Source: Marinobacter nitratireducens (GTDB taxonomy: Bacteria > Pseudomonadota > Gammaproteobacteria > Pseudomonadales > Oleiphilaceae). Taken from it: DNA of 64,000 nucleotides. The position numbers and the translations under genes were made by a program. Of the stretch, positions 1 to 64,000 are shown piece by piece. The notes beneath the pieces were generated by a model, which saw only the letters and a program-made list of their open reading frames with translations, searched no databases and was not told where the DNA came from. Location of the stretch: contig NZ_ANIE01000009.1 in assembly GCF_000708045.1 (NCBI RefSeq), positions 62,001 to 126,000 on the forward strand, given 5' to 3'. How positions within the stretch are numbered: the first letter of the stretch is position 1; each line of letters begins with the position of its first letter.

Positions 1-136
1 TATCCTTATTGTTATTTTGGCACTGGGAGCACAAAGAGTAACCAAACTGTCGTGCCAGTGTCACCGGCCTGTCACCGGGGATTGCCAAGGTGGGTTCAGG
101 AACCCTCATACAGGTCCTGAGAGACGGGGAGGCACC

Positions 137-988
137 GTGCGACAGTATCGCAGCGTATTCATTTCCGATGTTCACCTGGGCACGGCCGATTGCCAGGCCG
201 AGTATCTGCTGGATTTCCTGGAGAACGTTCAGTGCGAAACCCTTTACCTGGTCGGCGATATCGTTGACTTGATTGCCATGCAACGGCGCGCGCACTTTCC
301 CGAAACCCACCACCGGGTGATCCAGAAGCTGATTGATCTGGCAGGCAGTGGGGTCCGGGTTGTCTATGTTCCCGGTAACCATGATGAGTTCTTCCGTCGT
401 TTCAGTGGCCAGACCATTTCCGGTATCGAGATCCTTGAAAAGACCGCGCACACCACAGCAGACGGCCGCCAGTTTCTGGTATGCCATGGCGACCAGTTTG
501 ATCAGGTGGTGCGTTGCAGTCCGCTGATGTTGCTGGTGGGCGACCGGGCTCACGGACTGCTGTTGCGATTGAACCGCTGGTTCAATGCGCTCCGCAGATT
601 GCAGGGTAAGCCCTACTGGTCGCTGGCGGCCTGGATCAAGAGCCGGATCGGCCGCGCCAGAACCTTTATCCGCCGATTTGAGCTGGCCGCGCTGACGGCT
701 GCGGAGAAGGGGCGTTACGACGGGTTTATCTGCGGCCACATCCACTCTGCGGGCTTCCTGAGAAGCGACGAGGGGCTCTATTGCAACGACGGCGACTGGG
801 TCGAACACTGCACGGCTCTGGTGGAAGGCGAGGACGGCAAGTTTCAGCTGCTGCACTGGTCTGAAGCGCCGGCTATCCTGGCTTCCGAGCCCGAATCCCC
901 GAACCCGGGCCTTTCGGGCGATGCCCGCCCGGTTCTGGATCCCCTGCCTGCGGCCTTTGTGGAGCAGGTGAATCGACTGGCAAGCTAG
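137..988 (+). CDS. Calcineurin-like phosphoesterase, LpxH/YbbF type
   Basis: A 283-residue protein with the complete metallophosphoesterase signature in order: SDVHLG, VGDIVD, PGNHDE, CHGDQFD and CGHIHS, which supply the ligands of a two-metal centre. The set resembles UDP-2,3-diacylglucosamine pyrophosphatase LpxH (lipid A synthesis, cytosolic face of the inner membrane), but the protein is longer than LpxH (about 240 residues), with a basic Arg-rich insertion before GHIH and an acidic/Pro-rich tail, so the substrate is uncertain. The GTG at 137 is chosen because GGGGAGG lies 4-5 bases upstream and the homologous region starts directly after it; an upstream in-frame TTG at 17 has no such site. 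It stands alone, with 335 bases before the next gene. Confidence 0.8.
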   Translation: MRQYRSVFISDVHLGTADCQAEYLLDFLENVQCETLYLVGDIVDLIAMQRRAHFPETHHRVIQKLIDLAGSGVRVVYVPGNHDEFFRRFSGQTISGIEILEKTAHTTADGRQFLVCHGDQFDQVVRCSPLMLLVGDRAHGLLLRLNRWFNALRRLQGKPYWSLAAWIKSRIGRARTFIRRFELAALTAAEKGRYDGFICGHIHSAGFLRSDEGLYCNDGDWVEHCTALVEGEDGKFQLLHWSEAPAILASEPESPNPGLSGDARPVLDPLPAAFVEQVNRLAS

Positions 989-1166
989 GCTTGCCAGTCC
1001 TACCTCCTTCCAGCAACCTGCTGTCTTTCTGAAGTATTTTTCCTTTCGCCATAGACATTTCATCGCTTTTACCGTCAATGTATTCCCAAAATTCCTCGCC
1101 GGGGAACTGTCCGATAACGCCTTTCGTATCTGCCTGCCGGCGGGTTTTTCCGGTCATCCCCGGGAT

Positions 1167-1196
1167 GAGTTAGGGGAGAGTTAGGGGAGAGTTAGG
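1167..1196. repeat. Three-fold 11-bp direct repeat upstream of the TVP38 fusion gene
   Basis: GAGTTAGGGGA occurs twice head to tail (1167-1177, 1178-1188) and its first eight bases a third time (1189-1196), an 11-bp period or one helical turn. It ends about 130 bases upstream of the start at 1324. OmpR-family regulators commonly bind such half-sites repeated at 11 bp, so this is a candidate operator; the regulator is unknown. Apart from it, the 989-1323 gap shows no gene or clear terminator. Confidence 0.45.
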
Positions 1197-1323
1197 CAAG
1201 GTTTATAACTTTGTGACAACTCGCCGGAGAATCCGGGCTAACCTCGAAACTGACTGGATTATTTTGTAACAAATGCCTGGTTCGTGTGTTTAAGGCAGCA
1301 ACACACTGTTGACGGAGACGTGC

Positions 1324-3495
1324 ATGAAAACGGGAAAGCTGGTTCTGATTACGGTGATCGCGATAGCGGTCATTGCGTTCTGGGGCCTCGGAGGCACTGA
1401 ATGGCTGACTCTGGATGCCCTGAAGCAGAACCGTCAGGCGCTGGATCAATGGATCGGTGGGCACCTGCTTGTGGCCCTGGCGGCGTTTGGTGCTGCCTAT
1501 GTGCTCGTTACGGCCTTGTCGCTACCGGGAGCGGCTGTGATGACGCTGGCGGGTGGTGCCTTCTTCGGAAATGCCTATGGCCTCGTGGTCGTGTCCCTGG
1601 CGTCCACCCTGGGTGCTTCGGTTGCTTTTCTGGTGGCCCGTTTCCTCCTTCGTGACACCCTTCGGGATAAATACCGGGAAACGATTGCGCGCATTGATCG
1701 TGGCATCCACAAGGACGGTGCCTTCTACCTCGCAACATTGCGCCTCGTGCCCGTATTCCCCTTCTTCCTGATCAATCTCACCATGGGTCTGACCGGCATG
1801 CGCCTCTGGACTTACGCCTGGGTGAGCTGGCTGGCGATGCTGCCGGGTACGTTCGTGTACGTGAACGCCGGTACCCAGTTGGGGCAAATTGAAGCCCTTG
1901 GGGATATCGTCTCCGGCGATCTGCTGCTGTCTTTTGCTCTGCTCGGCGTCTTTCCGATCATCGCCAAGTTTATTGTCGGATTTTTGAAGCGCCGAAAAGT
2001 CTATGCTGGGTGGAGGAAGCCCGATCGCTTCGATTACAACATGATCGTGATTGGCGGTGGTTCGGCGGGACTGGTTTCTGCCTACATCGCCGCTGCGGTA
2101 AAAGCAAAGGTGGCGTTGGTGGAAAAGGATCGGATGGGTGGGGACTGTCTGAACACTGGCTGTGTTCCCTCCAAGGCGCTGATCCGAAGTGCTCGGGCTG
2201 CCGATACGTTCCGCCATGGCGATCGTTATGGCCTGGAATCGGTTCCGGTAAAAGGTTCGTTCCGCAAGATCATGGAGCGGGTCCAGTCGGTGATTGCCAA
2301 AGTGGAGCCTCACGATTCGCCGGAGCGCTATCAGCAGTTGGGTGTGGACTGCATCCAGGGCGAAGCGAGTTTCGTATCTCCCTGGGAGGTTGAGATTAAA
2401 CATGGGGATGGCCGCGTGGAGCGCCTGACGGCACGCAGCATTGTGATCGCAACGGGCGGAAAACCGGCATTGCCACCGGTTCCCGGCCTTGCGGATATGA
2501 ACCCGCTCACGTCCGAGAACCTGTGGTCCCTGCGGGATCAACCGCAACGTCTGCTGGTACTGGGCGGCGGTCCCATTGGCAGTGAACTGGCCCATGCCTT
2601 TGCCCGCCTGGGATCGATGGTAACCCAGGTAGAGCGGACGGAGCGGATTCTGGGTCGTGAAGACGACGATGTGTCGGCGCAGGTCATGAAGCAGTTCGAA
2701 GCGGACGGTATTGATCTGCGCCTGGAGCACGCCGCAACCGAGTTCCGCCTGGAAGACGGGGAGAAGGTCGCCTACTGCGAGCACAAGGGCGAGCAGGTCC
2801 GGATTCCCTTTGACCAAGTGCTGGTTGCGGTCGGACGTGCCGCGAACACGTCCGGACTGGGACTTGAGAAGGTCAACATAGAGACCCTGCCCAATGGCAC
2901 TGTGCCTGTGGAGGAGGACATGAGTGTGCGCTATCCGAATGTCTTTGCCTGTGGCGACGTGGCCGGTCCTTATCAGTTCACACACGCGGCGGCGCATCAG
3001 GCCTGGTACGCCGCTGTGAACGGACTGTTCGGTCAGTTCAAACGGTTCCGGGTGGACTACCGGGTGATGCCCTGGGTCACCTTTACCTCGCCCGAAGTGG
3101 CGCGGGTAGGACTGAGTGAAGCGGAGGCTCGGGAACAAGGGGTTGCCTACGAGGTGACCCGCTACGGCCTCGATGATCTGGACCGGGCGATTGCGGAGAG
3201 TGAAGACTACGGCTTCATCAAGGTGCTGACGCCGCCAGGCAAGGACCGGATCCTCGGTGCCGTGGTCGTGGGTAATCATGCCGGGGAAATCCTGGCCGAA
3301 TTCACCCTGGCGATGAAACACGGCCTGGGGCTCAACAAGATACTGGGCACCATTCACCCCTACCCGACCTGGAATGAATCAGCGAAATACGCAGCAGGGG
3401 AATGGAAACGGGCGCACGCCCCGGAGGGTGTGCTGAACCTGCTGGAAAAACTGCATGGCTGGCGGCGCGGAAAGGCCTCCAGGCCGAATAACTGA
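1324..3495 (+). CDS. TVP38/DedA-family membrane domain fused to a mercuric-reductase-like FAD disulfide oxidoreductase
   Basis: A 723-residue fusion. Residues 1-230 form a multi-helix TVP38/TMEM64 (SNARE-associated) membrane domain with several hydrophobic segments and the motif RLVPVFPFFLIN. From residue 240 a complete pyridine nucleotide-disulfide oxidoreductase follows: FAD site VIGGGSAGL, redox pair GGDCLNTGC (Cys275/Cys280), NAD(P) site LGGGPIGSELA, second FAD motif ACGDVAGPY and a C-terminal dimer interface containing HPYPTWNES. This matches dihydrolipoamide or mercuric reductases, but there is no N-terminal HMA domain and no C-terminal Cys pair as in MerA, so mercury reduction is not supported; a membrane-tethered thiol/disulfide or quinone reductase is more likely. 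ATG 1324 follows GGAG. The stop lies 12 bases before the radical SAM gene, suggesting one operon. Confidence 0.8.
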   Translation: MKTGKLVLITVIAIAVIAFWGLGGTEWLTLDALKQNRQALDQWIGGHLLVALAAFGAAYVLVTALSLPGAAVMTLAGGAFFGNAYGLVVVSLASTLGASVAFLVARFLLRDTLRDKYRETIARIDRGIHKDGAFYLATLRLVPVFPFFLINLTMGLTGMRLWTYAWVSWLAMLPGTFVYVNAGTQLGQIEALGDIVSGDLLLSFALLGVFPIIAKFIVGFLKRRKVYAGWRKPDRFDYNMIVIGGGSAGLVSAYIAAAVKAKVALVEKDRMGGDCLNTGCVPSKALIRSARAADTFRHGDRYGLESVPVKGSFRKIMERVQSVIAKVEPHDSPERYQQLGVDCIQGEASFVSPWEVEIKHGDGRVERLTARSIVIATGGKPALPPVPGLADMNPLTSENLWSLRDQPQRLLVLGGGPIGSELAHAFARLGSMVTQVERTERILGREDDDVSAQVMKQFEADGIDLRLEHAATEFRLEDGEKVAYCEHKGEQVRIPFDQVLVAVGRAANTSGLGLEKVNIETLPNGTVPVEEDMSVRYPNVFACGDVAGPYQFTHAAAHQAWYAAVNGLFGQFKRFRVDYRVMPWVTFTSPEVARVGLSEAEAREQGVAYEVTRYGLDDLDRAIAESEDYGFIKVLTPPGKDRILGAVVVGNHAGEILAEFTLAMKHGLGLNKILGTIHPYPTWNESAKYAAGEWKRAHAPEGVLNLLEKLHGWRRGKASRPNN

Positions 3496-3507
3496 ATAGG
3501 AGCGGAT

Positions 3508-4479
3508 ATGCCCCTGGTTGACCTACCCAAACAGGACGCGAAACGCATACCGGCGGTGGAGGTTCTGGAACCCAGAGCCCGTGACAGCTGGACTCACACC
3601 CGCGACGGTGATCCCCGGGGATACATCGAGGCGGACAAGCTCAGGGAGTTGTGGATTCACACTGGCACGGCCTGCAATCTGGCTTGTCCCTTCTGCCTGG
3701 AAGGTTCTCATCCCGGTGATGGGCGTATTCCAGGGATGAAACTCAGTGACGTGAAGCCGTTCATCCACGAAGCGGTGGAGATGGGCGTAGAACAGTTCAG
3801 CTTCACCGGCGGCGAGCCCTTCGTGATCCGGGACTTTGTGAACATCCTCGATTACGCCAGTCAGCACCGGCCCTGCTTTGTGCTGACCAACGCCACCGAT
3901 CCACTGCTCAAGCGTCGGCATCAGGTTCTGCCGCTGTTGGATAATCCCTACTCGATCCATTTCCGTGTCAGCCTGGATTTCCCGGATGCTGCCCGCCACG
4001 ACAAAGATCGCGGTGACGGCAGTTTCGAGTTGGCCCTTGAAGGCATCGCGTGGCTGGTTGAGCAGGGCTTCAAGGTTTCCATTGCCCGCCAGACAGACCC
4101 TGGGGAAAACCCGGAAGACGTTGAAAATGCCTTCCGGGCCATCTTCCGTGATCGCGGTATTCCGGAAACTCTGGCGTTCACGGCCTTTCCCGATCTGGGG
4201 ACGCCGGGAACCGATGACGGCAGCCCGGAGATTACCGAGACCTGTATGGAGAAGTACCCCACGAAAGAATCCCGGTCTCACTTTATGTGCACGTACACGC
4301 GGATGCTGGTGAAGAAAGATGACCGGGTGCGGGTGTATGCCTGCACGCTGGTGGATGACGATCCGCAGTATGACCTTGGGGGGACGCTGGCGGAGAGTAT
4401 GGACGAGCGGATTATGTTGCGGCATCACAGGTGTTTTGCCTGTTATCGGTTTGGGGCTAGTTGTTCGGCGCCTGGGTGA
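3508..4479 (+). CDS. Radical SAM protein with C-terminal cysteine cluster
   Basis: A 323-residue radical SAM enzyme. The canonical CX3CX2C motif (Cys56, Cys60, Cys63) lies in a segment reading TACNLACPFCLEG and should bind the [4Fe-4S] cluster and S-adenosylmethionine; SFTGGEPF is the GGEP motif. Further cysteines gather at the C-terminus (FMCTYT, YACTLV, HHRCFACYRFG, SCS), as in SPASM/twitch proteins with auxiliary iron-sulfur clusters. The start has AGGAG eight bases upstream and lies 12 bases behind the TVP38-reductase fusion, so both are probably co-transcribed. No obvious precursor peptide was seen next to it, and I cannot name the substrate. Confidence 0.8.
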   Translation: MPLVDLPKQDAKRIPAVEVLEPRARDSWTHTRDGDPRGYIEADKLRELWIHTGTACNLACPFCLEGSHPGDGRIPGMKLSDVKPFIHEAVEMGVEQFSFTGGEPFVIRDFVNILDYASQHRPCFVLTNATDPLLKRRHQVLPLLDNPYSIHFRVSLDFPDAARHDKDRGDGSFELALEGIAWLVEQGFKVSIARQTDPGENPEDVENAFRAIFRDRGIPETLAFTAFPDLGTPGTDDGSPEITETCMEKYPTKESRSHFMCTYTRMLVKKDDRVRVYACTLVDDDPQYDLGGTLAESMDERIMLRHHRCFACYRFGASCSAPG

Positions 4480-4535
4480 TTGTTGCTGGGGGGATGGTTA
4501 GCGTCTGTAGGACTGAGAGAGGTGCGGTTGGCGGC

Positions 4536-4624
4536 CTGTGGGTGGGGAATTTATTTCCTTGGAAAAAATAACTCGCTGCGCTCAGACATCTTTTTTCTGG
4601 CGGAAATAAATTCCCCACCCACAG
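4536..4624. repeat. Intergenic inverted-repeat element, copy 1 (core AACTCGCTGCGCTCAGACA)
   Basis: Perfect 23-bp inverted arms (4536-4558 and 4602-4624) enclose an inner A-run/T-run stem and the 19-base core at 4570-4588. The same core recurs at 25462-25480 and, inverted, at 29890-29908. The outer arms of the three copies differ in sequence but are self-complementary in each. It begins 57 bases after the radical SAM stop and could act as a terminator or mRNA 3' structure. Confidence 0.8.
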
Positions 4625-4706
4625 ACCGCGGAGACGGCTTTGCTATTCGCAGGGCTTGAATGAGCAGGGACTTGTCGGGGACAGCAAGCAGTGAGGTTAA
4701 TCAGGG

Positions 4707-4809
4707 GGTGGCAGGTTGCGGCGCAAAAAATGTGGAGCGCCACGGACGGCGCGACCAAGCCCCCCATGGATGGGTTCACGGGCGTTTTTTTGCGCCGCAA
4801 CCTGCCACC
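4707..4809. repeat. 103-bp element with perfect 24-bp inverted arms
   Basis: Arms 4707-4730 and 4786-4809 are exact reverse complements (GGTGGCAGGTTGCGGCGC plus six A). The 55-base centre contains a small GCGCC/GGCGC hairpin and CCCATGGATGGG. The core is unlike the element 80 bases upstream but the design is the same: long self-complementary arms around a structured centre. I recall similar centres from intergenic regions of related genera but cannot confirm this here. Together the two elements fill most of the 406-base gap 4480-4885, which has no gene. Confidence 0.75.
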
Positions 4810-4885
4810 ACCGATAACTCCAGAGTCACAACAACGGGCATAAGCCCCGGAACAACAAAACAAAGAGAACGAATAGGAAACGACG

Positions 4886-6289
4886 ATGAACTTTACTGAA
4901 GCCTCCCTGTTCTGGGGATTTCTCGTGGTCTACGGCGTGGTGATGTATGCCCTGTCGCCCCGTAGCCGAAATGCGAATTCGTTCTATAAGGGGGCGGATG
5001 ATCAGGGCAATCCGGTGGGCCAGTGGTCGTTGACGGCCAGTATTTTTATCAGCTGGATCTTTGCCAAGTCGGTTACCAATGCCGCCAACCTGGGCGCGGC
5101 TTACGGGGTTGTCGGCGGGTTGGCCTATGCCAGTTACTGGCTGTCGATTCCGGTGGCGGGTTACATCATCTACCTGATTCGGACTCAGACCGGGGCGAGG
5201 AGCCTGCAGGAGTTTCTGACGTCGCGGTTTGGACGCCTGGCGGCGCTGTCATTTGCGGCGGCGATTCTGATCCGCTTGTACAACGAGGTCTGGAGCAACA
5301 CCGCGGTGGTTGGTGGCTACTTCGGGCTGCCGGGTGAATGGGAGTACTACGCCGCAGCGATGCTGTTTACCGTGTTTACACTGGCCTACAGCCTCAAGGG
5401 CGGTCTGCGGTCGTCGATCTTTACCGATGTCATTCAGGCGTTTGTGTTCGTGTTCTTTGTCGGGGCGGTGCTGTTCCTGATTGTGCCGGCGAACGATACC
5501 AGCGCCCTGCTGAGTAACGGTGAGTTCCGACTCGATGCCGGGTTTGATCTCCTGCTGGTGGCGCTGCTGCAGCTGTTCAGTTATCCGTTCCACGATCCGG
5601 TACTGACCGATCGGGGCTTCGTAAACAAAGAAAAGACCATGCTCAAGAGCTTCGTCGTCGCCGGCCTGCTTGGCTTTGTGGCGGTGTTTATCTTCAGTCT
5701 GGTGGGGGTTCATGCTCGGCTCAATGGCATCGAGGCCATGGGCAATGCGCCGGCTGCGGTTGGGCAGTCGCTGGGGTTGGCGGCGTTGTTCTTCATGAGT
5801 GTGGTGATGATGACGTCTGCCGGCTCCACGCTTGATTCAACCTTTACCTCCCTGGCCAAGTCCCTGGCGGTGGATTTGCCGCGGCTGGCGCAGCGGGCGA
5901 AGGACAAGTTGCCGAGCATGCGCGTGGGTGCAGTGGTGATGGTCGTGTTTGCCCTGCTGGGTAACCTGCCGATGTTTGCCGGTACCGACATTCTCAAGGC
6001 CACCACGATTTCCGGCACCATGGTGATGGGGCTGGCGCCGGTGTTCCTGTTCTACAGCTTTACCCGCTGGTCGCCCTGGAGTTTTCACCTCAGCTTCTGG
6101 ACCGGCATCGGGCTGGGAATTCTGCTGGCGACCGGCCTGATTCCGGACAGCTGGGCCATTGGCGAGGGCAAATACGCCATGTTGTTGGGCGTGAATGCCT
6201 ATGGCTTCCTGATTTGCAGTGCCGGATTCTTCCTGCCGCTTGTGGTGCGCCGGCTGGCCGGCCGTTCACTGGCGGCGGGCGAGATCTGA
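4886..6289 (+). CDS. Sodium:solute symporter (SSS family)
   Basis: A 467-residue inner-membrane protein with about 12-13 hydrophobic segments spread over the whole length and no large soluble domain. The N-terminal part (AKSVTNAANLGAAYG, LAYASYWLSIPVAGYI) and the segment YSLKGGLRSSIFTDVIQ are typical of the SSS/LeuT-fold superfamily (PutP, PanF, SglT), which couples solute uptake to sodium entry. SAGSTLDSTFTSLAKS corresponds to the conserved helix-8 serine region of the sodium site. The substrate cannot be told from sequence. The start codon has an A-rich region with GAAACGACG upstream. It is followed 10 bases later by a phosphoesterase-like gene, probably in the same transcript. Confidence 0.85.
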   Translation: MNFTEASLFWGFLVVYGVVMYALSPRSRNANSFYKGADDQGNPVGQWSLTASIFISWIFAKSVTNAANLGAAYGVVGGLAYASYWLSIPVAGYIIYLIRTQTGARSLQEFLTSRFGRLAALSFAAAILIRLYNEVWSNTAVVGGYFGLPGEWEYYAAAMLFTVFTLAYSLKGGLRSSIFTDVIQAFVFVFFVGAVLFLIVPANDTSALLSNGEFRLDAGFDLLLVALLQLFSYPFHDPVLTDRGFVNKEKTMLKSFVVAGLLGFVAVFIFSLVGVHARLNGIEAMGNAPAAVGQSLGLAALFFMSVVMMTSAGSTLDSTFTSLAKSLAVDLPRLAQRAKDKLPSMRVGAVVMVVFALLGNLPMFAGTDILKATTISGTMVMGLAPVFLFYSFTRWSPWSFHLSFWTGIGLGILLATGLIPDSWAIGEGKYAMLLGVNAYGFLICSAGFFLPLVVRRLAGRSLAAGEI

Positions 6290-6299
6290 GTTGTCCGCT

Positions 6300-7253
6300 A
6301 TGACCGAAGGCCGCAGTTGTCCACTCGCGTACCGCTATGAGCCGGCCAGCCTCTGCAAGAACCCGGAGCCGGTTACCGAGGATGTGCTCTACATTGTCGG
6401 TGGCCTTTATGGCAATCCGCTGGCGTTGGATGAGATCGAGCGTATGGCGGTCGCAGAGGAGCAGGCCGGGCGCCGGGTCCGGTTGGTGTTCAACGGTGAT
6501 TTTAACTGGTTTAACGCCAGTGACGAGCTGTTCCGGGACATCAACGACCGGGTTCTGGCTCATACTGCCAGTCTCGGCAATGTGGAGTATGAACTGGCTG
6601 ATGCCAGTGATGGTGCCGGTTGTGGCTGTGCCTATCCCGAGTTCGTCGATCAGGCCGTGGTGGAGCGGTCCAACCGCATCATGGAGCGACTGCAGTCCAC
6701 TGCAAACCAGTACCCGGATATTCAGGAGCGTCTGGCAGCGTTACCACGCTACCGTTGCCTGATGTTTGGAGGCCTAAAGATTCTGGTTCTGCATGGGGAT
6801 CCTGAATCCCTTGCCGGGTGGGGGTTGGCCCATGAATCCTTTAGTACTGGAAACGATTCTGACGTCAGGCGTTGGCTGGCCGCCACAGGAGCGGACGTCA
6901 TTGCCTGTACCCACACCTGCCTGCCTGTACTCTGGGCAACGGCCACTGAAACCCCCTCCGGCGTGGTGGTGAACAACGGATCTGCCGGCATGGGGAATCT
7001 GAAAGGTGATCGTCGAGGTCTGATAACGCGAATCGCCGCCGGGCCATCGCCCGAGGTGGCGGTAGCCCGCCAAGAAGTCTCGGGACTGGCGGTTTCTCTG
7101 GTGCCGGTGGCCTTTGATGGGGCCGCCTGGCTGGCGTGTTTCGACCAGCTCTGGCCGGCTGGTAGCGATGCTTCGGAGTCTTATCGCCATCGTATTATCA
7201 GCGGCACGGCGCTGGCGCCAGAACAGGTGATGTTTCCTTCCAAAAATTCATGA
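6300..7253 (+). CDS. Metallophosphoesterase-fold protein with a degenerate first metal motif
   Basis: A 317-residue protein laid out like Ser/Thr-phosphatase-type metallophosphoesterases: VGGLYGNPLALDEI aligns with the usual GDIHGN motif, FNGDFNWF with the second GD motif, LVLHGD with the HG motif, and CTHTCLPV with GHTHxP, followed by NNGSAGMGN. The Asp and His of the first motif are replaced by Gly and Tyr, so one metal site is probably lost or altered and activity is uncertain. The start is set at ATG 6300, just after the symporter stop; a TTG at 6291 is an alternative. The 10-base gap to the symporter suggests co-transcription. Confidence 0.65.
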   Translation: MTEGRSCPLAYRYEPASLCKNPEPVTEDVLYIVGGLYGNPLALDEIERMAVAEEQAGRRVRLVFNGDFNWFNASDELFRDINDRVLAHTASLGNVEYELADASDGAGCGCAYPEFVDQAVVERSNRIMERLQSTANQYPDIQERLAALPRYRCLMFGGLKILVLHGDPESLAGWGLAHESFSTGNDSDVRRWLAATGADVIACTHTCLPVLWATATETPSGVVVNNGSAGMGNLKGDRRGLITRIAAGPSPEVAVARQEVSGLAVSLVPVAFDGAAWLACFDQLWPAGSDASESYRHRIISGTALAPEQVMFPSKNS

Positions 7254-7336
7254 AGCTGTCACTGGCGGATGCTTCAATTCAAACTATTCTTAAGTTGTCG
7301 GGGCGGGTGTGTTGCCGTGCACGGAATGACCGCAGC

Positions 7337-7364
7337 TTGAAATATATTTTGTGGTCTATATAAT
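7337..7364 (+). promoter_or_regulatory. Sigma-70 type promoter of the ectoine genes
   Basis: TTGAAA (7337-7342), a 16-bp spacer and TATAAT (7359-7364) lie 35 bases before the ectA start. This is the best consensus promoter in the window. Ectoine promoters in other bacteria often combine sigma-70 and stress-sigma elements. Confidence 0.65.
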
Positions 7365-7398
7365 TCAGCACTAACTTTTGAAGCGAATTGATCACGTT

Positions 7399-7914
7399 AT
7401 GACATCTGAAGGTTCGAATACCACCGCCATCACCCTACGCACACCCACGAAGGATGATGGCTTCAGGCTTAACCAGCTGGTGGCTGAATGCCCGCCGCTG
7501 GACCCCAACTCGATTTACTGCAACCTACTGCAGTGCAGCCACTTTGCCGAAACCGGCGTGGCCGCGGAGAAGGAAGGCGATCTGGTCGGCTTTATCTCCG
7601 GATACATCCCTCCCCAACAGCCCGAGACCGTTTTTGTCTGGCAGGTGGCGGTTCACGAGAAAGGTCGTGGACAGGGCCTCGCCAAGCGGATGCTGAATGA
7701 GATTGTTTCCCGTGATGCCTGCAAGGATGTCACGCACATGGAAACAACCATCACCGCAGACAACGAGGCCTCCTGGGCGCTGTTCCGCTCATTCGCCCGT
7801 GACATGGGAGCCGAGCTCACCTATCACGAGTACTTCGAGAAAGACGCCCACTTCGGCGGGAAGCACGATTCCGAGTTCCTGCTGCGTATCGGGCCTTTCA
7901 AGAAGCCTGTCTGA
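7399..7914 (+). CDS. ectA: L-2,4-diaminobutyric acid acetyltransferase
   Basis: A 171-residue GNAT-family enzyme that acetylates L-2,4-diaminobutyrate to N-gamma-acetyl-diaminobutyrate in ectoine synthesis. It shows the EctA pattern: LRTPTKDDGFRLNQLVAECPPLDPNSIYCNLLQCSHFAETGV near the N-terminus (given here in outline), the acetyl-CoA loop GRGQGLAKRML, and LTYHEYFEKDAHFGG at the C-terminus. Length fits the family (160-190). ATG 7399 is preferred to the TTG at 7378; no strong Shine-Dalgarno sequence precedes either. It leads the ect cluster directly behind a consensus sigma-70 promoter. Confidence 0.93.
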   Translation: MTSEGSNTTAITLRTPTKDDGFRLNQLVAECPPLDPNSIYCNLLQCSHFAETGVAAEKEGDLVGFISGYIPPQQPETVFVWQVAVHEKGRGQGLAKRMLNEIVSRDACKDVTHMETTITADNEASWALFRSFARDMGAELTYHEYFEKDAHFGGKHDSEFLLRIGPFKKPV

Positions 7915-7925
7915 GAGCCCTGAAT

Positions 7926-7994
7926 TCACGATCAGACATCGTGAGTGACGACTGTGAATTGGACTAGCCGGCAAGCCACCCGAGGTGGGCTTGC
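7926..7994 (+). promoter_or_regulatory. Two hairpins between ectA and ectB
   Basis: The 185-base spacer holds a perfect 7-bp stem TCACGAT/ATCGTGA (7926-7944) and a second 7-bp stem GCAAGCC/GGCTTGC (7971-7994). Neither is followed by a T-run, so RNA processing or stabilisation between the two cistrons is likelier than termination. Confidence 0.45.
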
Positions 7995-8099
7995 TATCAA
8001 GGCTTAAACCAACGCACGGCGGGCTTGTCGCGACCGAAACGTTTTACCGACAGGCTGCCGCGCATCTACCTCGAACCTGACATGCTAAGAGGCAAGACA

Positions 8100-9368
8100 A
8101 TGGAAATTTTCAAGTCTACTGAATCCGAAGTACGTGTTTATTCCCGTGCCTTCCCGGTGATTTTTAACCGCGCCAAGAACGCGCATCTGTACACCGAAGA
8201 TGGCAAGGAATACCTGGACTTTCTGGCCGGTGCCGGTTCCCTGAACTACGGCCACAACAACGATATTCTCAAAAAAGCCCTGATCGAATACATCGAATCG
8301 GACGGCGTCAGCCAGGGCCTGGACCTGTTCACCACCGCCAAGCATGACTTCATGGAATCCTACAAGAAGTACATCCTTGAGCCCCGTGGCCTGAACTACA
8401 AGATGCAGTTTACCGGCCCGACCGGTACCAACTGTGTGGAAGCAGCCATGAAGCTGGCGCGGAAGGTGAAAGGCCGTACCGGCATCATCTCCTTCACCAA
8501 TGGCTTCCACGGCGTGACCACTGGTGCTGTCGCGGCAACTGGTAACAAGCATCACCGTGGTGGTGTGGGTATGCCGCTGAACAACGTGGATTTCATGTTC
8601 TATGACGGCTACCTGGGTGAAGACGTCGACACCCTGAAGATCATGGACAAAGTGCTGTCCGACAGCTCCTCCGGTGTTGAACTGCCGGCGGCGGTGATTG
8701 TTGAGGCGGTTCAGGGTGAAGGTGGCCTGAACGCTGCCCGCGCTGAATGGCTCAAGGGTCTGTCCGAGCTCTGCAAGAAGCACGATATCCTGTTGATTCT
8801 GGATGACATCCAGGCGGGTAACGGTCGTACCGGCGAGTTCTTCAGCTTCGAATTTGCTGGCATCAAGCCGGACATCGTGACGGTATCCAAGTCCCTGAGT
8901 GGCTACGGACTGCCGATGGCACTGGTACTGTTCAAGCCGGAGCTGGACGTTTGGGAGTCGGGTGAGCACAACGGTACCTTCCGTGGGAACAACATGGCGT
9001 TTGTTACCGCGCGCGCTGCCGTCGAGAACTACTGGAAGGACGATGCCTTTGCCAACGAGGTCAAGGCCAAGACCAAGGTACTGGGCGATGCCCTGCAGGC
9101 CATCTGCGACAAGTATCCGGGCGAGTTCCACGTCAAGGGTCGCGGCCTGATGCGCGGTATCGAGGCGAAAAACGCCGACCTGACCGGTGACATCACCAGC
9201 CGTGCTTTCGAGAAAGGCCTGATCATCGAGACCAGTGGCCCGAACGATGAAGTCATCAAATGCCTGATGCCGCTGACCACCAGCGAGGAAGACCTGAAGA
9301 AGGGTGTTGCCCTGCTGGCGGCAAGCGTCGACGAAATCATGCAGGAGGGAGTCAGCGAGGCGTCCTGA
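8100..9368 (+). CDS. ectB: Diaminobutyrate-2-oxoglutarate transaminase
   Basis: A 422-residue PLP-dependent class III aminotransferase that converts L-aspartate-4-semialdehyde to L-2,4-diaminobutyrate with glutamate as donor. Family marks: [19 protein letters not shown] at the N-terminus, [13 protein letters not shown], the PLP-site motif [20 protein letters not shown] and the Schiff-base lysine in [15 protein letters not shown]. Length is normal for EctB. ATG 8100 is chosen over an upstream alternative at 8025 because AAGAGGCAAG precedes it and EctB proteins begin here. Only 51 bases separate it from the aspartokinase; the ectoine synthase gene usually found at this place is missing. Confidence 0.95.
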
Positions 9369-9419
9369 GACGCCCGCGGTTCCGGGACATTCATTCTGCA
9401 GGATAGCGAAGGCAAACCT

Positions 9420-10871
9420 ATGACTACTGCACAGCATACCGTCGAGAAGATCGGCGGTACTTCCATGAGCAATTACGAGGCCGTGCGCGACAACATTGTT
9501 GTTGGCAGTCGCAGCAAGGACGACCTCTATCAGCGCATCTTCGTGGTGTCCGCCTATGGCGGCGTCACCAACGAGCTGCTGGAACACAAAAAGACCGGCG
9601 AGCCGGGTGTTTACGCCCTGTTTGCCGATGCCGAATCCGACTGGGCCTGGGGGGACGATCTCACCAAGCTGGTGAAGTTCCTCACCGATATCAACGGTGA
9701 GCTGTTCGAAGATCCCATGCTCAAACAGCAGGCTGACCAGTTCATCACCGATCGCATTGAGGGTGTACGCGGCTGCCTGATCGATCTGCAGCGTCTGTGC
9801 TCCTATGGCCAGTTCCAGCTGGAAGAGCATCTGCTGACCGTTCGCGAAATGCTGGCGGGTATCGGCGAAGCCCACAGTGCGTTCAACACCGCACTGAAGC
9901 TCCAGCAAGAGGGCATCAATGCGCGTTTCGTCGACCTGACAGGCTGGCGCGATGCCGAATTGCTGCCGCTGGACGAAAAGCTTCAGCAGGCCTTTGATGC
10001 CGTTGATCTGAGCCGCGAACTACCGATCTGCACCGGCTATGCCCAGTGCAAGGAAGGTCTGATGCGGACGTTCGACCGTGGCTACAGCGAAATGACCTTC
10101 AGCCGGGTGGCGGTGATCACTAATGCCCGCGAAGCGATTATCCACAAGGAGTATCACCTGAGCTCCGCCGATCCCAACATCGTGGGCGAGGACAAGGTGG
10201 TGCCGTTGGGTCGCACCAATTACGACGTGGCTGATCAACTGGCCAACCTGGGGATGGAAGCCATTCACCCCCGTGCCGGTAAGGGGTTGCGTCAGAACGA
10301 GATCCCGCTGCGGGTGATGAACACCTTCGAGCCGGAGCACACCGGTACCCTGATCACCGGCGATTACGTCAGTGAGATGGCTCAGGTGGAAATCATTGCC
10401 GGTGCCAAGGGTGTGTTTGCCATCGAGGTGTTTGATCAGGACATGCAGGGTGAGCCGGGTTCGGACCGCAAGATCCTGGATGTGTTGAGCCGCTTCAAGG
10501 TGCGCTTCATGTCCAAGGACACCAACGCCAACACCATTACCCACTACGTGGATACCACGCTCAAGCACGTGAAACGCGTGGTCAAGGCGCTTGAGGAAGC
10601 TTTTCCCAACGCCGAGATCGGTACCCGTAAGGTGGCTCTGGTGTCTGCCATTGGCAGTGACATGAAGGTGCCGGGTATCCTGGCGCGTTCGGTGAAATCG
10701 CTGGCGGACAGAGACATCAGTGTACTGGCCATTCATCAGTGCATGCGTCAGGTGGATATCCAGTTCGTGATTGATGAAGACCACTATGAAAGCGCCATCA
10801 GCGCTCTGCATGGAGCACTGATTGAGCCGCATAATCACGAGTACGCCATCGTGGCGGCATCCATCGAGTAA
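9420..10871 (+). CDS. ask: Ectoine-cluster aspartate kinase
   Basis: A 483-residue aspartokinase of the Ask_Ect type, phosphorylating aspartate to feed aspartate semialdehyde into ectoine. The amino acid kinase motif VEKIGGTSMS lies at the N-terminus, and paired ACT domains occupy the C-terminal third (KVALVSAIGSDMKVPGILARS and DISVLAIHQCMRQVDIQFV). This subgroup is typically encoded at the end of ect operons and is thought to escape feedback by lysine and threonine. AGGATAGCGAAGG lies upstream of ATG 9420. It follows ectB by 51 bases, without a terminator. Confidence 0.93.
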   Translation: MTTAQHTVEKIGGTSMSNYEAVRDNIVVGSRSKDDLYQRIFVVSAYGGVTNELLEHKKTGEPGVYALFADAESDWAWGDDLTKLVKFLTDINGELFEDPMLKQQADQFITDRIEGVRGCLIDLQRLCSYGQFQLEEHLLTVREMLAGIGEAHSAFNTALKLQQEGINARFVDLTGWRDAELLPLDEKLQQAFDAVDLSRELPICTGYAQCKEGLMRTFDRGYSEMTFSRVAVITNAREAIIHKEYHLSSADPNIVGEDKVVPLGRTNYDVADQLANLGMEAIHPRAGKGLRQNEIPLRVMNTFEPEHTGTLITGDYVSEMAQVEIIAGAKGVFAIEVFDQDMQGEPGSDRKILDVLSRFKVRFMSKDTNANTITHYVDTTLKHVKRVVKALEEAFPNAEIGTRKVALVSAIGSDMKVPGILARSVKSLADRDISVLAIHQCMRQVDIQFVIDEDHYESAISALHGALIEPHNHEYAIVAASIE

Positions 10872-10941
10872 ACGGGTTACCGGCGGGCGGAACCGGTCGC
10901 TCTGCCTGCTGGTAATGGAGGTCGTCTTGCCTCCAGATCGG

Positions 10942-10973
10942 GGCATCCGGCTGGTCTTGTCCAGCCGGATGCC
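10942..10973 (+). terminator. 13-bp perfect hairpin downstream of the ect genes
   Basis: GGCATCCGGCTGG (10942-10954) and CCAGCCGGATGCC (10961-10973) form a perfect stem with a 6-base loop, 70 bases after the ask stop. There is no T-run, so it may be a factor-dependent terminator or an mRNA-stabilising end rather than an intrinsic terminator. Confidence 0.5.
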
Positions 10974-11091
10974 ACCCGATCACCTTCCTGAAAACATTGC
11001 GTTTTGCACTTCTTCCCTCCATGCCGTCCAGGCAAATCCAACCGGTTGACGGGCTCGTATTTTTTATAAATTCATAACCGGTACCAAGGCC

Positions 11092-12102
11092 ATGCGAAGA
11101 CATGACAGGCTGGGACCGTCTCCGACCACACCCGCTGAAAGCGGAAGGGATTCCCTGGTTGGGCTGTACTTCAGGGATGCGTCCCGTTTCCAACTACTGA
11201 CTGATGAACAGGAGCGCAGGCTGGCCAGAAAACTGGTTCTTGCCTTCCGAATCGTTTCTGAGGAGCTTTCCCTTCCCAAGGACACGGTCCAGACCTTCCG
11301 GGTGCTGATCGCGGAAGCGGAGGAAGCCGGACTAGCCAGCCATCGGGGGCGCCGGGCTCTGGGTTTGGCTCGGGGATGCCGACGCAAGCTGGTGGAGCAC
11401 AACCTCCGGTTGGCGGTGCACCTGGCTCGACGATACAGCCAGCATGGTATCCCGATGCCTGATCTGATTCAGGACGCCAACGTGGGCCTGATCAAGGCCG
11501 CCGAGCGCTTTGATCCGACCAAGGGTTTCCGGTTTTCAACCTACGCCTACTGGTGGATCAGCGAAGAAGTTAAGCGCAGCCTGCAGCGAGGGGTTCGGGT
11601 TGTGCATACCCCCGAGAATGTTGTCGACGAAATCCGACAACTGCAACGGATATCGGTTCGTATGCATCAGGATCTGGGGCGCACGCCGTCCCAGGCTGAG
11701 TTGGCCCGCGAAATGGAAGCGACGCCCTCCAGGATCGGTGAGCTCAGAGCGCTTGCGGCGCGGGAAGTGTCTACCGATAGCCCTCTGGTGGAGGACGGTT
11801 CAGTGCTGCTGGTGGACAGCCTGGAGAACAACCGGCGGCACCGGCCAGATTACCCGATGGTTCATCGCGACCGCTCCAGAACCTTGCAGCAAATGATGGG
11901 TGAGCTGACGAAGCGGGAGCAGGACATTCTGGTGCGCCGTTTTGGCCTGGGCTTGCCCGAGCCTGATACCTTGCAGGTTATCTCTGACGATCTTGGAATC
12001 AGTCGGGAGCGGGTGAGGCAGATAGAAAAAGGGGCGCTCAGGAAATTGCGGGGCCGGTTCGGCCACGCGACCGATATGGAGGACAAGAGCAGCGGCGCCT
12101 GA
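11092..12102 (+). CDS. RpoS-like group 2 sigma-70 factor
   Basis: A 336-residue sigma factor lacking the long N-terminal region 1.1. Region 2 reads LVEHNLRLAVHLARRY, PDLIQDANVGLIKAAERFDP and FRFSTYAYWWISEEVKRS; region 3 and region 4 follow, ending with ISRERVRQIEKGALRKLR. This order and length fit the RpoS/group 2 class. Region 2.4 is atypical: RpoD and RpoS carry WIRQAI or WIRQTI where this protein has WISEEV, and an extra stretch lies between regions 1.2 and 2. It is therefore probably a secondary paralogue and not the main RpoS. It lies downstream of the ectoine genes, so a role in osmotic or stationary-phase stress is a reasonable guess. Confidence 0.8.
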   Translation: MRRHDRLGPSPTTPAESGRDSLVGLYFRDASRFQLLTDEQERRLARKLVLAFRIVSEELSLPKDTVQTFRVLIAEAEEAGLASHRGRRALGLARGCRRKLVEHNLRLAVHLARRYSQHGIPMPDLIQDANVGLIKAAERFDPTKGFRFSTYAYWWISEEVKRSLQRGVRVVHTPENVVDEIRQLQRISVRMHQDLGRTPSQAELAREMEATPSRIGELRALAAREVSTDSPLVEDGSVLLVDSLENNRRHRPDYPMVHRDRSRTLQQMMGELTKREQDILVRRFGLGLPEPDTLQVISDDLGISRERVRQIEKGALRKLRGRFGHATDMEDKSSGA

Positions 12103-12117
12103 TCAGGATCAGGCGCC
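12094..12117. terminator. Palindrome holding both stop codons of two convergent genes
   Basis: GGCGCCTGAT (12094-12103) and ATCAGGCGCC (12108-12117) form a perfect 10-bp stem with a 4-base loop. The sigma-factor stop (12100-12102) and the DUF3429 stop (12109-12111) lie in opposite arms. No T-run follows on either strand. Confidence 0.5.
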
Positions 12118-12564
12118 CTGCATCCGAAAGACCCAAACGCCGGCAATGACTTGGCAAAGCACCACCACCGTCGTCAGTGCAAGGCGAAGCCGGAGGTACC
12201 AGGACGGCCAGTACAGGCGCATCCAGCGGGCGTCCACGAAGTAAAGGGCGACATAGGCCACGGTGTACAGGAAGACCTGCCCGGTCGTGGCGAGTAACAA
12301 TCCGATCCCGGCAGCGACAAAGAACAGCTGGCTCAGCAAAATCGTGACCAGTGGCGATTGTGGGTGTGTCCGGTTGTCGAACTGCATGGCGATGGGCCAG
12401 TAGACCCCCGCCATAAAGGCGAGAATACCGGCGCTATACAGATAGAACCAACCAATCAACGCTGGACTTTTTGCAGGGATTAGCCAGAGTCCGAGTGCAC
12501 CTGCGATGAAGGGTATGAGGCCGGCAAGTCCAACGAGAATGGCCAGTCTGGAAACGGCAATCAC
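12109..12564 (-). CDS. DUF3429 family membrane protein
   Basis: A 151-residue protein of unknown function with five predicted membrane segments, for example LVGLAGLIPFIAGALGLWLI, a segment around FYLYSAGILAFMAGVYW, and ILLSQLFFVAAGIGLLL. The arrangement and the motif GVYWPIAMQ match DUF3429 proteins, which are short inner-membrane proteins of proteobacteria. It overlaps the upstream gene by four bases (ATGA), so translation is probably coupled, and it converges on the sigma-factor gene. Confidence 0.75.
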   Translation of the reverse strand: MIAVSRLAILVGLAGLIPFIAGALGLWLIPAKSPALIGWFYLYSAGILAFMAGVYWPIAMQFDNRTHPQSPLVTILLSQLFFVAAGIGLLLATTGQVFLYTVAYVALYFVDARWMRLYWPSWYLRLRLALTTVVVLCQVIAGVWVFRMQGA

Positions 12565-12884
12565 GATCTATGCCTCTGCAGCCGAATGCGCAGCGGCTCC
12601 TGGCTGCCGGGCGCCAGGCCAACCATCTCGTTATAGGCGGAAGGGTGGACCACCTGGGTTTCGCGAACGCTGAACGATGCCAGCGTGTCCTGTATCTGCC
12701 AGGCGCTACGGAACAGGCTGGTTACGCCGCTTTCGTCGGATAGCAACGTTTGCTGGCCGTCTATGGTCAGCCTGGCCATGTAATGCCTACCCTCAAGGGA
12801 AATGATCTCCAGAAGATCGATGATCAGATCCGGTTGAGTCCTCAGTTGCTCTAATGTTGTTCTCACCGCTGTGCTCCAGTGCAT
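12561..12884 (-). CDS. Small conserved protein, DUF6482-like
   Basis: A 107-residue soluble protein. The segment DLLEIISLEGRHYMARLTIDG followed by SLFRSAWQIQDTLA resembles short uncharacterised proteins of marine gammaproteobacteria grouped as DUF6482; I assign this from memory of the pattern. No catalytic motif is apparent. It overlaps the start of the DUF3429 gene by four bases and is probably translated with it. Confidence 0.6.
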   Translation of the reverse strand: MHWSTAVRTTLEQLRTQPDLIIDLLEIISLEGRHYMARLTIDGQQTLLSDESGVTSLFRSAWQIQDTLASFSVRETQVVHPSAYNEMVGLAPGSQEPLRIRLQRHRS

Positions 12885-12924
12885 CCAGATTCAGTGAGAA
12901 ATACGTTCGGGGATTGCTTGAGGA

Positions 12925-13503
12925 TCAGTCAGCGAGTTTCTGGCACGCCTGGTGTTGAGGGCAGTGGATCAGGTGATCATTAACCATGCCGGTCGCCTGC
13001 ATGAATGCGTAGACGATTGTTGGGCCTACGAAGGTGAACCCCCTGCGTTTGAGCGCCTTTGACATGGCCTCTGACTCGACCGTCGAAACCGGCACCTCAC
13101 TCATACTCGCCCAGCGATTCTGGATTGGGGAGCCATCAACAAATGACCATAGAAAGTCACTGAAGCTGCCTTCGTTTTCACGGATGTCCAGATAGCCGCG
13201 AGCATTCTTGATGATCGAATGAACTTTCAGGCGATTCCGGATCACGCCGGGATCTGACAGCAGCTCTGCGATCTTTTCGTCACCGTACTGAATGATGCGC
13301 TCGGCATCGAAACCGTCATAGGCGGCCCGATAGCTTTCCTGTTTACGCAGGATGGTAATCCAGCTGAGGCCGGCTTGCTGGCCGTCGAGGCAGAGCTTTT
13401 CGAACAGTGCCTGATCATCGCGTTCAGGTCGTCCCCAAACGGTGTCGTGGTAGTGCACGTAGAGCGGATCGGTTCCGCACCAGGGACAACGTTCCTTGTT
13501 CAT
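12925..13503 (-). CDS. tag: 3-methyladenine DNA glycosylase I
   Basis: A 192-residue Tag enzyme that removes N3-methyladenine from alkylated DNA, starting base excision repair. Diagnostic features are the N-terminal RCPWCGTDPLYVHYHDTVWG, which carries zinc-binding residues and the conserved YHD-WG motif, GLSWITILRKQESYRAAYDG with the helix-hairpin-helix region, and the C-terminal zinc ligands in HLIHCPQHQAC. Length is typical. It lies 6 bases downstream of the phosphopantetheinyl transferase gene on the same strand, so they are probably co-transcribed. Confidence 0.95.
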   Translation of the reverse strand: MNKERCPWCGTDPLYVHYHDTVWGRPERDDQALFEKLCLDGQQAGLSWITILRKQESYRAAYDGFDAERIIQYGDEKIAELLSDPGVIRNRLKVHSIIKNARGYLDIRENEGSFSDFLWSFVDGSPIQNRWASMSEVPVSTVESEAMSKALKRRGFTFVGPTIVYAFMQATGMVNDHLIHCPQHQACQKLAD

Positions 13504-13509
13504 TGAGTC

Positions 13510-14274
13510 TCACTCCTTAAGCGGATGGCATGGGTGAATCCGGCGGAAAAGCAGCGGTTCGGCATTCTCTTTGACCGGTTTTCCGGATGCCAGTCCGAGA
13601 TCGGCCGGCGGACCCGGGAACCTGTGGATAACCGGAGCCGTATCCGGATGCTCAGCCCGAAACACCAGTGTCACAAGAAATCCGTCTGCCCGGCAACAGC
13701 TGGCATACCAGTCGGTTTCCGGCTGGTCGCCTCGGAGCCGGAAATCGGAACTCACCTCCAGGGTCTTGAGGTTGCCGGCAATGCCTCGTCCAGTGGCTTT
13801 CAGCCAGGCCTCCTTCAGGGTCCACACCATGAGAAAATGGGTGGGATCGTCGCTTTCCAGTAACCAGGATTGTTCGCCGCTGGTGAACCAGCGTTTAACC
13901 ACTTTCTGCCATTGAGGATGGCGCCGGGCCGGTTCGATATCGAGTCCGAGCGCACCGCCCCTGCTGGTCGCGCAGGCGCACAGACCGTGACTGTGGCTTA
14001 GGCTCAGCGTCCAGCCCGGTGGTGACTGGGTTGCAACCGGTCTCCCGGACACGGGACGACACGAGTCCGGTGGGCGACCACTGGCACCGCTGATGGCTTG
14101 CCGAATCAGCCAGCGGCTGGATAGATATTCCTGCCGGCGTGCTCCGGAAAGTCGGGCTGCCGTGTGTATTTCCGTGTTGATCAGCCAGTCGGGCGGCGTC
14201 GCGATGCTGGCGTGTACCTGCGGGCAAAGCCAAATCGCCGGATCAGGGCTGGAGTCGTTGGATGATCCAGCCAT
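13510..14274 (-). CDS. 4'-phosphopantetheinyl transferase (Sfp/Gsp type)
   Basis: A 254-residue transferase that moves the phosphopantetheine arm of CoA onto carrier proteins. The family signatures are ALGLDIEPARR (magnesium-binding Asp and Glu) and FLMVWTLKEAWLKATGRG (the W-x-x-KEA motif). SLSHSHGLCACA precedes the first motif, as in Sfp-type enzymes. The target could be a polyketide, peptide or fatty acid carrier protein; none is encoded nearby. The 5' end overlaps the pdxH 3' end by 32 bases on the same strand, so it probably belongs to a pdxH-PPTase-tag operon. Confidence 0.85.
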   Translation of the reverse strand: MAGSSNDSSPDPAIWLCPQVHASIATPPDWLINTEIHTAARLSGARRQEYLSSRWLIRQAISGASGRPPDSCRPVSGRPVATQSPPGWTLSLSHSHGLCACATSRGGALGLDIEPARRHPQWQKVVKRWFTSGEQSWLLESDDPTHFLMVWTLKEAWLKATGRGIAGNLKTLEVSSDFRLRGDQPETDWYASCCRADGFLVTLVFRAEHPDTAPVIHRFPGPPADLGLASGKPVKENAEPLLFRRIHPCHPLKE

Positions 14275-14878
14275 CGCCTTCCCTCACGTATTCAAAGCGG
14301 TCGTGCAGTCGGCTCGGACGTCCCTGCCAGAACTCGATGCGCTCGGGAACAATGCGGTAGCCGCCCCAGAAGCTGGGCAGCGGGACATCCCCCTCACTGA
14401 ACTTGCGCTTGATCTCGGCAACTTTCTGCTCCAGCAACCCTCGAGACGTGATTGCCTTGCTCTGCTCAGACACCCAGGCACCAATCTGGCTGCCACGGGG
14501 ACGGGAGGCGAAGTAGCGCAGGGACTCGGCCTTGCTGACCTTCTCCACCATACCCTGAACACGTACCTGACGATTAAGACCGATCCAGGGGAACAGGATA
14601 GCGGCTCGGGGATTCTCCTCGATTTCCTGTGCTTTCCGGCTACCGTAATTGGTGTAGAACACAAAGCCGTTTTCGTCGAAGTATTTCAGCAATACGGTCC
14701 GAAGGTCCGGCATACCGTCTTCGCCGGTCGTTGCCAGAGACATGGCGTTGGGTTCGAGTATCCCTGCCTGCCGGGCATCTTCGAACCAGTGCTGGAACTG
14801 CTGCACCGGATTGTCGTCCAGGGCTTCCCGGTTGAGCCCTTCGCTCTCGAAATCCCGGCGCATGTCACCGATATCCAT
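14243..14878 (-). CDS. pdxH: Pyridoxamine 5'-phosphate oxidase
   Basis: A 211-residue FMN enzyme that oxidises pyridoxine or pyridoxamine 5'-phosphate to pyridoxal 5'-phosphate. Recognised by MDIGDMRRDFESEGL at the N-terminus, FVFYTNYGSRKAQEIEENP (FMN contact region), AAILFPWIGLNRQVRVQG, the segment around PRGSQIGAWVS, and FWGGYRIVPERIEFWQG near the C-terminus. The start is set at 14878, where GAGGGAAACA precedes ATG and known PdxH proteins begin; a longer frame to 14965 has no family similarity. First gene of the probable pdxH-PPTase-tag operon, divergent from the DUF748 gene. Confidence 0.95.
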   Translation of the reverse strand: MDIGDMRRDFESEGLNREALDDNPVQQFQHWFEDARQAGILEPNAMSLATTGEDGMPDLRTVLLKYFDENGFVFYTNYGSRKAQEIEENPRAAILFPWIGLNRQVRVQGMVEKVSKAESLRYFASRPRGSQIGAWVSEQSKAITSRGLLEQKVAEIKRKFSEGDVPLPSFWGGYRIVPERIEFWQGRPSRLHDRFEYVREGDGWIIQRLQP

Positions 14879-15034
14879 ATTGTTTCCCTCGCGGTTACCT
14901 GTCTGCAGCCAAATACGAGAGCTGAGCATATCGGGTTCATTGTCTGCTGACAAAAGCCATTGCAAGTGACTATCCTAGTAGGGGGCCGAGAGCCCGTGCC
15001 GCCCAAGTATTCCGCCACCTATGAGGAGAGTTCC

Positions 15035-17875
15035 GTGGCCGAGAGCCAACCGTCTGACGTCAGCCCCAGAAAGAAACGCAGTCACCTGTTGAGAAACCTG
15101 GGTGTCGGGCTTTTGGTTCTGGTTGTTCTCTACGCCCTGGCCGGTTTCCTGCTGGTACCCTGGTGGCTGAAGAATACGTTGCCGGAGCAGCTGGGCCAGC
15201 GCATGGGCTGGCAATCCGAGGTCACGGATATACGTTTTAACCCGTTTTTGCTGACCCTGGATACTGAAGGACTGAGCGCATCCGATTCGGGCGGTGAACA
15301 GGTGGTGGGTTTTGATCATCTGCATGTGGATGTGAGTGCCTTTCAGTTGGTTCAAGGCATCATCGGGTTCCAGTCCATCAGGCTGCAGGAACCCTACATT
15401 CGCCTGGACCTGCTGGAGGATTATGGCGTCAACTTTGCTCGTGACTGGCAGCAAAACAATCCGACAGAGGATCAGCCTGCTTCGGATACTGAGGACGAAT
15501 CCTCTGCGCCCCCGAAGCTGTATTTCGGGCAGATTGCCATCGACGGTGGTGAGCTGCTATTCCGTGATTACAGCCAGTCGGAGCCGGCAGAGTTCAGAGT
15601 GACCCCGCTGGATCTGACCCTGAATGACCTGGCCACCTGGCCTCGGGATGACCAGGAGAGCAATTATTACCTGCTGGCCGCCATTGGCAGCCAGACCATC
15701 GAATGGGAGGGGGATCTCAGTGTTAACCCGGTCTATTCGAAAGGCTTCCTGCGGATTGCCGATGTTGGCTACGAGACCCTTGAGCATTTTGTGAAGCCTT
15801 ACCTACCCTACGATCTTCGGGGAGGTCGGGTGACACTGAGTTCTGACTATGAAGTTCAGGCGGCCGATGGCCTCTTTCTCAGAACCGAGGATGGCAAGCT
15901 GGTCCTGGATGAGGTCGCATTGGCCATCACCGAAGAGTCCGAGGCAGCCAGTCTGACCTCCGGCACCCTGTCGATTGACCAGATCGCTTTTGATCTGAAC
16001 CAGATGGATGCCCGGGTAGGTCAGGTATCCCTGGATAAGCTGGACGTTACTCTGGTCCGGAATGAAAACGGTGACATCGACTGGCTTGCGCCGCTGGCGT
16101 CCGGAGAACCCGAGCCGGAACCCGAACCCTCACCATCAGAGCCAGATTCCGAGCCGGCTCTGCGCTGGTCTGTGTCGGGGATAGACCTGTCCGATGCTCG
16201 TGTCCGCTGGCAGGATCGCCAGCCGGAAACCGATGCGGATATCGCCCTGGAACAGCTGTCCCTCAAAACGGGCGCTTTCAGCCAGAACCTTGAAGAGCCA
16301 GTCACCTACGATTTCCAGGCTGCCATCGCCAGTGGGGGGCGTCTGTCGGCCAGGGGACAGGTCACGCCGCAACCTTTTACCCTTGAAGCAGCGATTTCGG
16401 GCTCGGGGATAGAGCTGGCAACGTTTGAACGCTATCTTCAGGAAGGCGCCAATCTGGCGTTGAACGGAGGTGTGCTGGGGCTTGACGGTAATCTGGATCT
16501 GGATGCCCAGCAGACGCCGTTGACCGGTACCTTCAGCGGCACCGCTCAGGTCGAGAGTTTCGCCGTTGGTTTGCCGGAGGCTGAGGGTGGGCTGTTGTCT
16601 TGGCAGACTCTGCGGCTGTCCCCGATCGAGTACAACGTCAATCCGGCCCGGCTGGAAATTGGTACGGTTACCCTCAGCCGGCCTGCGGCCAATATCGTCC
16701 GTGGTGCAGACAGTGTTCACAATGTCGAGCGCATTGCGCGGGCGGGTAGCTCAGATACCGACGCCCAGACAGCAGACGATGCCAATTCCAACGCCAATGC
16801 CGAGGCCGGGTTCATTTTCCGAATTGGTCAGGTTCTGCTTGAGGACGGTGCGGTGTCATACACGGATCGAACCCTCAATCCGGCCTTTACCACATCGCTG
16901 GACGAGCTGAATGGTTCCATCACCGGTCTGAGCAACATTCCTCCCCAAGAGGGTAAGGTTGCCATCAAAGGGCGCGTGGACAGTGTTGCCAACCTCGATT
17001 TCCAGGGCACCATCGGTACTCTCGGTACCGAAGATCTCAGTGATCTGAAGCTCAGCATGAATGACCTCTCCCTGCCGGTGCTTTCCCCCTATTTCGGGCG
17101 GTACCTGGGCTATGGCGTGGACAGCGGTAAACTGGACCTGGATCTGGACTACAAAATCGCCGGTACCAACATCGAGGCTGACAACATTGTCGTGCTGGAT
17201 CAGCTGGCGCTGGGCCAGGCGGTTGCCAGCGAGGATGCAGTGAATGCGCCGGTACAGCTGGGTTTGGCCCTGCTTCGGGATACCGATGGGGTGATTGAGG
17301 TGGATCTGCCGATCAGTGGTGACCTCTCGGATCCGGATTTCAGCGTGGGCAAGGTGGCGATGCGGGCCTTCGTAAATCTGTTGGTGAAGGCCGCCGCTTC
17401 CCCGTTCAGTATGCTCGGCTCGATCGCCGAAATGGCTGGCCTGAGTGGCGAGGAACTGGGCATGGTCAGTTTCACGCCAGGGACTGTGGCGCTGGCCGAG
17501 GGCGAGGCGGAGAAGCTGTCGGCCCTGGCCGATGCCCTGCGTGAGCGCCCTGACCTGTTGCTTAATATCCGTGGTGGTGTATCGCCGGAAGCTGACGGGC
17601 TGGCGCTGCTGCGCGAGAACCTGACCCGGGGTGGGCAGACGCTGTCCGATACCCAATGGGCCGCGGCACGGGAAGCTTACCTGGCGGGTGAGCGGAACCT
17701 TCCTCCGGAAACCCTCAATAATCTGGCGACCTCACGCGGGGTGGAGGTGAGAAGGCTGTTGCAGGACACCCATGCGGTGCCCTCAAACCAACTGTTCCTG
17801 CTGGATCCGTCACGAAACGCCAGCGTGGGTGACAGCGGGGATGTCATTGTAGAGTTCACTCTGGATGTCCGTTAA
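15035..17875 (+). CDS. DUF748 (AsmA-like) envelope protein
   Basis: A 946-residue protein with one N-terminal membrane anchor (LLRNLGVGLLVLVVLYALAG) and a long periplasmic region. DUF748 repeats with AsmA-like features appear, such as EVTDIRFNPFLLTLDTEGLS near the N-terminus, LYFGQIAIDGGELLFRDYS, and FPPYFG-like LSPYFGRYLGYGVDSGKLDL late in the protein. AsmA-like proteins form beta-sheet bridges in the envelope and are linked to phospholipid transport. An acidic/proline linker (EPEPEPEPSPSEPDSEP) separates two halves near residue 365. GTG 15035 is chosen because GAGGAGAG lies just upstream. It is followed 11 bases later by the nucleotidase gene. Confidence 0.8.
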   Translation: MAESQPSDVSPRKKRSHLLRNLGVGLLVLVVLYALAGFLLVPWWLKNTLPEQLGQRMGWQSEVTDIRFNPFLLTLDTEGLSASDSGGEQVVGFDHLHVDVSAFQLVQGIIGFQSIRLQEPYIRLDLLEDYGVNFARDWQQNNPTEDQPASDTEDESSAPPKLYFGQIAIDGGELLFRDYSQSEPAEFRVTPLDLTLNDLATWPRDDQESNYYLLAAIGSQTIEWEGDLSVNPVYSKGFLRIADVGYETLEHFVKPYLPYDLRGGRVTLSSDYEVQAADGLFLRTEDGKLVLDEVALAITEESEAASLTSGTLSIDQIAFDLNQMDARVGQVSLDKLDVTLVRNENGDIDWLAPLASGEPEPEPEPSPSEPDSEPALRWSVSGIDLSDARVRWQDRQPETDADIALEQLSLKTGAFSQNLEEPVTYDFQAAIASGGRLSARGQVTPQPFTLEAAISGSGIELATFERYLQEGANLALNGGVLGLDGNLDLDAQQTPLTGTFSGTAQVESFAVGLPEAEGGLLSWQTLRLSPIEYNVNPARLEIGTVTLSRPAANIVRGADSVHNVERIARAGSSDTDAQTADDANSNANAEAGFIFRIGQVLLEDGAVSYTDRTLNPAFTTSLDELNGSITGLSNIPPQEGKVAIKGRVDSVANLDFQGTIGTLGTEDLSDLKLSMNDLSLPVLSPYFGRYLGYGVDSGKLDLDLDYKIAGTNIEADNIVVLDQLALGQAVASEDAVNAPVQLGLALLRDTDGVIEVDLPISGDLSDPDFSVGKVAMRAFVNLLVKAAASPFSMLGSIAEMAGLSGEELGMVSFTPGTVALAEGEAEKLSALADALRERPDLLLNIRGGVSPEADGLALLRENLTRGGQTLSDTQWAAAREAYLAGERNLPPETLNNLATSRGVEVRRLLQDTHAVPSNQLFLLDPSRNASVGDSGDVIVEFTLDVR

Positions 17876-17886
17876 AGGTTGAGGTC

Positions 17887-18480
17887 ATGGGACAGGCAAT
17901 CAGTCATTTTTTTGCGTACGTCTCCCGCTTACGCTGGATCAAGCGTTGGGGGCTGATGCGCAATGCCATTGAAGAAAACGTGGCGACGCACTCCTGGGAA
18001 GTGGCCACCCTGGCTCATGCCCTGGCATTGATACGTAACCGTCATTTCGGCGGCCAGGTGAATGCGGACCGCATTGCGGCGGCGGCGCTTTACCACGATG
18101 CCACTGAGGTCATCACTGGGGACATGCCAACACCGGTCAAATACCATTCACGTGTGATGCGGGAGGCGTTTGGCGATATTGAGCACAAGGCGGAAGCTGA
18201 ACTGCTGGCCTTGCTGCCCGACGATTTGCGTGAGGATTTCTCGCCATATGTCCGGGAGTCTCAGCTACCGGCGGAGGACAAGGAGCTTATCAAGGCCGCG
18301 GATCGGCTGTCGGCTTGGCTGAAGTGCCAGGCTGAAATCCGGGCGGGTAACCGAGAATTCGAGCCGGCCGCGGAACAGATCCGGCACCGGCTCGAACAGG
18401 AAGGGCTGCGGGAGGTGGCCTACTTCATGGATGTATTCGCGCCCAGTTACGAGCAACCTCTCGACAACCTCCTTGAGTGA
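17887..18480 (+). CDS. yfbR: 5'-deoxynucleotidase (YfbR family)
   Basis: A 197-residue HD-domain phosphohydrolase that dephosphorylates deoxyribonucleoside 5'-monophosphates. The metal ligands are visible: His35 in NVATHSWEVA, the His70-Asp71 pair in LYHDATEVITGDMPTPVKY, and a later conserved Asp in KAADRLSAWLKCQ. WIKRWGLMRNAIEENV is characteristic of YfbR. Length matches the Escherichia coli enzyme (199). It lies 11 bases behind the DUF748 gene and converges with the SPFH gene six bases away. Confidence 0.9.
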   Translation: MGQAISHFFAYVSRLRWIKRWGLMRNAIEENVATHSWEVATLAHALALIRNRHFGGQVNADRIAAAALYHDATEVITGDMPTPVKYHSRVMREAFGDIEHKAEAELLALLPDDLREDFSPYVRESQLPAEDKELIKAADRLSAWLKCQAEIRAGNREFEPAAEQIRHRLEQEGLREVAYFMDVFAPSYEQPLDNLLE

Positions 18481-18485
18481 TCGCC

Positions 18486-19523
18486 TCAGCCATTGCTGGC
18501 GGCAGAGCCGACCACACCACCGCGCAGGCCATCCTTTTGCAGGGCATGGCGGACAGCGTCTTCCGGTGAGCCTGTCAGTTCGCGGAACATGCCCATGGAA
18601 CCCAGCAGAGCTGAAGATTCGTACGGCACGAATACCCGCTCTCCGTCCTTGGCCATGGTCGGCAGTGCTTTGATGTAGCTTTGCCCGAGCAGGTAGCCGA
18701 TAACTGTCTGCTTGTTCTCTTCGGTATCGCCCATGGCGCTGAGCACCAGGCGGATGGATTCCTGTTCGCCCTGCGCCCGCAGGATTGCAGATTCCTTGTC
18801 GCCCTGGGCATTCAGGATGGCAGATTCACGCTGACCCTGGGCCATGGCAATGGCGGCTGCCTTTTCGCCTTCCGCCTCGGTCACGGTTGCCCGACGACGA
18901 CGCTCGGCCGCCATCTGCAAGCGCATCGCTTCCTCGACTTCCTCCGGCATGCTGATGTCCTGAACCTCGACACGGGTCAGCTTGACGCCCCATTTGGAAG
19001 CCGGCTCTTCCATCTCCGCCTGGATGGCGTTGTTGACCTCACTACGGGATTCGAACAGCTTGTCCAGTTCCATCTTGCCCACCACCGAACGCAGGGTGGT
19101 CTTGGCCAGTACTTCCACCGCCTGGCTCATGTTGGCCACTTCGTACACCGCGCGGCGTGGATCGATGATCTGGTAGTAGAGGGCACCGTTGATGGTCACG
19201 GTAACGTTATCGGTGGTCACCACCGGCTGGCCGGGGAAGTCCATAACCGTCTCACGACGATCGATGCGGATTTCGTCGCTGCTCACCGGGTGATATTCCT
19301 CACCCATTCGGACATACCGGATCATGGAGATCGGGCGGGGCCGCTCGATGAAGGGAATGATGATGTTGACGCCACTTTCCAGAACCCGATTAAAGGACCC
19401 TAGGCGCTCAATCACCATGACCTCTGACTGGCGTACGATGACCAGCCCCTTGGCAATGATGAAAATGCCAACAATGACAAAAACGAGGCTGATCACCAGC
19501 CCGGGCGTGAGAAAAGACAACAT
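18486..19523 (-). CDS. SPFH/stomatin family membrane protease regulator (QmcA-like)
   Basis: A 345-residue protein with one N-terminal membrane helix (GLVISLVFVIVGIFIIAKGL), the SPFH/band 7 domain (QSEVMVIERLGSFNRVLESG, FPGQPVVTTDNVTVTINGALYYQI given here in outline) and a C-terminal coiled coil rich in Ala, Glu and Gln with imperfect repeats of SAILNAQGDKESAILRAQGE. This is the bacterial stomatin/QmcA pattern; such proteins oligomerise at the inner membrane in lipid microdomains and often modulate proteases. It lies 3 bases downstream of an NfeD gene, the usual partner. Confidence 0.9.
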   Translation of the reverse strand: MLSFLTPGLVISLVFVIVGIFIIAKGLVIVRQSEVMVIERLGSFNRVLESGVNIIIPFIERPRPISMIRYVRMGEEYHPVSSDEIRIDRRETVMDFPGQPVVTTDNVTVTINGALYYQIIDPRRAVYEVANMSQAVEVLAKTTLRSVVGKMELDKLFESRSEVNNAIQAEMEEPASKWGVKLTRVEVQDISMPEEVEEAMRLQMAAERRRRATVTEAEGEKAAAIAMAQGQRESAILNAQGDKESAILRAQGEQESIRLVLSAMGDTEENKQTVIGYLLGQSYIKALPTMAKDGERVFVPYESSALLGSMGMFRELTGSPEDAVRHALQKDGLRGGVVGSAASNG

Positions 19524-19526
19524 GGG

Positions 19527-19985
19527 TTACTGCTCCTTGTGAGAGGGTGTCCTGACAACGGCGGTGGTGCCGTCAAAGTATTGAAAAACGACCTCGGTGT
19601 TCTCCGGTAAGTCACTGATCCCGCTATCGCTGACTTTTACACGGTAGAAATCGCCGTTGATCTTGATGCCGACGGCACCATCAAAGTCGCGTTTCAGGGT
19701 CCGGTAACGCTGCCCCTGCTCCACGCCGGTGCCGGTGGTGCCATAGGCCACACCCCTGGGTGAAAACCTGGGACGAATCCAGCGAATGGCGACGGGCACC
19801 AGAATGCCGGAAAAGACACCCATGCCAACCAGCTGCCATTCGAACGACAGATCGAGGAAGGCCAGGCCTGCTGTCAGTGCAGACGCAATCGCCAGGGCCA
19901 GCAGCAAAAGCACGCCGGACGTCAGTTCGGCCAGGCCCAGTACGAGGGCGAGGATGAGCCAGAAATGCGTGAGACTCCATTCCAT
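19527..19985 (-). CDS. NfeD-family membrane protein
   Basis: A 152-residue protein with two to four N-terminal hydrophobic segments (FWLILALVLGLAELTSG, LLLLALAIASALTAGLAFL, LVGMGVFSGILVPVAI) and a soluble OB-fold domain at the C-terminus (RTLKRDFDGAVGIKINGDFYRVKVSD). This is the short YbbK/NfeD1b type that is encoded with stomatin-like proteins; the SPFH gene follows 3 bases downstream. The pair probably forms a membrane quality-control complex. Confidence 0.85.
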   Translation of the reverse strand: MEWSLTHFWLILALVLGLAELTSGVLLLLALAIASALTAGLAFLDLSFEWQLVGMGVFSGILVPVAIRWIRPRFSPRGVAYGTTGTGVEQGQRYRTLKRDFDGAVGIKINGDFYRVKVSDSGISDLPENTEVVFQYFDGTTAVVRTPSHKEQ

Positions 19986-20213
19986 AAACAGGTTCCGTTC
20001 TGCGGTGGACTAGATTGGCGCCCTGGCCGGACAGGCATGGACGAACGCTGATTGTACCCAAAACCTGCCGGCGCGTCAGAGGTGACCGTAGTGCCTTTGT
20101 CAGACGCTTTGTTGAGCCATGTTCAGGACTCGGGCAATTGTTAGAGTATTTGCTTTAATACAGGGTGGCTGTTGTGCTTTCCCGGATGCAAAACCAACAA
20201 GAGGTCACAGACC

Positions 20214-21029
20214 ATGAAGGATCTTAATAACAAGGTTGCGGTTGTCACCGGTGCAGGTTCCGGTATTGGCCGTGCACTTGCTCTGGCGCTGGCGGAGCGT
20301 GGATGCCGTCTGGCCGTCTCGGACGTCAACAAGGAAGGGCTTGCTGAAACGGTAAAGGCGCTCAAAGGCTCCGAGGTGAAGAGCTACTATCTGGATGTCT
20401 CTGACCGTGATGCGATCTATGCCCATGCCGAGGCTGTAAACAAAGACTTCGGTCAGGTTAATCTGGTCATTAACAACGCTGGCGTGGCTTTGTCAGCCAC
20501 GGTTCGTGAAATGACCGACGACGACTTCAAATGGGTCATGGATATCGATTTCTGGGGTGTGGCCCACGGTACCCGTGCCTTCCTGCCACATCTGATCGCC
20601 TCTGGCGACGGCCATGTTGTTAACATCTCGAGTGTATTCGGCCTGATTGGCGTGCCCAAGCAGAGCGCCTACAACGCCGCCAAATTTGCCGTTCGGGGCT
20701 TCACCGAGTCCCTGCGCCAGGAAATGCAGCTGGAGAACCAGCCGGTGTCAGTCAGCTGTGTTCATCCCGGTGGTATTCGCACAAACATCGCGAATGCGGC
20801 CCGAATGGGTAAATCCGAGAATGCGGATGCCCAGCGCAAGGGATTCGATAAGCTTGCCATGACCACGCCGGAAAAGGCGGCGCAGATTATTGTCAAAGGG
20901 ATTCTTAAGGACGAGTCCCGGATTCTGGTCGGACCGGATGCCTGGGGCATCGAAGCCATAAACCGCCTGCTGGGCTCCGCCTATCAGCCCCTGGTGGCGC
21001 GCTTTTCCCGCAAAAACCTGTATGTCTGA
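20214..21029 (+). CDS. Short-chain dehydrogenase/reductase
   Basis: A 271-residue classical SDR. It has the NAD(P)-binding motif TGAGSGIGRALALALAERG, LVINNAGVAL, the active-site serine in NISSVFGLIG and the catalytic YxxxK as YNAAK. The Asp at the end of beta-2 (AVSDVNKEG) favours NAD(H). The sequence resembles SDR proteins next to lipid or hydrocarbon genes in Marinobacter and Acinetobacter, but the substrate is unknown. ATG 20214 has AAGAGG upstream and begins the conserved MKDLNNKVAVVTGAG; an upstream in-frame ATG at 20172 lacks support. Confidence 0.88.
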   Translation: MKDLNNKVAVVTGAGSGIGRALALALAERGCRLAVSDVNKEGLAETVKALKGSEVKSYYLDVSDRDAIYAHAEAVNKDFGQVNLVINNAGVALSATVREMTDDDFKWVMDIDFWGVAHGTRAFLPHLIASGDGHVVNISSVFGLIGVPKQSAYNAAKFAVRGFTESLRQEMQLENQPVSVSCVHPGGIRTNIANAARMGKSENADAQRKGFDKLAMTTPEKAAQIIVKGILKDESRILVGPDAWGIEAINRLLGSAYQPLVARFSRKNLYV

Positions 21030-21046
21030 GTAATGCCTGCTCAATG

Positions 21047-21074
21047 GCGGGTTGAGGGTCCCCTCTCAGCCCGC
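21047..21074 (+). terminator. Hairpin downstream of the SDR gene
   Basis: A 10-bp stem GCGGGTTGAG/CTCAGCCCGC (one G-U pair) with an 8-base loop starts 18 bases after the SDR stop. Only a weak T-rich stretch (TACATTTTAC) follows. Confidence 0.5.
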
Positions 21075-21081
21075 TGTACAT

Positions 21082-21109
21082 TTTACATACAGCGAAAACG
21101 TCCTATACT
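21082..21109 (+). promoter_or_regulatory. Sigma-70 type promoter of the diguanylate cyclase gene
   Basis: TTTACA (21082-21087), 16-bp spacer, TATACT (21104-21109), 33 bases before the ATG at 21142. Confidence 0.55.
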
Positions 21110-21141
21110 TGCTGTTTTCCAGGGATTAGGGAAGAACCAGC

Positions 21142-22248
21142 ATGAATTGCCCTCGCCACACGGACCTGGTGGCTACGCTTGAGCATAGCCGCTCGGGTCT
21201 TCGCGACAGTCATCGCCGCGCATTGATGCGTGTGCTTTTCGGTGTTACCGGTGCTGCACTGCTTCCGTTTGCGTGCCTGCAGATCCTCAACGGTTACTGG
21301 TGGGTAGGGGCTCTTGAGTTATCGGCTTCCGCCACGTTGTTCTATGGTCTTGTCCGCCTGCGCACCACGCCGCACCTGCAACAATGGATCTACGTCTACC
21401 TTGTGACGCTGTTTTCCTTTTTCTTGATCATCATGGTGTTACCGCAGGCTTCCGTGGCGGCGTTCGTGTGGGTTTTGATGATGCCAGTATTGGCGTACCT
21501 GTTGCTCGGCAAGCATGAAGGAATGATCCTGAGCATACCTTTCATGGTGCTCGGGGGCGTGATCTATTTCATTCATCTGGGGAATGTGGGCTCGGCCAGC
21601 CGCATGATCGACCTGCTGAACCTGGTCCTCTGTGGTGCTCTGATGCAGTGGTTTATCCACCTCTATGAAGTGAAGCGGGAGGAGGCGGAGCAGCGCCTTG
21701 TGGATATGGCCCAGACCGATGCCCTGACTGGCCTGGCCAATCGCAGTAGCTTCCAGAGTACGCTGAGCCGGACCATCGCTGAGTGTGAGCGCAGTGGCAC
21801 GGGCTTCGCGCTGGTGGTGATGGATATTGATCACTTCAAAGTAGTCAACGACACCCTTGGCCATGATGCGGGTGACCACGTCCTTAAACACATCGCCGGT
21901 ATCCTGAACGAGCGATTGCGCGGAACCGACTCGGTGGGGCGGATCGGTGGCGAGGAGTTTGGGCTGGTGCTGCGAGATGTGAAGCCGGCCGATGCTTTCG
22001 AGCTGATGGATGAGCTACGCCAGCGAATTGCCTCCCGAACCATGAATTACGGTGAAGCCGATGTCCGGGTGACGGCGTCCTTCGGTATTGCCCAGTGGCC
22101 GGATCATGGTCGCGAACCGGAAACGCTGTTCAGCGTTGCTGACCGTTGCCTGTACAGCGGTAAACGCTCTGGCAGAAACCGGGTGGCTCGGGCTGAAAGC
22201 GGCGCCCCCCTGCATCAAGGTGACTTGCTGGCTGGCAGCCCACAGTGA
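21142..22248 (+). CDS. Membrane diguanylate cyclase (GGDEF)
   Basis: A 368-residue protein. Residues 30-175 contain five to six hydrophobic segments and no periplasmic sensor of notable size, similar to 7TMR/MASE-like N-termini. A GGDEF domain follows from about residue 190: QTDALTGLANRSSF, VVMDIDHFKVVNDTLGHDAG and the active site RIGGEEFGLVL, so cyclic di-GMP synthesis is expected. No RxxD inhibitory site is visible directly before GGEEF. It has its own promoter and is followed 51 bases later by the amidotransferase gene. Confidence 0.88.
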   Translation: MNCPRHTDLVATLEHSRSGLRDSHRRALMRVLFGVTGAALLPFACLQILNGYWWVGALELSASATLFYGLVRLRTTPHLQQWIYVYLVTLFSFFLIIMVLPQASVAAFVWVLMMPVLAYLLLGKHEGMILSIPFMVLGGVIYFIHLGNVGSASRMIDLLNLVLCGALMQWFIHLYEVKREEAEQRLVDMAQTDALTGLANRSSFQSTLSRTIAECERSGTGFALVVMDIDHFKVVNDTLGHDAGDHVLKHIAGILNERLRGTDSVGRIGGEEFGLVLRDVKPADAFELMDELRQRIASRTMNYGEADVRVTASFGIAQWPDHGREPETLFSVADRCLYSGKRSGRNRVARAESGAPLHQGDLLAGSPQ

Positions 22249-22299
22249 TTCGGGTATCCTTGAGGGTGGACGACTAACCTTCAGGGCTGATCCTGCATC

Positions 22300-23085
22300 A
22301 TGTGTGAATTGCTGGCCATGAGCGCCAATACCCCAACCGACCTCTGCTTCAGTTTTACCGGGCTGACCCGACGCGGTGGTGATACCGGCCCCCACCGGGA
22401 TGGCTGGGGCGTTGCCTTCTACGAGGGCAAGGGCGTGCGTGCATTTCACGATTCTGATGCCAGCGCCAATTCCCGGCTGGCCGAGGTGGTGCAGACCCAC
22501 CCGATCAAAAGTGAAGTGGCAATTTGCCACATTCGTCAGGCAAACGTCGGCGATATCTGTCTGGCCAATACTCACCCGTTCATGCGCGAATTGTGGGGGC
22601 GCTACTGGGTGTTTGCTCACAACGGCCAGTTGTCAGCGTTCCAGGCCAGTGAAGGCTTTTACGAACCGGTAGGCAGTACCGACAGTGAGGCGCTGTTCTG
22701 TGACATCCTCAATCATCTTCGGCGCTATTGCCATCGTGATACCACGACCGAAGAGATCGTTGATCGCCTGGTTCGCCTCTCCAGGGCCTACGCCAGCGAA
22801 GGCGTGTTCAACCTGCTATTGAGTAACGGCGACTGGCTATTTACCTATTGCACCACCAAGATGGCCAGCATCACCCGGAGAGCTCCCTTTGGTCCGGCCC
22901 GGCTGAAGGACGCGGATGTCACAGTGGATTTTGAATCGCAAACCACGCCCGATGATATTGTCAGTGTGATTGTCACTGAACCTCTGACGACCGATGAGTC
23001 GTGGGACATATACTGCCCCGGGGAGTGGCGCTTGTGGCGCAAGGGGGAGGTCGTGACGAGTGGCGTAGATAAACCGGACGCCTGA
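22300..23085 (+). CDS. Class II glutamine amidotransferase (YafJ-like)
   Basis: A 261-residue Ntn-type amidotransferase. Cys2 after the initiator methionine (MCELLAMSANTPTDLCFSF) is the expected nucleophile; RRGGDTGPHRDGWGVAFYEG, the segment CHIRQANVGDICLANTHPF and FAHNGQLSAF complete the glutaminase site. It is a stand-alone glutaminase domain like E. coli YafJ, without a synthetase partner here, so its acceptor is unknown. The catalytic Cys fixes the start at ATG 22300. Confidence 0.9.
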   Translation: MCELLAMSANTPTDLCFSFTGLTRRGGDTGPHRDGWGVAFYEGKGVRAFHDSDASANSRLAEVVQTHPIKSEVAICHIRQANVGDICLANTHPFMRELWGRYWVFAHNGQLSAFQASEGFYEPVGSTDSEALFCDILNHLRRYCHRDTTTEEIVDRLVRLSRAYASEGVFNLLLSNGDWLFTYCTTKMASITRRAPFGPARLKDADVTVDFESQTTPDDIVSVIVTEPLTTDESWDIYCPGEWRLWRKGEVVTSGVDKPDA

Positions 23086-23092
23086 ACGGAAA

Positions 23093-23121
23093 GAACCGGG
23101 GCGGTTGCCCGCGCCCGGTTC
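23093..23121. terminator. Hairpin between convergent genes
   Basis: GAACCGGG (23093-23100) pairs with CCCGGTTC (23114-23121) between the amidotransferase and the PF10118 hydrolase gene. No T-run follows on the plus strand. Confidence 0.4.
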
Positions 23122-23164
23122 CCCTCCCTACCGGCATCCGGCTGGTGCTCAGATCACTGCCAGA

Positions 23165-24070
23165 TCACTGGAGGGTACGGCGATTTCCGTTTTTGTACTG
23201 CGGAGCAATGTGCTCCTGGATCTGCGCCTTGAAGCGGCCGATCAGTTCGCTGTTATCATGATCCCAGGGATGGAAGTTTGGCTTGAAGTACTCCAGCCAG
23301 GTCGGAATCAGACTGGAGAAGGTGCCGTCCTTACCCCACATGCGCCAGAGGCCTTTGACGCCGTCTTTCACCGAAAAGTGCTTTGGATCATTCAGCATCA
23401 TCCGGCCGGTGAAGTAGCTGGCCATCACGAACAGGGCGCCGGTGGTGAACACCTGGTAGAGGGCGCGTTCAGCATAGGTGCCGCCGACCTGCTGGAACAC
23501 ATCGTAGGTCACCGCCTTGTGTTCGGTTTCCTCAATGGCGTGCCAGACCCACAGTGGACGCATGGATTCGTCCATGTCCTCACGCACATCGCTGCGCTCC
23601 AGCAGCATGTCAGCCATCATGGCGGTCATGTGCTCAAGGGCGCAGGTGATCGCCAGCTGGTGACGTTTGGGCAGCTTTTTAGCAATGCCGAGCACAACTT
23701 CCAGATGCTTTTCCATCTCCTCAACCGGCATCCCCTGATCACGCACATGCTGGTTCATGGCGATGTGCTCCAGTGAATGCATGGCCTCCTGGCCAATGAA
23801 TCCGCGCACCTCTTCCTTCAGTTTGGGATCCTTGATCTGATCGCGGTAGGCCCGCACGGAGTCCACGAAGAATTGCTCACCCTGGGGGAAAAGAACAGAC
23901 AGGGCATTCATCATGTGGCTCAGGGTATAACTGTTATCGAGCCAGTAACGGGGCACCTTCTGGTCGAACTCGAACCCCATGCGTTGCGGTTTGATGGTGA
24001 CGTTATCTGGTGTCTGGGATGCGCCAGAGGGTGCAGCGGTCGTTTTATCCTGTGTTTTTGTGGTCAGCAT
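23165..24070 (-). CDS. Metal-dependent hydrolase, PF10118 family
   Basis: A 301-residue protein matching the predicted metal-dependent hydrolases of PF10118. Histidine/glutamate motifs are spread as in the family: FIGQEAMHSLEHIAMN, LEHMTAMMADMLLE, WHAIEETEHKAVTYDVF. Their spacing suggests a ferritin-like helical bundle with a di-metal centre; the reaction is not established. ATG 24070 is preceded by GAGGAG; an upstream ATG at 24100 lacks a site. It is divergent from an AraC-type regulator across 222 bases, an arrangement often seen with this family, which suggests control by that regulator. Confidence 0.82.
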   Translation of the reverse strand: MLTTKTQDKTTAAPSGASQTPDNVTIKPQRMGFEFDQKVPRYWLDNSYTLSHMMNALSVLFPQGEQFFVDSVRAYRDQIKDPKLKEEVRGFIGQEAMHSLEHIAMNQHVRDQGMPVEEMEKHLEVVLGIAKKLPKRHQLAITCALEHMTAMMADMLLERSDVREDMDESMRPLWVWHAIEETEHKAVTYDVFQQVGGTYAERALYQVFTTGALFVMASYFTGRMMLNDPKHFSVKDGVKGLWRMWGKDGTFSSLIPTWLEYFKPNFHPWDHDNSELIGRFKAQIQEHIAPQYKNGNRRTLQ

Positions 24071-24292
24071 GCGTGTACTCCTCACTTTGGCTGATGTCAT
24101 GGCTTCAGTGTGTGGGAGTCGAGGGCTGCGTTGAAGGCGAAAAAGGGACGGCAACCGTTCAGGATGGGACAAACACACAAAAGATTGGCTTAGTTGACAG
24201 GTGAACACCGGCCGCCGGCCCCACTGTTGTAATGTCGCGGGTCTGTTAAAGTCAGGATATAGTGCTTTCCAAACCCCAAACCAAGGATCCCT

Positions 24293-25399
24293 ATGGCAAG
24301 TCCCGGAGAGGATAAAGAGCGGCAAATGCTGGGACTGTTTCTGGTACCCGGTGTTTACATGCGGGTCATGGCAGAAACGGTCAGGCAACTGGGCCATAAC
24401 GATCGCCCCCTTTACGAGGGGCTCAGTTTTACCGCTGAGGATCTCAAGGAGAACGACAGTCGAGTGTTTGTCACCGACGCCATTCTCATGACCCAGCGCG
24501 CTCTGGACCTGGCCGGAAAGGATGGCCTGAGCTTCCTGCTTGCCCGCGAGTTGCGGCTTACGATCCATGGCACCCTCGGCTTTGCTGCACTCACCAGCCC
24601 GACCTTTGCCGATGCACTGGACTCGGTGCGCCGTTACCTGCTGCTGAGAGCCCCGTTCCTGAGCATGAGCCAGTCGGAAACCGATGGTGAAGTGCTGGTG
24701 AAACTGTGCTCCGATTTTGATGTTCCGGGACTCTACCCTTTCCTGGCCGAAACGGTCAGTGCCACCCTGATCCTGCTGACCGATCAGTTGCTGGATCGTG
24801 AGGATGCCGCCCGGCACGGTTTTGAGCTGGTGGATGGCAAGCTCCCTGGAGTGGTCGTCAAGCTGAGTAAGCCCGAGCCGGCGTACTATCGCGACTTTGC
24901 CAGTCAGCTCCCGGTAAGGTTCGAGTACGATCAGGCCGACGAGATGATGGTATTCCCGAAGGCGCTGCTGGATGTGCGCATGCGCCTGGCGGATGCTGAA
25001 GCGTCGAGAATGGCCCGGGATCAATGCGAATTCGAGCTCCAGAAGGCGCTTAAGGAGCAGGGCGACATCGCCCTCGCGGTGCGCAACATGCTGCGTACGA
25101 TGCCGGCCCCGTTACCCTCTCTTGAGGCCATGGCAGAGCGCTTCTGCGTGTCTTCCCGAACTCTGAAGCGCCGGCTGGCGGAAAAAGACACCAGCTACCG
25201 GGAAATCCTGGAATCCGTGTTGAAAGACCGGGCCATCCAGTTGCTCCGTTACACCAATCAGTCGGTGAGCGAGATTGCCTACGAGCTGGGGTATGCGGAC
25301 CTGTCGAACTTTAGCCGGGCATTCCGGAAGTGGACCGGGAAGTCGGCGTCCGAGTTTCGCGAGGGTGGGCCGGATCCGGCGCCTGAGGTTGGGCCCTGA
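24293..25399 (+). CDS. AraC-family transcriptional regulator (OruR/ArgR-like N-terminal domain)
   Basis: A 368-residue regulator. The N-terminal 200 residues match the arabinose-binding-like domain of the OruR/GbdR-type AraC group (LGHNDRPLYEGLSF, LGFAALTSPTFADALDSVRRYLLLR in outline), and the C-terminal 100 residues form two helix-turn-helix motifs, including FCVSSRTLKRRLAEKDTSYREIL and SVSEIAYELGYADLSNFSRAFRKW. It should respond to a small hydrophobic or amino acid ligand and activate transcription. AAGGA precedes ATG 24293. The divergent PF10118 gene is the likely target. Confidence 0.88.
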   Translation: MASPGEDKERQMLGLFLVPGVYMRVMAETVRQLGHNDRPLYEGLSFTAEDLKENDSRVFVTDAILMTQRALDLAGKDGLSFLLARELRLTIHGTLGFAALTSPTFADALDSVRRYLLLRAPFLSMSQSETDGEVLVKLCSDFDVPGLYPFLAETVSATLILLTDQLLDREDAARHGFELVDGKLPGVVVKLSKPEPAYYRDFASQLPVRFEYDQADEMMVFPKALLDVRMRLADAEASRMARDQCEFELQKALKEQGDIALAVRNMLRTMPAPLPSLEAMAERFCVSSRTLKRRLAEKDTSYREILESVLKDRAIQLLRYTNQSVSEIAYELGYADLSNFSRAFRKWTGKSASEFREGGPDPAPEVGP

Positions 25400-25425
25400 G
25401 TTGATTGGGAGTTGCCGGGTTGATT

Positions 25426-25515
25426 GGAGTGGGGGCACGATGCTTTTCTTCTGGGAAAAAGAACTCGCTGCGCTCAGACACCTTTGTTCCCGGCAGAAAA
25501 GCATCCCCCCACTCC
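25426..25515. repeat. Intergenic inverted-repeat element, copy 2
   Basis: The invariant core AACTCGCTGCGCTCAGACA lies at 25462-25480. The outer arms GGAGTGGGGG (25426-25435) and CCCCCACTCC (25506-25515) pair, as do GATGCTTTTCT (25439-25449) and AGAAAAGCATC (25495-25505), with a 3-base bulge. The arm sequences differ from copies 1 and 3. It lies between the AraC and TM2 genes. Confidence 0.8.
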
Positions 25516-25560
25516 GTGCCCTCCGGCCAGCCCCCAAACCAATTGAGGATCAAACAAACC

Positions 25561-25968
25561 ATGACAACCAAACCAGACACCCACAGTAAAGTCTTCGGCT
25601 ACCTGCTCTGGATCTTCGGATTCCTCGGGTCGCACCGTTTCTATTACGGCAAACCCGTCACCGGCACCATCTGGTTCTTTACGCTGGGCTTGTTCTTTAT
25701 TGGCTGGATTATCGACCTGTTCCTGATTCCATCCATGGACCGGGAAGCGGATCTGCGGTTTCGGGAAGGGGAAGTCAGCTACAACATCGGCTGGTTATTG
25801 CTGACCTTCCTCGGGGTGTTCGGTATCCACCGGATGTACATGGGTAAGTGGATCACCGGCATTATCTACCTGTTTACCGGCGGCTTTTTCCTGCTCGGTA
25901 TTCTTTATGATTTCTGGACGCTGAACGACCAGATCTCCATTCGTAACGAGGAGCGCCGTTTCGGTTGA
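25561..25968 (+). CDS. TM2-domain membrane protein (duplicated)
   Basis: A 135-residue protein made of two TM2-type units, each with two hydrophobic helices: LLWIFGFLGSHRFYYGKPVTG ... FFTLGLFFIGWIIDLFLIPS and LLLTFLGVFGIHRMYMGKWITG ... GFFLLGILYDFWTL (each given in part). The G-x-H-R/Y-FY-x-G motif between helices repeats in both halves. TM2 proteins are small membrane proteins of unclear function. The start at 25561 follows GAGGATC and the start of homology; the upstream open frame runs through the inverted-repeat element and is not believed. It abuts the convergent wax ester synthase gene with no gap. Confidence 0.8.
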   Translation: MTTKPDTHSKVFGYLLWIFGFLGSHRFYYGKPVTGTIWFFTLGLFFIGWIIDLFLIPSMDREADLRFREGEVSYNIGWLLLTFLGVFGIHRMYMGKWITGIIYLFTGGFFLLGILYDFWTLNDQISIRNEERRFG

Positions 25969-27336
25969 TTACAGCCCCGCGGCAGCTTCGAGGTCGGCTA
26001 GTCCCTCCTCCAACCCGTCCAGCATGCGTTGCAGGCTGGGCAGGGTTCGGCGGCAGCCTATGAGGCCGAACTCGACCTGGTCTTTATAGCTGGTCAGGGT
26101 CATGTTCAGAGCCAGTCTGTCCATGGCGATGGAGACCGGGTACATGCCCTCAAGCTTGGCGCCGTTCCAATAGCACGTTTCTTTCGGGCCTGGTACGTTC
26201 GAAATCACCACATTGAAGGTCTGCCAGTTCGGCGCCATGCCGGTGAGCAGGTGAAAGGCGGCGGGTGCCAGTGTCAGCGCGGTGTAATTGATGATTTCTT
26301 CCGGTGACATGTGCCGGTAGCGGTCCTTGGCTTCTTCCATACCCTGATGAATCTTCACCAGCCGTTCGCCGGCGTTAGGCTCATCAGTGTGCAGATTGGC
26401 CAGGATCACGCCCACCTGGTTGCCGCCGTCGCTGTCGTCCCGTCGCAGAGAGACCGGCACCATGGCTACCAGTGGTTTCTCTGGTAGCGCATCCTGGTTC
26501 ATCAGGTAGGTTCGCAAGGCCGAAGCGCACATGGCGGTCACCACGTCGTTCACCGTTGTGCCATAGGCTTCGCAGACTTTGCGGATGCGTTTCAGGCAAT
26601 AGGACTGGGCGGCAAAACGCCGGGAGCCCGTAATCTTCTGGTTCAGTACACTTCTTGGAGCGTGAAAGATCGAGTCATAGGCTGGATCCTTTCGGGCCTG
26701 GTTAACAGTCTTCAGCAGTTCTTTCGCCACGGTCGGAATGGTGCCCAGCTGTTTTCCGGATGTGCCCAGCAGATGGCTGACACTGCGCCACAGCGATGGT
26801 CCGCCGTCGTCCCTGGAAGCGCGTTCCCGCGGTGGCATCGCCCAGATCGGAGGCATGCCGTTCTCGGCCGGGTCCTGGCTCAGCATGCGGGTCACCATGC
26901 GCATAGCGGATACCCCATCCACCAGCGAATGATGCACCTTTGTGTACAGGGCGAATTGCCGGTCCTGCAGGCCCTCGATCAGGTGCACTTCCCACATCGG
27001 GCGTTCCCGGTCCATCAGGTGGGAGTGCTCCGCCGAGACAAACGCCAGAAGTTCCCGGACCCGGCCCGGGGTAGGCAGAGCTTCGAATCGGAAATGATGC
27101 TCCAGGTCGAGGTGTTCATCGGTCACCCAGTGCGGTTGCCCAAGTTTGTAGGTCAGTCGCTGATTGAACGGTGGCGTGACGCGTAAATATTCCCTCAGCT
27201 GACTGGCCAGCTGGGCAACGTAATCATCGGGGGCGTTGTCCGGGAATGAAAACAGCTGAAGGCCGCCAACGTGCATGGGTTGCTGGCGCTTTTCCAGCCA
27301 GAGAAAAAGCTGATCGCTTGGGCTTAGAGGTCTCAC
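25969..27336 (-). CDS. Wax ester synthase/diacylglycerol acyltransferase (WS/DGAT)
   Basis: A 455-residue bifunctional acyltransferase that joins acyl-CoA to fatty alcohols (wax esters) or diacylglycerol (triacylglycerol) at the cytoplasmic face of the membrane. The active-site motif HHxxxDG is present as HHSLVDG (His135, His136, Asp140, Gly141), together with PLSPSDQLFLWLE at the N-terminus, RPMWEVHLIEG and TTVNDVVTAMCASALR. The start is taken as GTG 27336 because homology begins there and AAGG lies about 10 bases upstream; an in-frame start further upstream extends without support. It follows the MFS-acyltransferase gene by 108 bases on the same strand. Confidence 0.92.
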   Translation of the reverse strand: MRPLSPSDQLFLWLEKRQQPMHVGGLQLFSFPDNAPDDYVAQLASQLREYLRVTPPFNQRLTYKLGQPHWVTDEHLDLEHHFRFEALPTPGRVRELLAFVSAEHSHLMDRERPMWEVHLIEGLQDRQFALYTKVHHSLVDGVSAMRMVTRMLSQDPAENGMPPIWAMPPRERASRDDGGPSLWRSVSHLLGTSGKQLGTIPTVAKELLKTVNQARKDPAYDSIFHAPRSVLNQKITGSRRFAAQSYCLKRIRKVCEAYGTTVNDVVTAMCASALRTYLMNQDALPEKPLVAMVPVSLRRDDSDGGNQVGVILANLHTDEPNAGERLVKIHQGMEEAKDRYRHMSPEEIINYTALTLAPAAFHLLTGMAPNWQTFNVVISNVPGPKETCYWNGAKLEGMYPVSIAMDRLALNMTLTSYKDQVEFGLIGCRRTLPSLQRMLDGLEEGLADLEAAAGL

Positions 27337-27444
27337 AGCACGTACCTTGTTATTGGTTTTGGTCCCGAGTCTACAACAGGTTTTCTCAGACGTGATTGAC
27401 CCAAAGCACAAGAGCCGCGGTGAGTACGGTGACCCTGCCGCGAT

Positions 27445-29322
27445 TCAGGTTTGGGTACCGCGAAGCGTTTTGACCCGCGCTTCAAGTGCCTGCGCATTTG
27501 CCTGTTCAGCAGGCATCGGGCGATCGGCTAACAGATGGATTCGAGACCAGAAACGACGCGGCCAATGACTGAAGGCCGGGCCACCACAGTGACTGAAAAA
27601 GCTGCCCCATAATCCGCGCAAGGCCATGGGAACCACCGGCACGGCGCGGCGCTCTAGAATCCTGTCGATGCCGGGGCGAAAGGTGTCTACTTCTCCGTCT
27701 TTGGTCAGCCTGCCTTCAGGGAAAATACAGACGACATGGCCGGCGGCGAGTTCCTCATCGATGCGATCAAAGGCGGCATCATAGATCTCCGGGACCTTGG
27801 CTTTGGGGCCGATGGGAATGGTTTTGGCAAGGCGGAAGAAACTACCCATGACCGGCGTTTTGAAGATGTTGTGGTCCATCACGAAGCGCACCGGGCGACG
27901 AACGGCGCCGGCAATCACCAGGGCATCCATGTAGGACACATGATTGCACACCAGAAGGACTGGCCCCTCTTCGGGAATCCGATCCAGGTCGTGATGAGTC
28001 ACCCGGTAGATCGTGTGAGACAACACCCAGATCACAAAGCGCAGAGCGAAGTCCGGAACCTGCTGGTATACATACCCGGCAACCACCAGGTTCATGATCG
28101 ACAGCACCAGGAAAAACTCGGGAATATCGAGCCCGAACAGGCCCAACATCAACATGCCCAGCAGGGCGCTGACCACCATGAACAGGGCATTGAAAATGTT
28201 CAGGGCGGCAATCACCCGGGCCCGGGTATCCGCTGGCGTTTGCTGTTGCACATAGGCATAGAGCGGCACGATAAACAGTCCGCCGAAAATGCCAACAGCC
28301 AGCAGGTCAATAGCCACCTGACGGTAGTGCGGATCGGTGATAATCATCCACCAGTCCGACGGAATCGGCTGATCGGGAATGTTCAGGTACAGGTCAATGC
28401 CGAAGAAACTCAGGCCGATGGAACCGATGGGTACGATACCCAGTTCGATCTTGTGACCGGATAGTCTCTCACAGGCCACGGAACCTGCGGCAATGCCGAT
28501 GGTAAATATGGCGAGCAGGATGGTGACAACGGTCTCATCACCCAGCAGGTTGGTCTTGGCAAAGTTTGGAAACTGGGTCAGGTAGGCTGCGCCGAGAAAC
28601 CAGAACCAGGAGATTGCCATGATGCTCAGGAAAACCGCATGGTTGTCCCGGGCAATGGCCATCAGTTTCCAGGTTTCCTTCAAGGGCCGGAAGCGGATAC
28701 GGAGATCCGGGGCTGCGGGTTCGGCTTTCGGGATTTTCAGGGCTGCTGCCAACCCGATTATCGCCAGCACCGCCACGGCTATGGCGACCACGGGTCCCGG
28801 CGCGGACGCTTTCATCATCACACCGGCCACCAGCGTACCCAGAAGAATGGCCACGAACGTGCCCATCTCCACCAGGGCGTTACCTCCCACCAGCTCGGAT
28901 TCTTTCAGTGCCTGAGGCAGGATTGCGTACTTCACCGGCCCGAAGAACGCCGATTGCACCCCGGTGAGAAACAGCAGAAGCAGCAACAGCTCATGCCAGC
29001 CATACCAGAGACCAACTGCCGCGGTGCCCATGATCACAACCTCGGCAAACTTGATCCATCGGATCACTCCGGCCTTTTCATAGCGGTCGGCCACCTGACC
29101 GGCAATGGCAGAGAACAGGAAGAAGGGAAGAATAAACAGCATGGCTGCCAGGTTCACCACCACATCCGCCGACAGCCCAAACAGGCCGCCAGCGTTATAG
29201 GTCACCAGCAACAGCAGTGCATTCTTGAACAGGTTGTCGTTAAAGGCCCCGGCAAACTGGGTCGTGAAAAACGGAAGGAACCGTCGCTCGGACAGCAAAC
29301 GAAACTGACTGTGATCTTCCAT
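27445..29322 (-). CDS. MFS transporter fused to a PlsC-type acyltransferase
   Basis: A 625-residue fusion. Residues 1-410 are a 12-helix major facilitator related to the lysophospholipid flippase LplT (FLPFFTTQFAGAFNDNLFKNAL near the start, given in part). Residues 430-600 are a 1-acylglycerol-phosphate acyltransferase domain with NHVSYMDAL (the NHxxxxD catalytic motif) and CIFPEGRLTKDGEV. Related proteins add an AMP-binding acyl-ACP synthetase (LplT-Aas); that third domain is absent here. A likely role is import and re-acylation of lysophospholipid. ATG 29322 starts the family homology. It precedes the wax ester synthase gene, hinting at linked lipid metabolism. Confidence 0.85.
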   Translation of the reverse strand: MEDHSQFRLLSERRFLPFFTTQFAGAFNDNLFKNALLLLVTYNAGGLFGLSADVVVNLAAMLFILPFFLFSAIAGQVADRYEKAGVIRWIKFAEVVIMGTAAVGLWYGWHELLLLLLFLTGVQSAFFGPVKYAILPQALKESELVGGNALVEMGTFVAILLGTLVAGVMMKASAPGPVVAIAVAVLAIIGLAAALKIPKAEPAAPDLRIRFRPLKETWKLMAIARDNHAVFLSIMAISWFWFLGAAYLTQFPNFAKTNLLGDETVVTILLAIFTIGIAAGSVACERLSGHKIELGIVPIGSIGLSFFGIDLYLNIPDQPIPSDWWMIITDPHYRQVAIDLLAVGIFGGLFIVPLYAYVQQQTPADTRARVIAALNIFNALFMVVSALLGMLMLGLFGLDIPEFFLVLSIMNLVVAGYVYQQVPDFALRFVIWVLSHTIYRVTHHDLDRIPEEGPVLLVCNHVSYMDALVIAGAVRRPVRFVMDHNIFKTPVMGSFFRLAKTIPIGPKAKVPEIYDAAFDRIDEELAAGHVVCIFPEGRLTKDGEVDTFRPGIDRILERRAVPVVPMALRGLWGSFFSHCGGPAFSHWPRRFWSRIHLLADRPMPAEQANAQALEARVKTLRGTQT

Positions 29323-29431
29323 ACGCCTGAGGCACTCCAAATCCCTGAAGAGTTCGCCGCAGACTACCCGCGCCTGCCGGGGTGGTCAATAGAGCCCAGG
29401 AGCGTTCAAGCTCCTGAAACCCCGAAAAAAC

Positions 29432-29797
29432 TCAGGCAGCAACCTCGGCTTGAGCCACCGGCACCTGCAGACGAATCTGATCACCATCGAGCAGCACGGG
29501 ATAGACCGTTACCTTCACAGACTCATCCTCCAGGCATTGCCCTGAACGGAGACTGAAGTGCTGCTTGTACAACGGCGAAGCCACCACCGGCTCGCCTTTC
29601 AGGTCCCCGGTAATCCCCCGTGCCAGCACATTCGAACCGCTGAACGGATCGGTATGACTGATCGCAAACAGCGCCGGCAGCCGATCCGGCACATAAAACA
29701 CCGCCACCGGTCCGTCTTCCGTCCAGACCGCCACACCAGAATCCGGCACCAGATCACTGACCGAACAAACCACATCCCAACGAGTACGTGCTTTCAT
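29432..29797 (-). CDS. nirD: Assimilatory nitrite reductase small subunit
   Basis: A 121-residue Rieske-fold protein of the NirD type. It keeps the Rieske beta-sandwich pattern (GVAVWTEDGPVAVFYVPD, ALFAISHTDPFSGSNVLARG in part, PVVASPLYKQHFSLRSGQC) but, as in other NirD proteins, lacks the Cys-His pairs that bind a [2Fe-2S] cluster. It partners NirB for NADH-dependent reduction of nitrite to ammonium. GAGAGGAC precedes ATG 29797. The gap to nirB is 166 bases and contains a large inverted-repeat element. Confidence 0.92.
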   Translation of the reverse strand: MKARTRWDVVCSVSDLVPDSGVAVWTEDGPVAVFYVPDRLPALFAISHTDPFSGSNVLARGITGDLKGEPVVASPLYKQHFSLRSGQCLEDESVKVTVYPVLLDGDQIRLQVPVAQAEVAA

Positions 29798-29857
29798 AGT
29801 CCTCTCCAATTCTCCAAAAATTCAGTTGTTAGTCGTCCCACGGAGTTCGCTAAGCGT

Positions 29858-29940
29858 GGGGTATGGGGTGTCTTTGCGCAGGGAAAAAATGTCTGAGCGC
29901 AGCGAGTTGTTTTTCCCGAAGGAAAGGCACCCCATACCCC
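29858..29940. repeat. Intergenic inverted-repeat element, copy 3, between nirB and nirD
   Basis: The core is present on the minus strand (29890-29908 is the reverse complement of AACTCGCTGCGCTCAGACA). Outer arms GGGGTATGGGGTG (29858-29870) and CACCCCATACCCC (29928-29940) pair perfectly, and GGGAAAAA (29881-29888) pairs with TTTTTCCC (29910-29917). It lies inside the nirB-nirD transcript and could uncouple expression of the two subunits. Confidence 0.8.
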
Positions 29941-29963
29941 GCGCCCACTCCCAAAGTAAAAAC

Positions 29964-32471
29964 TCAGGCCGACTCAAGCACCGGCCGCCGCTGATCTCGC
30001 TCGGTGGTCCACTCCTGCACCGGATCCTTCTTCTCCGGCGCATTCACAAACTCCCGGAACCGCTTGCGCTTCTCCGGATCCTCCACCGCCGTCTTCCACT
30101 CACACTGGTAAGTGCCGACGATTTCTTCCATGTGCTGTTCCAGCTCCTCGCCAATACCGAGGCTGTCTTCCAGCACCACCTGTTTCAGATAGTCCAGACC
30201 CCCTTCCAGATTTTCCATCCAGACACTGGTGCGCTGCAGCCGGTCGGCCGTGCGCACATAGAACATCAACACCCGATCAATGGTACGAATAAGTTCCTCA
30301 TCGCTGAGATCCGTGGCAAAGAGGTCGGCATGCCGCGGGCGCATACCGCCGTTACCGCAGACATACAGGTTCCAGCCCTTGTCGGTTGCGATCACGCCGA
30401 TATCCTTGCTCTGGGCCTCGGCGCATTCCCGGGTACAACCGGACACGGCCAGCTTGATCTTGTGGGGCGCGCGCAGCCCCTTGTAGCGGTTCTCCAGGTG
30501 GATGGCCATGCCGACACTGTCCTGCACCCCGTAGCGGCACCAGGTGCTGCCGACACAGGACTTCACTGTACGCAGGGATTTGCCATAGGCGTGGCCGGTC
30601 TCGAATCCGGCGGCGATGAGCTTTTCCCAGATCTCCGGCAACTGGCTCAGAGTGGCGCCGAACAGATCCACCCGTTGCCCACCGGTAATCTTGGTATAGA
30701 GGTCATATTCCTTGGCGACCTGACCCAGCACGATCAGCTTGTCCGGGGTGATTTCACCACCGGGCACCCGCGGCACGATGGAATAGGTGCCGTTCTTCTG
30801 CATGTTGGCCATGAAGGTGTCGTTGGTGTCCTGCAGCGGAACATGGTCCGACGCCAGAATGTGATCGTTCCAGCAGGTGGCGAGAATGGAGCCCACCGCC
30901 GGCTTGCAGATGTCGCAGCCATGACCTTTACCGTGCTGGCGGATCAGGGAGCGGAACGAGCGGATGCCGTTGACCTGTACCAGATGGAACAGTTCCTGGC
31001 GGCTGTAGGGAAAGTGCTCGCAGATATCCTTGCTGACTTCCACGCCGCGTTTTTCCAGTTCGCTGTCCACCACGTTCTTGAGCAGAGCGGCACATCCGCC
31101 ACAGCCCGTACTCGCCTTGGTCTCGCCTTTTACGCCACCCAGATCCGTACAGCCGGCGTCGATGGCGCCACAAATATCGCCCTTGGTGACGTTGTGGCAG
31201 GAACAGATGGAGGCGGTTTCCGGAAGCGCATCCGGGCCCAGGGCCGGCGCCCCGCCCTGGCTCTCCGGAAGGATCAGGCTTTCGGCATTTTCCGGAAGAT
31301 CGATGCCGTTCAGCGCGTATTGCAGCAGAGTGTCGTAGTAGCTGTTGTCACCGACGAGAATGGCGCCCAGCAGTTTCTTGCCGTCGCTGCTGACCACCAT
31401 GCGGCGATAGTGACCGGCCTGTTCGTCGTTGTAACGGATATTGCGGGCGCCTGGGGTTTGACCGTGGGCATCACCGATGGACCCCACATCGACGCCCAAC
31501 AGCTTCAGCTTGGTACTCATGTCGGCGCCGGTGAAGGCGGCGTCCTTGTCCTCATTCAACGCGGAAGACAGGGTTCGTGCCATGGTGTAGCCGGGCGCGA
31601 CCAGGCCGAAAATCCGCTGGTTCCAGAGCGCGCATTCGCCGATGGCGTGGATGTGCGGGTCGGAAGTGGCGCACTGATTATCAATGACGATGCCGCCGCG
31701 CTCGCCGATGTCGAGTCCACACTGGCGAGCCAGGGTATCCTGCGGACGGATGCCGGCGGAAAACACGATCAGGTCGGTTTCCAGATGGCTGTCGTCACTG
31801 AAGTTCATCCGCAGTCGGGCTTCCTCGCCCTTGATGATCGCTGTGGTGGCCTTCTCGGTGTGTACCTGAACACCCAGCTCCTCAATCTTATGGCGCAGCA
31901 CGGCGCCGCCATCGTCATCAAGCTGCACCGGCATCAGGCGTGGCGCAAATTCCACCACGTGGGCATCCAGGCCAAGGCTTTTCAGGGCGTTGGCGGCTTC
32001 CAGCCCGAGCAGGCCGCCACCGACGACGACGCCAGTCTTGCCTTCCTGGGCACTGGCCCGAATGGCATCCAGATCCTCCAGAGTGCGGTAGACAAAACAG
32101 GCCGGGTGCTCGCGGCCCTCAATGGGGGGTACGAACGGATAGGAACCCGTGGCCAGCACCAGTTCGTCATAGTGATAGGTGCCTTGCGGCGTGGAGACAA
32201 CTTTGTTCTCCCGGTCGATCTCGGTGACCTGTTCATTGAGTCGCAATTCAATGCCCTGCTCCGCATACCACTCGGCCGTGCCCATGGCGAGATCGGCGTG
32301 GGTGGAGCCAGTGAAGTATTCCGACAGGTGGACCCGGTCATAGGCCAGTTGTTTCTCCTCACCGAACACGGTGATGTCGAAGCGGCCCGCGGCGTCTGAG
32401 GCAGCGAACTGCTCAAGGAAGTGGTGGCCAACCATACCGTTACCGATAACGATCAGGTTTTTCTTGCTCAT
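29964..32471 (-). CDS. nirB: Assimilatory nitrite reductase [NAD(P)H] large subunit
   Basis: An 835-residue enzyme reducing nitrite to ammonium with six electrons. Order: FAD domain (LIVIGNGMVGHHFLEQF, NAD loop VVVGGGLLGLEAANAL), BFD-type [2Fe-2S] domain (CSCHNVTKGDICGAID, TGCGGCAALLK), then the ferredoxin-like and siroheme-[4Fe-4S] domain with CVGSTWCRYG and SGCTRECAEAQSKD, which together give the CX5C...CX3C ligands. Length is typical of NirB/NasB. ATG 32471 has GAGAGGACAAC upstream. It follows the NasC-like gene by 28 bases and shares its sigma-54 promoter and leader. Confidence 0.95.
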   Translation of the reverse strand: MSKKNLIVIGNGMVGHHFLEQFAASDAAGRFDITVFGEEKQLAYDRVHLSEYFTGSTHADLAMGTAEWYAEQGIELRLNEQVTEIDRENKVVSTPQGTYHYDELVLATGSYPFVPPIEGREHPACFVYRTLEDLDAIRASAQEGKTGVVVGGGLLGLEAANALKSLGLDAHVVEFAPRLMPVQLDDDGGAVLRHKIEELGVQVHTEKATTAIIKGEEARLRMNFSDDSHLETDLIVFSAGIRPQDTLARQCGLDIGERGGIVIDNQCATSDPHIHAIGECALWNQRIFGLVAPGYTMARTLSSALNEDKDAAFTGADMSTKLKLLGVDVGSIGDAHGQTPGARNIRYNDEQAGHYRRMVVSSDGKKLLGAILVGDNSYYDTLLQYALNGIDLPENAESLILPESQGGAPALGPDALPETASICSCHNVTKGDICGAIDAGCTDLGGVKGETKASTGCGGCAALLKNVVDSELEKRGVEVSKDICEHFPYSRQELFHLVQVNGIRSFRSLIRQHGKGHGCDICKPAVGSILATCWNDHILASDHVPLQDTNDTFMANMQKNGTYSIVPRVPGGEITPDKLIVLGQVAKEYDLYTKITGGQRVDLFGATLSQLPEIWEKLIAAGFETGHAYGKSLRTVKSCVGSTWCRYGVQDSVGMAIHLENRYKGLRAPHKIKLAVSGCTRECAEAQSKDIGVIATDKGWNLYVCGNGGMRPRHADLFATDLSDEELIRTIDRVLMFYVRTADRLQRTSVWMENLEGGLDYLKQVVLEDSLGIGEELEQHMEEIVGTYQCEWKTAVEDPEKRKRFREFVNAPEKKDPVQEWTTERDQRRPVLESA

Positions 32472-32499
32472 GGTGTTGTCCTCTCTCATCGGCCGCGGG

Positions 32500-33732
32500 T
32501 TACGCCGCTGCCTGGCAAAATTGTTTTCCAAAGGGCAGTAGCGCCCGATGCGGTGCGATGTTGGTGCCGTTTGCAATCAGTTCCTGGAACCACGGGCCCT
32601 GGCTGGCATCGCCCACCAGGATGGCTCCAACCAATTGGTTATTTCGCACCAGCAGGTGGCTGTAGGTGCCATGTTCAAAGTCCTGTGAGATCAGGGATTC
32701 GGTCTCGTCGTCCGGCGTCTGCAAACCGCAGGAAAATACCGGGATGCCGCTGATTTTGAGGCGGGTGGCTATGTCTGTCGGGGTAAACACGATGTCCTGA
32801 GTTGGACCTGCCAGGTGCCGGGCCAGAACAGAGGCCTGTTGATAGCCGGGCTCCACCAGACCGAAGGTCTGGCTGTCCAGTTGGCAGCATTCACCCAGAG
32901 CAAAGATGTCCGGGTCGCTGGTCTGGAGCTGCCCGTTCACTGCAATGCCGCGACCGCAGACCAGACCTGCACTCTGAGCCAGCCCGCGATTTGGAGTGAT
33001 GCCGGTGGCGATCACCACCAGGTCGGTACTGATCAGGGTCTGGTCGTCCAGCTGTACGGCTCGGACCTGGTCCTTTCCCAAAAGCTGGATGGGTGATCGG
33101 GACGTCAGAATGTGGAGTCCGCGATCCTCCAACGCTCTGGCCAGCAGCTCGCCTCCGGTCGGATCGAGCTGGCGGTTTAACAGGTGTGAGCCACGGTGCA
33201 GGAGTGTGACGTCCATGCCCCGGCGGCGCAGGCCGTCCGCAGCCTCCAGCCCCAGGAACCCACCGCCGACAACCACGGCACGCTGGTGCTTCTGGCTCTG
33301 AGCAATCAGGTTGCGGGTATCCTTGATGTCCCGGAATGACACAACGTTTTCAAGGTCCTCGCCCGGGATTCCAAGCCGTGCGGGGCTGGACCCCGTTGCC
33401 AGTACCAGTGTGTCATAGTGCTGAACCCGTCCGGTGACCGTGGTCACGGTATGACGCTTCCTGTCGACGCTCACGATTGGCTCACCGTTGTGCACCTGGA
33501 TACGGCTGGATCGAAACCAGTCTTCGGGCCGCAGCACCAGGCTGGCTTCGTCGGTATCGCCGGCGAGCAGGGCGGAGAGCTGGATTCGGTTGTAGGCGGG
33601 CACGGATTCGCCGTTGAACACGATGACGCGTTGATAGGCGTCCGGCGCCAGTGTTGTCAGCTCTTCAAGAAATCGTTGGGCGACCATGCCATGACCACAA
33701 ACAACCAGTGTGCGAGCCTTGCTCTGTGTCAT
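32500..33732 (-). CDS. nasC: NasC-like FAD/NAD(P)H oxidoreductase (electron donor of nitrate reductase)
   Basis: A 410-residue flavoprotein with the fold of the NirB N-terminal domain: LVVCGHGMVAQRFLEEL (FAD), VVVGGGFLGLEAADGLRRRG (NAD(P)H) and DIFALGECCQLDSQTFGLVEPG. It ends after the flavoprotein part, with no BFD or siroheme domain. In Klebsiella, NasC is the small subunit that passes electrons from NADH to nitrate reductase NasA; position and architecture fit that role here. The start is ATG 33732, behind CCGGGAGG and after a leader terminator; a longer frame to 33861 runs through that terminator and is rejected. Confidence 0.8.
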   Translation of the reverse strand: MTQSKARTLVVCGHGMVAQRFLEELTTLAPDAYQRVIVFNGESVPAYNRIQLSALLAGDTDEASLVLRPEDWFRSSRIQVHNGEPIVSVDRKRHTVTTVTGRVQHYDTLVLATGSSPARLGIPGEDLENVVSFRDIKDTRNLIAQSQKHQRAVVVGGGFLGLEAADGLRRRGMDVTLLHRGSHLLNRQLDPTGGELLARALEDRGLHILTSRSPIQLLGKDQVRAVQLDDQTLISTDLVVIATGITPNRGLAQSAGLVCGRGIAVNGQLQTSDPDIFALGECCQLDSQTFGLVEPGYQQASVLARHLAGPTQDIVFTPTDIATRLKISGIPVFSCGLQTPDDETESLISQDFEHGTYSHLLVRNNQLVGAILVGDASQGPWFQELIANGTNIAPHRALLPFGKQFCQAAA

Positions 33733-33760
33733 GTCTGTACCTCCCGGTTTCCTGCACACG

Positions 33761-33807
33761 AAAAAAAGCCGGAGCATCTCATCCCGTGAGGGAATCGATG
33801 GTCCGGC
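33761..33807 (-). terminator. Leader attenuator of nasC-nirBD
   Basis: Read on the minus strand: GCCGGA (33807-33802), an imperfect inner stem, TCCGGC (33773-33768) and seven T. It ends about 28 bases before the nasC start, so it would stop transcription before the coding region unless prevented. Confidence 0.8.
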
Positions 33808-33856
33808 GCCAATGCCAACAACAATGATCTGATGGTCCGGCCGAATCCTTGGCCGG
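33803..33856 (-). promoter_or_regulatory. ANTAR-type dual hairpin in the nasC leader
   Basis: Minus strand. P1 (33856-33837): 6-bp stem CCGGCC/GGCCGG with loop AAGGAUUC. P2 (33818-33803): UUGGC/GCCGG with hexaloop AUUGGC, which has the A1 and G4 expected for ANTAR targets. The 3' arm of P2 is the 5' arm of the terminator, so the two cannot form together. Confidence 0.65.
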
Positions 33857-33880
33857 GACATTCATCCTTGCTTAAGTACT

Positions 33881-33896
33881 AGCGAGGTTTGTGCCA
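33881..33896 (-). promoter_or_regulatory. Sigma-54 promoter of nasC-nirBD
   Basis: Minus strand TGGCAC-AAACC-TCGCT, with exact GG-N10-GC spacing and one mismatch to the TTGCA part of the consensus. A candidate NtrC site (GCACGACTTTGATGC, 33992-34006, 11 of 15 positions of GCACYAWAWTGGTGC) lies about 100 bp upstream. Confidence 0.65.
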
Positions 33897-34011
33897 ATTT
33901 TAAGAATGCAATGAAAACAGTGGGTTATGTGAAGTTTGTCGTGGTCAGGCGCTGAATTGATCGGGGATGCTGCCCTGCGATGGGGCGGATTGCACGACTT
34001 TGATGCCCGGG

Positions 34012-34027
34012 TGGCGCATAAATTGCT
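34012..34027 (+). promoter_or_regulatory. Candidate sigma-54 promoter of nasR
   Basis: TGGCGC-ATAAA-TTGCT with GG-N10-GC spacing. Transcription would begin near 34038, only about 14 bases before the nasR start and right at its GGAAAGG ribosome site, which is tight but possible. Confidence 0.45.
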
Positions 34028-34051
34028 CAGTGAACAGGGAAAGGAACCATC

Positions 34052-35380
34052 ATGGCCCTGTGCCTGGAGCATTTTATGAATACCCGTAAGCAGCAACCCC
34101 TCCCACAAACACCGACAGCAGCGGACTACCTCATCGCCTCCCGTCAGTGCGAACTGATGAACCTTCAGTACTTCCTGCAGATGGGAAAACTGGTGCAGAG
34201 CATCAGCGCTCTGGTCCATGGCCTTCAGCGGGAAAGGGGGGCTTCCAACGTCTTCCTGGGTTCTGGCGGCGAAAAGTTTTCCAGAGAACGGGAGGCCATG
34301 GTGGCGGATTCGGAACGCCTGGAAGACCTGTTCTCCCAAGCGCTATCCGAGGTGCACAGCGAACTGACGGCGCACCCTGTCAGCAGCCATCTCCTCAACC
34401 ATATCGCTACGGCGCTTTATGGTATTGAAAGTCTTAAGGAAATCAGGGTTCAGGTAAAGGGCCTTTCCCTCTCCGCAGCCGAGGCTACCAGCGCCTACAG
34501 TCACCTTATCCACAACCTCATAACCGTGGTTTTCGAGGCCGCCGATACCGTGGTTGACCCTTCCATTGCGGGCCTTCTGGTGGCGATGGTCCATCTGATG
34601 AATGGCAAGGAATACTGTGGCCAGGAGCGTGCGGTGGGATCGGCCGGATTCTCCAGTGGCGGTTTTGACAGTGCACTGAGTCAGCGCATGATGCACCTCA
34701 TTGAGGCGCAGGAACGGTGTTTTGATGTGTTTGTCAGCTTTGCGGACACGGAAAGCAAGGACCTGTGGCATAAATTGAGAGCCCACGATCGGGAGCAGGA
34801 AATCGAGCGCTTCCGGGGCCTCGGGTGTTCGGTGGGGCGCTACAAGGCGCTGGATCCGGAGCTGGCGGATACCTGGTTTGCCCTGATGACCGAGCGTATT
34901 GATGAATTGAAGAAGGTGGAGGACGCTGTCGAGGGGCAGTTCCACGCCCGATGCGTGGAGCGTTTTGCCGAGGCCAGGGGATCCCTGGCGGATCAGGAGA
35001 CACTGATCGCTTCGCTGGATGCTCAGGGACAGTCATCCCAGCCTCTATTGGTTCTGTGCGAGACGGGTGGTGAATCTGGTAGCCAGGCCGGTGATGCCTG
35101 GGCCAGTGAGGGAGTGGGACAGCAGTTTGGTCGCTCGATCTTCGATCTGGTGCAGGAACAGACCCATCGCCTGCAGCAGATGAACGATGAACTGCAGTCG
35201 GCAAAGGAAGCCCTTGAGGACCGGAAAACTCAGGAGAAAGCGGTGTTGTTGCTGATGGAAAGTCGGGGCATTGATAACGACCAGGCGCATCGCGTGCTAC
35301 GGAAACTGGCCATGGATCAGGGCCGCAAACTCCCGGAGGTTGCCCGGGCCCTGGTGTCCATGGCCGATGTGCTGAAGTGA
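34052..35380 (+). CDS. nasR: Nitrate/nitrite-responsive transcription antiterminator NasR (NIT + ANTAR)
   Basis: A 442-residue regulator. Residues 40-310 form an all-helical NIT nitrate/nitrite sensor (FLQMGKLVQSISALVHGLQRERGASNVFLG in part; the LQRERG motif is diagnostic). Residues 374-442 are an ANTAR RNA-binding domain (EDRKTQEKAVLLLMESRGI, DQAHRVLRKLAMDQGRKLPEVARAL in part). In Klebsiella oxytoca NasR binds a two-hairpin leader in nitrate or nitrite and prevents termination before nasF. Four matching leaders occur in this window (33761-33856, 38696-38761, 39040-39141, 49600-49698). GGAAAGGAACC precedes ATG 34052. It converges on the transporter ATPase gene 6 bases away. Confidence 0.92.
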   Translation: MALCLEHFMNTRKQQPLPQTPTAADYLIASRQCELMNLQYFLQMGKLVQSISALVHGLQRERGASNVFLGSGGEKFSREREAMVADSERLEDLFSQALSEVHSELTAHPVSSHLLNHIATALYGIESLKEIRVQVKGLSLSAAEATSAYSHLIHNLITVVFEAADTVVDPSIAGLLVAMVHLMNGKEYCGQERAVGSAGFSSGGFDSALSQRMMHLIEAQERCFDVFVSFADTESKDLWHKLRAHDREQEIERFRGLGCSVGRYKALDPELADTWFALMTERIDELKKVEDAVEGQFHARCVERFAEARGSLADQETLIASLDAQGQSSQPLLVLCETGGESGSQAGDAWASEGVGQQFGRSIFDLVQEQTHRLQQMNDELQSAKEALEDRKTQEKAVLLLMESRGIDNDQAHRVLRKLAMDQGRKLPEVARALVSMADVLK

Positions 35381-35386
35381 TTCCAC

Positions 35387-36250
35387 TCAGGCCCGTGCGG
35401 CCTGAGCTTCCTCTCTTTTCTCCTGCTGCTCGGCCTTCCCGGCACGGGCAGGCTTGATGGTTTCCAGTTTGCGCTGTTTTTCGTACAGGAACTTGAGGAC
35501 CTCCTGACGGTAGTGCACGTAGGTCGGGTCGTCAGCGAGGGTCACCCGGTTGCGGGGTCTTGGCAGATCGATGTGCAGATCCTCGCCCACGGTGGCGGCC
35601 GGGCCATTGGTCATCATGATGATGCGATCAGAGAGCAGAACAGCCTCATCGACGTCATGGGTGATCATGATCACCGTGTTGTTCAGCTCCTGCTGGATTT
35701 CCATCAGGGAATCCTGGAGATGTGCCCGGGTCAGTGCGTCCAGTGCTCCGAAGGGTTCGTCCATTAACAATACGCTGGGTTTCATGGCCAGAGCCCGGGC
35801 GATACCCACCCGCTGCGCCATGCCACCGGAGATTTCACCCGGCCGTTTGTTGGCGGCGTGGGCCATATTCACCAGTTCCAGGTTGTGCAGAATCCAGTCC
35901 CGGCGTTCCTGTTTGCTCATGGTTTTGCGAAATACCTGCTGTACCGCCAGTTCCACGTTCTCGTAGACCGTGAGCCAGGGCATCAGGGCATGGTTCTGGA
36001 ACACCACGGCTCTTTCAGGCCCGGGAGAGTTCACTTCGTGGCCATCCAGCACGCAGCCGCCCTTGCTGGCCTGCAGCAGACCGGCGACGATGTTCAGCAC
36101 GGTGGATTTACCGCAGCCGGAGTGGCCAATCAGGGACACAAACTCGCCTTTTTTGATTTTCAGATTCACGTTATCGAGAGCGATGAAGGCGCCTTTGGGC
36201 GTATCGAAGGCCATTTCAACGCCGGTCAGTTCAAGATGTGACTTGCTCAT
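35387..36250 (-). CDS. nrtD: Nitrate ABC transporter ATP-binding protein
   Basis: A 287-residue ABC ATPase of the nitrate/sulfonate/taurine class, energising nitrate uptake. Walker A GHSGCGKST, Q-loop VVFQNHALMPWL, signature ISGGMAQRVGIARALA, Walker B VLLMDEPFGALD and switch His in MITHDVDEA are all intact. A Lys/Glu-rich tail follows the domain. It corresponds to Klebsiella NasD and is the single-domain type without the fused substrate-binding domain of cyanobacterial NrtC. Last gene of the three-gene transporter operon, 9 bases after the permease. Confidence 0.92.
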   Translation of the reverse strand: MSKSHLELTGVEMAFDTPKGAFIALDNVNLKIKKGEFVSLIGHSGCGKSTVLNIVAGLLQASKGGCVLDGHEVNSPGPERAVVFQNHALMPWLTVYENVELAVQQVFRKTMSKQERRDWILHNLELVNMAHAANKRPGEISGGMAQRVGIARALAMKPSVLLMDEPFGALDALTRAHLQDSLMEIQQELNNTVIMITHDVDEAVLLSDRIIMMTNGPAATVGEDLHIDLPRPRNRVTLADDPTYVHYRQEVLKFLYEKQRKLETIKPARAGKAEQQEKREEAQAARA

Positions 36251-36259
36251 AGGAATACC

Positions 36260-37255
36260 TCACTCGTTCCAGGCGACTTTTTTCTGAATCAGAAGCATGA
36301 TGCGGTCCAGCAGGAAACCGATAAGACCAATCGCGAGAACGGCCACCATGATTCGGCTCAGGGACTGGCTGCTGCCGTTCTGGAATTCGTCCCAGACGAA
36401 CTTGCCAAGGCCGGGACTCTGGGCCAGCATCTCGGCGGCGATCAGCACCATCCAGGCAATACCCAGCGAGACTCGAAGGCCGGTAAAGATCATCGGGACC
36501 GACGATGGCAGCACCACTTTCCGGACGTGAGTCCAGAACGACAGTCTTAGTACCCGGGACACGTTCAGCAGATCCGGATTGACGGCAGCCACGCCAACAC
36601 TGGTGTTGATCAGGGTTGGCCACAGGCTGCACAGGGTGACGGTGATCATGGAGGTCAGGAATGACTTCTCGAACATCGGGTCGTCACTGACGTAAGTGGC
36701 GGAGACCACCATGGTGACCAGCGGCAACCAGGCCAGCGGAGAAACCGGTTTGAACACCTGGATCAGCGGATTCACCGCGGCCTGGAAGTGTCTGTTGAGA
36801 CCAAACACAATACCCAGAGGCACCGCGATTATGGTCGCCAGGACGAAACCGGCGAGGACCGTCACCAGACTGGTGCCGATCTGATCGATGAACGTGGGTG
36901 CGCCCGGATAGGGGCGAATCTTCACCTCGGCATCGGGATCCTTCTCCAGGATGCGCTGGTTTCGTTCTTCCTGCATGGTGATGAATTTGTCCGCCCGATC
37001 CCGCTGGCTGGAGTGTTCCTGCCAGAGCTGGCCACCCTGCTCCCAGACCTGAACCGGTCCCGGGAAGGCACCCAGTGAGGTGTTCACCTGGGGGGCTGCG
37101 AGGTGCCAGAACCCGAGGAACACCAGGATGCCGATGAGTGGCAGCAGTAACTGTTTGCCAACAGTGGCAGGGTTTGGGATCGACAGTCGCTCAACCAGGG
37201 CCCGAAGGCCGCTGGCTGAGGTGGATTCTGAGGGTGAGCTGGTCAGGGTACTCAT
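36260..37255 (-). CDS. nrtB: Nitrate ABC transporter permease
   Basis: A 331-residue inner-membrane permease with about six helices (LLLPLIGILVFLGFWHL, VTVLAGFVLATIIAVPLGIVFGL in part) and the BPD transport motif region VSPLAWLPL/VSLGIAWMVLIAAEMLA, typical of NrtB/NasE. A charged segment of about 60 residues between the first two helices is periplasmic or cytoplasmic insertion as in NrtB proteins. It lies 23 bases behind the binding protein and 9 before the ATPase, forming one operon. Confidence 0.92.
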   Translation of the reverse strand: MSTLTSSPSESTSASGLRALVERLSIPNPATVGKQLLLPLIGILVFLGFWHLAAPQVNTSLGAFPGPVQVWEQGGQLWQEHSSQRDRADKFITMQEERNQRILEKDPDAEVKIRPYPGAPTFIDQIGTSLVTVLAGFVLATIIAVPLGIVFGLNRHFQAAVNPLIQVFKPVSPLAWLPLVTMVVSATYVSDDPMFEKSFLTSMITVTLCSLWPTLINTSVGVAAVNPDLLNVSRVLRLSFWTHVRKVVLPSSVPMIFTGLRVSLGIAWMVLIAAEMLAQSPGLGKFVWDEFQNGSSQSLSRIMVAVLAIGLIGFLLDRIMLLIQKKVAWNE

Positions 37256-37278
37256 GTCATTCTCCTTCGGACGCCGGA

Positions 37279-38664
37279 TCAGGGCGTCTCAGAGCCTTTA
37301 AGGCCGATGGCAAATTGATCGATGTAGGCGTTGGGTTGTCTTGGAGTGAAGGTGACGCCGTCGATGAGTTCACCTTGTTCCGGGCGAACGAAGTTCTCCT
37401 GTGCGAAATCGGGGAAATCCTCGGCCTTCATAAGGCCGTCTTCGATCAGGGATTTGGCGGCCTCGGCGTAGATATCGCCGCGGTAGACCTTGGCTGCGGT
37501 CTTCATGTACCAGTCATCCGGCTTGGCCTCCGGAATCTGGCCCCAGCGGCGCATCTGGCTCAGGTACCAGATCGCGTCTGAGGGATACGGGTAGGTGGCG
37601 TGGTAACGGAAGAACACGTTGAAGTCGGGCACTTCCCGGATATCACCTTTCTCATATTCGAAGGTACCGGTCATCGAGTTGGCGATCACTTCCGCGTCTG
37701 CGCCGACATAGCTTGGGCGGGCCAGAATCTCAACGGCCTCCTGGCGGTTGGCGTTGTTGTTTGCATCCAGCCAGTGGGCGGCACGAATCAGGGCGCGCAG
37801 CAGGTGCAGATGGGTGTTGGGGTTTTCTTCCGCCCATTGTTCGGTTACACCGAACACCTTTTCCGGGTTGTTGGGCCAGATCTCGTAATCGGTGATCACC
37901 GGTACACCAATGCCTTTGAAGACCGCTTGCTGGTTCCAGGGCTCGCCGACGCAGTAGCCTTGGATCGTGCCCGCTTCCATAGTGGCGGGCATTTGCGGGG
38001 GCGGGGTTACCGAAAGGTGAACGTCGGCTTCCAGGGTGCCGCTGGTGTCGCCGCGTTGCGGTGCATAATAGCCCGGGTTCAGGCCACCGGCGGCGAGCCA
38101 GTATCGAAGCTCATAGTTGTGGGTGGACACCGGGAACACCATGCCCATCCGGAAGCGCTCGCCCTTATCCCGAGAGGCGTCGACCACCGGTTTCAGTGCG
38201 CTGGCGCTGATTGGGTGTTCTGGTTGTCCGCCCGAGCTGGGCAGGTTCGCATTCATGGCCTCCCAGACATCGTTGGATACGGTGATGCCGTTGCCGTTGA
38301 GGTCCATGCTGAAGGCGGTGATGATGTCGGCCTGGGTGCCGTAGCCGATGGTGGCCCCGAGAGGCTGACCGGCCAGCATATGGGCACCATCCAGCTCACC
38401 GGTAATGACCCGGTCCAGAAGCACTTTCCAGTTGGCCTGGGCCTCGAGTTCCACAAACAGCCCTTCATCCATAAAGAAGCCCTGTTCCCAGGCGACTGCC
38501 AGGGGTGCCATGTCCGTCAGCTTGATAAAGCCGAGCTTCAGGTCGGGTTTTTCTGCCGGGCCGATCTCGGCCTGCGCGATCGTGGTGCCGGTTATCAGGG
38601 AAATGGAGACGGCCAGGCGGGCCATGTACCCAAGCTTTCTAATGAGTTGCGTCGGTTGTTTCAT
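37279..38664 (-). CDS. nrtA: Nitrate ABC transporter substrate-binding protein
   Basis: A 461-residue periplasmic protein with an N-terminal signal peptide (hydrophobic core MARLAVSISLITGTTIAQA, cleavage near AQA-EIG). The NrtA/CmpA pattern is clear: LGFIKLTDMAPLAVAWEQGFF, VITGELDGAHMLAGQPLGAT, YCVGEPWNQQAV and RAAHWLDANNNANRQEAVEIL in part. It captures nitrate or nitrite and delivers it to NrtB/NrtD. It is the first gene of the operon, expressed behind a sigma-54 promoter and an attenuated leader. It corresponds to Klebsiella NasF. Confidence 0.93.
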   Translation of the reverse strand: MKQPTQLIRKLGYMARLAVSISLITGTTIAQAEIGPAEKPDLKLGFIKLTDMAPLAVAWEQGFFMDEGLFVELEAQANWKVLLDRVITGELDGAHMLAGQPLGATIGYGTQADIITAFSMDLNGNGITVSNDVWEAMNANLPSSGGQPEHPISASALKPVVDASRDKGERFRMGMVFPVSTHNYELRYWLAAGGLNPGYYAPQRGDTSGTLEADVHLSVTPPPQMPATMEAGTIQGYCVGEPWNQQAVFKGIGVPVITDYEIWPNNPEKVFGVTEQWAEENPNTHLHLLRALIRAAHWLDANNNANRQEAVEILARPSYVGADAEVIANSMTGTFEYEKGDIREVPDFNVFFRYHATYPYPSDAIWYLSQMRRWGQIPEAKPDDWYMKTAAKVYRGDIYAEAAKSLIEDGLMKAEDFPDFAQENFVRPEQGELIDGVTFTPRQPNAYIDQFAIGLKGSETP

Positions 38665-38695
38665 GTCGTGCTCCCTCGTTACTTATCGTGCAGAC

Positions 38696-38732
38696 AAAAA
38701 AACGCCTGCCTTCCGTTGCCGGAAAGCAGGCG
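38696..38732 (-). terminator. Leader attenuator of nrtABC operon
   Basis: Minus strand: a continuous 12-bp stem (CGCCTGCTTTCC with GGAAGGCAGGCG, one G-U pair), loop GGCAAC, seven T. It ends 31 bases before the nrtA start. It is as strong as a gene-end terminator but lies in the leader. Confidence 0.88.
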
Positions 38733-38761
38733 CCTATGCCTGATGGAATCGTTAATGATCC
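38727..38761 (-). promoter_or_regulatory. ANTAR-type dual hairpin in the nrtA leader
   Basis: Minus strand. P1 (38761-38745): GGAUC/GAUUCC with one bulge and loop AUUAAC (A1 fits, position 4 is A). P2 (38742-38727): perfect CAGGC/GCCUG stem with hexaloop AUAGGC (A1, G4). The 3' arm of P2 overlaps the 5' arm of the terminator, making them alternatives. Confidence 0.65.
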
Positions 38762-38791
38762 TGATGTCGATGTTCTGTCTGGTGTTTACTG

Positions 38792-38807
38792 AGCACACCC
38801 TGTGCCA
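38792..38807 (-). promoter_or_regulatory. Sigma-54 promoter of nrtABC
   Basis: Minus strand TGGCAC-AGGGT-GTGCT with exact GG-N10-GC; perfect -24 element, one mismatch in the core of the -12 element. Confidence 0.65.
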
Positions 38808-38914
38808 TGTAAAAATAAGCCAGAAAAAACAGTAGTTAAGGAATTATCGGGGATGGCCAGAGCTGACAATCATCAAGAATGGGGCGGATTCTTTTAGTGC
38901 GTTTTGATCGTTCT

Positions 38915-38930
38915 TGCACCAAGTTGACCC
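38915..38930. promoter_or_regulatory. Candidate NtrC site shared by nrtA and nasA
   Basis: GCACCAAGTTGACCC (38916-38930) matches 11 of 15 positions of the NtrC consensus, with a perfect left half TGCACCA. It lies midway between the two divergent sigma-54 promoters, about 100 bp from each, the usual enhancer distance. The rest of the 502-base gap 38665-39166 is promoter and leader; no gene is seen. Confidence 0.45.
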
Positions 38931-39017
38931 CGATTATGGACGGTCGGGCCATGCTTGATGAATATCAAAATCACTGTAACCGCCGGCTCTGGTCGCTTGG
39001 TCTCGTCGACCACAGAG

Positions 39018-39033
39018 TGGCCCTGTTATTGCA
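39018..39033 (+). promoter_or_regulatory. Sigma-54 promoter of nasA
   Basis: TGGCCC-TGTTA-TTGCA with exact GG-N10-GC; perfect -12 element, one mismatch in the -24 element. Confidence 0.65.
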
Positions 39034-39039
39034 GGGTAT

Positions 39040-39092
39040 TCAGTCATCATGGTGTGACTGACACCTGCACTTTATATATAGGCAAAGAAGCC
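39040..39092 (+). promoter_or_regulatory. ANTAR-type dual hairpin in the nasA leader
   Basis: P1 (39040-39061): 8-bp stem UCAGUCAU/GUGACUGA with loop CAUGGU (G4 fits). P2 (39081-39092): short GGC/GCC stem with hexaloop AAAGAA (A1, G4). The 3' arm of P2 is the beginning of the terminator stem. Confidence 0.55.
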
Positions 39093-39141
39093 CGCCCTCC
39101 TGACTCCGTCAACCACGGTGTTTGAGAGGGCGGGCTTTTTT
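39090..39141 (+). terminator. Leader attenuator of nasA
   Basis: A perfect 10-bp stem GCCCGCCCTC/GAGGGCGGGC (39090-39099, 39126-39135) followed by six T, ending 25 bases before the nasA start. Confidence 0.85.
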
Positions 39142-39166
39142 GTCTGCAGATAAGAGAGGAATCGAC

Positions 39167-41869
39167 GTGGATACCAGGCCTGAACCTAAGCCGGAAATGG
39201 AGGCAATCTCAACAACCTGCCCGTATTGTGGTGTGGGCTGTGGTGTCTTGGCGACGTCGTCGGGAGTGCGAGGCCATTCGTCGCACCCGGCCAACCTCGG
39301 GCGCCTCTGTGTTAAGGGCTCAGCGCTGCATGACACCATCGGCTCGAATGGTCGATTGCTGGCCCCCCGGATCGCAGGAAAAACGGTGTCCTGGGATGAG
39401 GCGTTGTCTGAGGCATCCGGTGCGATAGCCGAGGCGATTGCGTCACACGGACCAAGCTCAGTGGCTTTTTACCTGTCCGGGCAGCTGCTCACCGAAGACT
39501 ATTACGTCGCCAATAAACTCGCCAAGGGCTTTATTGGCACTCCCCATGTCGATACCAATTCCCGGCTCTGTATGTCGTCAGCGGTGGCCGCGCACAAAAG
39601 GGCTTTCGGTGAAGATTGTGTTCCTGGTTGCTACGAAGATTTCGAGCTCGCCGACTTGTTGGTTCTGGCGGGAAGCAACGCGGCGTGGGCTCACCCCGTT
39701 CTGTATCAGCGCATGGAGGCCAGCCGCCGGCCGGGCCGGCGAGTGGTGGTTATTGATCCGCGAAAAACGGCTACGTCGGAGCTGGCGGATCTGCATCTCC
39801 AGTTAAAGCCGGGCACCGATACCGTTTTGTTCAATGGTCTTCTGGTATGGCTGGCCGAGAGTGATTCGATTGACAGGGATTACGTGGATGCTCACTGCGA
39901 GGGTTACGAAGAGGCGCTGAGGTCTGCCTTCAAGGCTGCTCCAGGTATTGAGGACGTCGCCAGGCAGTGTGACCTGGACGCAGCAGATGTGGCGGTTTTT
40001 TACCGCTGGTTTGCTGACACGGCCAGAACGGTAACCGGGTTTTCACAGGGCATTAACCAGTCCGTTGCCGGCACCGACAAATGCAATGCCATCATTAATT
40101 GTCACCTGGTGACCGGGCGCGTTGGTAAACCAGGAGCAAGTCCCTTTTCCCTGACCGGTCAGCCCAATGCCATGGGCGGTCGGGAAGTGGGTGGTCTGGC
40201 TAACACCCTGGCAGCCCATCTGGACTACGACACACCAGGAGCACGGGCGCTTGTTGCCGAATTCTGGGGCAGTGACGCGCTTCCGGCCGCGCCGGGCCTG
40301 AAGGCAGTGGATCTTTTTGATGCCGTGCACCAGGGGGAGATCAAGGTGCTCTGGATCATGGGCACCAACCCGGCCGTGAGCCTGCCGGAATCTGCCCGGG
40401 TTCGTGACGCTCTGGTCCGATGCCCTACCGTGATCGTCTCTGACTGTATGGCCGAGACCGACACCACGGCATTTGCCAATATCCTTCTGCCGGCAGCCGG
40501 CTGGGGTGAGAAAGATGGCACGGTAACAAACTCCGAGCGCCGCATATCCCGGCAACGGTCGTTCCTGCCCTTGCCCGGTGAGGTGCGGCCGGACTGGCAG
40601 ATCGTCAGCGCTGTGGCCGGGGCGCTCGGACATGGGGATGCTTTCGGCTATCAGCAGCCTGCCGATGTGTTCCGCGAGCATGCGGAACTGTGCGGTCTGG
40701 CAAGTGCCCGGGCCGGGAAAATTCTGGATCTGTCAGGCCTGCAGAGGCTCACTGATCAGGAGTACAACGATCTGGAACCGATTCAGTGGCCGGCCTCAAC
40801 CCGAACAGATGGCAACGTCTCCTGCGCCCCGAGACTGTTCGGCGACGGCATCTTCGCTACCCCGAATGGTCGTGCGCGAGTGGTCAGTGTTGAAACCACC
40901 CTGCCCGCCCAGCAGACATCCATAGCCCGTCCGCTGATCGTGAATACCGGTCGCATTCGGGATCAATGGCACACCATGACTCGCACGGCGCAAGCGTCGA
41001 GGCTGTTTTCCCACCGCCCGGAGCCGTTTATCGAGGTGAACCCGGAGGACGCCCGTCGCATCGGTGTAAGCGAGGGCGCCCTGGGGCGGCTTTCCGGTGC
41101 TGTCGGTTCACAATCCTATGTGGGGCGAGTACGGATAACGCCGAGTCAGCGTCCCGGTGAAGTCTTCGTTCCTATTCACTGGAATGGACAGTTCGCCTCC
41201 CGGGGGGTCGCCAGTGACCTTGTGGGTGCCATCACCGACCCACTGTCCGGGCAGCCGGAGGGTAAGCACGGCGCGGGCAGCCTGAAAGCCCTGACCATAC
41301 GCTGGCAGGCGCGCCTGATGCGCCGACGGGAAGATCCGTGGCGCCAGGAGGATGAAGCCCTGTGTGATTACTGGAGCCGGCAGCCCCTGCAGCACAGCGA
41401 GAGCTGGTGGCTGGCGGGAGGGTGGCCGGTTGATTGGCAGCAGGATGCGTTGGCCTGGATGGGGGGAGAGCCGAATGTGATACTGGCGGATATGGCCCAG
41501 GGTCGTTTTCGGGCGGCGCGGATCGTCGATGGGCAATTGCAGTCGGTTCTAATGGTGGAGCCTGATGCCGACGCCTTGCCTGACCTGACCTGGCTAGACC
41601 AGTGTTTTGCCGCTGACCGGCTTAGCCGGGAACAGCGACAGTGTCTGCTGGCCGGGCGTGCGGTGGATACGGAAGATACCGGGGACCTGGTCTGCAGTTG
41701 TTTCCAGGTGGGCGAGAAACAGATCACCGGGGCCATCTGTGATGGACAGCTCTCGGTGGACGAGCTGGGCAAGACCCTGCAATGCGGAACCAACTGTGGT
41801 TCCTGCATTCCGGAATTGCGGGGGCTGATCGAGAAAACCGTCGCCAGTCTGGAAACTGCCGAGACCTGA
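39167..41869 (+). CDS. nasA: Assimilatory nitrate reductase catalytic subunit
   Basis: A 900-residue cytoplasmic molybdopterin oxidoreductase reducing nitrate to nitrite. Order: N-terminal [4Fe-4S] site CPYCGVGCGVLATSS...LCVKG (in part), molybdopterin domains with DTNSRLCMSSAVAAHKRAFG (active-site region), the segment around NCHLVTGRVGKPGASPFSLTGQPNAMGGRE (in part), the dinucleotide-binding domain (IVNTGRIRDQWHTMTRT), and a C-terminal BFD-like [2Fe-2S] domain (CSCFQVGEKQITGAI, QCGTNCGSCIPELR). This is the Klebsiella-type NasA that takes electrons from NasC. GTG 39167 is chosen because AGAGAGGA precedes it and it lies after the leader terminator; ATG 39197 is a weaker option. Confidence 0.92.
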   Translation: MDTRPEPKPEMEAISTTCPYCGVGCGVLATSSGVRGHSSHPANLGRLCVKGSALHDTIGSNGRLLAPRIAGKTVSWDEALSEASGAIAEAIASHGPSSVAFYLSGQLLTEDYYVANKLAKGFIGTPHVDTNSRLCMSSAVAAHKRAFGEDCVPGCYEDFELADLLVLAGSNAAWAHPVLYQRMEASRRPGRRVVVIDPRKTATSELADLHLQLKPGTDTVLFNGLLVWLAESDSIDRDYVDAHCEGYEEALRSAFKAAPGIEDVARQCDLDAADVAVFYRWFADTARTVTGFSQGINQSVAGTDKCNAIINCHLVTGRVGKPGASPFSLTGQPNAMGGREVGGLANTLAAHLDYDTPGARALVAEFWGSDALPAAPGLKAVDLFDAVHQGEIKVLWIMGTNPAVSLPESARVRDALVRCPTVIVSDCMAETDTTAFANILLPAAGWGEKDGTVTNSERRISRQRSFLPLPGEVRPDWQIVSAVAGALGHGDAFGYQQPADVFREHAELCGLASARAGKILDLSGLQRLTDQEYNDLEPIQWPASTRTDGNVSCAPRLFGDGIFATPNGRARVVSVETTLPAQQTSIARPLIVNTGRIRDQWHTMTRTAQASRLFSHRPEPFIEVNPEDARRIGVSEGALGRLSGAVGSQSYVGRVRITPSQRPGEVFVPIHWNGQFASRGVASDLVGAITDPLSGQPEGKHGAGSLKALTIRWQARLMRRREDPWRQEDEALCDYWSRQPLQHSESWWLAGGWPVDWQQDALAWMGGEPNVILADMAQGRFRAARIVDGQLQSVLMVEPDADALPDLTWLDQCFAADRLSREQRQCLLAGRAVDTEDTGDLVCSCFQVGEKQITGAICDGQLSVDELGKTLQCGTNCGSCIPELRGLIEKTVASLETAET

Positions 41870-41872
41870 GCG

Positions 41873-42571
41873 CTATCCGGCCCGACGAAGCATCGGGTAA
41901 GGCACCCGGTAACGAATGCCCCGGGCCCTGCCGGTACCGTCCACCGTGCAGGTTTTACGATTGATGCGAGTGATCTTGCCCTGTATCGCCTCCTGACCTT
42001 TGCCAAAGCTGACGCACTCTCCTACTTGCCACGAGAGCGGCTCAACGGAAGGCTCGGGTATGGAAAACACCGTGTCCGACAGTTCCAGCCCCCGGGACCG
42101 GGCTCCGGAGCGCAGGGCCTCCCGGGTTTCATCTGCGCCACCACTGGCATGCAGTTCATCCAGAATGCGGTAAAAGTGCCGGTTGTGGACCGAACCACGA
42201 AAACGTTTTCCGTCCGTGTGTTGTAGCAGATGGGCGAACTCGTGACAGCAGGTATGGGCCAGCAGGTTGAGAGGGCTCAATTCCCCGCCAAAGTAACCCC
42301 GCTTCACAATCTCGCGGCTCGATAGCCAGCCATGGGCTGTGTCTGGCCGTTGCTTGGCCTCGATCATCCTCGCGCCATAGGTGATAAGGTGCCGGTTTTG
42401 TTGCGGATCAAAACGGTGGTAGGTCGCCTGACCAGAGCCGGTTCGGCACCGCAGTTCACTGCCCGGTTTTCGTTCAGCAAGCCAGTGAGATGCCGGTTGC
42501 CAGAGTACGCTGAGGGTGGTGTCACACATCAGGTCGCCGAGATGGCGAGCTCGGGTTTTCATGGAACTCAT
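41873..42571 (-). CDS. SprT-like zinc metalloprotein
   Basis: A 232-residue protein with the SprT/WSS1-type zincin motif: HTCCHEFAHLLQH (HExxH core) and a downstream conserved His (VHNRHFYRILDELH). The C-terminal 60 residues form a small KOW-like beta domain (VGECVSFGKGQEAIQGKITRINRK in part). SprT-like proteins resemble the eukaryotic Spartan protease; bacterial function is not established. It converges with nasA with 3 bases between the stops. Two in-frame ATGs (42571, 42562) are possible starts. Confidence 0.8.
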   Translation of the reverse strand: MSSMKTRARHLGDLMCDTTLSVLWQPASHWLAERKPGSELRCRTGSGQATYHRFDPQQNRHLITYGARMIEAKQRPDTAHGWLSSREIVKRGYFGGELSPLNLLAHTCCHEFAHLLQHTDGKRFRGSVHNRHFYRILDELHASGGADETREALRSGARSRGLELSDTVFSIPEPSVEPLSWQVGECVSFGKGQEAIQGKITRINRKTCTVDGTGRARGIRYRVPYPMLRRAG

Positions 42572-42641
42572 GGGGTGTCGGAGACATATTGGATGTTGGA
42601 AACCCCTAGGTTATCGCCGGCGCCATTCATTTACCAAGAAA

Positions 42642-44354
42642 TTATGGCGTACCGGCGAGTACCCAAAGAACAAGCAGGGCGTTCGCCAATAGTGAGAGGA
42701 TGGCGAGAATTCGCCAACTGTCGATAGAAATCCGCTCCACCAGTGGTCCCGTGCTGGTTGGCAAGAGTTTTGGGTTGGGGTGTTCCAGATCATGGAGGAA
42801 CTCAGAAAGAGCCGGGTAGCGATCCTGGGGGCGCAGGGCGACCGCTTTTCCCAGGCAGGCATCAAGCCATTTCGGCAGGTCCGGGTTGATCGACCGTGCG
42901 CTCCGGTAATGCAGTTTGCGCCTCACTGAAGGCTTCGGGGCGCAGGTGTAGGGCAAATGCCCGGTCAGCATCTCATAGGCAATGACACCAAGGGAAAAGC
43001 GATCGGATGCGGGCGTAGACAGGTCCCCTTCCAGGCATTCCGGAGCGGCATAGCTGTCGGTGCCGAGGTAATTGTCGCGCCCCCACGGGACGTCGATTTC
43101 CTCAATGCCGCGTATCCGCACGGAACCCAGGTCAATGATTTTCACAGTGCCGTCGTGGTTGATGACGATGTTCTCGGGTTTCAGGTCCTGATGGATCATT
43201 TCGAGCCGATGCAAGGCTCGCAAGCCAGAAGCTATCTGGCGAACAATGTTCCGTACCTGCGCCGGCTCGGGTTGTGGGTGGTCGTTCATCCACTCCCGCA
43301 GGGTCGGACCGTTCACAAACTCGGTCAGACAATACAGGCATTGGCGATGCCCCGGGGGATCAATGGCCTTGACCACATGGGCATTGTGGATACGTCTGGC
43401 TACCCAGGTTTCCGTCATGAACCGGTCGATATAGCTGGCGTCGTCCTGATAATTCGCGGAAGGTGTCTTGAGAATAACCGGGGCCCCGCCATCCATGGGC
43501 GTTGCCATGTAGACCTGGGTGCGGCTACTGGCATGGATTTCCCGTTCAATGCGGTAGCCGTCGAGGATCTGGCCGGCATCCAGCGGTGGTGGGAAGGGCA
43601 AGGCGGACAGACGTTCGTAGTGGGCTTCAATGTCTTCGGCCGGAAGATGATCAATCGCAATGACCTGGGCGCTGAGATTGTCGTCGCTGCCATGGTCGTA
43701 GGCGGCCGTGACCAGTTGTTCTGCTGCCGTTTCGGGGGCCTCGGCACTGGCACAGGCCTGTATGATTTTCGGGCTCAGGAAGCCATGAACGCCATCGGTC
43801 GTGAGCACCAGCCGGTCGCCGGATTCCAGGCCAACGCGGGAAACGTCGATTTCGACATCTGGCTCCACGCCCATTGCGCGGGCCAGGGCCGGTTTGTCGT
43901 TGCCGACCAGAACGTGGTGGTCCCGTGTCAGGGACTCCAGCTCACCGCCACGGAGCAGATAGACCCGGCTGTCGCCCACATGGAACACAAAGGCGCGATT
44001 GTTTTTGATCACGACCCCGCTGAATGTGGTGACCATACCGCGGGCGTCGCCATGACTGGCATGCCCCCGGCCATGTAGCCAGCGATTGAGCGCGCCCAGT
44101 ACGCGGCTGGCTGCCGTTTCCACGCTCCAGGAGTCGGGAGTGCTGTAGTAGTCGTGCAGAAAGCCCTTTACGCAAGTCTCGGCGGCCTCCCGGCCAGCCT
44201 GAGAGGCGCTGACACCGTCCGCGACAACCGCGCAGACGCCTTTCATAACAAGGGCCTCGCCTTCCGGATAGCGTGCCCCCAGGCTGTCCTGATTCTCCGG
44301 CTTCCGGCCAGCAATGCTGTGCTGGCCGAGCCTTAATTGCAGCGTAGCGCTCAC
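42642..44354 (-). CDS. PP2C phosphatase-Ser/Thr kinase fusion downstream of narK
   Basis: A 570-residue protein with three parts. Residues 1-245 are a PP2C phosphatase (CAVVADGVSASQAGREAAE, HVGDSRVYLLRGG, LTTDGVHGFLS, GSDDNLSAQV). Residues 265-530 are a Hanks kinase with the catalytic loop HQDLKPENIVIN, IDLGS in place of DFG, and SYAAPECLEGD. A single C-terminal helix (ILAILSLLANALLVLWVLAG) anchors it in the membrane. GTG 44354 overlaps the transporter stop by four bases, so it is translationally coupled to narK. A Pseudomonas aeruginosa nas cluster has a similar kinase next to its nitrate transporter; a role in controlling the transporter is inferred. Confidence 0.9.
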   Translation of the reverse strand: MSATLQLRLGQHSIAGRKPENQDSLGARYPEGEALVMKGVCAVVADGVSASQAGREAAETCVKGFLHDYYSTPDSWSVETAASRVLGALNRWLHGRGHASHGDARGMVTTFSGVVIKNNRAFVFHVGDSRVYLLRGGELESLTRDHHVLVGNDKPALARAMGVEPDVEIDVSRVGLESGDRLVLTTDGVHGFLSPKIIQACASAEAPETAAEQLVTAAYDHGSDDNLSAQVIAIDHLPAEDIEAHYERLSALPFPPPLDAGQILDGYRIEREIHASSRTQVYMATPMDGGAPVILKTPSANYQDDASYIDRFMTETWVARRIHNAHVVKAIDPPGHRQCLYCLTEFVNGPTLREWMNDHPQPEPAQVRNIVRQIASGLRALHRLEMIHQDLKPENIVINHDGTVKIIDLGSVRIRGIEEIDVPWGRDNYLGTDSYAAPECLEGDLSTPASDRFSLGVIAYEMLTGHLPYTCAPKPSVRRKLHYRSARSINPDLPKWLDACLGKAVALRPQDRYPALSEFLHDLEHPNPKLLPTSTGPLVERISIDSWRILAILSLLANALLVLWVLAGTP

Positions 44355-45820
44355 GAGACCTCAATCATCCGGACTGACCCATCGGGCATAACTTCACTGG
44401 TTTGCGGGCTGGGTTCGTCCATGAAAACACTGACCAGAGCGAGAATGGCGAGAGCAAAAATCCCCAGCACCACGAAGAATATCGCTGGTGAAACCAGTGA
44501 AAGAACCAGCAGGAATACCACGCCGCCAACATTGCCGTAAGCCCCGGCCATGCCGGCAACCTGACCGGTCAGACGGCGTTTGACCAATGGCACCGAGGCA
44601 TAGACCGCACCGCAACCCGCCTGAACAAACACCGAACAGAAAAGTACCAGCAACACGGCCAGGGCCAGCGGCCAGTCGCTATTGATCTGACTCATAAGCA
44701 GGTAGCCAACGGCGATGCCGGTGAGGGTAATCAGCGTGGTCAGTTTGCGCCCTATTCGGTCGGCCACGTACCCACCGCCGGGACGGCCGATCAGGTTCAT
44801 CAGGGCGAAGCTGCCGCCGAGCATGCCCGCCAGTACCGGAGATATTTCGAAGGTATCGAGGAAGTACAGGGGTAGCATGGAGACCACCGCGAGTTCCGAG
44901 CCGAATGCGGCCATGTAGGTCAGGTTAAGCAGAGCGACCTGTTTAAAGGGATAGCGGTCGAACTCGGGAACCGGCTTGCTGAAAATATGGCCGTTGACCT
45001 GCCAGCTCCTTAGCAACTGGAAAACCAGCATCAGGAACACCACGCCGTAAAGAATGTAGGTCACCGCGCCACTGAGCATACCGAGATTGGCGGGGCCAAG
45101 TTTCCAGACAATCAACGCCAGAGCGATGGACAGTGGCAGGTTCATCGCCATGTACAGGAAGAAGTCGCCTTTGCTGGTCACTTCCATGGCGCCGCCCTTC
45201 TTGGGTTTGAAATAGGTGGAGCCCTTCGGGGTGTCGCGGACCAGGGCATAGAACACACCCGCATAGACTATGGCGATGAGTCCGGTGGTGCCGACGGCAC
45301 AACGCCAGCCCTCATCGCCGCCGAAGAACAGGGCAAGGGTCGGCAGGGACAGGCCCGCGAAGGCAGCGCCAAAGTTCCCCCAGCCGCCGTAAATCCCCTC
45401 CGCGAAGCCCACTTCCCGGGCTGGATACCATTCGCTGATCAGGCGAATGCCGACCACGAACCCTGCTCCGACAAAACCCAGCAGGAAACGGCTGAAAGCC
45501 AGTTGTTCGAAGGTCTTTGCCAGGGCAAAGCCAATACAGATCACCCCTGAGACCAGCAGAACAATGGAATAGACCTTGCGAGGCCCGAGGGCGTCCACCA
45601 GCATTCCGATCAGTATTCGCGCGGGAATCGTCAGTGCCACGTTGAGCAGCAGCAGGGTGTTGACCTGGGAATCGGTCAGACCGAACTGCTCACGAATGGC
45701 GGCCATCAGAGGGGCGTGGTTGAACCACACCAGAAAGGTGATGAAGAACGCCACCCAACTCAGGTGGAGAATCCGTGTTTTCCCCTCGAATGAGAAGAAG
45801 CGGAAGGATTGATCATTCAT
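44351..45820 (-). CDS. narK: NarK/NasA-type nitrate/nitrite transporter (MFS)
   Basis: A 489-residue 12-helix major facilitator of the nitrate/nitrite porter family. Family motifs: FVVGIRLISEWYPAREVGFAEGIYGGWGNFGAAFAG (in part; the first nitrate signature with GGWGN) and the second signature around QVAGMAGAYGNVGGVVFL. The positively charged Arg in VGIRLIS is one of the substrate-binding arginines. It should bring nitrate into the cytoplasm for NasA. ATG 45820 starts the homology. The stop overlaps the kinase-phosphatase start. A possible sigma-54 promoter lies at 46039-46054. Confidence 0.92.
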   Translation of the reverse strand: MNDQSFRFFSFEGKTRILHLSWVAFFITFLVWFNHAPLMAAIREQFGLTDSQVNTLLLLNVALTIPARILIGMLVDALGPRKVYSIVLLVSGVICIGFALAKTFEQLAFSRFLLGFVGAGFVVGIRLISEWYPAREVGFAEGIYGGWGNFGAAFAGLSLPTLALFFGGDEGWRCAVGTTGLIAIVYAGVFYALVRDTPKGSTYFKPKKGGAMEVTSKGDFFLYMAMNLPLSIALALIVWKLGPANLGMLSGAVTYILYGVVFLMLVFQLLRSWQVNGHIFSKPVPEFDRYPFKQVALLNLTYMAAFGSELAVVSMLPLYFLDTFEISPVLAGMLGGSFALMNLIGRPGGGYVADRIGRKLTTLITLTGIAVGYLLMSQINSDWPLALAVLLVLFCSVFVQAGCGAVYASVPLVKRRLTGQVAGMAGAYGNVGGVVFLLVLSLVSPAIFFVVLGIFALAILALVSVFMDEPSPQTSEVMPDGSVRMIEVS

Positions 45821-46038
45821 AGCGCGAACCTGTTCCAAAGCGGTTATGGGAATCCGTCGGGTGCAAACCACTGAAGGAATGTTGGCTGGCGCGGCAAGAG
45901 GAGGCTGTCATTGTACGGGGCAGACAGATAGCTAACCCTGTCTGCGTTGCTGACGGCGGGATGCTGGCCGGCATCGTTCTTTCAGCAGTGACGCCATTGC
46001 CAGCAGCCGTTTTCGGACGTAAAAACTGGTGTCTTTGA

Positions 46039-46054
46039 AGCAAAGGACATACCA
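46039..46054 (-). promoter_or_regulatory. Possible sigma-54 promoter of narK
   Basis: Minus strand TGGTAT-GTCCT-TTGCT with GG-N10-GC but two mismatches in the -24 part. A weak NtrC-like site (46122-46136, 10 of 15) lies about 75 bp upstream. The 200-base leader has a UGGC/GUCA hairpin with loop AAUGGC (A1, G4) but no T-run terminator. Nothing else is seen in the 372-base gap 45821-46192 except the hcp terminator. Confidence 0.35.
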
Positions 46055-46143
46055 GGGAGGGGAAAACCGGGTAATGGAGGGAGAGTGCGATGGCCGCGGG
46101 GGGGATGCGGTAGTGTTTTATGCACCACCAGCATGCAGAAAGC

Positions 46144-46178
46144 CGGGAGGGCGCCATTCAATGGTGCACGCTCTCCCG
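46144..46178 (-). terminator. Hairpin downstream of hcp
   Basis: An imperfect stem CGGGAG...CTCCCG with an inner GCGCCATT/AATGGTGC stem begins 14 bases past the hcp stop on the minus strand; a short pyrimidine stretch (CTTTCT) follows. Confidence 0.5.
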
Positions 46179-46192
46179 GGGAAGCTTTTACC

Positions 46193-46711
46193 TTAAGCTT
46201 CGATCGGCGCACGCCAGTCGTCAGCACCGGAGGTGCCGGCAACCGCATGTTCCCAGGTTACCTTGCGGTAGGACAGGGATACGGTCACCAGCTGGGTAAA
46301 GTCCGCGTTGGCGGCGTCCTGGCAGTGGGGCATGTTGCAGTTGATGTCGATGATGGTGGCATCTTCGAGGATGGTGGAGAAGAAATGCTCCTGCTTACCT
46401 TCCACGGAGGTGCGGTACCACTTCAGCTCAACCTTCGGCAGCATTTCGCCGGATGCGAGGGCGTTGTACATCAGCGGGGTGGATTTGTTCAGTGCAGAGG
46501 TGAACTTGAACGGCTTGTGCACGCGCTGGCCGGAAGGCTGACCGGACTGGGGATCGGTCGGAACGGTGACAACGTGGCTGAATTCCTGCACCAGCACTTC
46601 GTCTTCGTGGCCTTCGACGTAGATGTTACCGACGGAATCGGAAGTGAATGCGCCGGCGGTGATGTTGCCCTGAGTCTGGCCTTCGATGCTGATATAACAA
46701 GGAGTTGGCAT
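46193..46711 (-). CDS. hcp: Hcp family type VI secretion protein (orphan)
   Basis: A 172-residue Hcp1-family protein, the hexameric ring and tail-tube subunit of type VI secretion. Diagnostic stretches are MPTPCYISIEGQTQGNITAG at the N-terminus, EFSHVVTVPTDPQSGQPSGQRVH in part, KFTSALNKSTPLMYNALASGE and VSLSYRKVTWEH at the C-terminus. Length is normal. GGAGCAGACT precedes ATG 46711. No other T6SS gene (VgrG, TssB/C, ClpV) is in the window, so it is an orphan copy serving a system elsewhere. It lies between the two kinase-phosphatase genes, a context that recalls kinase/phosphatase control of T6SS but may be coincidence. Confidence 0.9.
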   Translation of the reverse strand: MPTPCYISIEGQTQGNITAGAFTSDSVGNIYVEGHEDEVLVQEFSHVVTVPTDPQSGQPSGQRVHKPFKFTSALNKSTPLMYNALASGEMLPKVELKWYRTSVEGKQEHFFSTILEDATIIDINCNMPHCQDAANADFTQLVTVSLSYRKVTWEHAVAGTSGADDWRAPIEA

Positions 46712-46949
46712 AGTCTGCTCCATGACTGTTGAATGAAAATATGTCCCTGGGCTTTTCCCTGGACGGGCAAGAGGTAACAAGTCCTGTGCCAGAAGATAAA
46801 AATTCATTTAAAACAATGGGTAAGATTATTTTCGAGGTGGCACAGCGGGGCTGTGGGCAAGGCTGTGCCCGGGGGGTGAGCGAGCTCTTGCTGGCCGAGC
46901 AAGAAATGGCCTGGCAGGTTGTGGGCTGGTGGGTAGGCAGCCGCCTTAG

Positions 46950-48677
46950 TCAACGGGAGGCTATTGAGATCACCAGCGCCAGAAGCAGCAGCGCCGACAG
47001 ACTTTGCCAGAAAGTGACCGGGTGGCGCTCCATCAAGGGCGGCCGGTGGCGCCTCTGCCAATCGGTACCGGGCTGGCGCAGATCGCTGAGAAATTCGGAT
47101 AGCGCCGGGTAGCGGCGGTGGGCATCGGGGTGAACCGCCCGAGCGATTGCATCGTCGAGCCAGATGGGGAGATCGTCTCGCAGCGCGCGGGCACTCTGAT
47201 AGGTCAGCTGCCGCTGGTCCCTGACGCTCCGGATTTTCGGCACCTCGGCGCCAAACGGGAGCTGGCCGGTCAGCAGTTGATAGGTGATCACGCCCAGGGA
47301 AAACTGGTCGGCCAGCCAGGTACCCGTCTCACCGATAAAGGTTTCCGGTGCGCTGTACAGGGCTGCTCCCCTGGGAAACCAGTCCTCGTCCGCCGTTTGT
47401 AATTCCTGCAGGCCGGTTACCCGGGTGGCGCCAAAATCAATGAGTGTGACCTTGCCGTGAGCATCCACCAGAATGTTTTCCGGTTTCAGGTCCTGATGCA
47501 CCATGGCCATGCGATGGAATGCCCGCAATCCCCGGGCGATCTGCTCAATCAACCCGCGAACCGTCTCCAGGGCGGGCTTCGGGTGGTCCAGCATCCACTG
47601 TTTCAGGGTGCGCGCTTCAATGAATTCAGTAGCCAGATAGACACAGCTTCGCTGCCGTTCCGGTGAGAACGGGCGGACAACGTGGGGGTTGTTGATGCGT
47701 CTGGCGATCCATTCCTCGGCCGCGAACTGTTCCAGGTAATCGGCGTCCTGGCGCAGCTCCATGGACGGTGTTTTGAGTGCAACCGGCTGTTGGCTGGCAA
47801 TGTCCACCGCCTGGAAAACATGGCTGCGACTGCTGCCATGGATTTGCCGCACAATCCGGTAGCCGTCCAGGGTCTGCCCCGGGACCAGCTCCGGGGCACA
47901 GGGAAGTTCCGTCAGTGCCCGGTGTAGCTCGGTACTCTCGCGGCTGCTGGCGACCGCATCCACACGGACCAGCTGCACGCTCAGATTGTCATCGCTGCCA
48001 GCGTCGAGGGCCGCTTTCGTCAGCGCCCGGGAGGCGAGTTCCAGTTGACTGCCATGGTTGTCCACAACACGGCACAGTTCGGCGTCGCTCAGATACTCAT
48101 GCACGCCATCGGTTGCGAGCAGGAAGGTGTCGCCCGGATTGACCGGGAGCGCCCGGTAGTCGATCTCAACCCGGTGTTCCATGCCCATGGCACGGGTCAG
48201 GCAACTGTCTGTATTTGATAGCCAGAGCCGGTGGTCGGTGGTGAGCTGCTCTATCTGGCGGTTCCGGATCCGGTAGATTCGGGTATCGCCCACGTTGAAC
48301 AGGTAGGCCGTTGCGGACTTCAGAATAAGCACGCTGAGGGTGCACAGATAACCACGGTCTCTGTCGTAGCGATACTGACTCTGTCTGGTCTGGGCATGAA
48401 GCCAGGCATTGGTGGCCTGGAGAACGCGCTCGGCGGAAAGTTTGACTGGCCAGCTGTCAGGCGTCGACAGGTAATCGTTGAGGAAACCTGCAACCGCCGA
48501 TTCACTGGCGATCTGGCTGACCTTGCTGGAACTGATGCCGTCGGCCATGGCGATCACGGCGCCCTTGGTGGCCAACTGATGCCCCTCGGGCACCAGCATG
48601 CCATGGAAATCCTGATTGACCGCCTTGAAGCCTCTGTCGGAGTGCTGGGCGGTGGTCAGTCTGAGCGTTGTTGTCAT
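46950..48677 (-). CDS. Second PP2C phosphatase-Ser/Thr kinase fusion, downstream of the FNT channel
   Basis: A 575-residue paralogue of the protein encoded at 42642-44354. PP2C part: VIAMADGISSSKVSQIASE, NVGDTRIYRIRNRQIEQL, LLATDGVHEYLSD, GSDDNLSVQLV. Kinase part: LKTPSMELRQDADYLEQFAAEEW in part, catalytic HQDLKPENILVD and, unlike the paralogue, an intact DFG (LIDFGATRV). A terminal hydrophobic helix (SLSALLLLALVISIA) anchors it. ATG 48677 begins the conserved TTTLRLTTAQHSDRG. It follows the FNT channel by 46 bases and must share its promoter and attenuator. Confidence 0.9.
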   Translation of the reverse strand: MTTTLRLTTAQHSDRGFKAVNQDFHGMLVPEGHQLATKGAVIAMADGISSSKVSQIASESAVAGFLNDYLSTPDSWPVKLSAERVLQATNAWLHAQTRQSQYRYDRDRGYLCTLSVLILKSATAYLFNVGDTRIYRIRNRQIEQLTTDHRLWLSNTDSCLTRAMGMEHRVEIDYRALPVNPGDTFLLATDGVHEYLSDAELCRVVDNHGSQLELASRALTKAALDAGSDDNLSVQLVRVDAVASSRESTELHRALTELPCAPELVPGQTLDGYRIVRQIHGSSRSHVFQAVDIASQQPVALKTPSMELRQDADYLEQFAAEEWIARRINNPHVVRPFSPERQRSCVYLATEFIEARTLKQWMLDHPKPALETVRGLIEQIARGLRAFHRMAMVHQDLKPENILVDAHGKVTLIDFGATRVTGLQELQTADEDWFPRGAALYSAPETFIGETGTWLADQFSLGVITYQLLTGQLPFGAEVPKIRSVRDQRQLTYQSARALRDDLPIWLDDAIARAVHPDAHRRYPALSEFLSDLRQPGTDWQRRHRPPLMERHPVTFWQSLSALLLLALVISIASR

Positions 48678-48723
48678 GCCAGTAACCGGCTCCGGCCGGT
48701 GCGGCGGCCGGAGCCTTCCTCGG

Positions 48724-49578
48724 TCAGGCGCGGTTGGCGCTGGCCAGGGTGGAGGCATCCAGCTCAGCTGGTGCCGGGCGCTTCGGAGCCGTCCGAATGT
48801 GGGTGGTATAGAGCGTGAGACCGGTAAAGGCCAGTCCGCCGACGAGGTTGCCCAGAGCGGTGGGGATTTCGTTCCAGATGAAGTAGTCCATCACCGAGAA
48901 ATTACCGCCCATCATCATGGCGGAGGGGAACAGGAACATGTTCACCACCGAATGCTCGAAGCCCATGAAGAAGAACAGCATGATCGGCATCCACATGGCG
49001 ATCACTTTGCCGCTGACGTTGGTGGATATCATGGCGCCAACAACGCCCATGGAAACCATCCAGTTGCAGAGCATGCCGCGGATGAAGATGGTGGCCCAGC
49101 CAGCTGCTCCGTATTCGGCGTAGCCGAGCGTCCGTGCTTCACCGACGCCGGCAATCTTGCTGCCGACCGCACCCGGATCGGTATTGAAGCCGTAGGTGAA
49201 AATGAATGCCATCATGACGGCCACGGTCAGTGCGCCGGCAAAGTTCCCGAGGAATACCAGTCCCCAGTTGCGCAGGATGGCTTTCGGCGTAACCCCCGGA
49301 CGTTTGTCCAGCAGGGCCAGCGGTGTCAGCATGAATACCCCGGTGAGCAGGTCAAACCCCATCAGGTAAAGCATGCAGAAACCGACTGGAAACAGGATGG
49401 CGCCAATCAGGAATACACCGGTCTGGACTGCGACGGTAACCGCGAAGACCGCTGCCAGGGCGAGAATGGCACCGGCCATGTAAGCCCGTATCAGGGTATC
49501 CCGGGTGGACATGTAAATCTTGGATTCGCCGGCGTCCACCATTTTGGTGACGAATTCCGAGGGCAAGATGTAAGACAT
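48724..49578 (-). CDS. Formate/nitrite transporter family channel (nitrite, NirC-like)
   Basis: A 284-residue FNT protein with six membrane helices. PSEFVTKMVDAGESKI at the N-terminus, YLMGFDLLTGVFML (P-loop after helix 2), LGNFAGALTVAVMMAF, the segment GMLCNWMVSMGVVGAM and FFMGFEHSVVNMFLFPSAMMMG (in part; central His) are the pentameric FNT channel marks. Context (nitrate island, NasR-type leader) argues for nitrite. ATG 49578 has GAGGAAATAACC upstream and lies after the leader terminator. First gene of an operon with the kinase-phosphatase. Confidence 0.88.
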   Translation of the reverse strand: MSYILPSEFVTKMVDAGESKIYMSTRDTLIRAYMAGAILALAAVFAVTVAVQTGVFLIGAILFPVGFCMLYLMGFDLLTGVFMLTPLALLDKRPGVTPKAILRNWGLVFLGNFAGALTVAVMMAFIFTYGFNTDPGAVGSKIAGVGEARTLGYAEYGAAGWATIFIRGMLCNWMVSMGVVGAMISTNVSGKVIAMWMPIMLFFFMGFEHSVVNMFLFPSAMMMGGNFSVMDYFIWNEIPTALGNLVGGLAFTGLTLYTTHIRTAPKRPAPAELDASTLASANRA

Positions 49579-49599
49579 GGTTATTTCCTCTGATCCCAC

Positions 49600-49654
49600 A
49601 AAAAAACGGCGCCACACGCAGTCTGCAGGTAGTGCAGGTGCATGTAGACGCCGT
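49600..49654 (-). terminator. Leader attenuator of the FNT-kinase operon
   Basis: Minus strand: ACGGCGTC with GGCGCCGT (one G-U pair), then ACATGCA with TGCGTGT past a one-base bulge, followed by seven T. It ends 21 bases before the FNT start. Confidence 0.82.
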
Positions 49655-49698
49655 CGTCTAAGAGTCTGTCGCTGTTGCGAGGCCATCATTGGTCTCGC
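49645..49698 (-). promoter_or_regulatory. ANTAR-type dual hairpin in the FNT leader
   Basis: Minus strand. P1 (49698-49677): GCGAGACC/GGCCUCGC with one mismatch and hexaloop AAUGAU (A1, G4). P2 (49660-49645): perfect UAGAC/GUCUA stem with hexaloop GACGGC (G4 fits, position 1 is G). P2 and the terminator share the GUCUA strand. Confidence 0.65.
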
Positions 49699-49710
49699 TG
49701 AGCAGGATCC

Positions 49711-49726
49711 TGCAGAGTCTGTGCCA
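49711..49726 (-). promoter_or_regulatory. Sigma-54 promoter of the FNT-kinase operon
   Basis: Minus strand TGGCAC-AGACT-CTGCA with exact GG-N10-GC, one mismatch. A partial NtrC site with a perfect TGGTGC half ends at 49850, about 115 bp upstream, inside the gap before tonB. Confidence 0.65.
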
Positions 49727-49857
49727 GCGTCTCTTCCGGTCGGAATAATCCATTTATTTCATGGGGTTGCTCGGACTTTTTGCAGATGGGCTGATTGCGG
49801 GCCGTATGGGGAGTGCCCCCCGTCAGTGCGTGGCGGGTGTTACTGGTGCACGCTCAT

Positions 49858-50615
<758 letters not shown>

Positions 50616-50619
<4 letters not shown>

Positions 50620-51026
50620 GAGGCGGGCTCGGTTAGCAGGAGAATATCGGTGTAGCCGCCCTGCTCAAGCTGGCGGAACAGGTTCTCCAGGTCTGCCATC
50701 GAGATGCTCGCCGCCGCGGCAATTTTCAGCGGTTGTTCGGCGTTTGGTGCTGGCAGTCTGTTGAGCAGCCGACCACTCACCACCGTCTCGCTGCCAATCT
50801 GCCAGGTGCCGTCTTCCGTGACCACGAGGTCGGCATAGGGTTGTTGTTCCTGATGGCCGGGTGCGCTGGTGGGGAGCTCCGGAAGCGGATCATCCGAAAT
50901 CTGGCCGGCCACGATGAAGAACATCAGAAGCAGGAAGACCAGATTGATCAGCGGAAGCAGTGCGTCTTCCACGCGCTCCATCAGGGTCTTTCCGGACGTG
51001 GGCGGTGGTGGAACCAGGTTGTTCAT
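50616..51026 (-). CDS. exbD: ExbD/TolR-family biopolymer transport protein, second copy
   Basis: A 136-residue protein with a single N-terminal helix (LLPLINLVFLLLMFFIVAGQI) and a periplasmic domain, the ExbD/TolR layout. The essential helix Asp is replaced by Asn (PLINLVFLLL; typical ExbD has PLIDVVFLLL), so proton coupling by this copy is doubtful and it probably assembles with the first ExbD. It overlaps both neighbours by four bases. Confidence 0.82.
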
Positions 51027-51418
51027 GGGGTATTGTCGGTGGCCCGTTTCCAGTGTGTTTCAATGCCCTTGGCATCCAGTCCGGTGAGGACGCGGGTAAA
51101 CTGCGCCAACTCGGTTTGTGGTTGCGTGCTCAAATTGACTTCGGTGATGCCGGATGCTGACAACGCCGAGATAACGTCCCCAAGTGACAAAACATCATCC
51201 TGCCAACGAATGGCGCCCTCATTGGTGATGACCAGTACCGGGACAGGCTCTCCGGTGACGGAGCTTGGCTGACTTGTGTCGTTGCCCAGCTCCAGGTATC
51301 CCACCGGCAGCAACCGGCTGGTGAGCATGAAAAATACCAGCAGGATGAACACCACATCGATCAGCGGCGTAATCCGGATTGGGATGGGGCGGTTGGGTCT
51401 GGGTTCAACCAGCTGCAT
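51023..51418 (-). CDS. exbD: ExbD/TolR-family biopolymer transport protein, first copy
   Basis: A 131-residue ExbD protein with helix ITPLIDVVFILLVFFMLTS carrying the conserved Asp that transfers protons, and a short periplasmic domain. ATG 51418 lies inside the end of the exbB frame (14-base overlap); a longer frame to 51508 has no similarity. It is followed by the Asn-variant copy, so the complex probably contains a hetero-oligomer. Confidence 0.88.
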   Translation of the reverse strand: MQLVEPRPNRPIPIRITPLIDVVFILLVFFMLTSRLLPVGYLELGNDTSQPSSVTGEPVPVLVITNEGAIRWQDDVLSLGDVISALSASGITEVNLSTQPQTELAQFTRVLTGLDAKGIETHWKRATDNTP

Positions 51419-52205
51419 GGGCGAATCGCTGTTTGGCCGGCAGTTGGAACCCTTCGGGCTCGCGCCCGTCCTCAGACTCAGTGGCGGAAGATTCGCCAGG
51501 TTCCGCAACGACGTCAGCGCCCGTGTTATCGCGCCGATCGAAGCCGCTGAATACCGTGACCAACGTGCTGTTCATCACTTTGTGAATGCGACGCAACCGG
51601 AATTCGATCCAGGCTGCCAGGGCCGCAAAAGGAATGGCGATGACAAGCCCCGCTGCCGTCGTGGTGAGGGCTTCGTAGATGCCACCGCTCAGTTGGCTGG
51701 CGTTGGCACGGCCCTCGGTGGCCGCCATGGCGCTGAAAGCCTCCATCATGCCCATCACGGTCCCGAGGAGACCGAGAAGAGGTGCAAGGGCGGCAATGAC
51801 CTCGATGATTTTCAGTGGCGCCTCAAAGGGCTCAAGTGCGTGTTGGGCGTCCCGGGCTGCGGTTTCGCGAATCTGGCTGGGATCCTTTCCGCCCTGGAAG
51901 GCCTCAATGGTGTCGGCCACAAGGTGCAGAAGCGGGTTCATTCGACCTCTGGTTCCGGCTTGCTTTCTGACCTGTGCCGGAGCGACGTCGGCCGGGGAAG
52001 ATTGCCAAAGTTTCACGGTTTTTTTGAGTCCGCCGGTCAGACGCGGTGCGTACAATGCCCCACACAGCGTGAGATAGATGAATGTCGCGAACCCCGTGAC
52101 AGCGATAACGGCCAGCACCATCATAACGGGGCCGCCCATCTCGAATAGGTGACCAAGAGGGCCATCGAAGAATACTGAGGGGGAAAGTGAAGCGGTATCA
52201 GGCAT
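51405..52205 (-). CDS. exbB: ExbB/TolQ/MotA-family proton channel protein
   Basis: A 266-residue inner-membrane protein with three main helices: MVLAVIAVTGFATFIYLTL, IIEVIAALAPLLGLLGTVMGM and EALTTTAAGLVIAIPFAALAAW. The last two match the MotA/TolQ/ExbB proton-channel signature, including the GTVxGM motif. The start is uncertain: ATG 52205 is taken, ATG 52226 is possible, and the open frame further upstream crosses a Fur-like box. First gene of exbB-exbD-exbD-tonB. Confidence 0.87.
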   Translation of the reverse strand: MPDTASLSPSVFFDGPLGHLFEMGGPVMMVLAVIAVTGFATFIYLTLCGALYAPRLTGGLKKTVKLWQSSPADVAPAQVRKQAGTRGRMNPLLHLVADTIEAFQGGKDPSQIRETAARDAQHALEPFEAPLKIIEVIAALAPLLGLLGTVMGMMEAFSAMAATEGRANASQLSGGIYEALTTTAAGLVIAIPFAALAAWIEFRLRRIHKVMNSTLVTVFSGFDRRDNTGADVVAEPGESSATESEDGREPEGFQLPAKQRFAHAAG

Positions 52206-52238
52206 GGGATAGCTCGCGGCTGACATGGAGGTGTTTAT

Positions 52239-52257
52239 GCAAATGGTAACGATTATC
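52239..52257 (-). promoter_or_regulatory. Fur-box-like operator upstream of exbB
   Basis: On the minus strand GATAATCGTTACCATTTGC matches 13 of 19 positions of the Fur consensus GATAATGATAATCATTATC, with the first six identical. It lies 33-50 bases before the exbB start and suggests iron repression of the operon. Confidence 0.6.
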
Positions 52258-52409
52258 AGTAAGTTTGCAAGTGTTGAATCTGACAATCTGCGAGGGTTTG
52301 TTAAAATTCAATCAGTGGTGTTCAGGGTGCAACGCCCGTCCAATACCGAGCTGTGTCAATGGAGGCCTTCTATCTTTTGCCTGTTCTCATCAAGCGGAGC
52401 TGATCGACT

Positions 52410-54773
52410 GTGGTGATCAAGCGCTGGTTCGGAAGCCTCGTTAACCGGGCGGTCGCTCTGGTGGTGTTTGTCATTCTGCTCTCAGCCCTTGTTGTCACCG
52501 TGGTGGGTTCGTGGCTGAGCCGTGGAGAGTTGGAGCAACAGGCCCGCCAGCAGGTAGCCACCATGACCCAGATTGTGGCGGGAGAGCTGGACGAGAAACT
52601 GGCCCGTCGTCTCGAAATACTCAACCACGTTGCCCAGAGCTTTACCATGGATGCCCGGGCGTTTGAGTCCCGGGCCCGGGTCCTGGTACAGCAGCAGACT
52701 GCCTTGCAGCATCTCTTCGATGGCGTTTACCTGATGGATGCCGACGGTAATGTGATTGCCGAGTTTCCCGAGGAGTACCAGCTGGTCGGCCAGAATGTAA
52801 GCCACCGGGACTATTTCAAGGACGCCTCGAACTTCAACACTCCGGTGATCAGCGCCCCTTATGCGTCGTTATACCGCGACAAGCCCGCGGTGATGATTGC
52901 TGCGCCGGTCTTCAACCACAGCCACCGCTTTATTGGCATGATTGGTGGTGCAATCATGCTGGATGGCGAGCAGTTCCTGAAAGAGTTCGCCTCCATACGG
53001 ATTGGCGCAACGGGCTATCTCTCGGTGTCGACCCGCGCCGGCACCACTCTTGCTCATGGCGGCACCGGTGAGGTGATGGTCCCGGTCAGGGTTGAGAACC
53101 CGATCCTGCGTGATGCCATGTCAGGGTTTGAGGGCACTATGCGCGCAAAGGGTGTAGACGGTTCAGCAACCATTGTCTCTGTGCAGCAGATGGCACAGGT
53201 ACCCTGGTTTGTGGCCGCAATCTGGCCGACCCGGGAAGCCTTTGCACCCATGACCCGGATGGCGGATGCGTTCGTGTGGACGTTGCTGGGGGTCATCGTG
53301 GTGCTGGCGCCCCTTGCTCTGCTCATATTCCGGCGGTTGATGCGCCCTCTCGCCACCCTTGGTGACGAAATCAATGAACGCCATCTCGGGGTCCGCACCA
53401 CACCGGTCAGCGTCGCCGGTGGCCGGGAAATCCGCCACGTGGCGCAGATTTTCAACACGGTTATGGACGAGCGGGACGAGGTCCTGGGCTCGCTGGCCGA
53501 GCGCGAGGCGTTTTTCCGTTCCCTGACCCAGAGTGCTCCGATCGGTATCGTGCAGACGGATGTACTTGGCCGGATTGAGTTCGTGAACCCCGCCTATGAA
53601 CTGCTGATTGGGCGGCCCGCCTCGGAGCTCCAGCATACCTACCTGATCAACAGTATCTATTCCGAAGACCGCGACCTTGCGCTTTCAGGATGGCAGCAGT
53701 CGTTGCAGCAGCATGAGGTATTCCGGGGCCGGTTCCGGTTGCTGAGTCGGGCTGATGGGCAACTGATCTGGGGCGACGTGATGACATCGGTGATCGAAAC
53801 GTCTGACAAGGCGCTGGGTACGATTACCGTAGTCCGGGACATCACCCGTGAGCTGGAGACGGAACAGGCACTCCGGGAAGAGCAACGGCGTGCAGAAAGC
53901 ATCCTTGGCGTGCTCCAGGAGGGTGTCCTGATGGTGGATGTGGAAGGGCGAATCCGTTACGCCAACGAAGCCGCATGCCATTTCCTGGGCAATGGGGACG
54001 GTGATTGTATGCAGAGTAACTTCTTCGATCAGGTCGAGATCAAAGACGATGACCAGTCACTGGCACAGGCGGATTTCCTTGCCGGTGATGACGTCGATAG
54101 CCTGTATGTCACGCTCTCCAACGCGGGAGGAGAGGTGTTCGATATTGATCTCACCATGCTTCATGTCCGCCAGGGCAGCCACGACGAGCGCATGGTATTT
54201 GTCCTCAGGGATGACAGTGAGCGTCGCCGGGAAGAGGAGCGTCTGTCCTGGGAGGCGACCCACGATAGCCTGACGCAACTGGTGAACCGCCGCGCATTCA
54301 ATGCGGCCTTGTCGAAATGCCTGAGCGATGCCCCACGTCAGAAAGCCCGCTCGGTGCTGATGCTGATCGATTTGGACTATTTTAAACCGGTCAACGATGA
54401 GGGCGGGCACCTGCTGGGCGATGATCTGCTCAGGCGGCTGGCGGACCTGTTCATGGTGTCGGTGCGCCAGTCCGATATAGTGGCGCGACTGGGCGGAGAC
54501 GAGTTCGGCATCATCCTTCCGGCCTGTGGCCTGGAACACGCGCAAGCGCTGGCCGAGAAGATCCGGGCCGGTGTGGAGGCATTACGGATTGAGCAGGACG
54601 GCCGCAGTTTCGGGGTCACCGCGAGTATCGGCGTTACCGAGATGACAGTGCAGGACAGCGGTACCCGGGAAATTGTGTCGCGGGCGGATGAAGGTGCCTA
54701 CATTGCCAAATCCCGCGGCCGCAATATGGTGATTGTTGTGCCTGCACCGCCCGACGCCCAGAGTCCCGGCTGA
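52410..54773 (+). CDS. Membrane sensor diguanylate cyclase (Cache-HAMP-PAS-GGDEF)
   Basis: A 787-residue protein. One helix (AVALVVFVILLSALVVTVVG) leads to a periplasmic Cache-type sensor of about 240 residues (VYLMDADGNVIAEFP, VSHRDYFKDA, GAIMLDGEQFLKEFASIRIG), then a second helix (FVWTLLGVIVVLAPLALLIF), HAMP, two PAS domains (LTQSAPIGIVQTDVLGRIEF; ILGVLQEGVLMVDVEGRIRY) and GGDEF with LVNRRAFN, LIDLDYFKPVNDEGGH and the active site RLGGDEFGIIL. There is no EAL domain. GTG 52410 is directly followed by a second GTG. It lies next to, and diverges from, the iron-transport operon. Confidence 0.88.
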   Translation: MVIKRWFGSLVNRAVALVVFVILLSALVVTVVGSWLSRGELEQQARQQVATMTQIVAGELDEKLARRLEILNHVAQSFTMDARAFESRARVLVQQQTALQHLFDGVYLMDADGNVIAEFPEEYQLVGQNVSHRDYFKDASNFNTPVISAPYASLYRDKPAVMIAAPVFNHSHRFIGMIGGAIMLDGEQFLKEFASIRIGATGYLSVSTRAGTTLAHGGTGEVMVPVRVENPILRDAMSGFEGTMRAKGVDGSATIVSVQQMAQVPWFVAAIWPTREAFAPMTRMADAFVWTLLGVIVVLAPLALLIFRRLMRPLATLGDEINERHLGVRTTPVSVAGGREIRHVAQIFNTVMDERDEVLGSLAEREAFFRSLTQSAPIGIVQTDVLGRIEFVNPAYELLIGRPASELQHTYLINSIYSEDRDLALSGWQQSLQQHEVFRGRFRLLSRADGQLIWGDVMTSVIETSDKALGTITVVRDITRELETEQALREEQRRAESILGVLQEGVLMVDVEGRIRYANEAACHFLGNGDGDCMQSNFFDQVEIKDDDQSLAQADFLAGDDVDSLYVTLSNAGGEVFDIDLTMLHVRQGSHDERMVFVLRDDSERRREEERLSWEATHDSLTQLVNRRAFNAALSKCLSDAPRQKARSVLMLIDLDYFKPVNDEGGHLLGDDLLRRLADLFMVSVRQSDIVARLGGDEFGIILPACGLEHAQALAEKIRAGVEALRIEQDGRSFGVTASIGVTEMTVQDSGTREIVSRADEGAYIAKSRGRNMVIVVPAPPDAQSPG

Positions 54774-54775
54774 GA

Positions 54776-55540
54776 CTACCACCACCCTGCCGATCCGCCT
54801 GCCAGCCAGAGCAACCGCAAAGCCAGCGCCGTAAGGATCAGGTTGAACGCCTTGTTGAACCAGCGGTTGCTCAGGGTCTTCAATAAATGCAGCCCGAGCC
54901 AGGTGCCGGCAAAGCCGGCAACGATCATGGCGGCAATGAACGGTAGCCAGTCGGGAAACACAAAGCCGGCAACACTGAAGACCAGCGCCTTGGGCGCATG
55001 TTGCAGTGTCATGGCGGTAGCGAACGTGGACACGGTCCGGAACCGGTCCTGATGGATCTGTTTGATGAAGGCCGCGACCAACGGACCGGTAGCCCCGACA
55101 AAGAGACTGATGAAGCTGGTCAGGCCTGAGGCCAGGAACACCCCGCCACCGCCCAGGGATCCTTTGGGCAGCGGAGGCCCCCAGCACAGATAAAGCACAA
55201 ACACGGCGATGGTTGTCTGCCAGACATGGCTGGGCAGATCGACCAACAGCCAGGCTCCCAGGCCGGCACCAACCAGCACGCCCGGGGCGAAAGCCGCAAT
55301 GACCTTCCAGTCGATGTGGTTCCGGGTCAGAATCGCCCTGCCGCCGTTTGAACCCAGCTGGATCATGCCATGGACGGGAATAATGGCCGCCGGAGGCAGC
55401 CAGCTTGCCATCAGGACCAGCAGAAGAACCCCGCCTCCGGCGCCGAGAGAGGCGGTAATCATGGAGGTGACGATCGAGCAGGCGAGGAGAAAAACGGCGA
55501 CAAGAGGGCTCAGACTCTCCGGTAACAGCGTCAGATCCAT
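54776..55540 (-). CDS. TauE/SafE-family permease
   Basis: A 254-residue membrane protein with seven to eight helices in two homologous halves; SLGAGGGVLLLVLMASWLP and SLFVGATGPLVAAFIKQ carry the Gly/Ala-rich TauE motifs. The family exports sulfoacetate, sulfite or other small anions; the substrate here is unknown. ATG 55540 lies 10 bases inside the end of the upstream transglycosylase-like gene, which suggests co-expression. It converges with the diguanylate cyclase gene (2-base gap). Confidence 0.85.
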   Translation of the reverse strand: MDLTLLPESLSPLVAVFLLACSIVTSMITASLGAGGGVLLLVLMASWLPPAAIIPVHGMIQLGSNGGRAILTRNHIDWKVIAAFAPGVLVGAGLGAWLLVDLPSHVWQTTIAVFVLYLCWGPPLPKGSLGGGGVFLASGLTSFISLFVGATGPLVAAFIKQIHQDRFRTVSTFATAMTLQHAPKALVFSVAGFVFPDWLPFIAAMIVAGFAGTWLGLHLLKTLSNRWFNKAFNLILTALALRLLWLAGGSAGWW

Positions 55541-56643
55541 GCACAGAATTCCGATGATTTCAGACGCTTGCCCCGGCACAAGGCGCGTGTCGCCAGTTCC
55601 ACGTCTGCAACATAGTACAGTGACGCCAGGCCCAGACGGTCACGCCCGAGGTTGTGGAACACCATGCCGAAGGCTATGTCCCCGGCTGTAAAGCGCGCCT
55701 GGTGGTCAGCAAAATACTGGGCCGGTTTTGATAACAGGTCGTCGGTGAGCAGCGCTTCCACGCGGCCGGCACCGCCGTGGTAGGCCTGGATCAGCAGCAA
55801 CGTGAATAACCGGTCGCGCTTGGCCTTGGGCAGGTGGCCAAACCGTGTTTCGAACACCGGGCGCAGGTTACGGGCATTCTGGTTCATCAGCTTCAAGGCG
55901 CAGTCGATCTGGGCCAGTCGGTGCCAGTAATTCCGGGGTTTGATCTGGCAGTCCGATAACGCCGACGGCGACAGTTGTAAAATGCCCCGGGCGTTGGCGC
56001 CGGAGTGGGCCCGGGCCTGGCCACCACTCTCGATCAGGATCTGGCCCGCCAGATAGGCCGGCAATTCCTCTGGCAGGTTCAGGCGTTTCTGGGCCTTGCG
56101 TTTGTTGTACACATACTCCACGGCCTCGTGCAGCGTCCCGGGTTGTCCGCTGGACGCGAAATCAAGATCGTCCCAGGCGCCCCAGATCCGGTCTGCGGGC
56201 AACGTGCCCAGATAGCGGGCTTTGGCTTCGCCCAGGTTCACGTGAGGCTGGTCGCAGGCAAGGGCGAAGGGATAACCGGTCACGTCGCTTCCACCCGCGA
56301 TCCAGGTGTCCGCCTTTCCGTCATTCTTCAGCGCCTGGCGGGTATCGTTCAGACGGGTCTGGGTGTCTTGTTGGCTGCGGCCATCGGATATCCAGGCCAG
56401 AAAGCGGCCGCGCAGATCGAACAGGACATGGCGGTCCACATCGCTGCAATAACCAGACGACTGAAGTACCCATTTCCTGATGGTGAGAATGTTTTGGTAG
56501 ACCCCCTGGCTGGTCCAGTAAGGGGAGGAGCGGACAACCTGAGTCCATGCCTCGTTATCGTTGGCACTGATTGGCCCGATCATGATACCTGCCAGGATGA
56601 AAATCCGGGCTGCCTGTCGTAAGCTCTTGAACCTGCATTTCAT
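55531..56643 (-). CDS. Lytic transglycosylase-like exported protein
   Basis: A 370-residue protein with a signal-type N-terminus (ARIFILAGIMIGPISA). The central part has an SLT-like catalytic region: QILIESGGQARAHSGANARGILQLSP contains the E-S-x-G and G-A-x-G-x-x-Q motifs (given in part), with the Glu as probable catalytic acid. The C-terminal half (LIQAYHGGAGRVEALLTDD, AFGMVFHNLGRDRLGLASLYY) also fits the lysozyme fold. The N-terminal 180 residues are not recognised. ATG 56643 is used; a GTG two codons upstream is possible. Peptidoglycan cleavage in the periplasm is the inferred role. Confidence 0.68.
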   Translation of the reverse strand: MKCRFKSLRQAARIFILAGIMIGPISANDNEAWTQVVRSSPYWTSQGVYQNILTIRKWVLQSSGYCSDVDRHVLFDLRGRFLAWISDGRSQQDTQTRLNDTRQALKNDGKADTWIAGGSDVTGYPFALACDQPHVNLGEAKARYLGTLPADRIWGAWDDLDFASSGQPGTLHEAVEYVYNKRKAQKRLNLPEELPAYLAGQILIESGGQARAHSGANARGILQLSPSALSDCQIKPRNYWHRLAQIDCALKLMNQNARNLRPVFETRFGHLPKAKRDRLFTLLLIQAYHGGAGRVEALLTDDLLSKPAQYFADHQARFTAGDIAFGMVFHNLGRDRLGLASLYYVADVELATRALCRGKRLKSSEFCAWI

Positions 56644-56694
56644 ACACACGCAATCCCGATCTGTCCGCTAACACAATAACAAACGGAACCAGAC

Positions 56695-58197
56695 ATGAAA
56701 CAATCCGAATATCTGCGCTATGACGCCACTGCCCTGGCTGACCTGATCCGTCGGGGTGATGTTTCCTCCCGGGAAGTCTGTGAGGCGGCCGTCGAGCGGG
56801 CGACCAAGGTAAATGGCACCCTTAACGCTATTTGCTACCCCCAGTTTACCGAAGCCCTGACTCAGGACTACCCCGAAGATGCACCTTTTGCCGGCGTTCC
56901 GCTGTTGCTCAAGGATCTTGCCCAGGAGCAGGCCGGGCACCCGTGTACGTTCGGAAGCCGGGGCTTGGCAAAAAACGTGGCGCCGCAGGATTCCGAGTTT
57001 GTACGCCGTGCCCGAGCTGGCGGCCTGCGTTTTCTGGGCCGCACTGCAACCCCGGAATTTGGCCTCAAAGCGGTGACCGAGTCCGACCTGTGGGGCGCGT
57101 CCCGCAATCCGTGGAACACCGACCTGACACCGGGTGGTTCCAGTGGCGGTTCTGGTGCTGCGGTTGCTGCCGGTATCGTTCCGATGGCCGGTGCCAACGA
57201 TGGTGGCGGATCGATCCGGATCCCAGCCGCCTATAACGGTTTGTTTGGCCTGAAACCCTCCCGGGGACGGATTTCCAGTGGTCCCTACATGGGGGAAGCC
57301 TGGACCGGGGCGTCGTCCGATCATGTGGTTTCCCGTACCGTTCGGGACAGTGCGGCCATGCTGGACGTACTCAGTGGTCCCGCATCGGGCGATCCATTCG
57401 TTATCCCGCGGGCCGGTTCCCGTTACGCCGACCTGATCCAGAAGTCCCCGGGTAGCCTCAAAATCGGCGTGTTCACCTCTTCCCCCTATGACACCGAAGT
57501 GGCGCCGGAGTGTGTGGCGGCGGTGGAATCGACGGCCCGAATTCTGGAAAACCTCGGCCATAAAGTGGACTATGCGCGGCCAGAATTCGATGGCATGGCG
57601 TTGGCGCGCTGTTATCTCGGGCTCTATTTCGGTGAAGTGGCTGCGTTGATGGCCAGGGCCCGGGAACAGTTTGGTGCCAGGGACGAAGACTTTGAGTTGG
57701 ATACCCGGCTGATTGGTATGCTTGGCGACAGCATGCCACTGTCGGATTATGTTCGCCGGCGACAACAGTGGAACGAATTCGCCCGCGCATTGGGCGCTTA
57801 TTTCGAGAGCTATGATTTGTATCTCTGCCCGACCACCGGCCAGTTGCCGGCCCGGGTAGGCGAGCTGGATACGCCGGTGCACATGAAGCTCGCTGGTAAG
57901 CTGATGCTCGCTCTGAAGGCCGGCAAGCTGGTGCATCGTACCGGTCAGGTAGACCAGTTGGCGATGGAAAGCCTTGGGCGGACGCCGTTCACCCAGCTTG
58001 CCAACCTGACCGGAACCCCGGCGATGTCGGTACCCATGCACTGGAGTGAAGGTGGTTTGCCGGTGGGTGTTCAGTTTGGCGCCAGCCACGGTGGTGAGGC
58101 GGCACTGTTGCAATTGGCCGCCCAGCTTGAGGAAGCAAACCCGTGGTTTGGCCAGTACGAGCGGCTGGAAAATCAATTCGGCGATCCGGGGTTGTGA
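56695..58197 (+). CDS. Amidase (amidase-signature family)
   Basis: A 500-residue amidase. The Ser-cisSer-Lys triad is visible: the lysine in [10 protein letters not shown], and the Gly/Ser-rich signature [20 protein letters not shown] followed by [18 protein letters not shown] with the nucleophilic serine. Length is typical for aryl-acylamidase or 6-aminohexanoate-cyclic-dimer-hydrolase-like members. There is no gatB/gatC neighbour and the protein lacks an obvious signal peptide, so it is probably a free-standing cytoplasmic amidase of unknown substrate. It starts 51 bases from the divergent transglycosylase-like gene. Confidence 0.88.
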
Positions 58198-58311
58198 TCC
58201 ATTCGTTATGCCTCCACGTTTATCTTTGTGTCTAGAACAGGCTATGCTGTTGGACAGGAGGACCTGTTCCTTCCAGACAGACCCTGATGGCATCGAGGAG
58301 GCGAGCGTATT

Positions 58312-58908
58312 ATGAACCAACCGATGGCAATCGATGAACTGGTATCTGTAGCACAGGCCGAAGCCATGGGGGAGCTGGATGCCCCCATGATGGCGATCGT
58401 CCTGTCCAGCGAGCAAAGCTACGACTTGCCCATCAACTCTCTGGAGACCGATGCCGACAAGGCCCGCTGGGGATTGATCCTGCGGGCAGCGCGCGAGCAT
58501 GTGGAGGCGGATGCCGTAGCAGTCCTCTACCCGGCATGGACCACCATCCGTCAGAAAGCGGAAGCAACCGAAGAACCGTCCGGCGAGTCTGCCAGTGACG
58601 GCGACAACCCGCCCATTGATACCCTGTTCGTGCAACTTCACACCCGAGATCACGTCTACTGGCGTGGCTTTGAACAAATCCGGGACCCCAAACACCAGCG
58701 CATTATCGGCTTCCGCCGCATCAAGGCGCTGTCCACCGATTACAAACGGGATGAAGCGCCCTCGGTCACATCATGGCTCAGCACGCTGTTTGAGCCTCTG
58801 CCAGAAGAGGGTGAAGAGACCGCTGTGGATCGCGAACTGGCAGACCTTCTGGAGGAACCGGAAGTGACGGCAGCGCTCTATCCCCGGCAGTTGCGGTCAT
58901 TGCATTAA
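58312..58908 (+). CDS. Hypothetical acidic protein
   Basis: A 198-residue soluble acidic protein that I cannot assign to a family. It begins MNQPMAIDELVSVAQAEAMG, has an acidic low-complexity segment around residues 84-100 (EATEEPSGESASDGD), a stretch THVYWRGFEQIRDPK-like (RDHVYWRGFEQIRDPKHQR) and an acidic C-terminus. No cysteine, signal peptide or membrane segment is present. GAGGAGG lies upstream of ATG 58312, and codon use matches the neighbours, so it is probably a real gene. It is convergent with the HupE-like gene. Confidence 0.65.
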   Translation: MNQPMAIDELVSVAQAEAMGELDAPMMAIVLSSEQSYDLPINSLETDADKARWGLILRAAREHVEADAVAVLYPAWTTIRQKAEATEEPSGESASDGDNPPIDTLFVQLHTRDHVYWRGFEQIRDPKHQRIIGFRRIKALSTDYKRDEAPSVTSWLSTLFEPLPEEGEETAVDRELADLLEEPEVTAALYPRQLRSLH

Positions 58909-58921
58909 TTCATACAGGGCA

Positions 58922-60049
58922 TCAGATCTGGGTCGCTCTCTCGGCGACCCAGATCAGGCTTACTGTTCCCACCCCGAGAAGGATCATCGGAACCACAGCT
59001 CGCTGGTAGAGGTGGTTGTGTCCGAGCATGTAGAGCAACGGGAATCCCACAAGCAGCAGCGCCAGCTGGCCCAGTTCTACGCCCAGATTGAAACCCGCCA
59101 GGGCGACCGCCAGGCTCGGGGTGCCGCTGGTCAGATCCGACAGTACACTGGCAAAACCAAAGCCATGAATCAGTCCAAACCCGAATGCCAGTTTCCACGT
59201 TTTCCGACCCAGGATGGGCCAGGCTACGTTCAGGGCGGCTAACGCAATGGAGAGTGCGATCACGGTCTCGACCCATGCGATGGGGAGGCGGACCAGTCCC
59301 AGTGCCGACAGAGCCAGTGTCAGTGAGTGTGCTGCCGTAAAGGCCGTCACAATTCCAGCCAACTGGATCACCCGTTGCTTCAATGAGGCTTCTGGGTCAC
59401 CTTTCGAGCGCGTTGTAACCAGGGTCGCGGGGAGCACCAGTATCAGCAGAAAAAGCATGTGGTCCAGGCCAATGAGCAGGTGTACGACGCCTTCATAGGT
59501 GAAGCTGGCGAAGGTAGTCCACAAGCCTGTGGTTTGTTCTGTGAGGCGGATGGAGTTCTTATCGGGCGCCATTGCAGTCAGAACGGTTGAGCCGTCCTGG
59601 CGGATTTCCAGTAGCCCCCGGTGAAGCGTGTCCCGGTCAAATAGCAGGTTGTATTCTAGCCGGGCGGGTGCCTCGCCTGCGGGGCAATTCACGCGGTAGA
59701 GGCCTGCCACGTATCGGCCGTCGCTGTGACGACTCACGCCCCATTGCTGACCAGCCAGGGAGCAGGCCGCACCACTTGCAGACGACAGGGTAATGCCTTG
59801 CTCGACAACCCGTGTAATGGCCGCTCGCCGAGCCTGCAACTCTTGCCAGGTGATGCTGTTGTCGCGGTTCCTGTCCATGCGGACCAGGAGTTCCATGTCG
59901 CGCAAGGCGACGTCGATTCGAATTTCGGAGCGGTCCAGATCGAGGTAAAGGAAGCTGTCGCTGGCTTTGTGGGCCATGGCGGGGGCTGCTGTAACCATCG
60001 TCATGAACACCAGGGCGAGTGTTGCCGGGATTGCGTGGGTCAGGCGCAT
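58922..60049 (-). CDS. HupE/UreJ-like membrane protein with EF-hand-like N-terminal domain
   Basis: A 375-residue protein. A signal peptide (LALVFMTMVTAAPAMA) precedes a periplasmic domain of about 160 residues containing a calcium-binding-type loop DRNRDNSITWQEL (EF-hand pattern D-x-N-x-D-x-x-I-x-x-x-E). The C-terminal 190 residues hold six or seven helices of the HupE/UreJ_2 type with the His-rich motifs LLIGLDHMLFLLI, TAAHSLTLALSALG and GLIHGFGFASVL, which suggest metal passage. It overlaps the TPR gene stop (TGATG), so translation is coupled. Nickel or another metal is possible; no hydrogenase or urease gene is near. Confidence 0.78.
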   Translation of the reverse strand: MRLTHAIPATLALVFMTMVTAAPAMAHKASDSFLYLDLDRSEIRIDVALRDMELLVRMDRNRDNSITWQELQARRAAITRVVEQGITLSSASGAACSLAGQQWGVSRHSDGRYVAGLYRVNCPAGEAPARLEYNLLFDRDTLHRGLLEIRQDGSTVLTAMAPDKNSIRLTEQTTGLWTTFASFTYEGVVHLLIGLDHMLFLLILVLPATLVTTRSKGDPEASLKQRVIQLAGIVTAFTAAHSLTLALSALGLVRLPIAWVETVIALSIALAALNVAWPILGRKTWKLAFGFGLIHGFGFASVLSDLTSGTPSLAVALAGFNLGVELGQLALLLVGFPLLYMLGHNHLYQRAVVPMILLGVGTVSLIWVAERATQI

Positions 60050-61269
60050 CAGTGGTTCTCCGGGTATCGGGCATCGTGCTGTGCGTTGCGGGACAGCCAC
60101 TCGCTAATGCGACGGGTTTCTGAGTCTGCTCCGTTGGCCCGCGCCGCCCGCAGCAGCAGTCGCGTATCCAACGGCTCTCTCTGGCTTACCCAGTTCTCCA
60201 CTGCGTAATCCAGGGCAACGTCCGGGCGCTGCACCACATCGAGCTGGAAGCGGGCGAAGGCTCGTTTGTGTAGCAACGTGCCCCGCCATTGGGCCTCGTC
60301 AAACCGTTCCTTCAGCGTCGCGGCAAGCGTCTCGAAACCTTCCTGGTCCGAGTGTTTCATGGCAATGGCCCGAAGCACCGCGAGAGCATCCACCTGCTCA
60401 TAGCCCTCGGTGAGCGTCAGAACGGCCGCATGGTCGTTTTGCTCTAACCGCCAGTCCGCCAGTTGGGCCCGGATGTACAGATCGTCTGGGTTTATCTTCA
60501 GCACTTCCTGCCAGTGTTCAGTTGCAGAGGCCATCCCCAGTTGCGCCGCGATGTCTCCCAACGTGCCCTGAGCCCAGCTCTGTTCAATGGCGTTGAGGTT
60601 CCCACGGGCCGTCAGCGCGGAAAGCCGCCGGTAGGCGTCGTCGGCATTGCCTGTGCGGGCGTCCACCAGGGCGAGGCAACTTTCTGCGATGACTCCGGGA
60701 TAGAGTCGCATCAACTGTTGGCATTGCTCTCTTGACTCGCTGTACTGGCCTTGCACGAGTTCAAGATTGGCCAATGTCAGTGCGGCCTGAATTCGTTGAT
60801 TTCGGTCATTGCTCCGGGCAAGCACCGTGTTGAGGTCTGCTCTGGCGGCATCAAACCGGTGAAGGCTTTGAGCCAGCGTGGCGCGCAGAACCAGGAGACG
60901 GTCGCCCAGATTTTTATCCGGAACCGTGTCAAAGAGCCGGTCAGCGTAGCCAAGAAAACGGGGGTCGCCCGTGGCGCGGGCATTCTCGATCAGAGACTGA
61001 ATCCGATCGGCCAGAGCAGCTGTCGGGATTTCGGTTTGCGAAAGGCTTGTGGCGTCGGGCAGATTGAGCGGCAGTGTTGTCAGCACGTCGTCTGCCCGGA
61101 AATCGGTCTTTATCGGGGATGGAGCAGCCTCGGCGACGTTGGTCACCAGAAGCCATGCCCACAGCCCAATCATGGTCCAAAAAGCCCCGCCCCGAAAGGC
61201 AGGGAGGAGGAACGCCGAGGCCTCCGGAGGAGACCTGCGGCGCGGAGACAACTCACTGAAGCAGATCAT
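60049..61269 (-). CDS. Tetratricopeptide-repeat exported protein
   Basis: A 406-residue protein with an N-terminal hydrophobic segment (WTMIGLWAWLLVTNVAEA) and helical TPR-like repeats, e.g. LRATLAQSLHRFDAARADLNTVLA, AALTLANLELVQGQYSESREQC and HWQEVLKINPDDLYIRAQLADWRL (each in part). It is probably periplasmic and a protein-interaction scaffold. The start is set at 61269, overlapping the lipoprotein stop by 17 bases; a shorter start at 61173 just before the hydrophobic segment is equally possible. It is one of four tightly packed genes on this strand. Confidence 0.7.
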   Translation of the reverse strand: MICFSELSPRRRSPPEASAFLLPAFRGGAFWTMIGLWAWLLVTNVAEAAPSPIKTDFRADDVLTTLPLNLPDATSLSQTEIPTAALADRIQSLIENARATGDPRFLGYADRLFDTVPDKNLGDRLLVLRATLAQSLHRFDAARADLNTVLARSNDRNQRIQAALTLANLELVQGQYSESREQCQQLMRLYPGVIAESCLALVDARTGNADDAYRRLSALTARGNLNAIEQSWAQGTLGDIAAQLGMASATEHWQEVLKINPDDLYIRAQLADWRLEQNDHAAVLTLTEGYEQVDALAVLRAIAMKHSDQEGFETLAATLKERFDEAQWRGTLLHKRAFARFQLDVVQRPDVALDYAVENWVSQREPLDTRLLLRAARANGADSETRRISEWLSRNAQHDARYPENH

Positions 61270-61489
61270 CGTAGGCCTGCGGGTTGTCGTTATCGTTGAA
61301 GCTGAAGTCAACGTTGTTCACAGCAACTGGCCGGGTGACGACATCCGTTGCCTTCACCTGGGCCTTCACGAAAGCTGTGAAGTCCACTGTGGGCTCCGGT
61401 CTTGCTCCGTTGCTACTGGAGCCATCGAAGCAGCCTGCAAGCAAGACGGTGCCAGCTGCCACCAGACTCATTTTCGTTAACAGGTTCAT
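61253..61489 (-). CDS. Small lipoprotein
   Basis: A 78-residue protein with a lipoprotein signal peptide ending in the lipobox LLAG-Cys20 (AAGTVLLAGCFDGSSS). The mature part is short and polar, with VNNVDFSFNDNDNPQAYDDL at the end. No family is recognised. It lies 12 bases behind the DUF4331 gene and overlaps the TPR gene, so it belongs to the DUF4331-lipoprotein-TPR-HupE operon. Confidence 0.75.
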   Translation of the reverse strand: MNLLTKMSLVAAGTVLLAGCFDGSSSNGARPEPTVDFTAFVKAQVKATDVVTRPVAVNNVDFSFNDNDNPQAYDDLLQ

Positions 61490-61501
61490 AATGCCGTCCT
61501 C

Positions 61502-62986
61502 TTAACTGTTCGGTGAGCCCGCAATCGGGGTGGCCAGATACGGGAAGGCCTCGCTCAGCTCAGCCGGGTCCAGCTGAACGCCATCGGTATAGCCGAGGTT
61601 GCCGTCTGGGGCGTCGGAGCCTGCGGAGCCATCGGTATAGACGAGTACCCCCATGGCGACGCGCAGAGCGATGTCGACCGTGTCATCCACCGGACGGCGG
61701 CCGTTCGGGAAGCCCGCGTTGTCTCCGCCAAGCACCCCGAGATCACTCTGGGAAGCCGCTGTTGTTGCGGGGATGGCCGGGTTGAGGCGCAGCATTTCAG
61801 AGGCGGTCACACCAACCGGCTGATTGACACCGTCAATGCCGGTCAGGAACGCAGTGACCAGATCCGTGCGCGGGAAGTTGTTCGGTGCAGTGACGCCGAA
61901 CAGGACTTCGAGCAGTTCCGGCAGGGTCGGATGCGTCACGTACGTGGCGAATTGGCCGTCATCGGCCGGCTCGCTGGCATTGAACCGATCCTTGTCCTTG
62001 AGCCCGATAACCACTTCGTTAACCAGAGGCATGCCGAGCCGGGATACCTGGGTGTAGGCTCCGCCCTCGACTGTTGCACCTTTACCATTCGCGGCCGGCG
62101 CGGGGTTGATGATGCGTGCCTGACGAACACTGGCTGTGGTCCAGCCACCGAGCACGGGGTCGCCCGCTGAGGTCTCAGCTGTGCCTGTCAGACAGCTGGT
62201 TGGTACCTCCAAAGCGAAGGAGGTGACGTTTTTGTCCGCGAGGTCACCAGCGCCCTCACCGTCCCGGGGACCGACAGGGTTGGTGTTAACCAGGTCGAAA
62301 ATTTCGCCCAGATTGACCGCGAAGGCCTCCTTTCGCTGACCGACAAATACCTTGCCGTTGGTGGCGCAGCCCGGTATGGCCATGTCGAAAATGTGGGCGT
62401 TGGCGTAACTGGCGTAATCGCCGAAGGACTTCGCGCCAATGTTGTCCAGAGGCTTGTCGAAGGTCTCCGTGCCCGTGGTCACGTTGGTGACGGTCTGCTC
62501 TGTGCCGGTTCGACGATCGCCGCGAATCACGGTCACGGTGTATTGCTGGCTTAGCTGAACATTGGCGTCTGCTGTGGCGTCACCGATGTTCTTCAGCGGC
62601 ACCGACACCATCTGCTTGGCACCGTCGTCGCCGACGGGCAGCTGAATGTCGTTCAGGTTATCGGTGAACTGGAATCGGAAGGTGATGTCCTCCTGCGCGT
62701 CACCGCTGTTTTCAATGTGAATTTCGTAGATCGCGTCGTCATCCAGGTCGAAGTAGTTCGGACCGCCGTAGGCATCCTGCAGCGGCAGGTAGTTCGCGAT
62801 CAGGGTGACATAGTCTTCCCGCCCTGTTTCATAGCTCCGAAACATGTAGAAATCGGTACCATCCAGTTTGGGCGTTTCGGTAATGAATGGCGCTTCCCGG
62901 TGGCTGGATGCATAACCGGTCGCAGCGCCGAGGCAGAGCCCCGAAATGGTAAGGGCGAGGGCTGAGCGTTTGATCGTTGTGTTCAT
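61502..62986 (-). CDS. DUF4331 exported protein
   Basis: A 494-residue secreted protein with signal peptide (ALALTISGLCLGAATGYA, cleavage before SSHREAP). SSHREAPFITETPKLDGTDFYMFRS is the DUF4331 start (in part), with Asp-rich loops such as YGGPNYFDLDDDAIYEIHIEN and SHREAP as family marks. Function is unknown; the pattern looks like an extracellular or periplasmic beta-rich protein, perhaps calcium-binding. GAGGA precedes ATG 62986. It is the first gene of the minus-strand operon and diverges from an ECF sigma factor. Confidence 0.85.
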   Translation of the reverse strand: MNTTIKRSALALTISGLCLGAATGYASSHREAPFITETPKLDGTDFYMFRSYETGREDYVTLIANYLPLQDAYGGPNYFDLDDDAIYEIHIENSGDAQEDITFRFQFTDNLNDIQLPVGDDGAKQMVSVPLKNIGDATADANVQLSQQYTVTVIRGDRRTGTEQTVTNVTTGTETFDKPLDNIGAKSFGDYASYANAHIFDMAIPGCATNGKVFVGQRKEAFAVNLGEIFDLVNTNPVGPRDGEGAGDLADKNVTSFALEVPTSCLTGTAETSAGDPVLGGWTTASVRQARIINPAPAANGKGATVEGGAYTQVSRLGMPLVNEVVIGLKDKDRFNASEPADDGQFATYVTHPTLPELLEVLFGVTAPNNFPRTDLVTAFLTGIDGVNQPVGVTASEMLRLNPAIPATTAASQSDLGVLGGDNAGFPNGRRPVDDTVDIALRVAMGVLVYTDGSAGSDAPDGNLGYTDGVQLDPAELSEAFPYLATPIAGSPNS

Positions 62987-63048
62987 TGCGTGTTCCTCGA
63001 CTGTTCTTGTGGGTTGTGCCAAGGACGATACGGGGCCGTTTTCTTCCC

Positions 63049-63088
63049 GGATGCAGTTGTCGGTGAAAAAAATTTGGGAAATGCATCC
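63049..63088. promoter_or_regulatory. Inverted GGATGCA/TGCATCC in the sigma-DUF4331 gap
   Basis: GGATGCA (63049-63055) and TGCATCC (63082-63088) face each other around a T/A-rich stretch in the 154-base divergent intergenic region. GGGAA motifs lie next to both (minus-strand GGGAAG near 63044, plus-strand GGGAAA near 63077), resembling ECF -35 boxes, so this may be the divergent ECF-dependent promoter region. Weak evidence. Confidence 0.35.
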
Positions 63089-63140
63089 TGTCGCCGGATT
63101 CGGTCGTATGTTAAGAAAAGCCAGGGTCTATGGAGCGAAT

Positions 63141-63698
63141 ATGGCGGAATCCAATGCAGATCAGGAGTACCTGATGGGGCTTCTGGTTGCGGTGTCCAGA
63201 CAGGACCGCGAGGCCTTCCACGAACTGTACCAGTGCATGGCGTCCCGGATGTTTGGTGTGTGCCTGAAGCTGGCTGGGCAGCGGGAAACGGCTGAAGAGG
63301 CGCTGCAGGAAGCGTTCATTCAAATCTGGCATCACGCCAGAGAATATCATCGCGATCGTGGTACGCCGCTGGGCTGGATGATGACGATTGCGCGGTATCG
63401 CACGCTCGACCTGATGCGGGCCCGGAAGGTTCGTCAGAGCAGTGGTGATCAGCCTATCGAGCAAATGCACGACGAACGCGCAGGGCCCCTCGACGAATCA
63501 TTACGAAGCGCGGGGGCCGCCGAGTTGACAGGCTGCCTCGACGAGCTGACCAATGCCCAGCGTGACAGTATCCTGCTGACGTTTTACAAAGGGCTGAGCC
63601 ATGAGGAGCTTTCTACGGCCCTGAGTTCGCCACTCGGTACCGTTAAAAGCTGGATACGACGTGGCTTGCTGGCGCTGAAGAGGTGTCTGGAACAATGA
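63141..63698 (+). CDS. ECF-type RNA polymerase sigma factor
   Basis: A 185-residue sigma-70 family factor with only regions 2 and 4. Region 2: FHELYQCMASRMFGVCLKLAG, AEEALQEAFIQIWHHAREYH, LGWMMTIARYRTLDLMRARK. Region 4: LDELTNAQRDSILLTFYKGLSHEELSTALSSPLGTVKSWIRRGLLALKRCLEQ (in part). It resembles SigK-like ECF factors regulated by RskA-type anti-sigma proteins. ATG 63141 has GGAGCG upstream; the frame open further upstream has no similarity. The stop overlaps the anti-sigma start by four bases. Confidence 0.92.
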   Translation: MAESNADQEYLMGLLVAVSRQDREAFHELYQCMASRMFGVCLKLAGQRETAEEALQEAFIQIWHHAREYHRDRGTPLGWMMTIARYRTLDLMRARKVRQSSGDQPIEQMHDERAGPLDESLRSAGAAELTGCLDELTNAQRDSILLTFYKGLSHEELSTALSSPLGTVKSWIRRGLLALKRCLEQ

Positions 63699-64000
63699 AG
63701 AGAACACCTGAACGCATTGAAAGCCTGGCGGCGGAATACGTACTGGGAACGCTTCAAGGGCGTGCCAGGCGGCGCTTCGAGCGTTGGATGATGGAGTCAG
63801 TCACCGTTCGCCAGGAAGTCTGGTACTGGGAAGAAAAGCTCGGGATGCTGGCGTCGGAAGTGCCGTCTGAAGTGCCCCCGGTGTCGGTATGGGCGGCCAT
63901 CGAAAAGCGGCTTTGGCCGGAACAGATGGCCGCCAATGATGCACCGCCACAAGGCAAAAACTGGTTCTGGACAGGCTGGAGTCTGGCGGCAACCGCAGCG
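63695..64000 (+). CDS. Anti-sigma factor, RskA-like (cut by window end)
   Basis: The first 102 residues of a protein that runs off the window. ATG 63695 overlaps the sigma-factor stop as ATGA. The N-terminus (PERIESLAAEYVLGTLQGRARRRFERWM) is the typical anti-sigma-K pattern, a helical domain without the zinc ligands of ZAS proteins, and the visible end WFWTGWSLAATAA starts a membrane helix. It should hold the ECF factor at the membrane until a signal arrives. Confidence 0.85.
   Translation, partial: MKRTPERIESLAAEYVLGTLQGRARRRFERWMMESVTVRQEVWYWEEKLGMLASEVPSEVPPVSVWAAIEKRLWPEQMAANDAPPQGKNWFWTGWSLAATAA

Follow-up and report, generated by a model that had tools for sequence, protein, structure and literature searches.

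The ectA-ectB-ask locus

The window, that is, the whole stretch of 64,000 nucleotides of Marinobacter nitratireducens DNA that was analysed, corresponds to G000:C9:62001-126000 in the coordinates of its own genome. At its positions 7,337 to 10,871 lie the genes ectA, ectB, and ask_ect with the features listed in Table 1. All three genes are intact, are on the + strand, and exceed the curated cut-offs in profile searches, and these scores bear out the first-pass annotation, which had reported ectA, ectB, and an ectoine-specific aspartokinase as intact and in that order. The TIGR02406 score of ectA was computed from the mechanical TTG start at 7378; the ATG at 7400 is the start that is kept in the genus alignment. 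The aspartokinase is of the ectoine type because it is above the NF006614 cut-off and adjoins the ect genes, 51 bp after ectB. Upstream of ectA, the sequence CTTGAAATATATTTTGTGGTCTATATAATT is nearly invariant in 23 aligned loci of the genus and we infer that this block is the ectA promoter. Position 7337, where the cluster had been taken to begin, is the first base of a -35-like box and not the start of a gene.

Table 1. Features of the ectA-ectB-ask locus in window coordinates
Feature	Position	Strand	Basis
Promoter-like block upstream of ectA	7336..7365	+	TTGAAA 7337-7342, 16-base spacer, TATAAT 7359-7364; alignment of 23 genus loci
ectA, diaminobutyrate acetyltransferase	7400..7914	+	TIGR02406, 210.7 bits (cut-off 120.6); start from alignment
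ectB, diaminobutyrate--2-oxoglutarate transaminase	8100..9368	+	TIGR02407, 635.6 bits (cut-off 552.2)
ectB-ask gap, 51 bases; position of ectC in ectABC-ask clusters of order relatives	9369..9419		ectB stop to ask start
ask_ect, ectoine-type aspartokinase	9420..10871	+	NF006614, 780.5 bits (cut-off 536)

The ectABC-ask clusters of relatives in the same order (for example, G041, G051, and G055) carry orthologues of ectB and ask arranged as here, but there an ectC of another EctC lineage lies between ectB and ask, whereas here it is absent. The gap between ectB and ask is 19-107 bases across 23 loci of the genus, this one included, and 50-62 bases in 21 of the 23. When the whole window was searched by tblastn with the EctC of this genome and with the in-cluster EctC of one order-mate, no remnant of ectC was found (best E 0.35), in agreement with the earlier observation that only 51 bases and no trace of ectC separate the two genes.

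ectC and ectD lie elsewhere in the genome

The genome does have an ectC. It is an intact open reading frame of 131 amino acids at C9:32-427 on the - strand, at the end of the same contig as the window and 49 bases downstream of a DUF3482 GTPase gene. Because it is ~69 kb from ectA and on the opposite strand from ectAB, the genes do not form a canonical ectABC operon. Its product belongs to the ectoine synthase family (PF06339, 197.2 bits against a cut-off of 27) and no other ectC in this genome exceeds the cut-off. A second match at C3:779058-779324 scored 21.8 bits, which is below the cut-off of 27, and it was not counted as an ectC. The ectD gene is at C8:85796-86614 (378 bits against a cut-off of 336.5), so that EctA, EctB, and EctC, and also EctD, are all encoded in this genome. 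The first-pass annotation had suggested a genome search for ectC and ectD and had offered two alternatives, namely, that ectC lies elsewhere or that the cluster ends at N-gamma-acetyl-diaminobutyrate. The search found both genes, and the first alternative is right, an ectC at another site being also what that annotation had named as evidence against its own reading; it is also already in print because the split in Marinobacter has been described (PMC3187862, PMC5818414).

The DUF3482 GTPase gene precedes ectC in 64 of the best 80 of 239 named ectC loci and this is the main Marinobacter site. Upstream of the ectC start, 59 of these 64 loci among the best 80 of 239 carry TTGA-N17-TGTTTATA[CT]T, and the remaining five have a TGTGTATACT variant instead of TGTTTATA[CT]T. 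It did not occur in any of 3200 mononucleotide shuffles, and outside the main site it was present in one of 16 loci, among which L121 has almost no upstream sequence. We read this element as a putative ectC promoter. When the two genes were compared for a common promoter, both elements opened with TTGAA but differed in spacing and in the -10, and therefore no common regulator is claimed.

The split layout in the genus and in its order

In a genus sample of 37 genomes (this one and 36 others), ectC is present in all 37, ectB in 35, and the aspartokinase in 36, with only a partial match in G036. The two genomes lacking ectB are G026 and G033, which is 62% complete. A single contig carries both ectB and ectC in 25 of the 35 genomes with ectB; the two genes are divergent in every one of these 25, at distances of 54.6-114.5 kb (median 71.6 kb), and in the other 10 genomes they are on separate contigs. 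The EctC of this type, called solitary here, is the sole EctC over the cut-off in 32 of the 37 genomes. The split layout is ordinary for the genus and, like the intactness of the genes and the conservation of the ectC element, it is observed directly. Among eight order relatives outside the genus that have both ectB and ectC, the two genes are adjacent in six (G041, G042, G051, G053, G055, and G057), ~2.3 kb apart and divergent in G047, and on two contigs in G038.

The split as such is already known. Three ectC open reading frames, none of them near ectAB, have been described in M. hydrocarbonoclasticus (PMC3187862), and in most Marinobacter ectA and ectB are together and ectC is elsewhere (PMC5818414), as they are here. 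Some strains have two or three copies of ectC, with transposase genes near some of the extra ones (PMC5818414), whereas the present genome has one over the cut-off. In the passages concerned, these accounts invoke duplication for the extra copies and do not propose a replacement by a foreign lineage. In Spiribacter, which makes ectoine from a scrambled ect set, the ect genes are likewise separated (ectAC and ectB in Spiribacter salinus) and the EctC has its relatives in Marinobacter, but it is ectB that stands apart there and ask_ect is lacking, whereas here ectC stands apart and ask_ect is present (PMC5818414). Solitary ectC genes outside an ect cluster have also been reported from genomes that have no ectAB, mostly in basal groups of the EctC tree (in the part of PMC5924519 that treats them), unlike the present genome, which has ectAB-ask. 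The earlier annotation read the locus itself correctly; the locus belongs to a split pathway of a known kind that, judged from its genes, is complete in the genome.

Solitary EctC outside the main Marinobacter site

Sixty-five of the best 80 of 239 named EctC loci are labelled Marinobacter, with EctC identities up to 99% (M. daepoensis), and 16 of the best 80 lie off the main site. The hosts of these 16 are Nitrincola (two), an Oceanospirillales MAG, Kineobactrum, Porticoccus, Halomonas, Vreelandella, Saccharospirillum (three), Thiomicrospira, Oceanibium, Roseisalinus, Salinihabitans, a Desulfobacteraceae MAG, and M. halophilus, where it is a second copy. No EctA, EctB, or Ask was found at E 1e-20 in flanks of up to 8 kb around the 16 genes, the flanks of L098 and L121 having almost nothing upstream. 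An ectB over the cut-off is present elsewhere in all 15 of the off-site genomes searched. Five of these 15 (G061, G062, G064, G071, and G072) have a second EctC beside ectB that is 44-60% identical to the EctC of this genome, so both types of EctC occur together in one genome, as would be expected under xenologous displacement. The solitary EctC is the only EctC in nine of the 15, and M. halophilus (G067) has two, both of the solitary type. In eight of the nine genomes that have only the solitary EctC, the gap between ectB and ask is 14-332 bp; in Thiomicrospira (G066) no ask was seen.

Conflict between the EctC and EctB trees

Relative to the proteins of this genome, 14 genomes outside the genus have solitary EctCs with 90-96% identity and EctBs with only 49-62%, while in six order relatives the in-cluster EctCs are 46-55% and the EctBs 57-63% identical. 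The EctCs compared within the genus are 84-97% identical to the EctC of this genome, and some of them are below the 96% of Nitrincola. In the EctC tree, which is built on 131 columns and is weak in the branches inside the solitary clade, Marinobacter and all solitary EctCs form one clade (100/99). This clade also takes in two class-level genomes at 81-82% identity, and it contains the long-branch rows G224 and G301, which are probably misplaced. Marinobacter is not a single clade in this tree (6 changes). In contrast, EctB places Marinobacter in a single clade (100/100) among the members of its order. With groups that were chosen after the identities had been seen, the AU test rejected a constraint of Marinobacter with the in-cluster EctCs of its order (p_AU 5.9e-7) and, in the EctB tree, a constraint of all genomes with solitary EctC together (p_AU 6.4e-4). 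The two gene trees therefore conflict in the manner of xenologous displacement. The presence or absence of an in-cluster ectC requires at least six state changes on the EctB tree; since the loci outside the genus were retrieved by EctC similarity, that is, for carrying this EctC, losses of ectC cannot be counted without bias.

The 96% protein identity raised the suspicion of a recent transfer, but no general claim of recency is made because the four-fold sites are partly saturated. At these sites the ectC of this genome has an identity of 0.24-0.55 to nine ectCs from outside the genus, where 0.23-0.38 is expected at saturation. About four of the nine pairs (Nitrincola, Kineobactrum, Thiomicrospira, and Roseisalinus) have reached or nearly reached saturation, whereas the identities of the remaining pairs are clearly above the saturation level, most so H. 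salicampi and Porticoccus. Thus, several of the transfers would be old and part of the high identity reflects constraint, under which the EctC protein evidently is, and strongly so; the case for displacement therefore rests on the tree conflict. Since Marinobacter is not one EctC clade, ectC may have entered or left the genus by transfer several times. An Ectothiorhodospiraceae donor, suggested by the Spiribacter similarity described in part of PMC5818414, is only a guess.

Proposed explanation and its alternatives

We read the tree conflict together with the identities as xenologous displacement, in which an old solitary ectC was gained and the in-cluster copy was deleted, more than once. The locus very probably supplies the ectAB-ask genes of an ectoine pathway that is complete but divided between two sites, with a solitary EctC that was acquired horizontally and an in-cluster ectC that was lost. 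In this pathway Ask_Ect would supply aspartyl phosphate, EctB would form diaminobutyrate, and EctA would convert it to N-gamma-acetyl-diaminobutyrate, and the ring would be closed to ectoine by EctC, whose gene is ~69 kb distant, on the opposite strand, and preceded by its own conserved promoter-like element; EctD could then hydroxylate ectoine. The enzymes are presumably active and induced together by salt. The solitary EctC would not be the ancestral partner of this EctB and would come from a separate, highly conserved EctC lineage. The foreign gene would have been gained first, followed by a two-copy stage and then by loss of the in-cluster ectC without a trace, and the same displacement appears to have taken place in several other genera.

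According to PMC5924519, in-cluster EctCs generally agree with taxonomy and the exceptions are probably due to lateral transfer; the idea that ect genes move horizontally is therefore not in itself new. In the literature searched, a displacement of the in-cluster EctC by a foreign lineage was not found, and among the matches listed none applied the term xenologous to ectC or ectoine; displacement as the cause of the split is possibly new. If it is true, the signature enzyme of ectoine synthesis is exchanged independently of the other pathway enzymes, and therefore EctC trees, which are widely used to trace ectoine producers, may not reflect the history of ectAB. The scrambled ect genes of many marine bacteria could then also be explained in this way.

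The alternative that fares best, although we consider it unlikely, is that the original ectC of the cluster was relocated to another site in the genome with no foreign copy involved. Such a move would yield the same layout, and the extra ectC copies of Marinobacter have been attributed to duplication, with transposase genes near some of them, in the relevant passages of PMC5818414. It is at odds with the separation of the Marinobacter EctC from the in-cluster EctCs of its order (p_AU 5.9e-7) while EctB groups with that order, and with the five genomes that hold both types of EctC.

It is quite improbable that the product of the solitary EctC is not ectoine but, for instance, another cyclic amidine, perhaps made together with a linked ATP-grasp enzyme. 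The hyper-conservation of this lineage would fit such a role, as would the ATP-grasp gene within ~3 kb of ectC in nine of the 16 off-site loci (among the best 80 of 239) and the retention of an in-cluster EctC in five genomes. However, the solitary EctC is the sole EctC over the cut-off in nine of the 15 off-site genomes searched and in 32 of the 37 genomes of the genus, and therefore nothing else could finish ectoine there. Its catalytic residues also match ectoine synthase: of 11 residues of the P. lautus EctC that bind metal, substrate, or product or have been tested (numbering as in PMC6344544), 10 are identical in an alignment read by eye, and the exception, Asn38, is a His as it is in the solved ectoine synthase 5bxx. 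In addition, Spiribacter makes ectoine with a scrambled set and a related EctC (same passages of PMC5818414).

The second alternative of the first-pass annotation, that the end product is N-gamma-acetyl-diaminobutyrate, follows from a cluster without ectC taken by itself; given that the contig also carries an intact ectC, that the genome has an ectD, and that ectC is retained in 37 of 37 genomes of the genus, it is not supported and has a very small chance of being correct. An assembly deletion at 9368-9420, also raised earlier, is so unlikely as to be negligible because the short gap recurs in 22 further genus loci, each belonging to a different genome from this one, with 19-107 bp in all 23 measured, and because the separate ectC locus is found throughout the genus.

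An ATP-grasp gene near solitary ectC genes

A conserved ATP-grasp protein of ~435-440 amino acids is encoded within ~3 kb of ectC in nine of the 16 off-site loci among the best 80 of 239, and in a tenth, L098, it is in broken pieces. In two samples of 370 and 397 genomes, the gene was present in 16 and 13, respectively, and always in a genome that has EctC (55 of 370 and 68 of 397). G000 and G388 are common to both samples, and therefore 27 distinct genomes have the ATP-grasp gene, 27 of 27 with EctC. For the first sample the hypergeometric probability is 7e-15, and 7.5e-11 by genus, values that ignore relatedness and a possible confounding by the salt niche. The gene is missing in five of the 37 genomes of the genus, G005, G012, G013, G031, and the incomplete G033, all of which have ectC, and thus it is probably not needed for ectoine synthesis. 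No paper joining ectoine synthase and ATP-grasp was found in the literature search. The lead points to an unstudied gene pair that is tied to ectoine producers.

In this genome the ATP-grasp gene is at C7:188241-189467 and is followed by a gene for a protein of up to 683 amino acids that had no match in Pfam, NCBIfam, or PDB. AlphaFold models were too poor to use, both for the ATP-grasp protein (pLDDT 41.8) and for a 662-amino acid relative of the partner protein (mean pLDDT 48.6). From weak similarity to ATP-grasp and L-amino acid ligases, our guess is that the ATP-grasp protein is an amide-forming ligase. A wider proposal would be that a hyper-conserved stand-alone EctC has spread between bacterial classes, has repeatedly replaced the in-cluster synthase, and goes with a hitherto unrecognised module linked to ectoine, in which the ATP-grasp protein is often beside a ~670-amino acid protein and which might make a new ectoine-related or amide-linked solute; as a whole we regard it as doubtful. 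In G038 the gene order is ATP-grasp, a 668-amino acid protein, and ectC, which is cut by the contig end. A PF15887-type metallopeptidase is encoded close by in six of the 16 off-site ectC loci, two of which also have an M17 aminopeptidase.

Genes associated with ectC and variation in the ect genes

The ATP-grasp gene was confined to genomes that bear EctC, and this held for all 27 distinct ATP-grasp genomes found in the two samples (370 and 397 genomes, with two ATP-grasp genomes shared). No family match was obtained for the protein encoded beside it.

Additional copies or pieces of ectC were found in five genomes of the genus (G002, G008, G009, G024, and G036), and upstream of some of these the sequence differs, with CTTGAAATATAT preceding the same TGTTTATACT element. 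In G026, a one-contig genome of the genus, ask comes next after ectA, separated from it by 194 bp, and a search of this genome for ectB at E 1e-100 gave no hit. A second EctB-like transaminase, scoring 513-538 bits, below the EctB cut-off of 552.2 bits, is present in G041, G058, G059, G061, G063, G065, G068, G069, and G070, all nine of which also carry ectB.

Coordinates of the features described
Feature	Location	Strand	Remark
ATP-grasp protein gene	G000 (source genome):C7:188241-189467	-	
Gene for protein of up to 683 aa	L250:6160-8211	-	next gene after ATP-grasp
ectA	L253 (G026:C1:148000-158000) 6830-7345		
ask	L253 (G026:C1:148000-158000) 7540-9000		
Sodium/solute symporter-like gene	window 4886-6289		upstream of ectA; TIGR00813 50.6 bits, below cut-off 184

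The symporter-like gene in the window possibly encodes a solute transporter. The ectA-ectB intergenic stretch there is 185 bp long and, by eye only, an imperfect inverted repeat was seen in it at 7971-7994.
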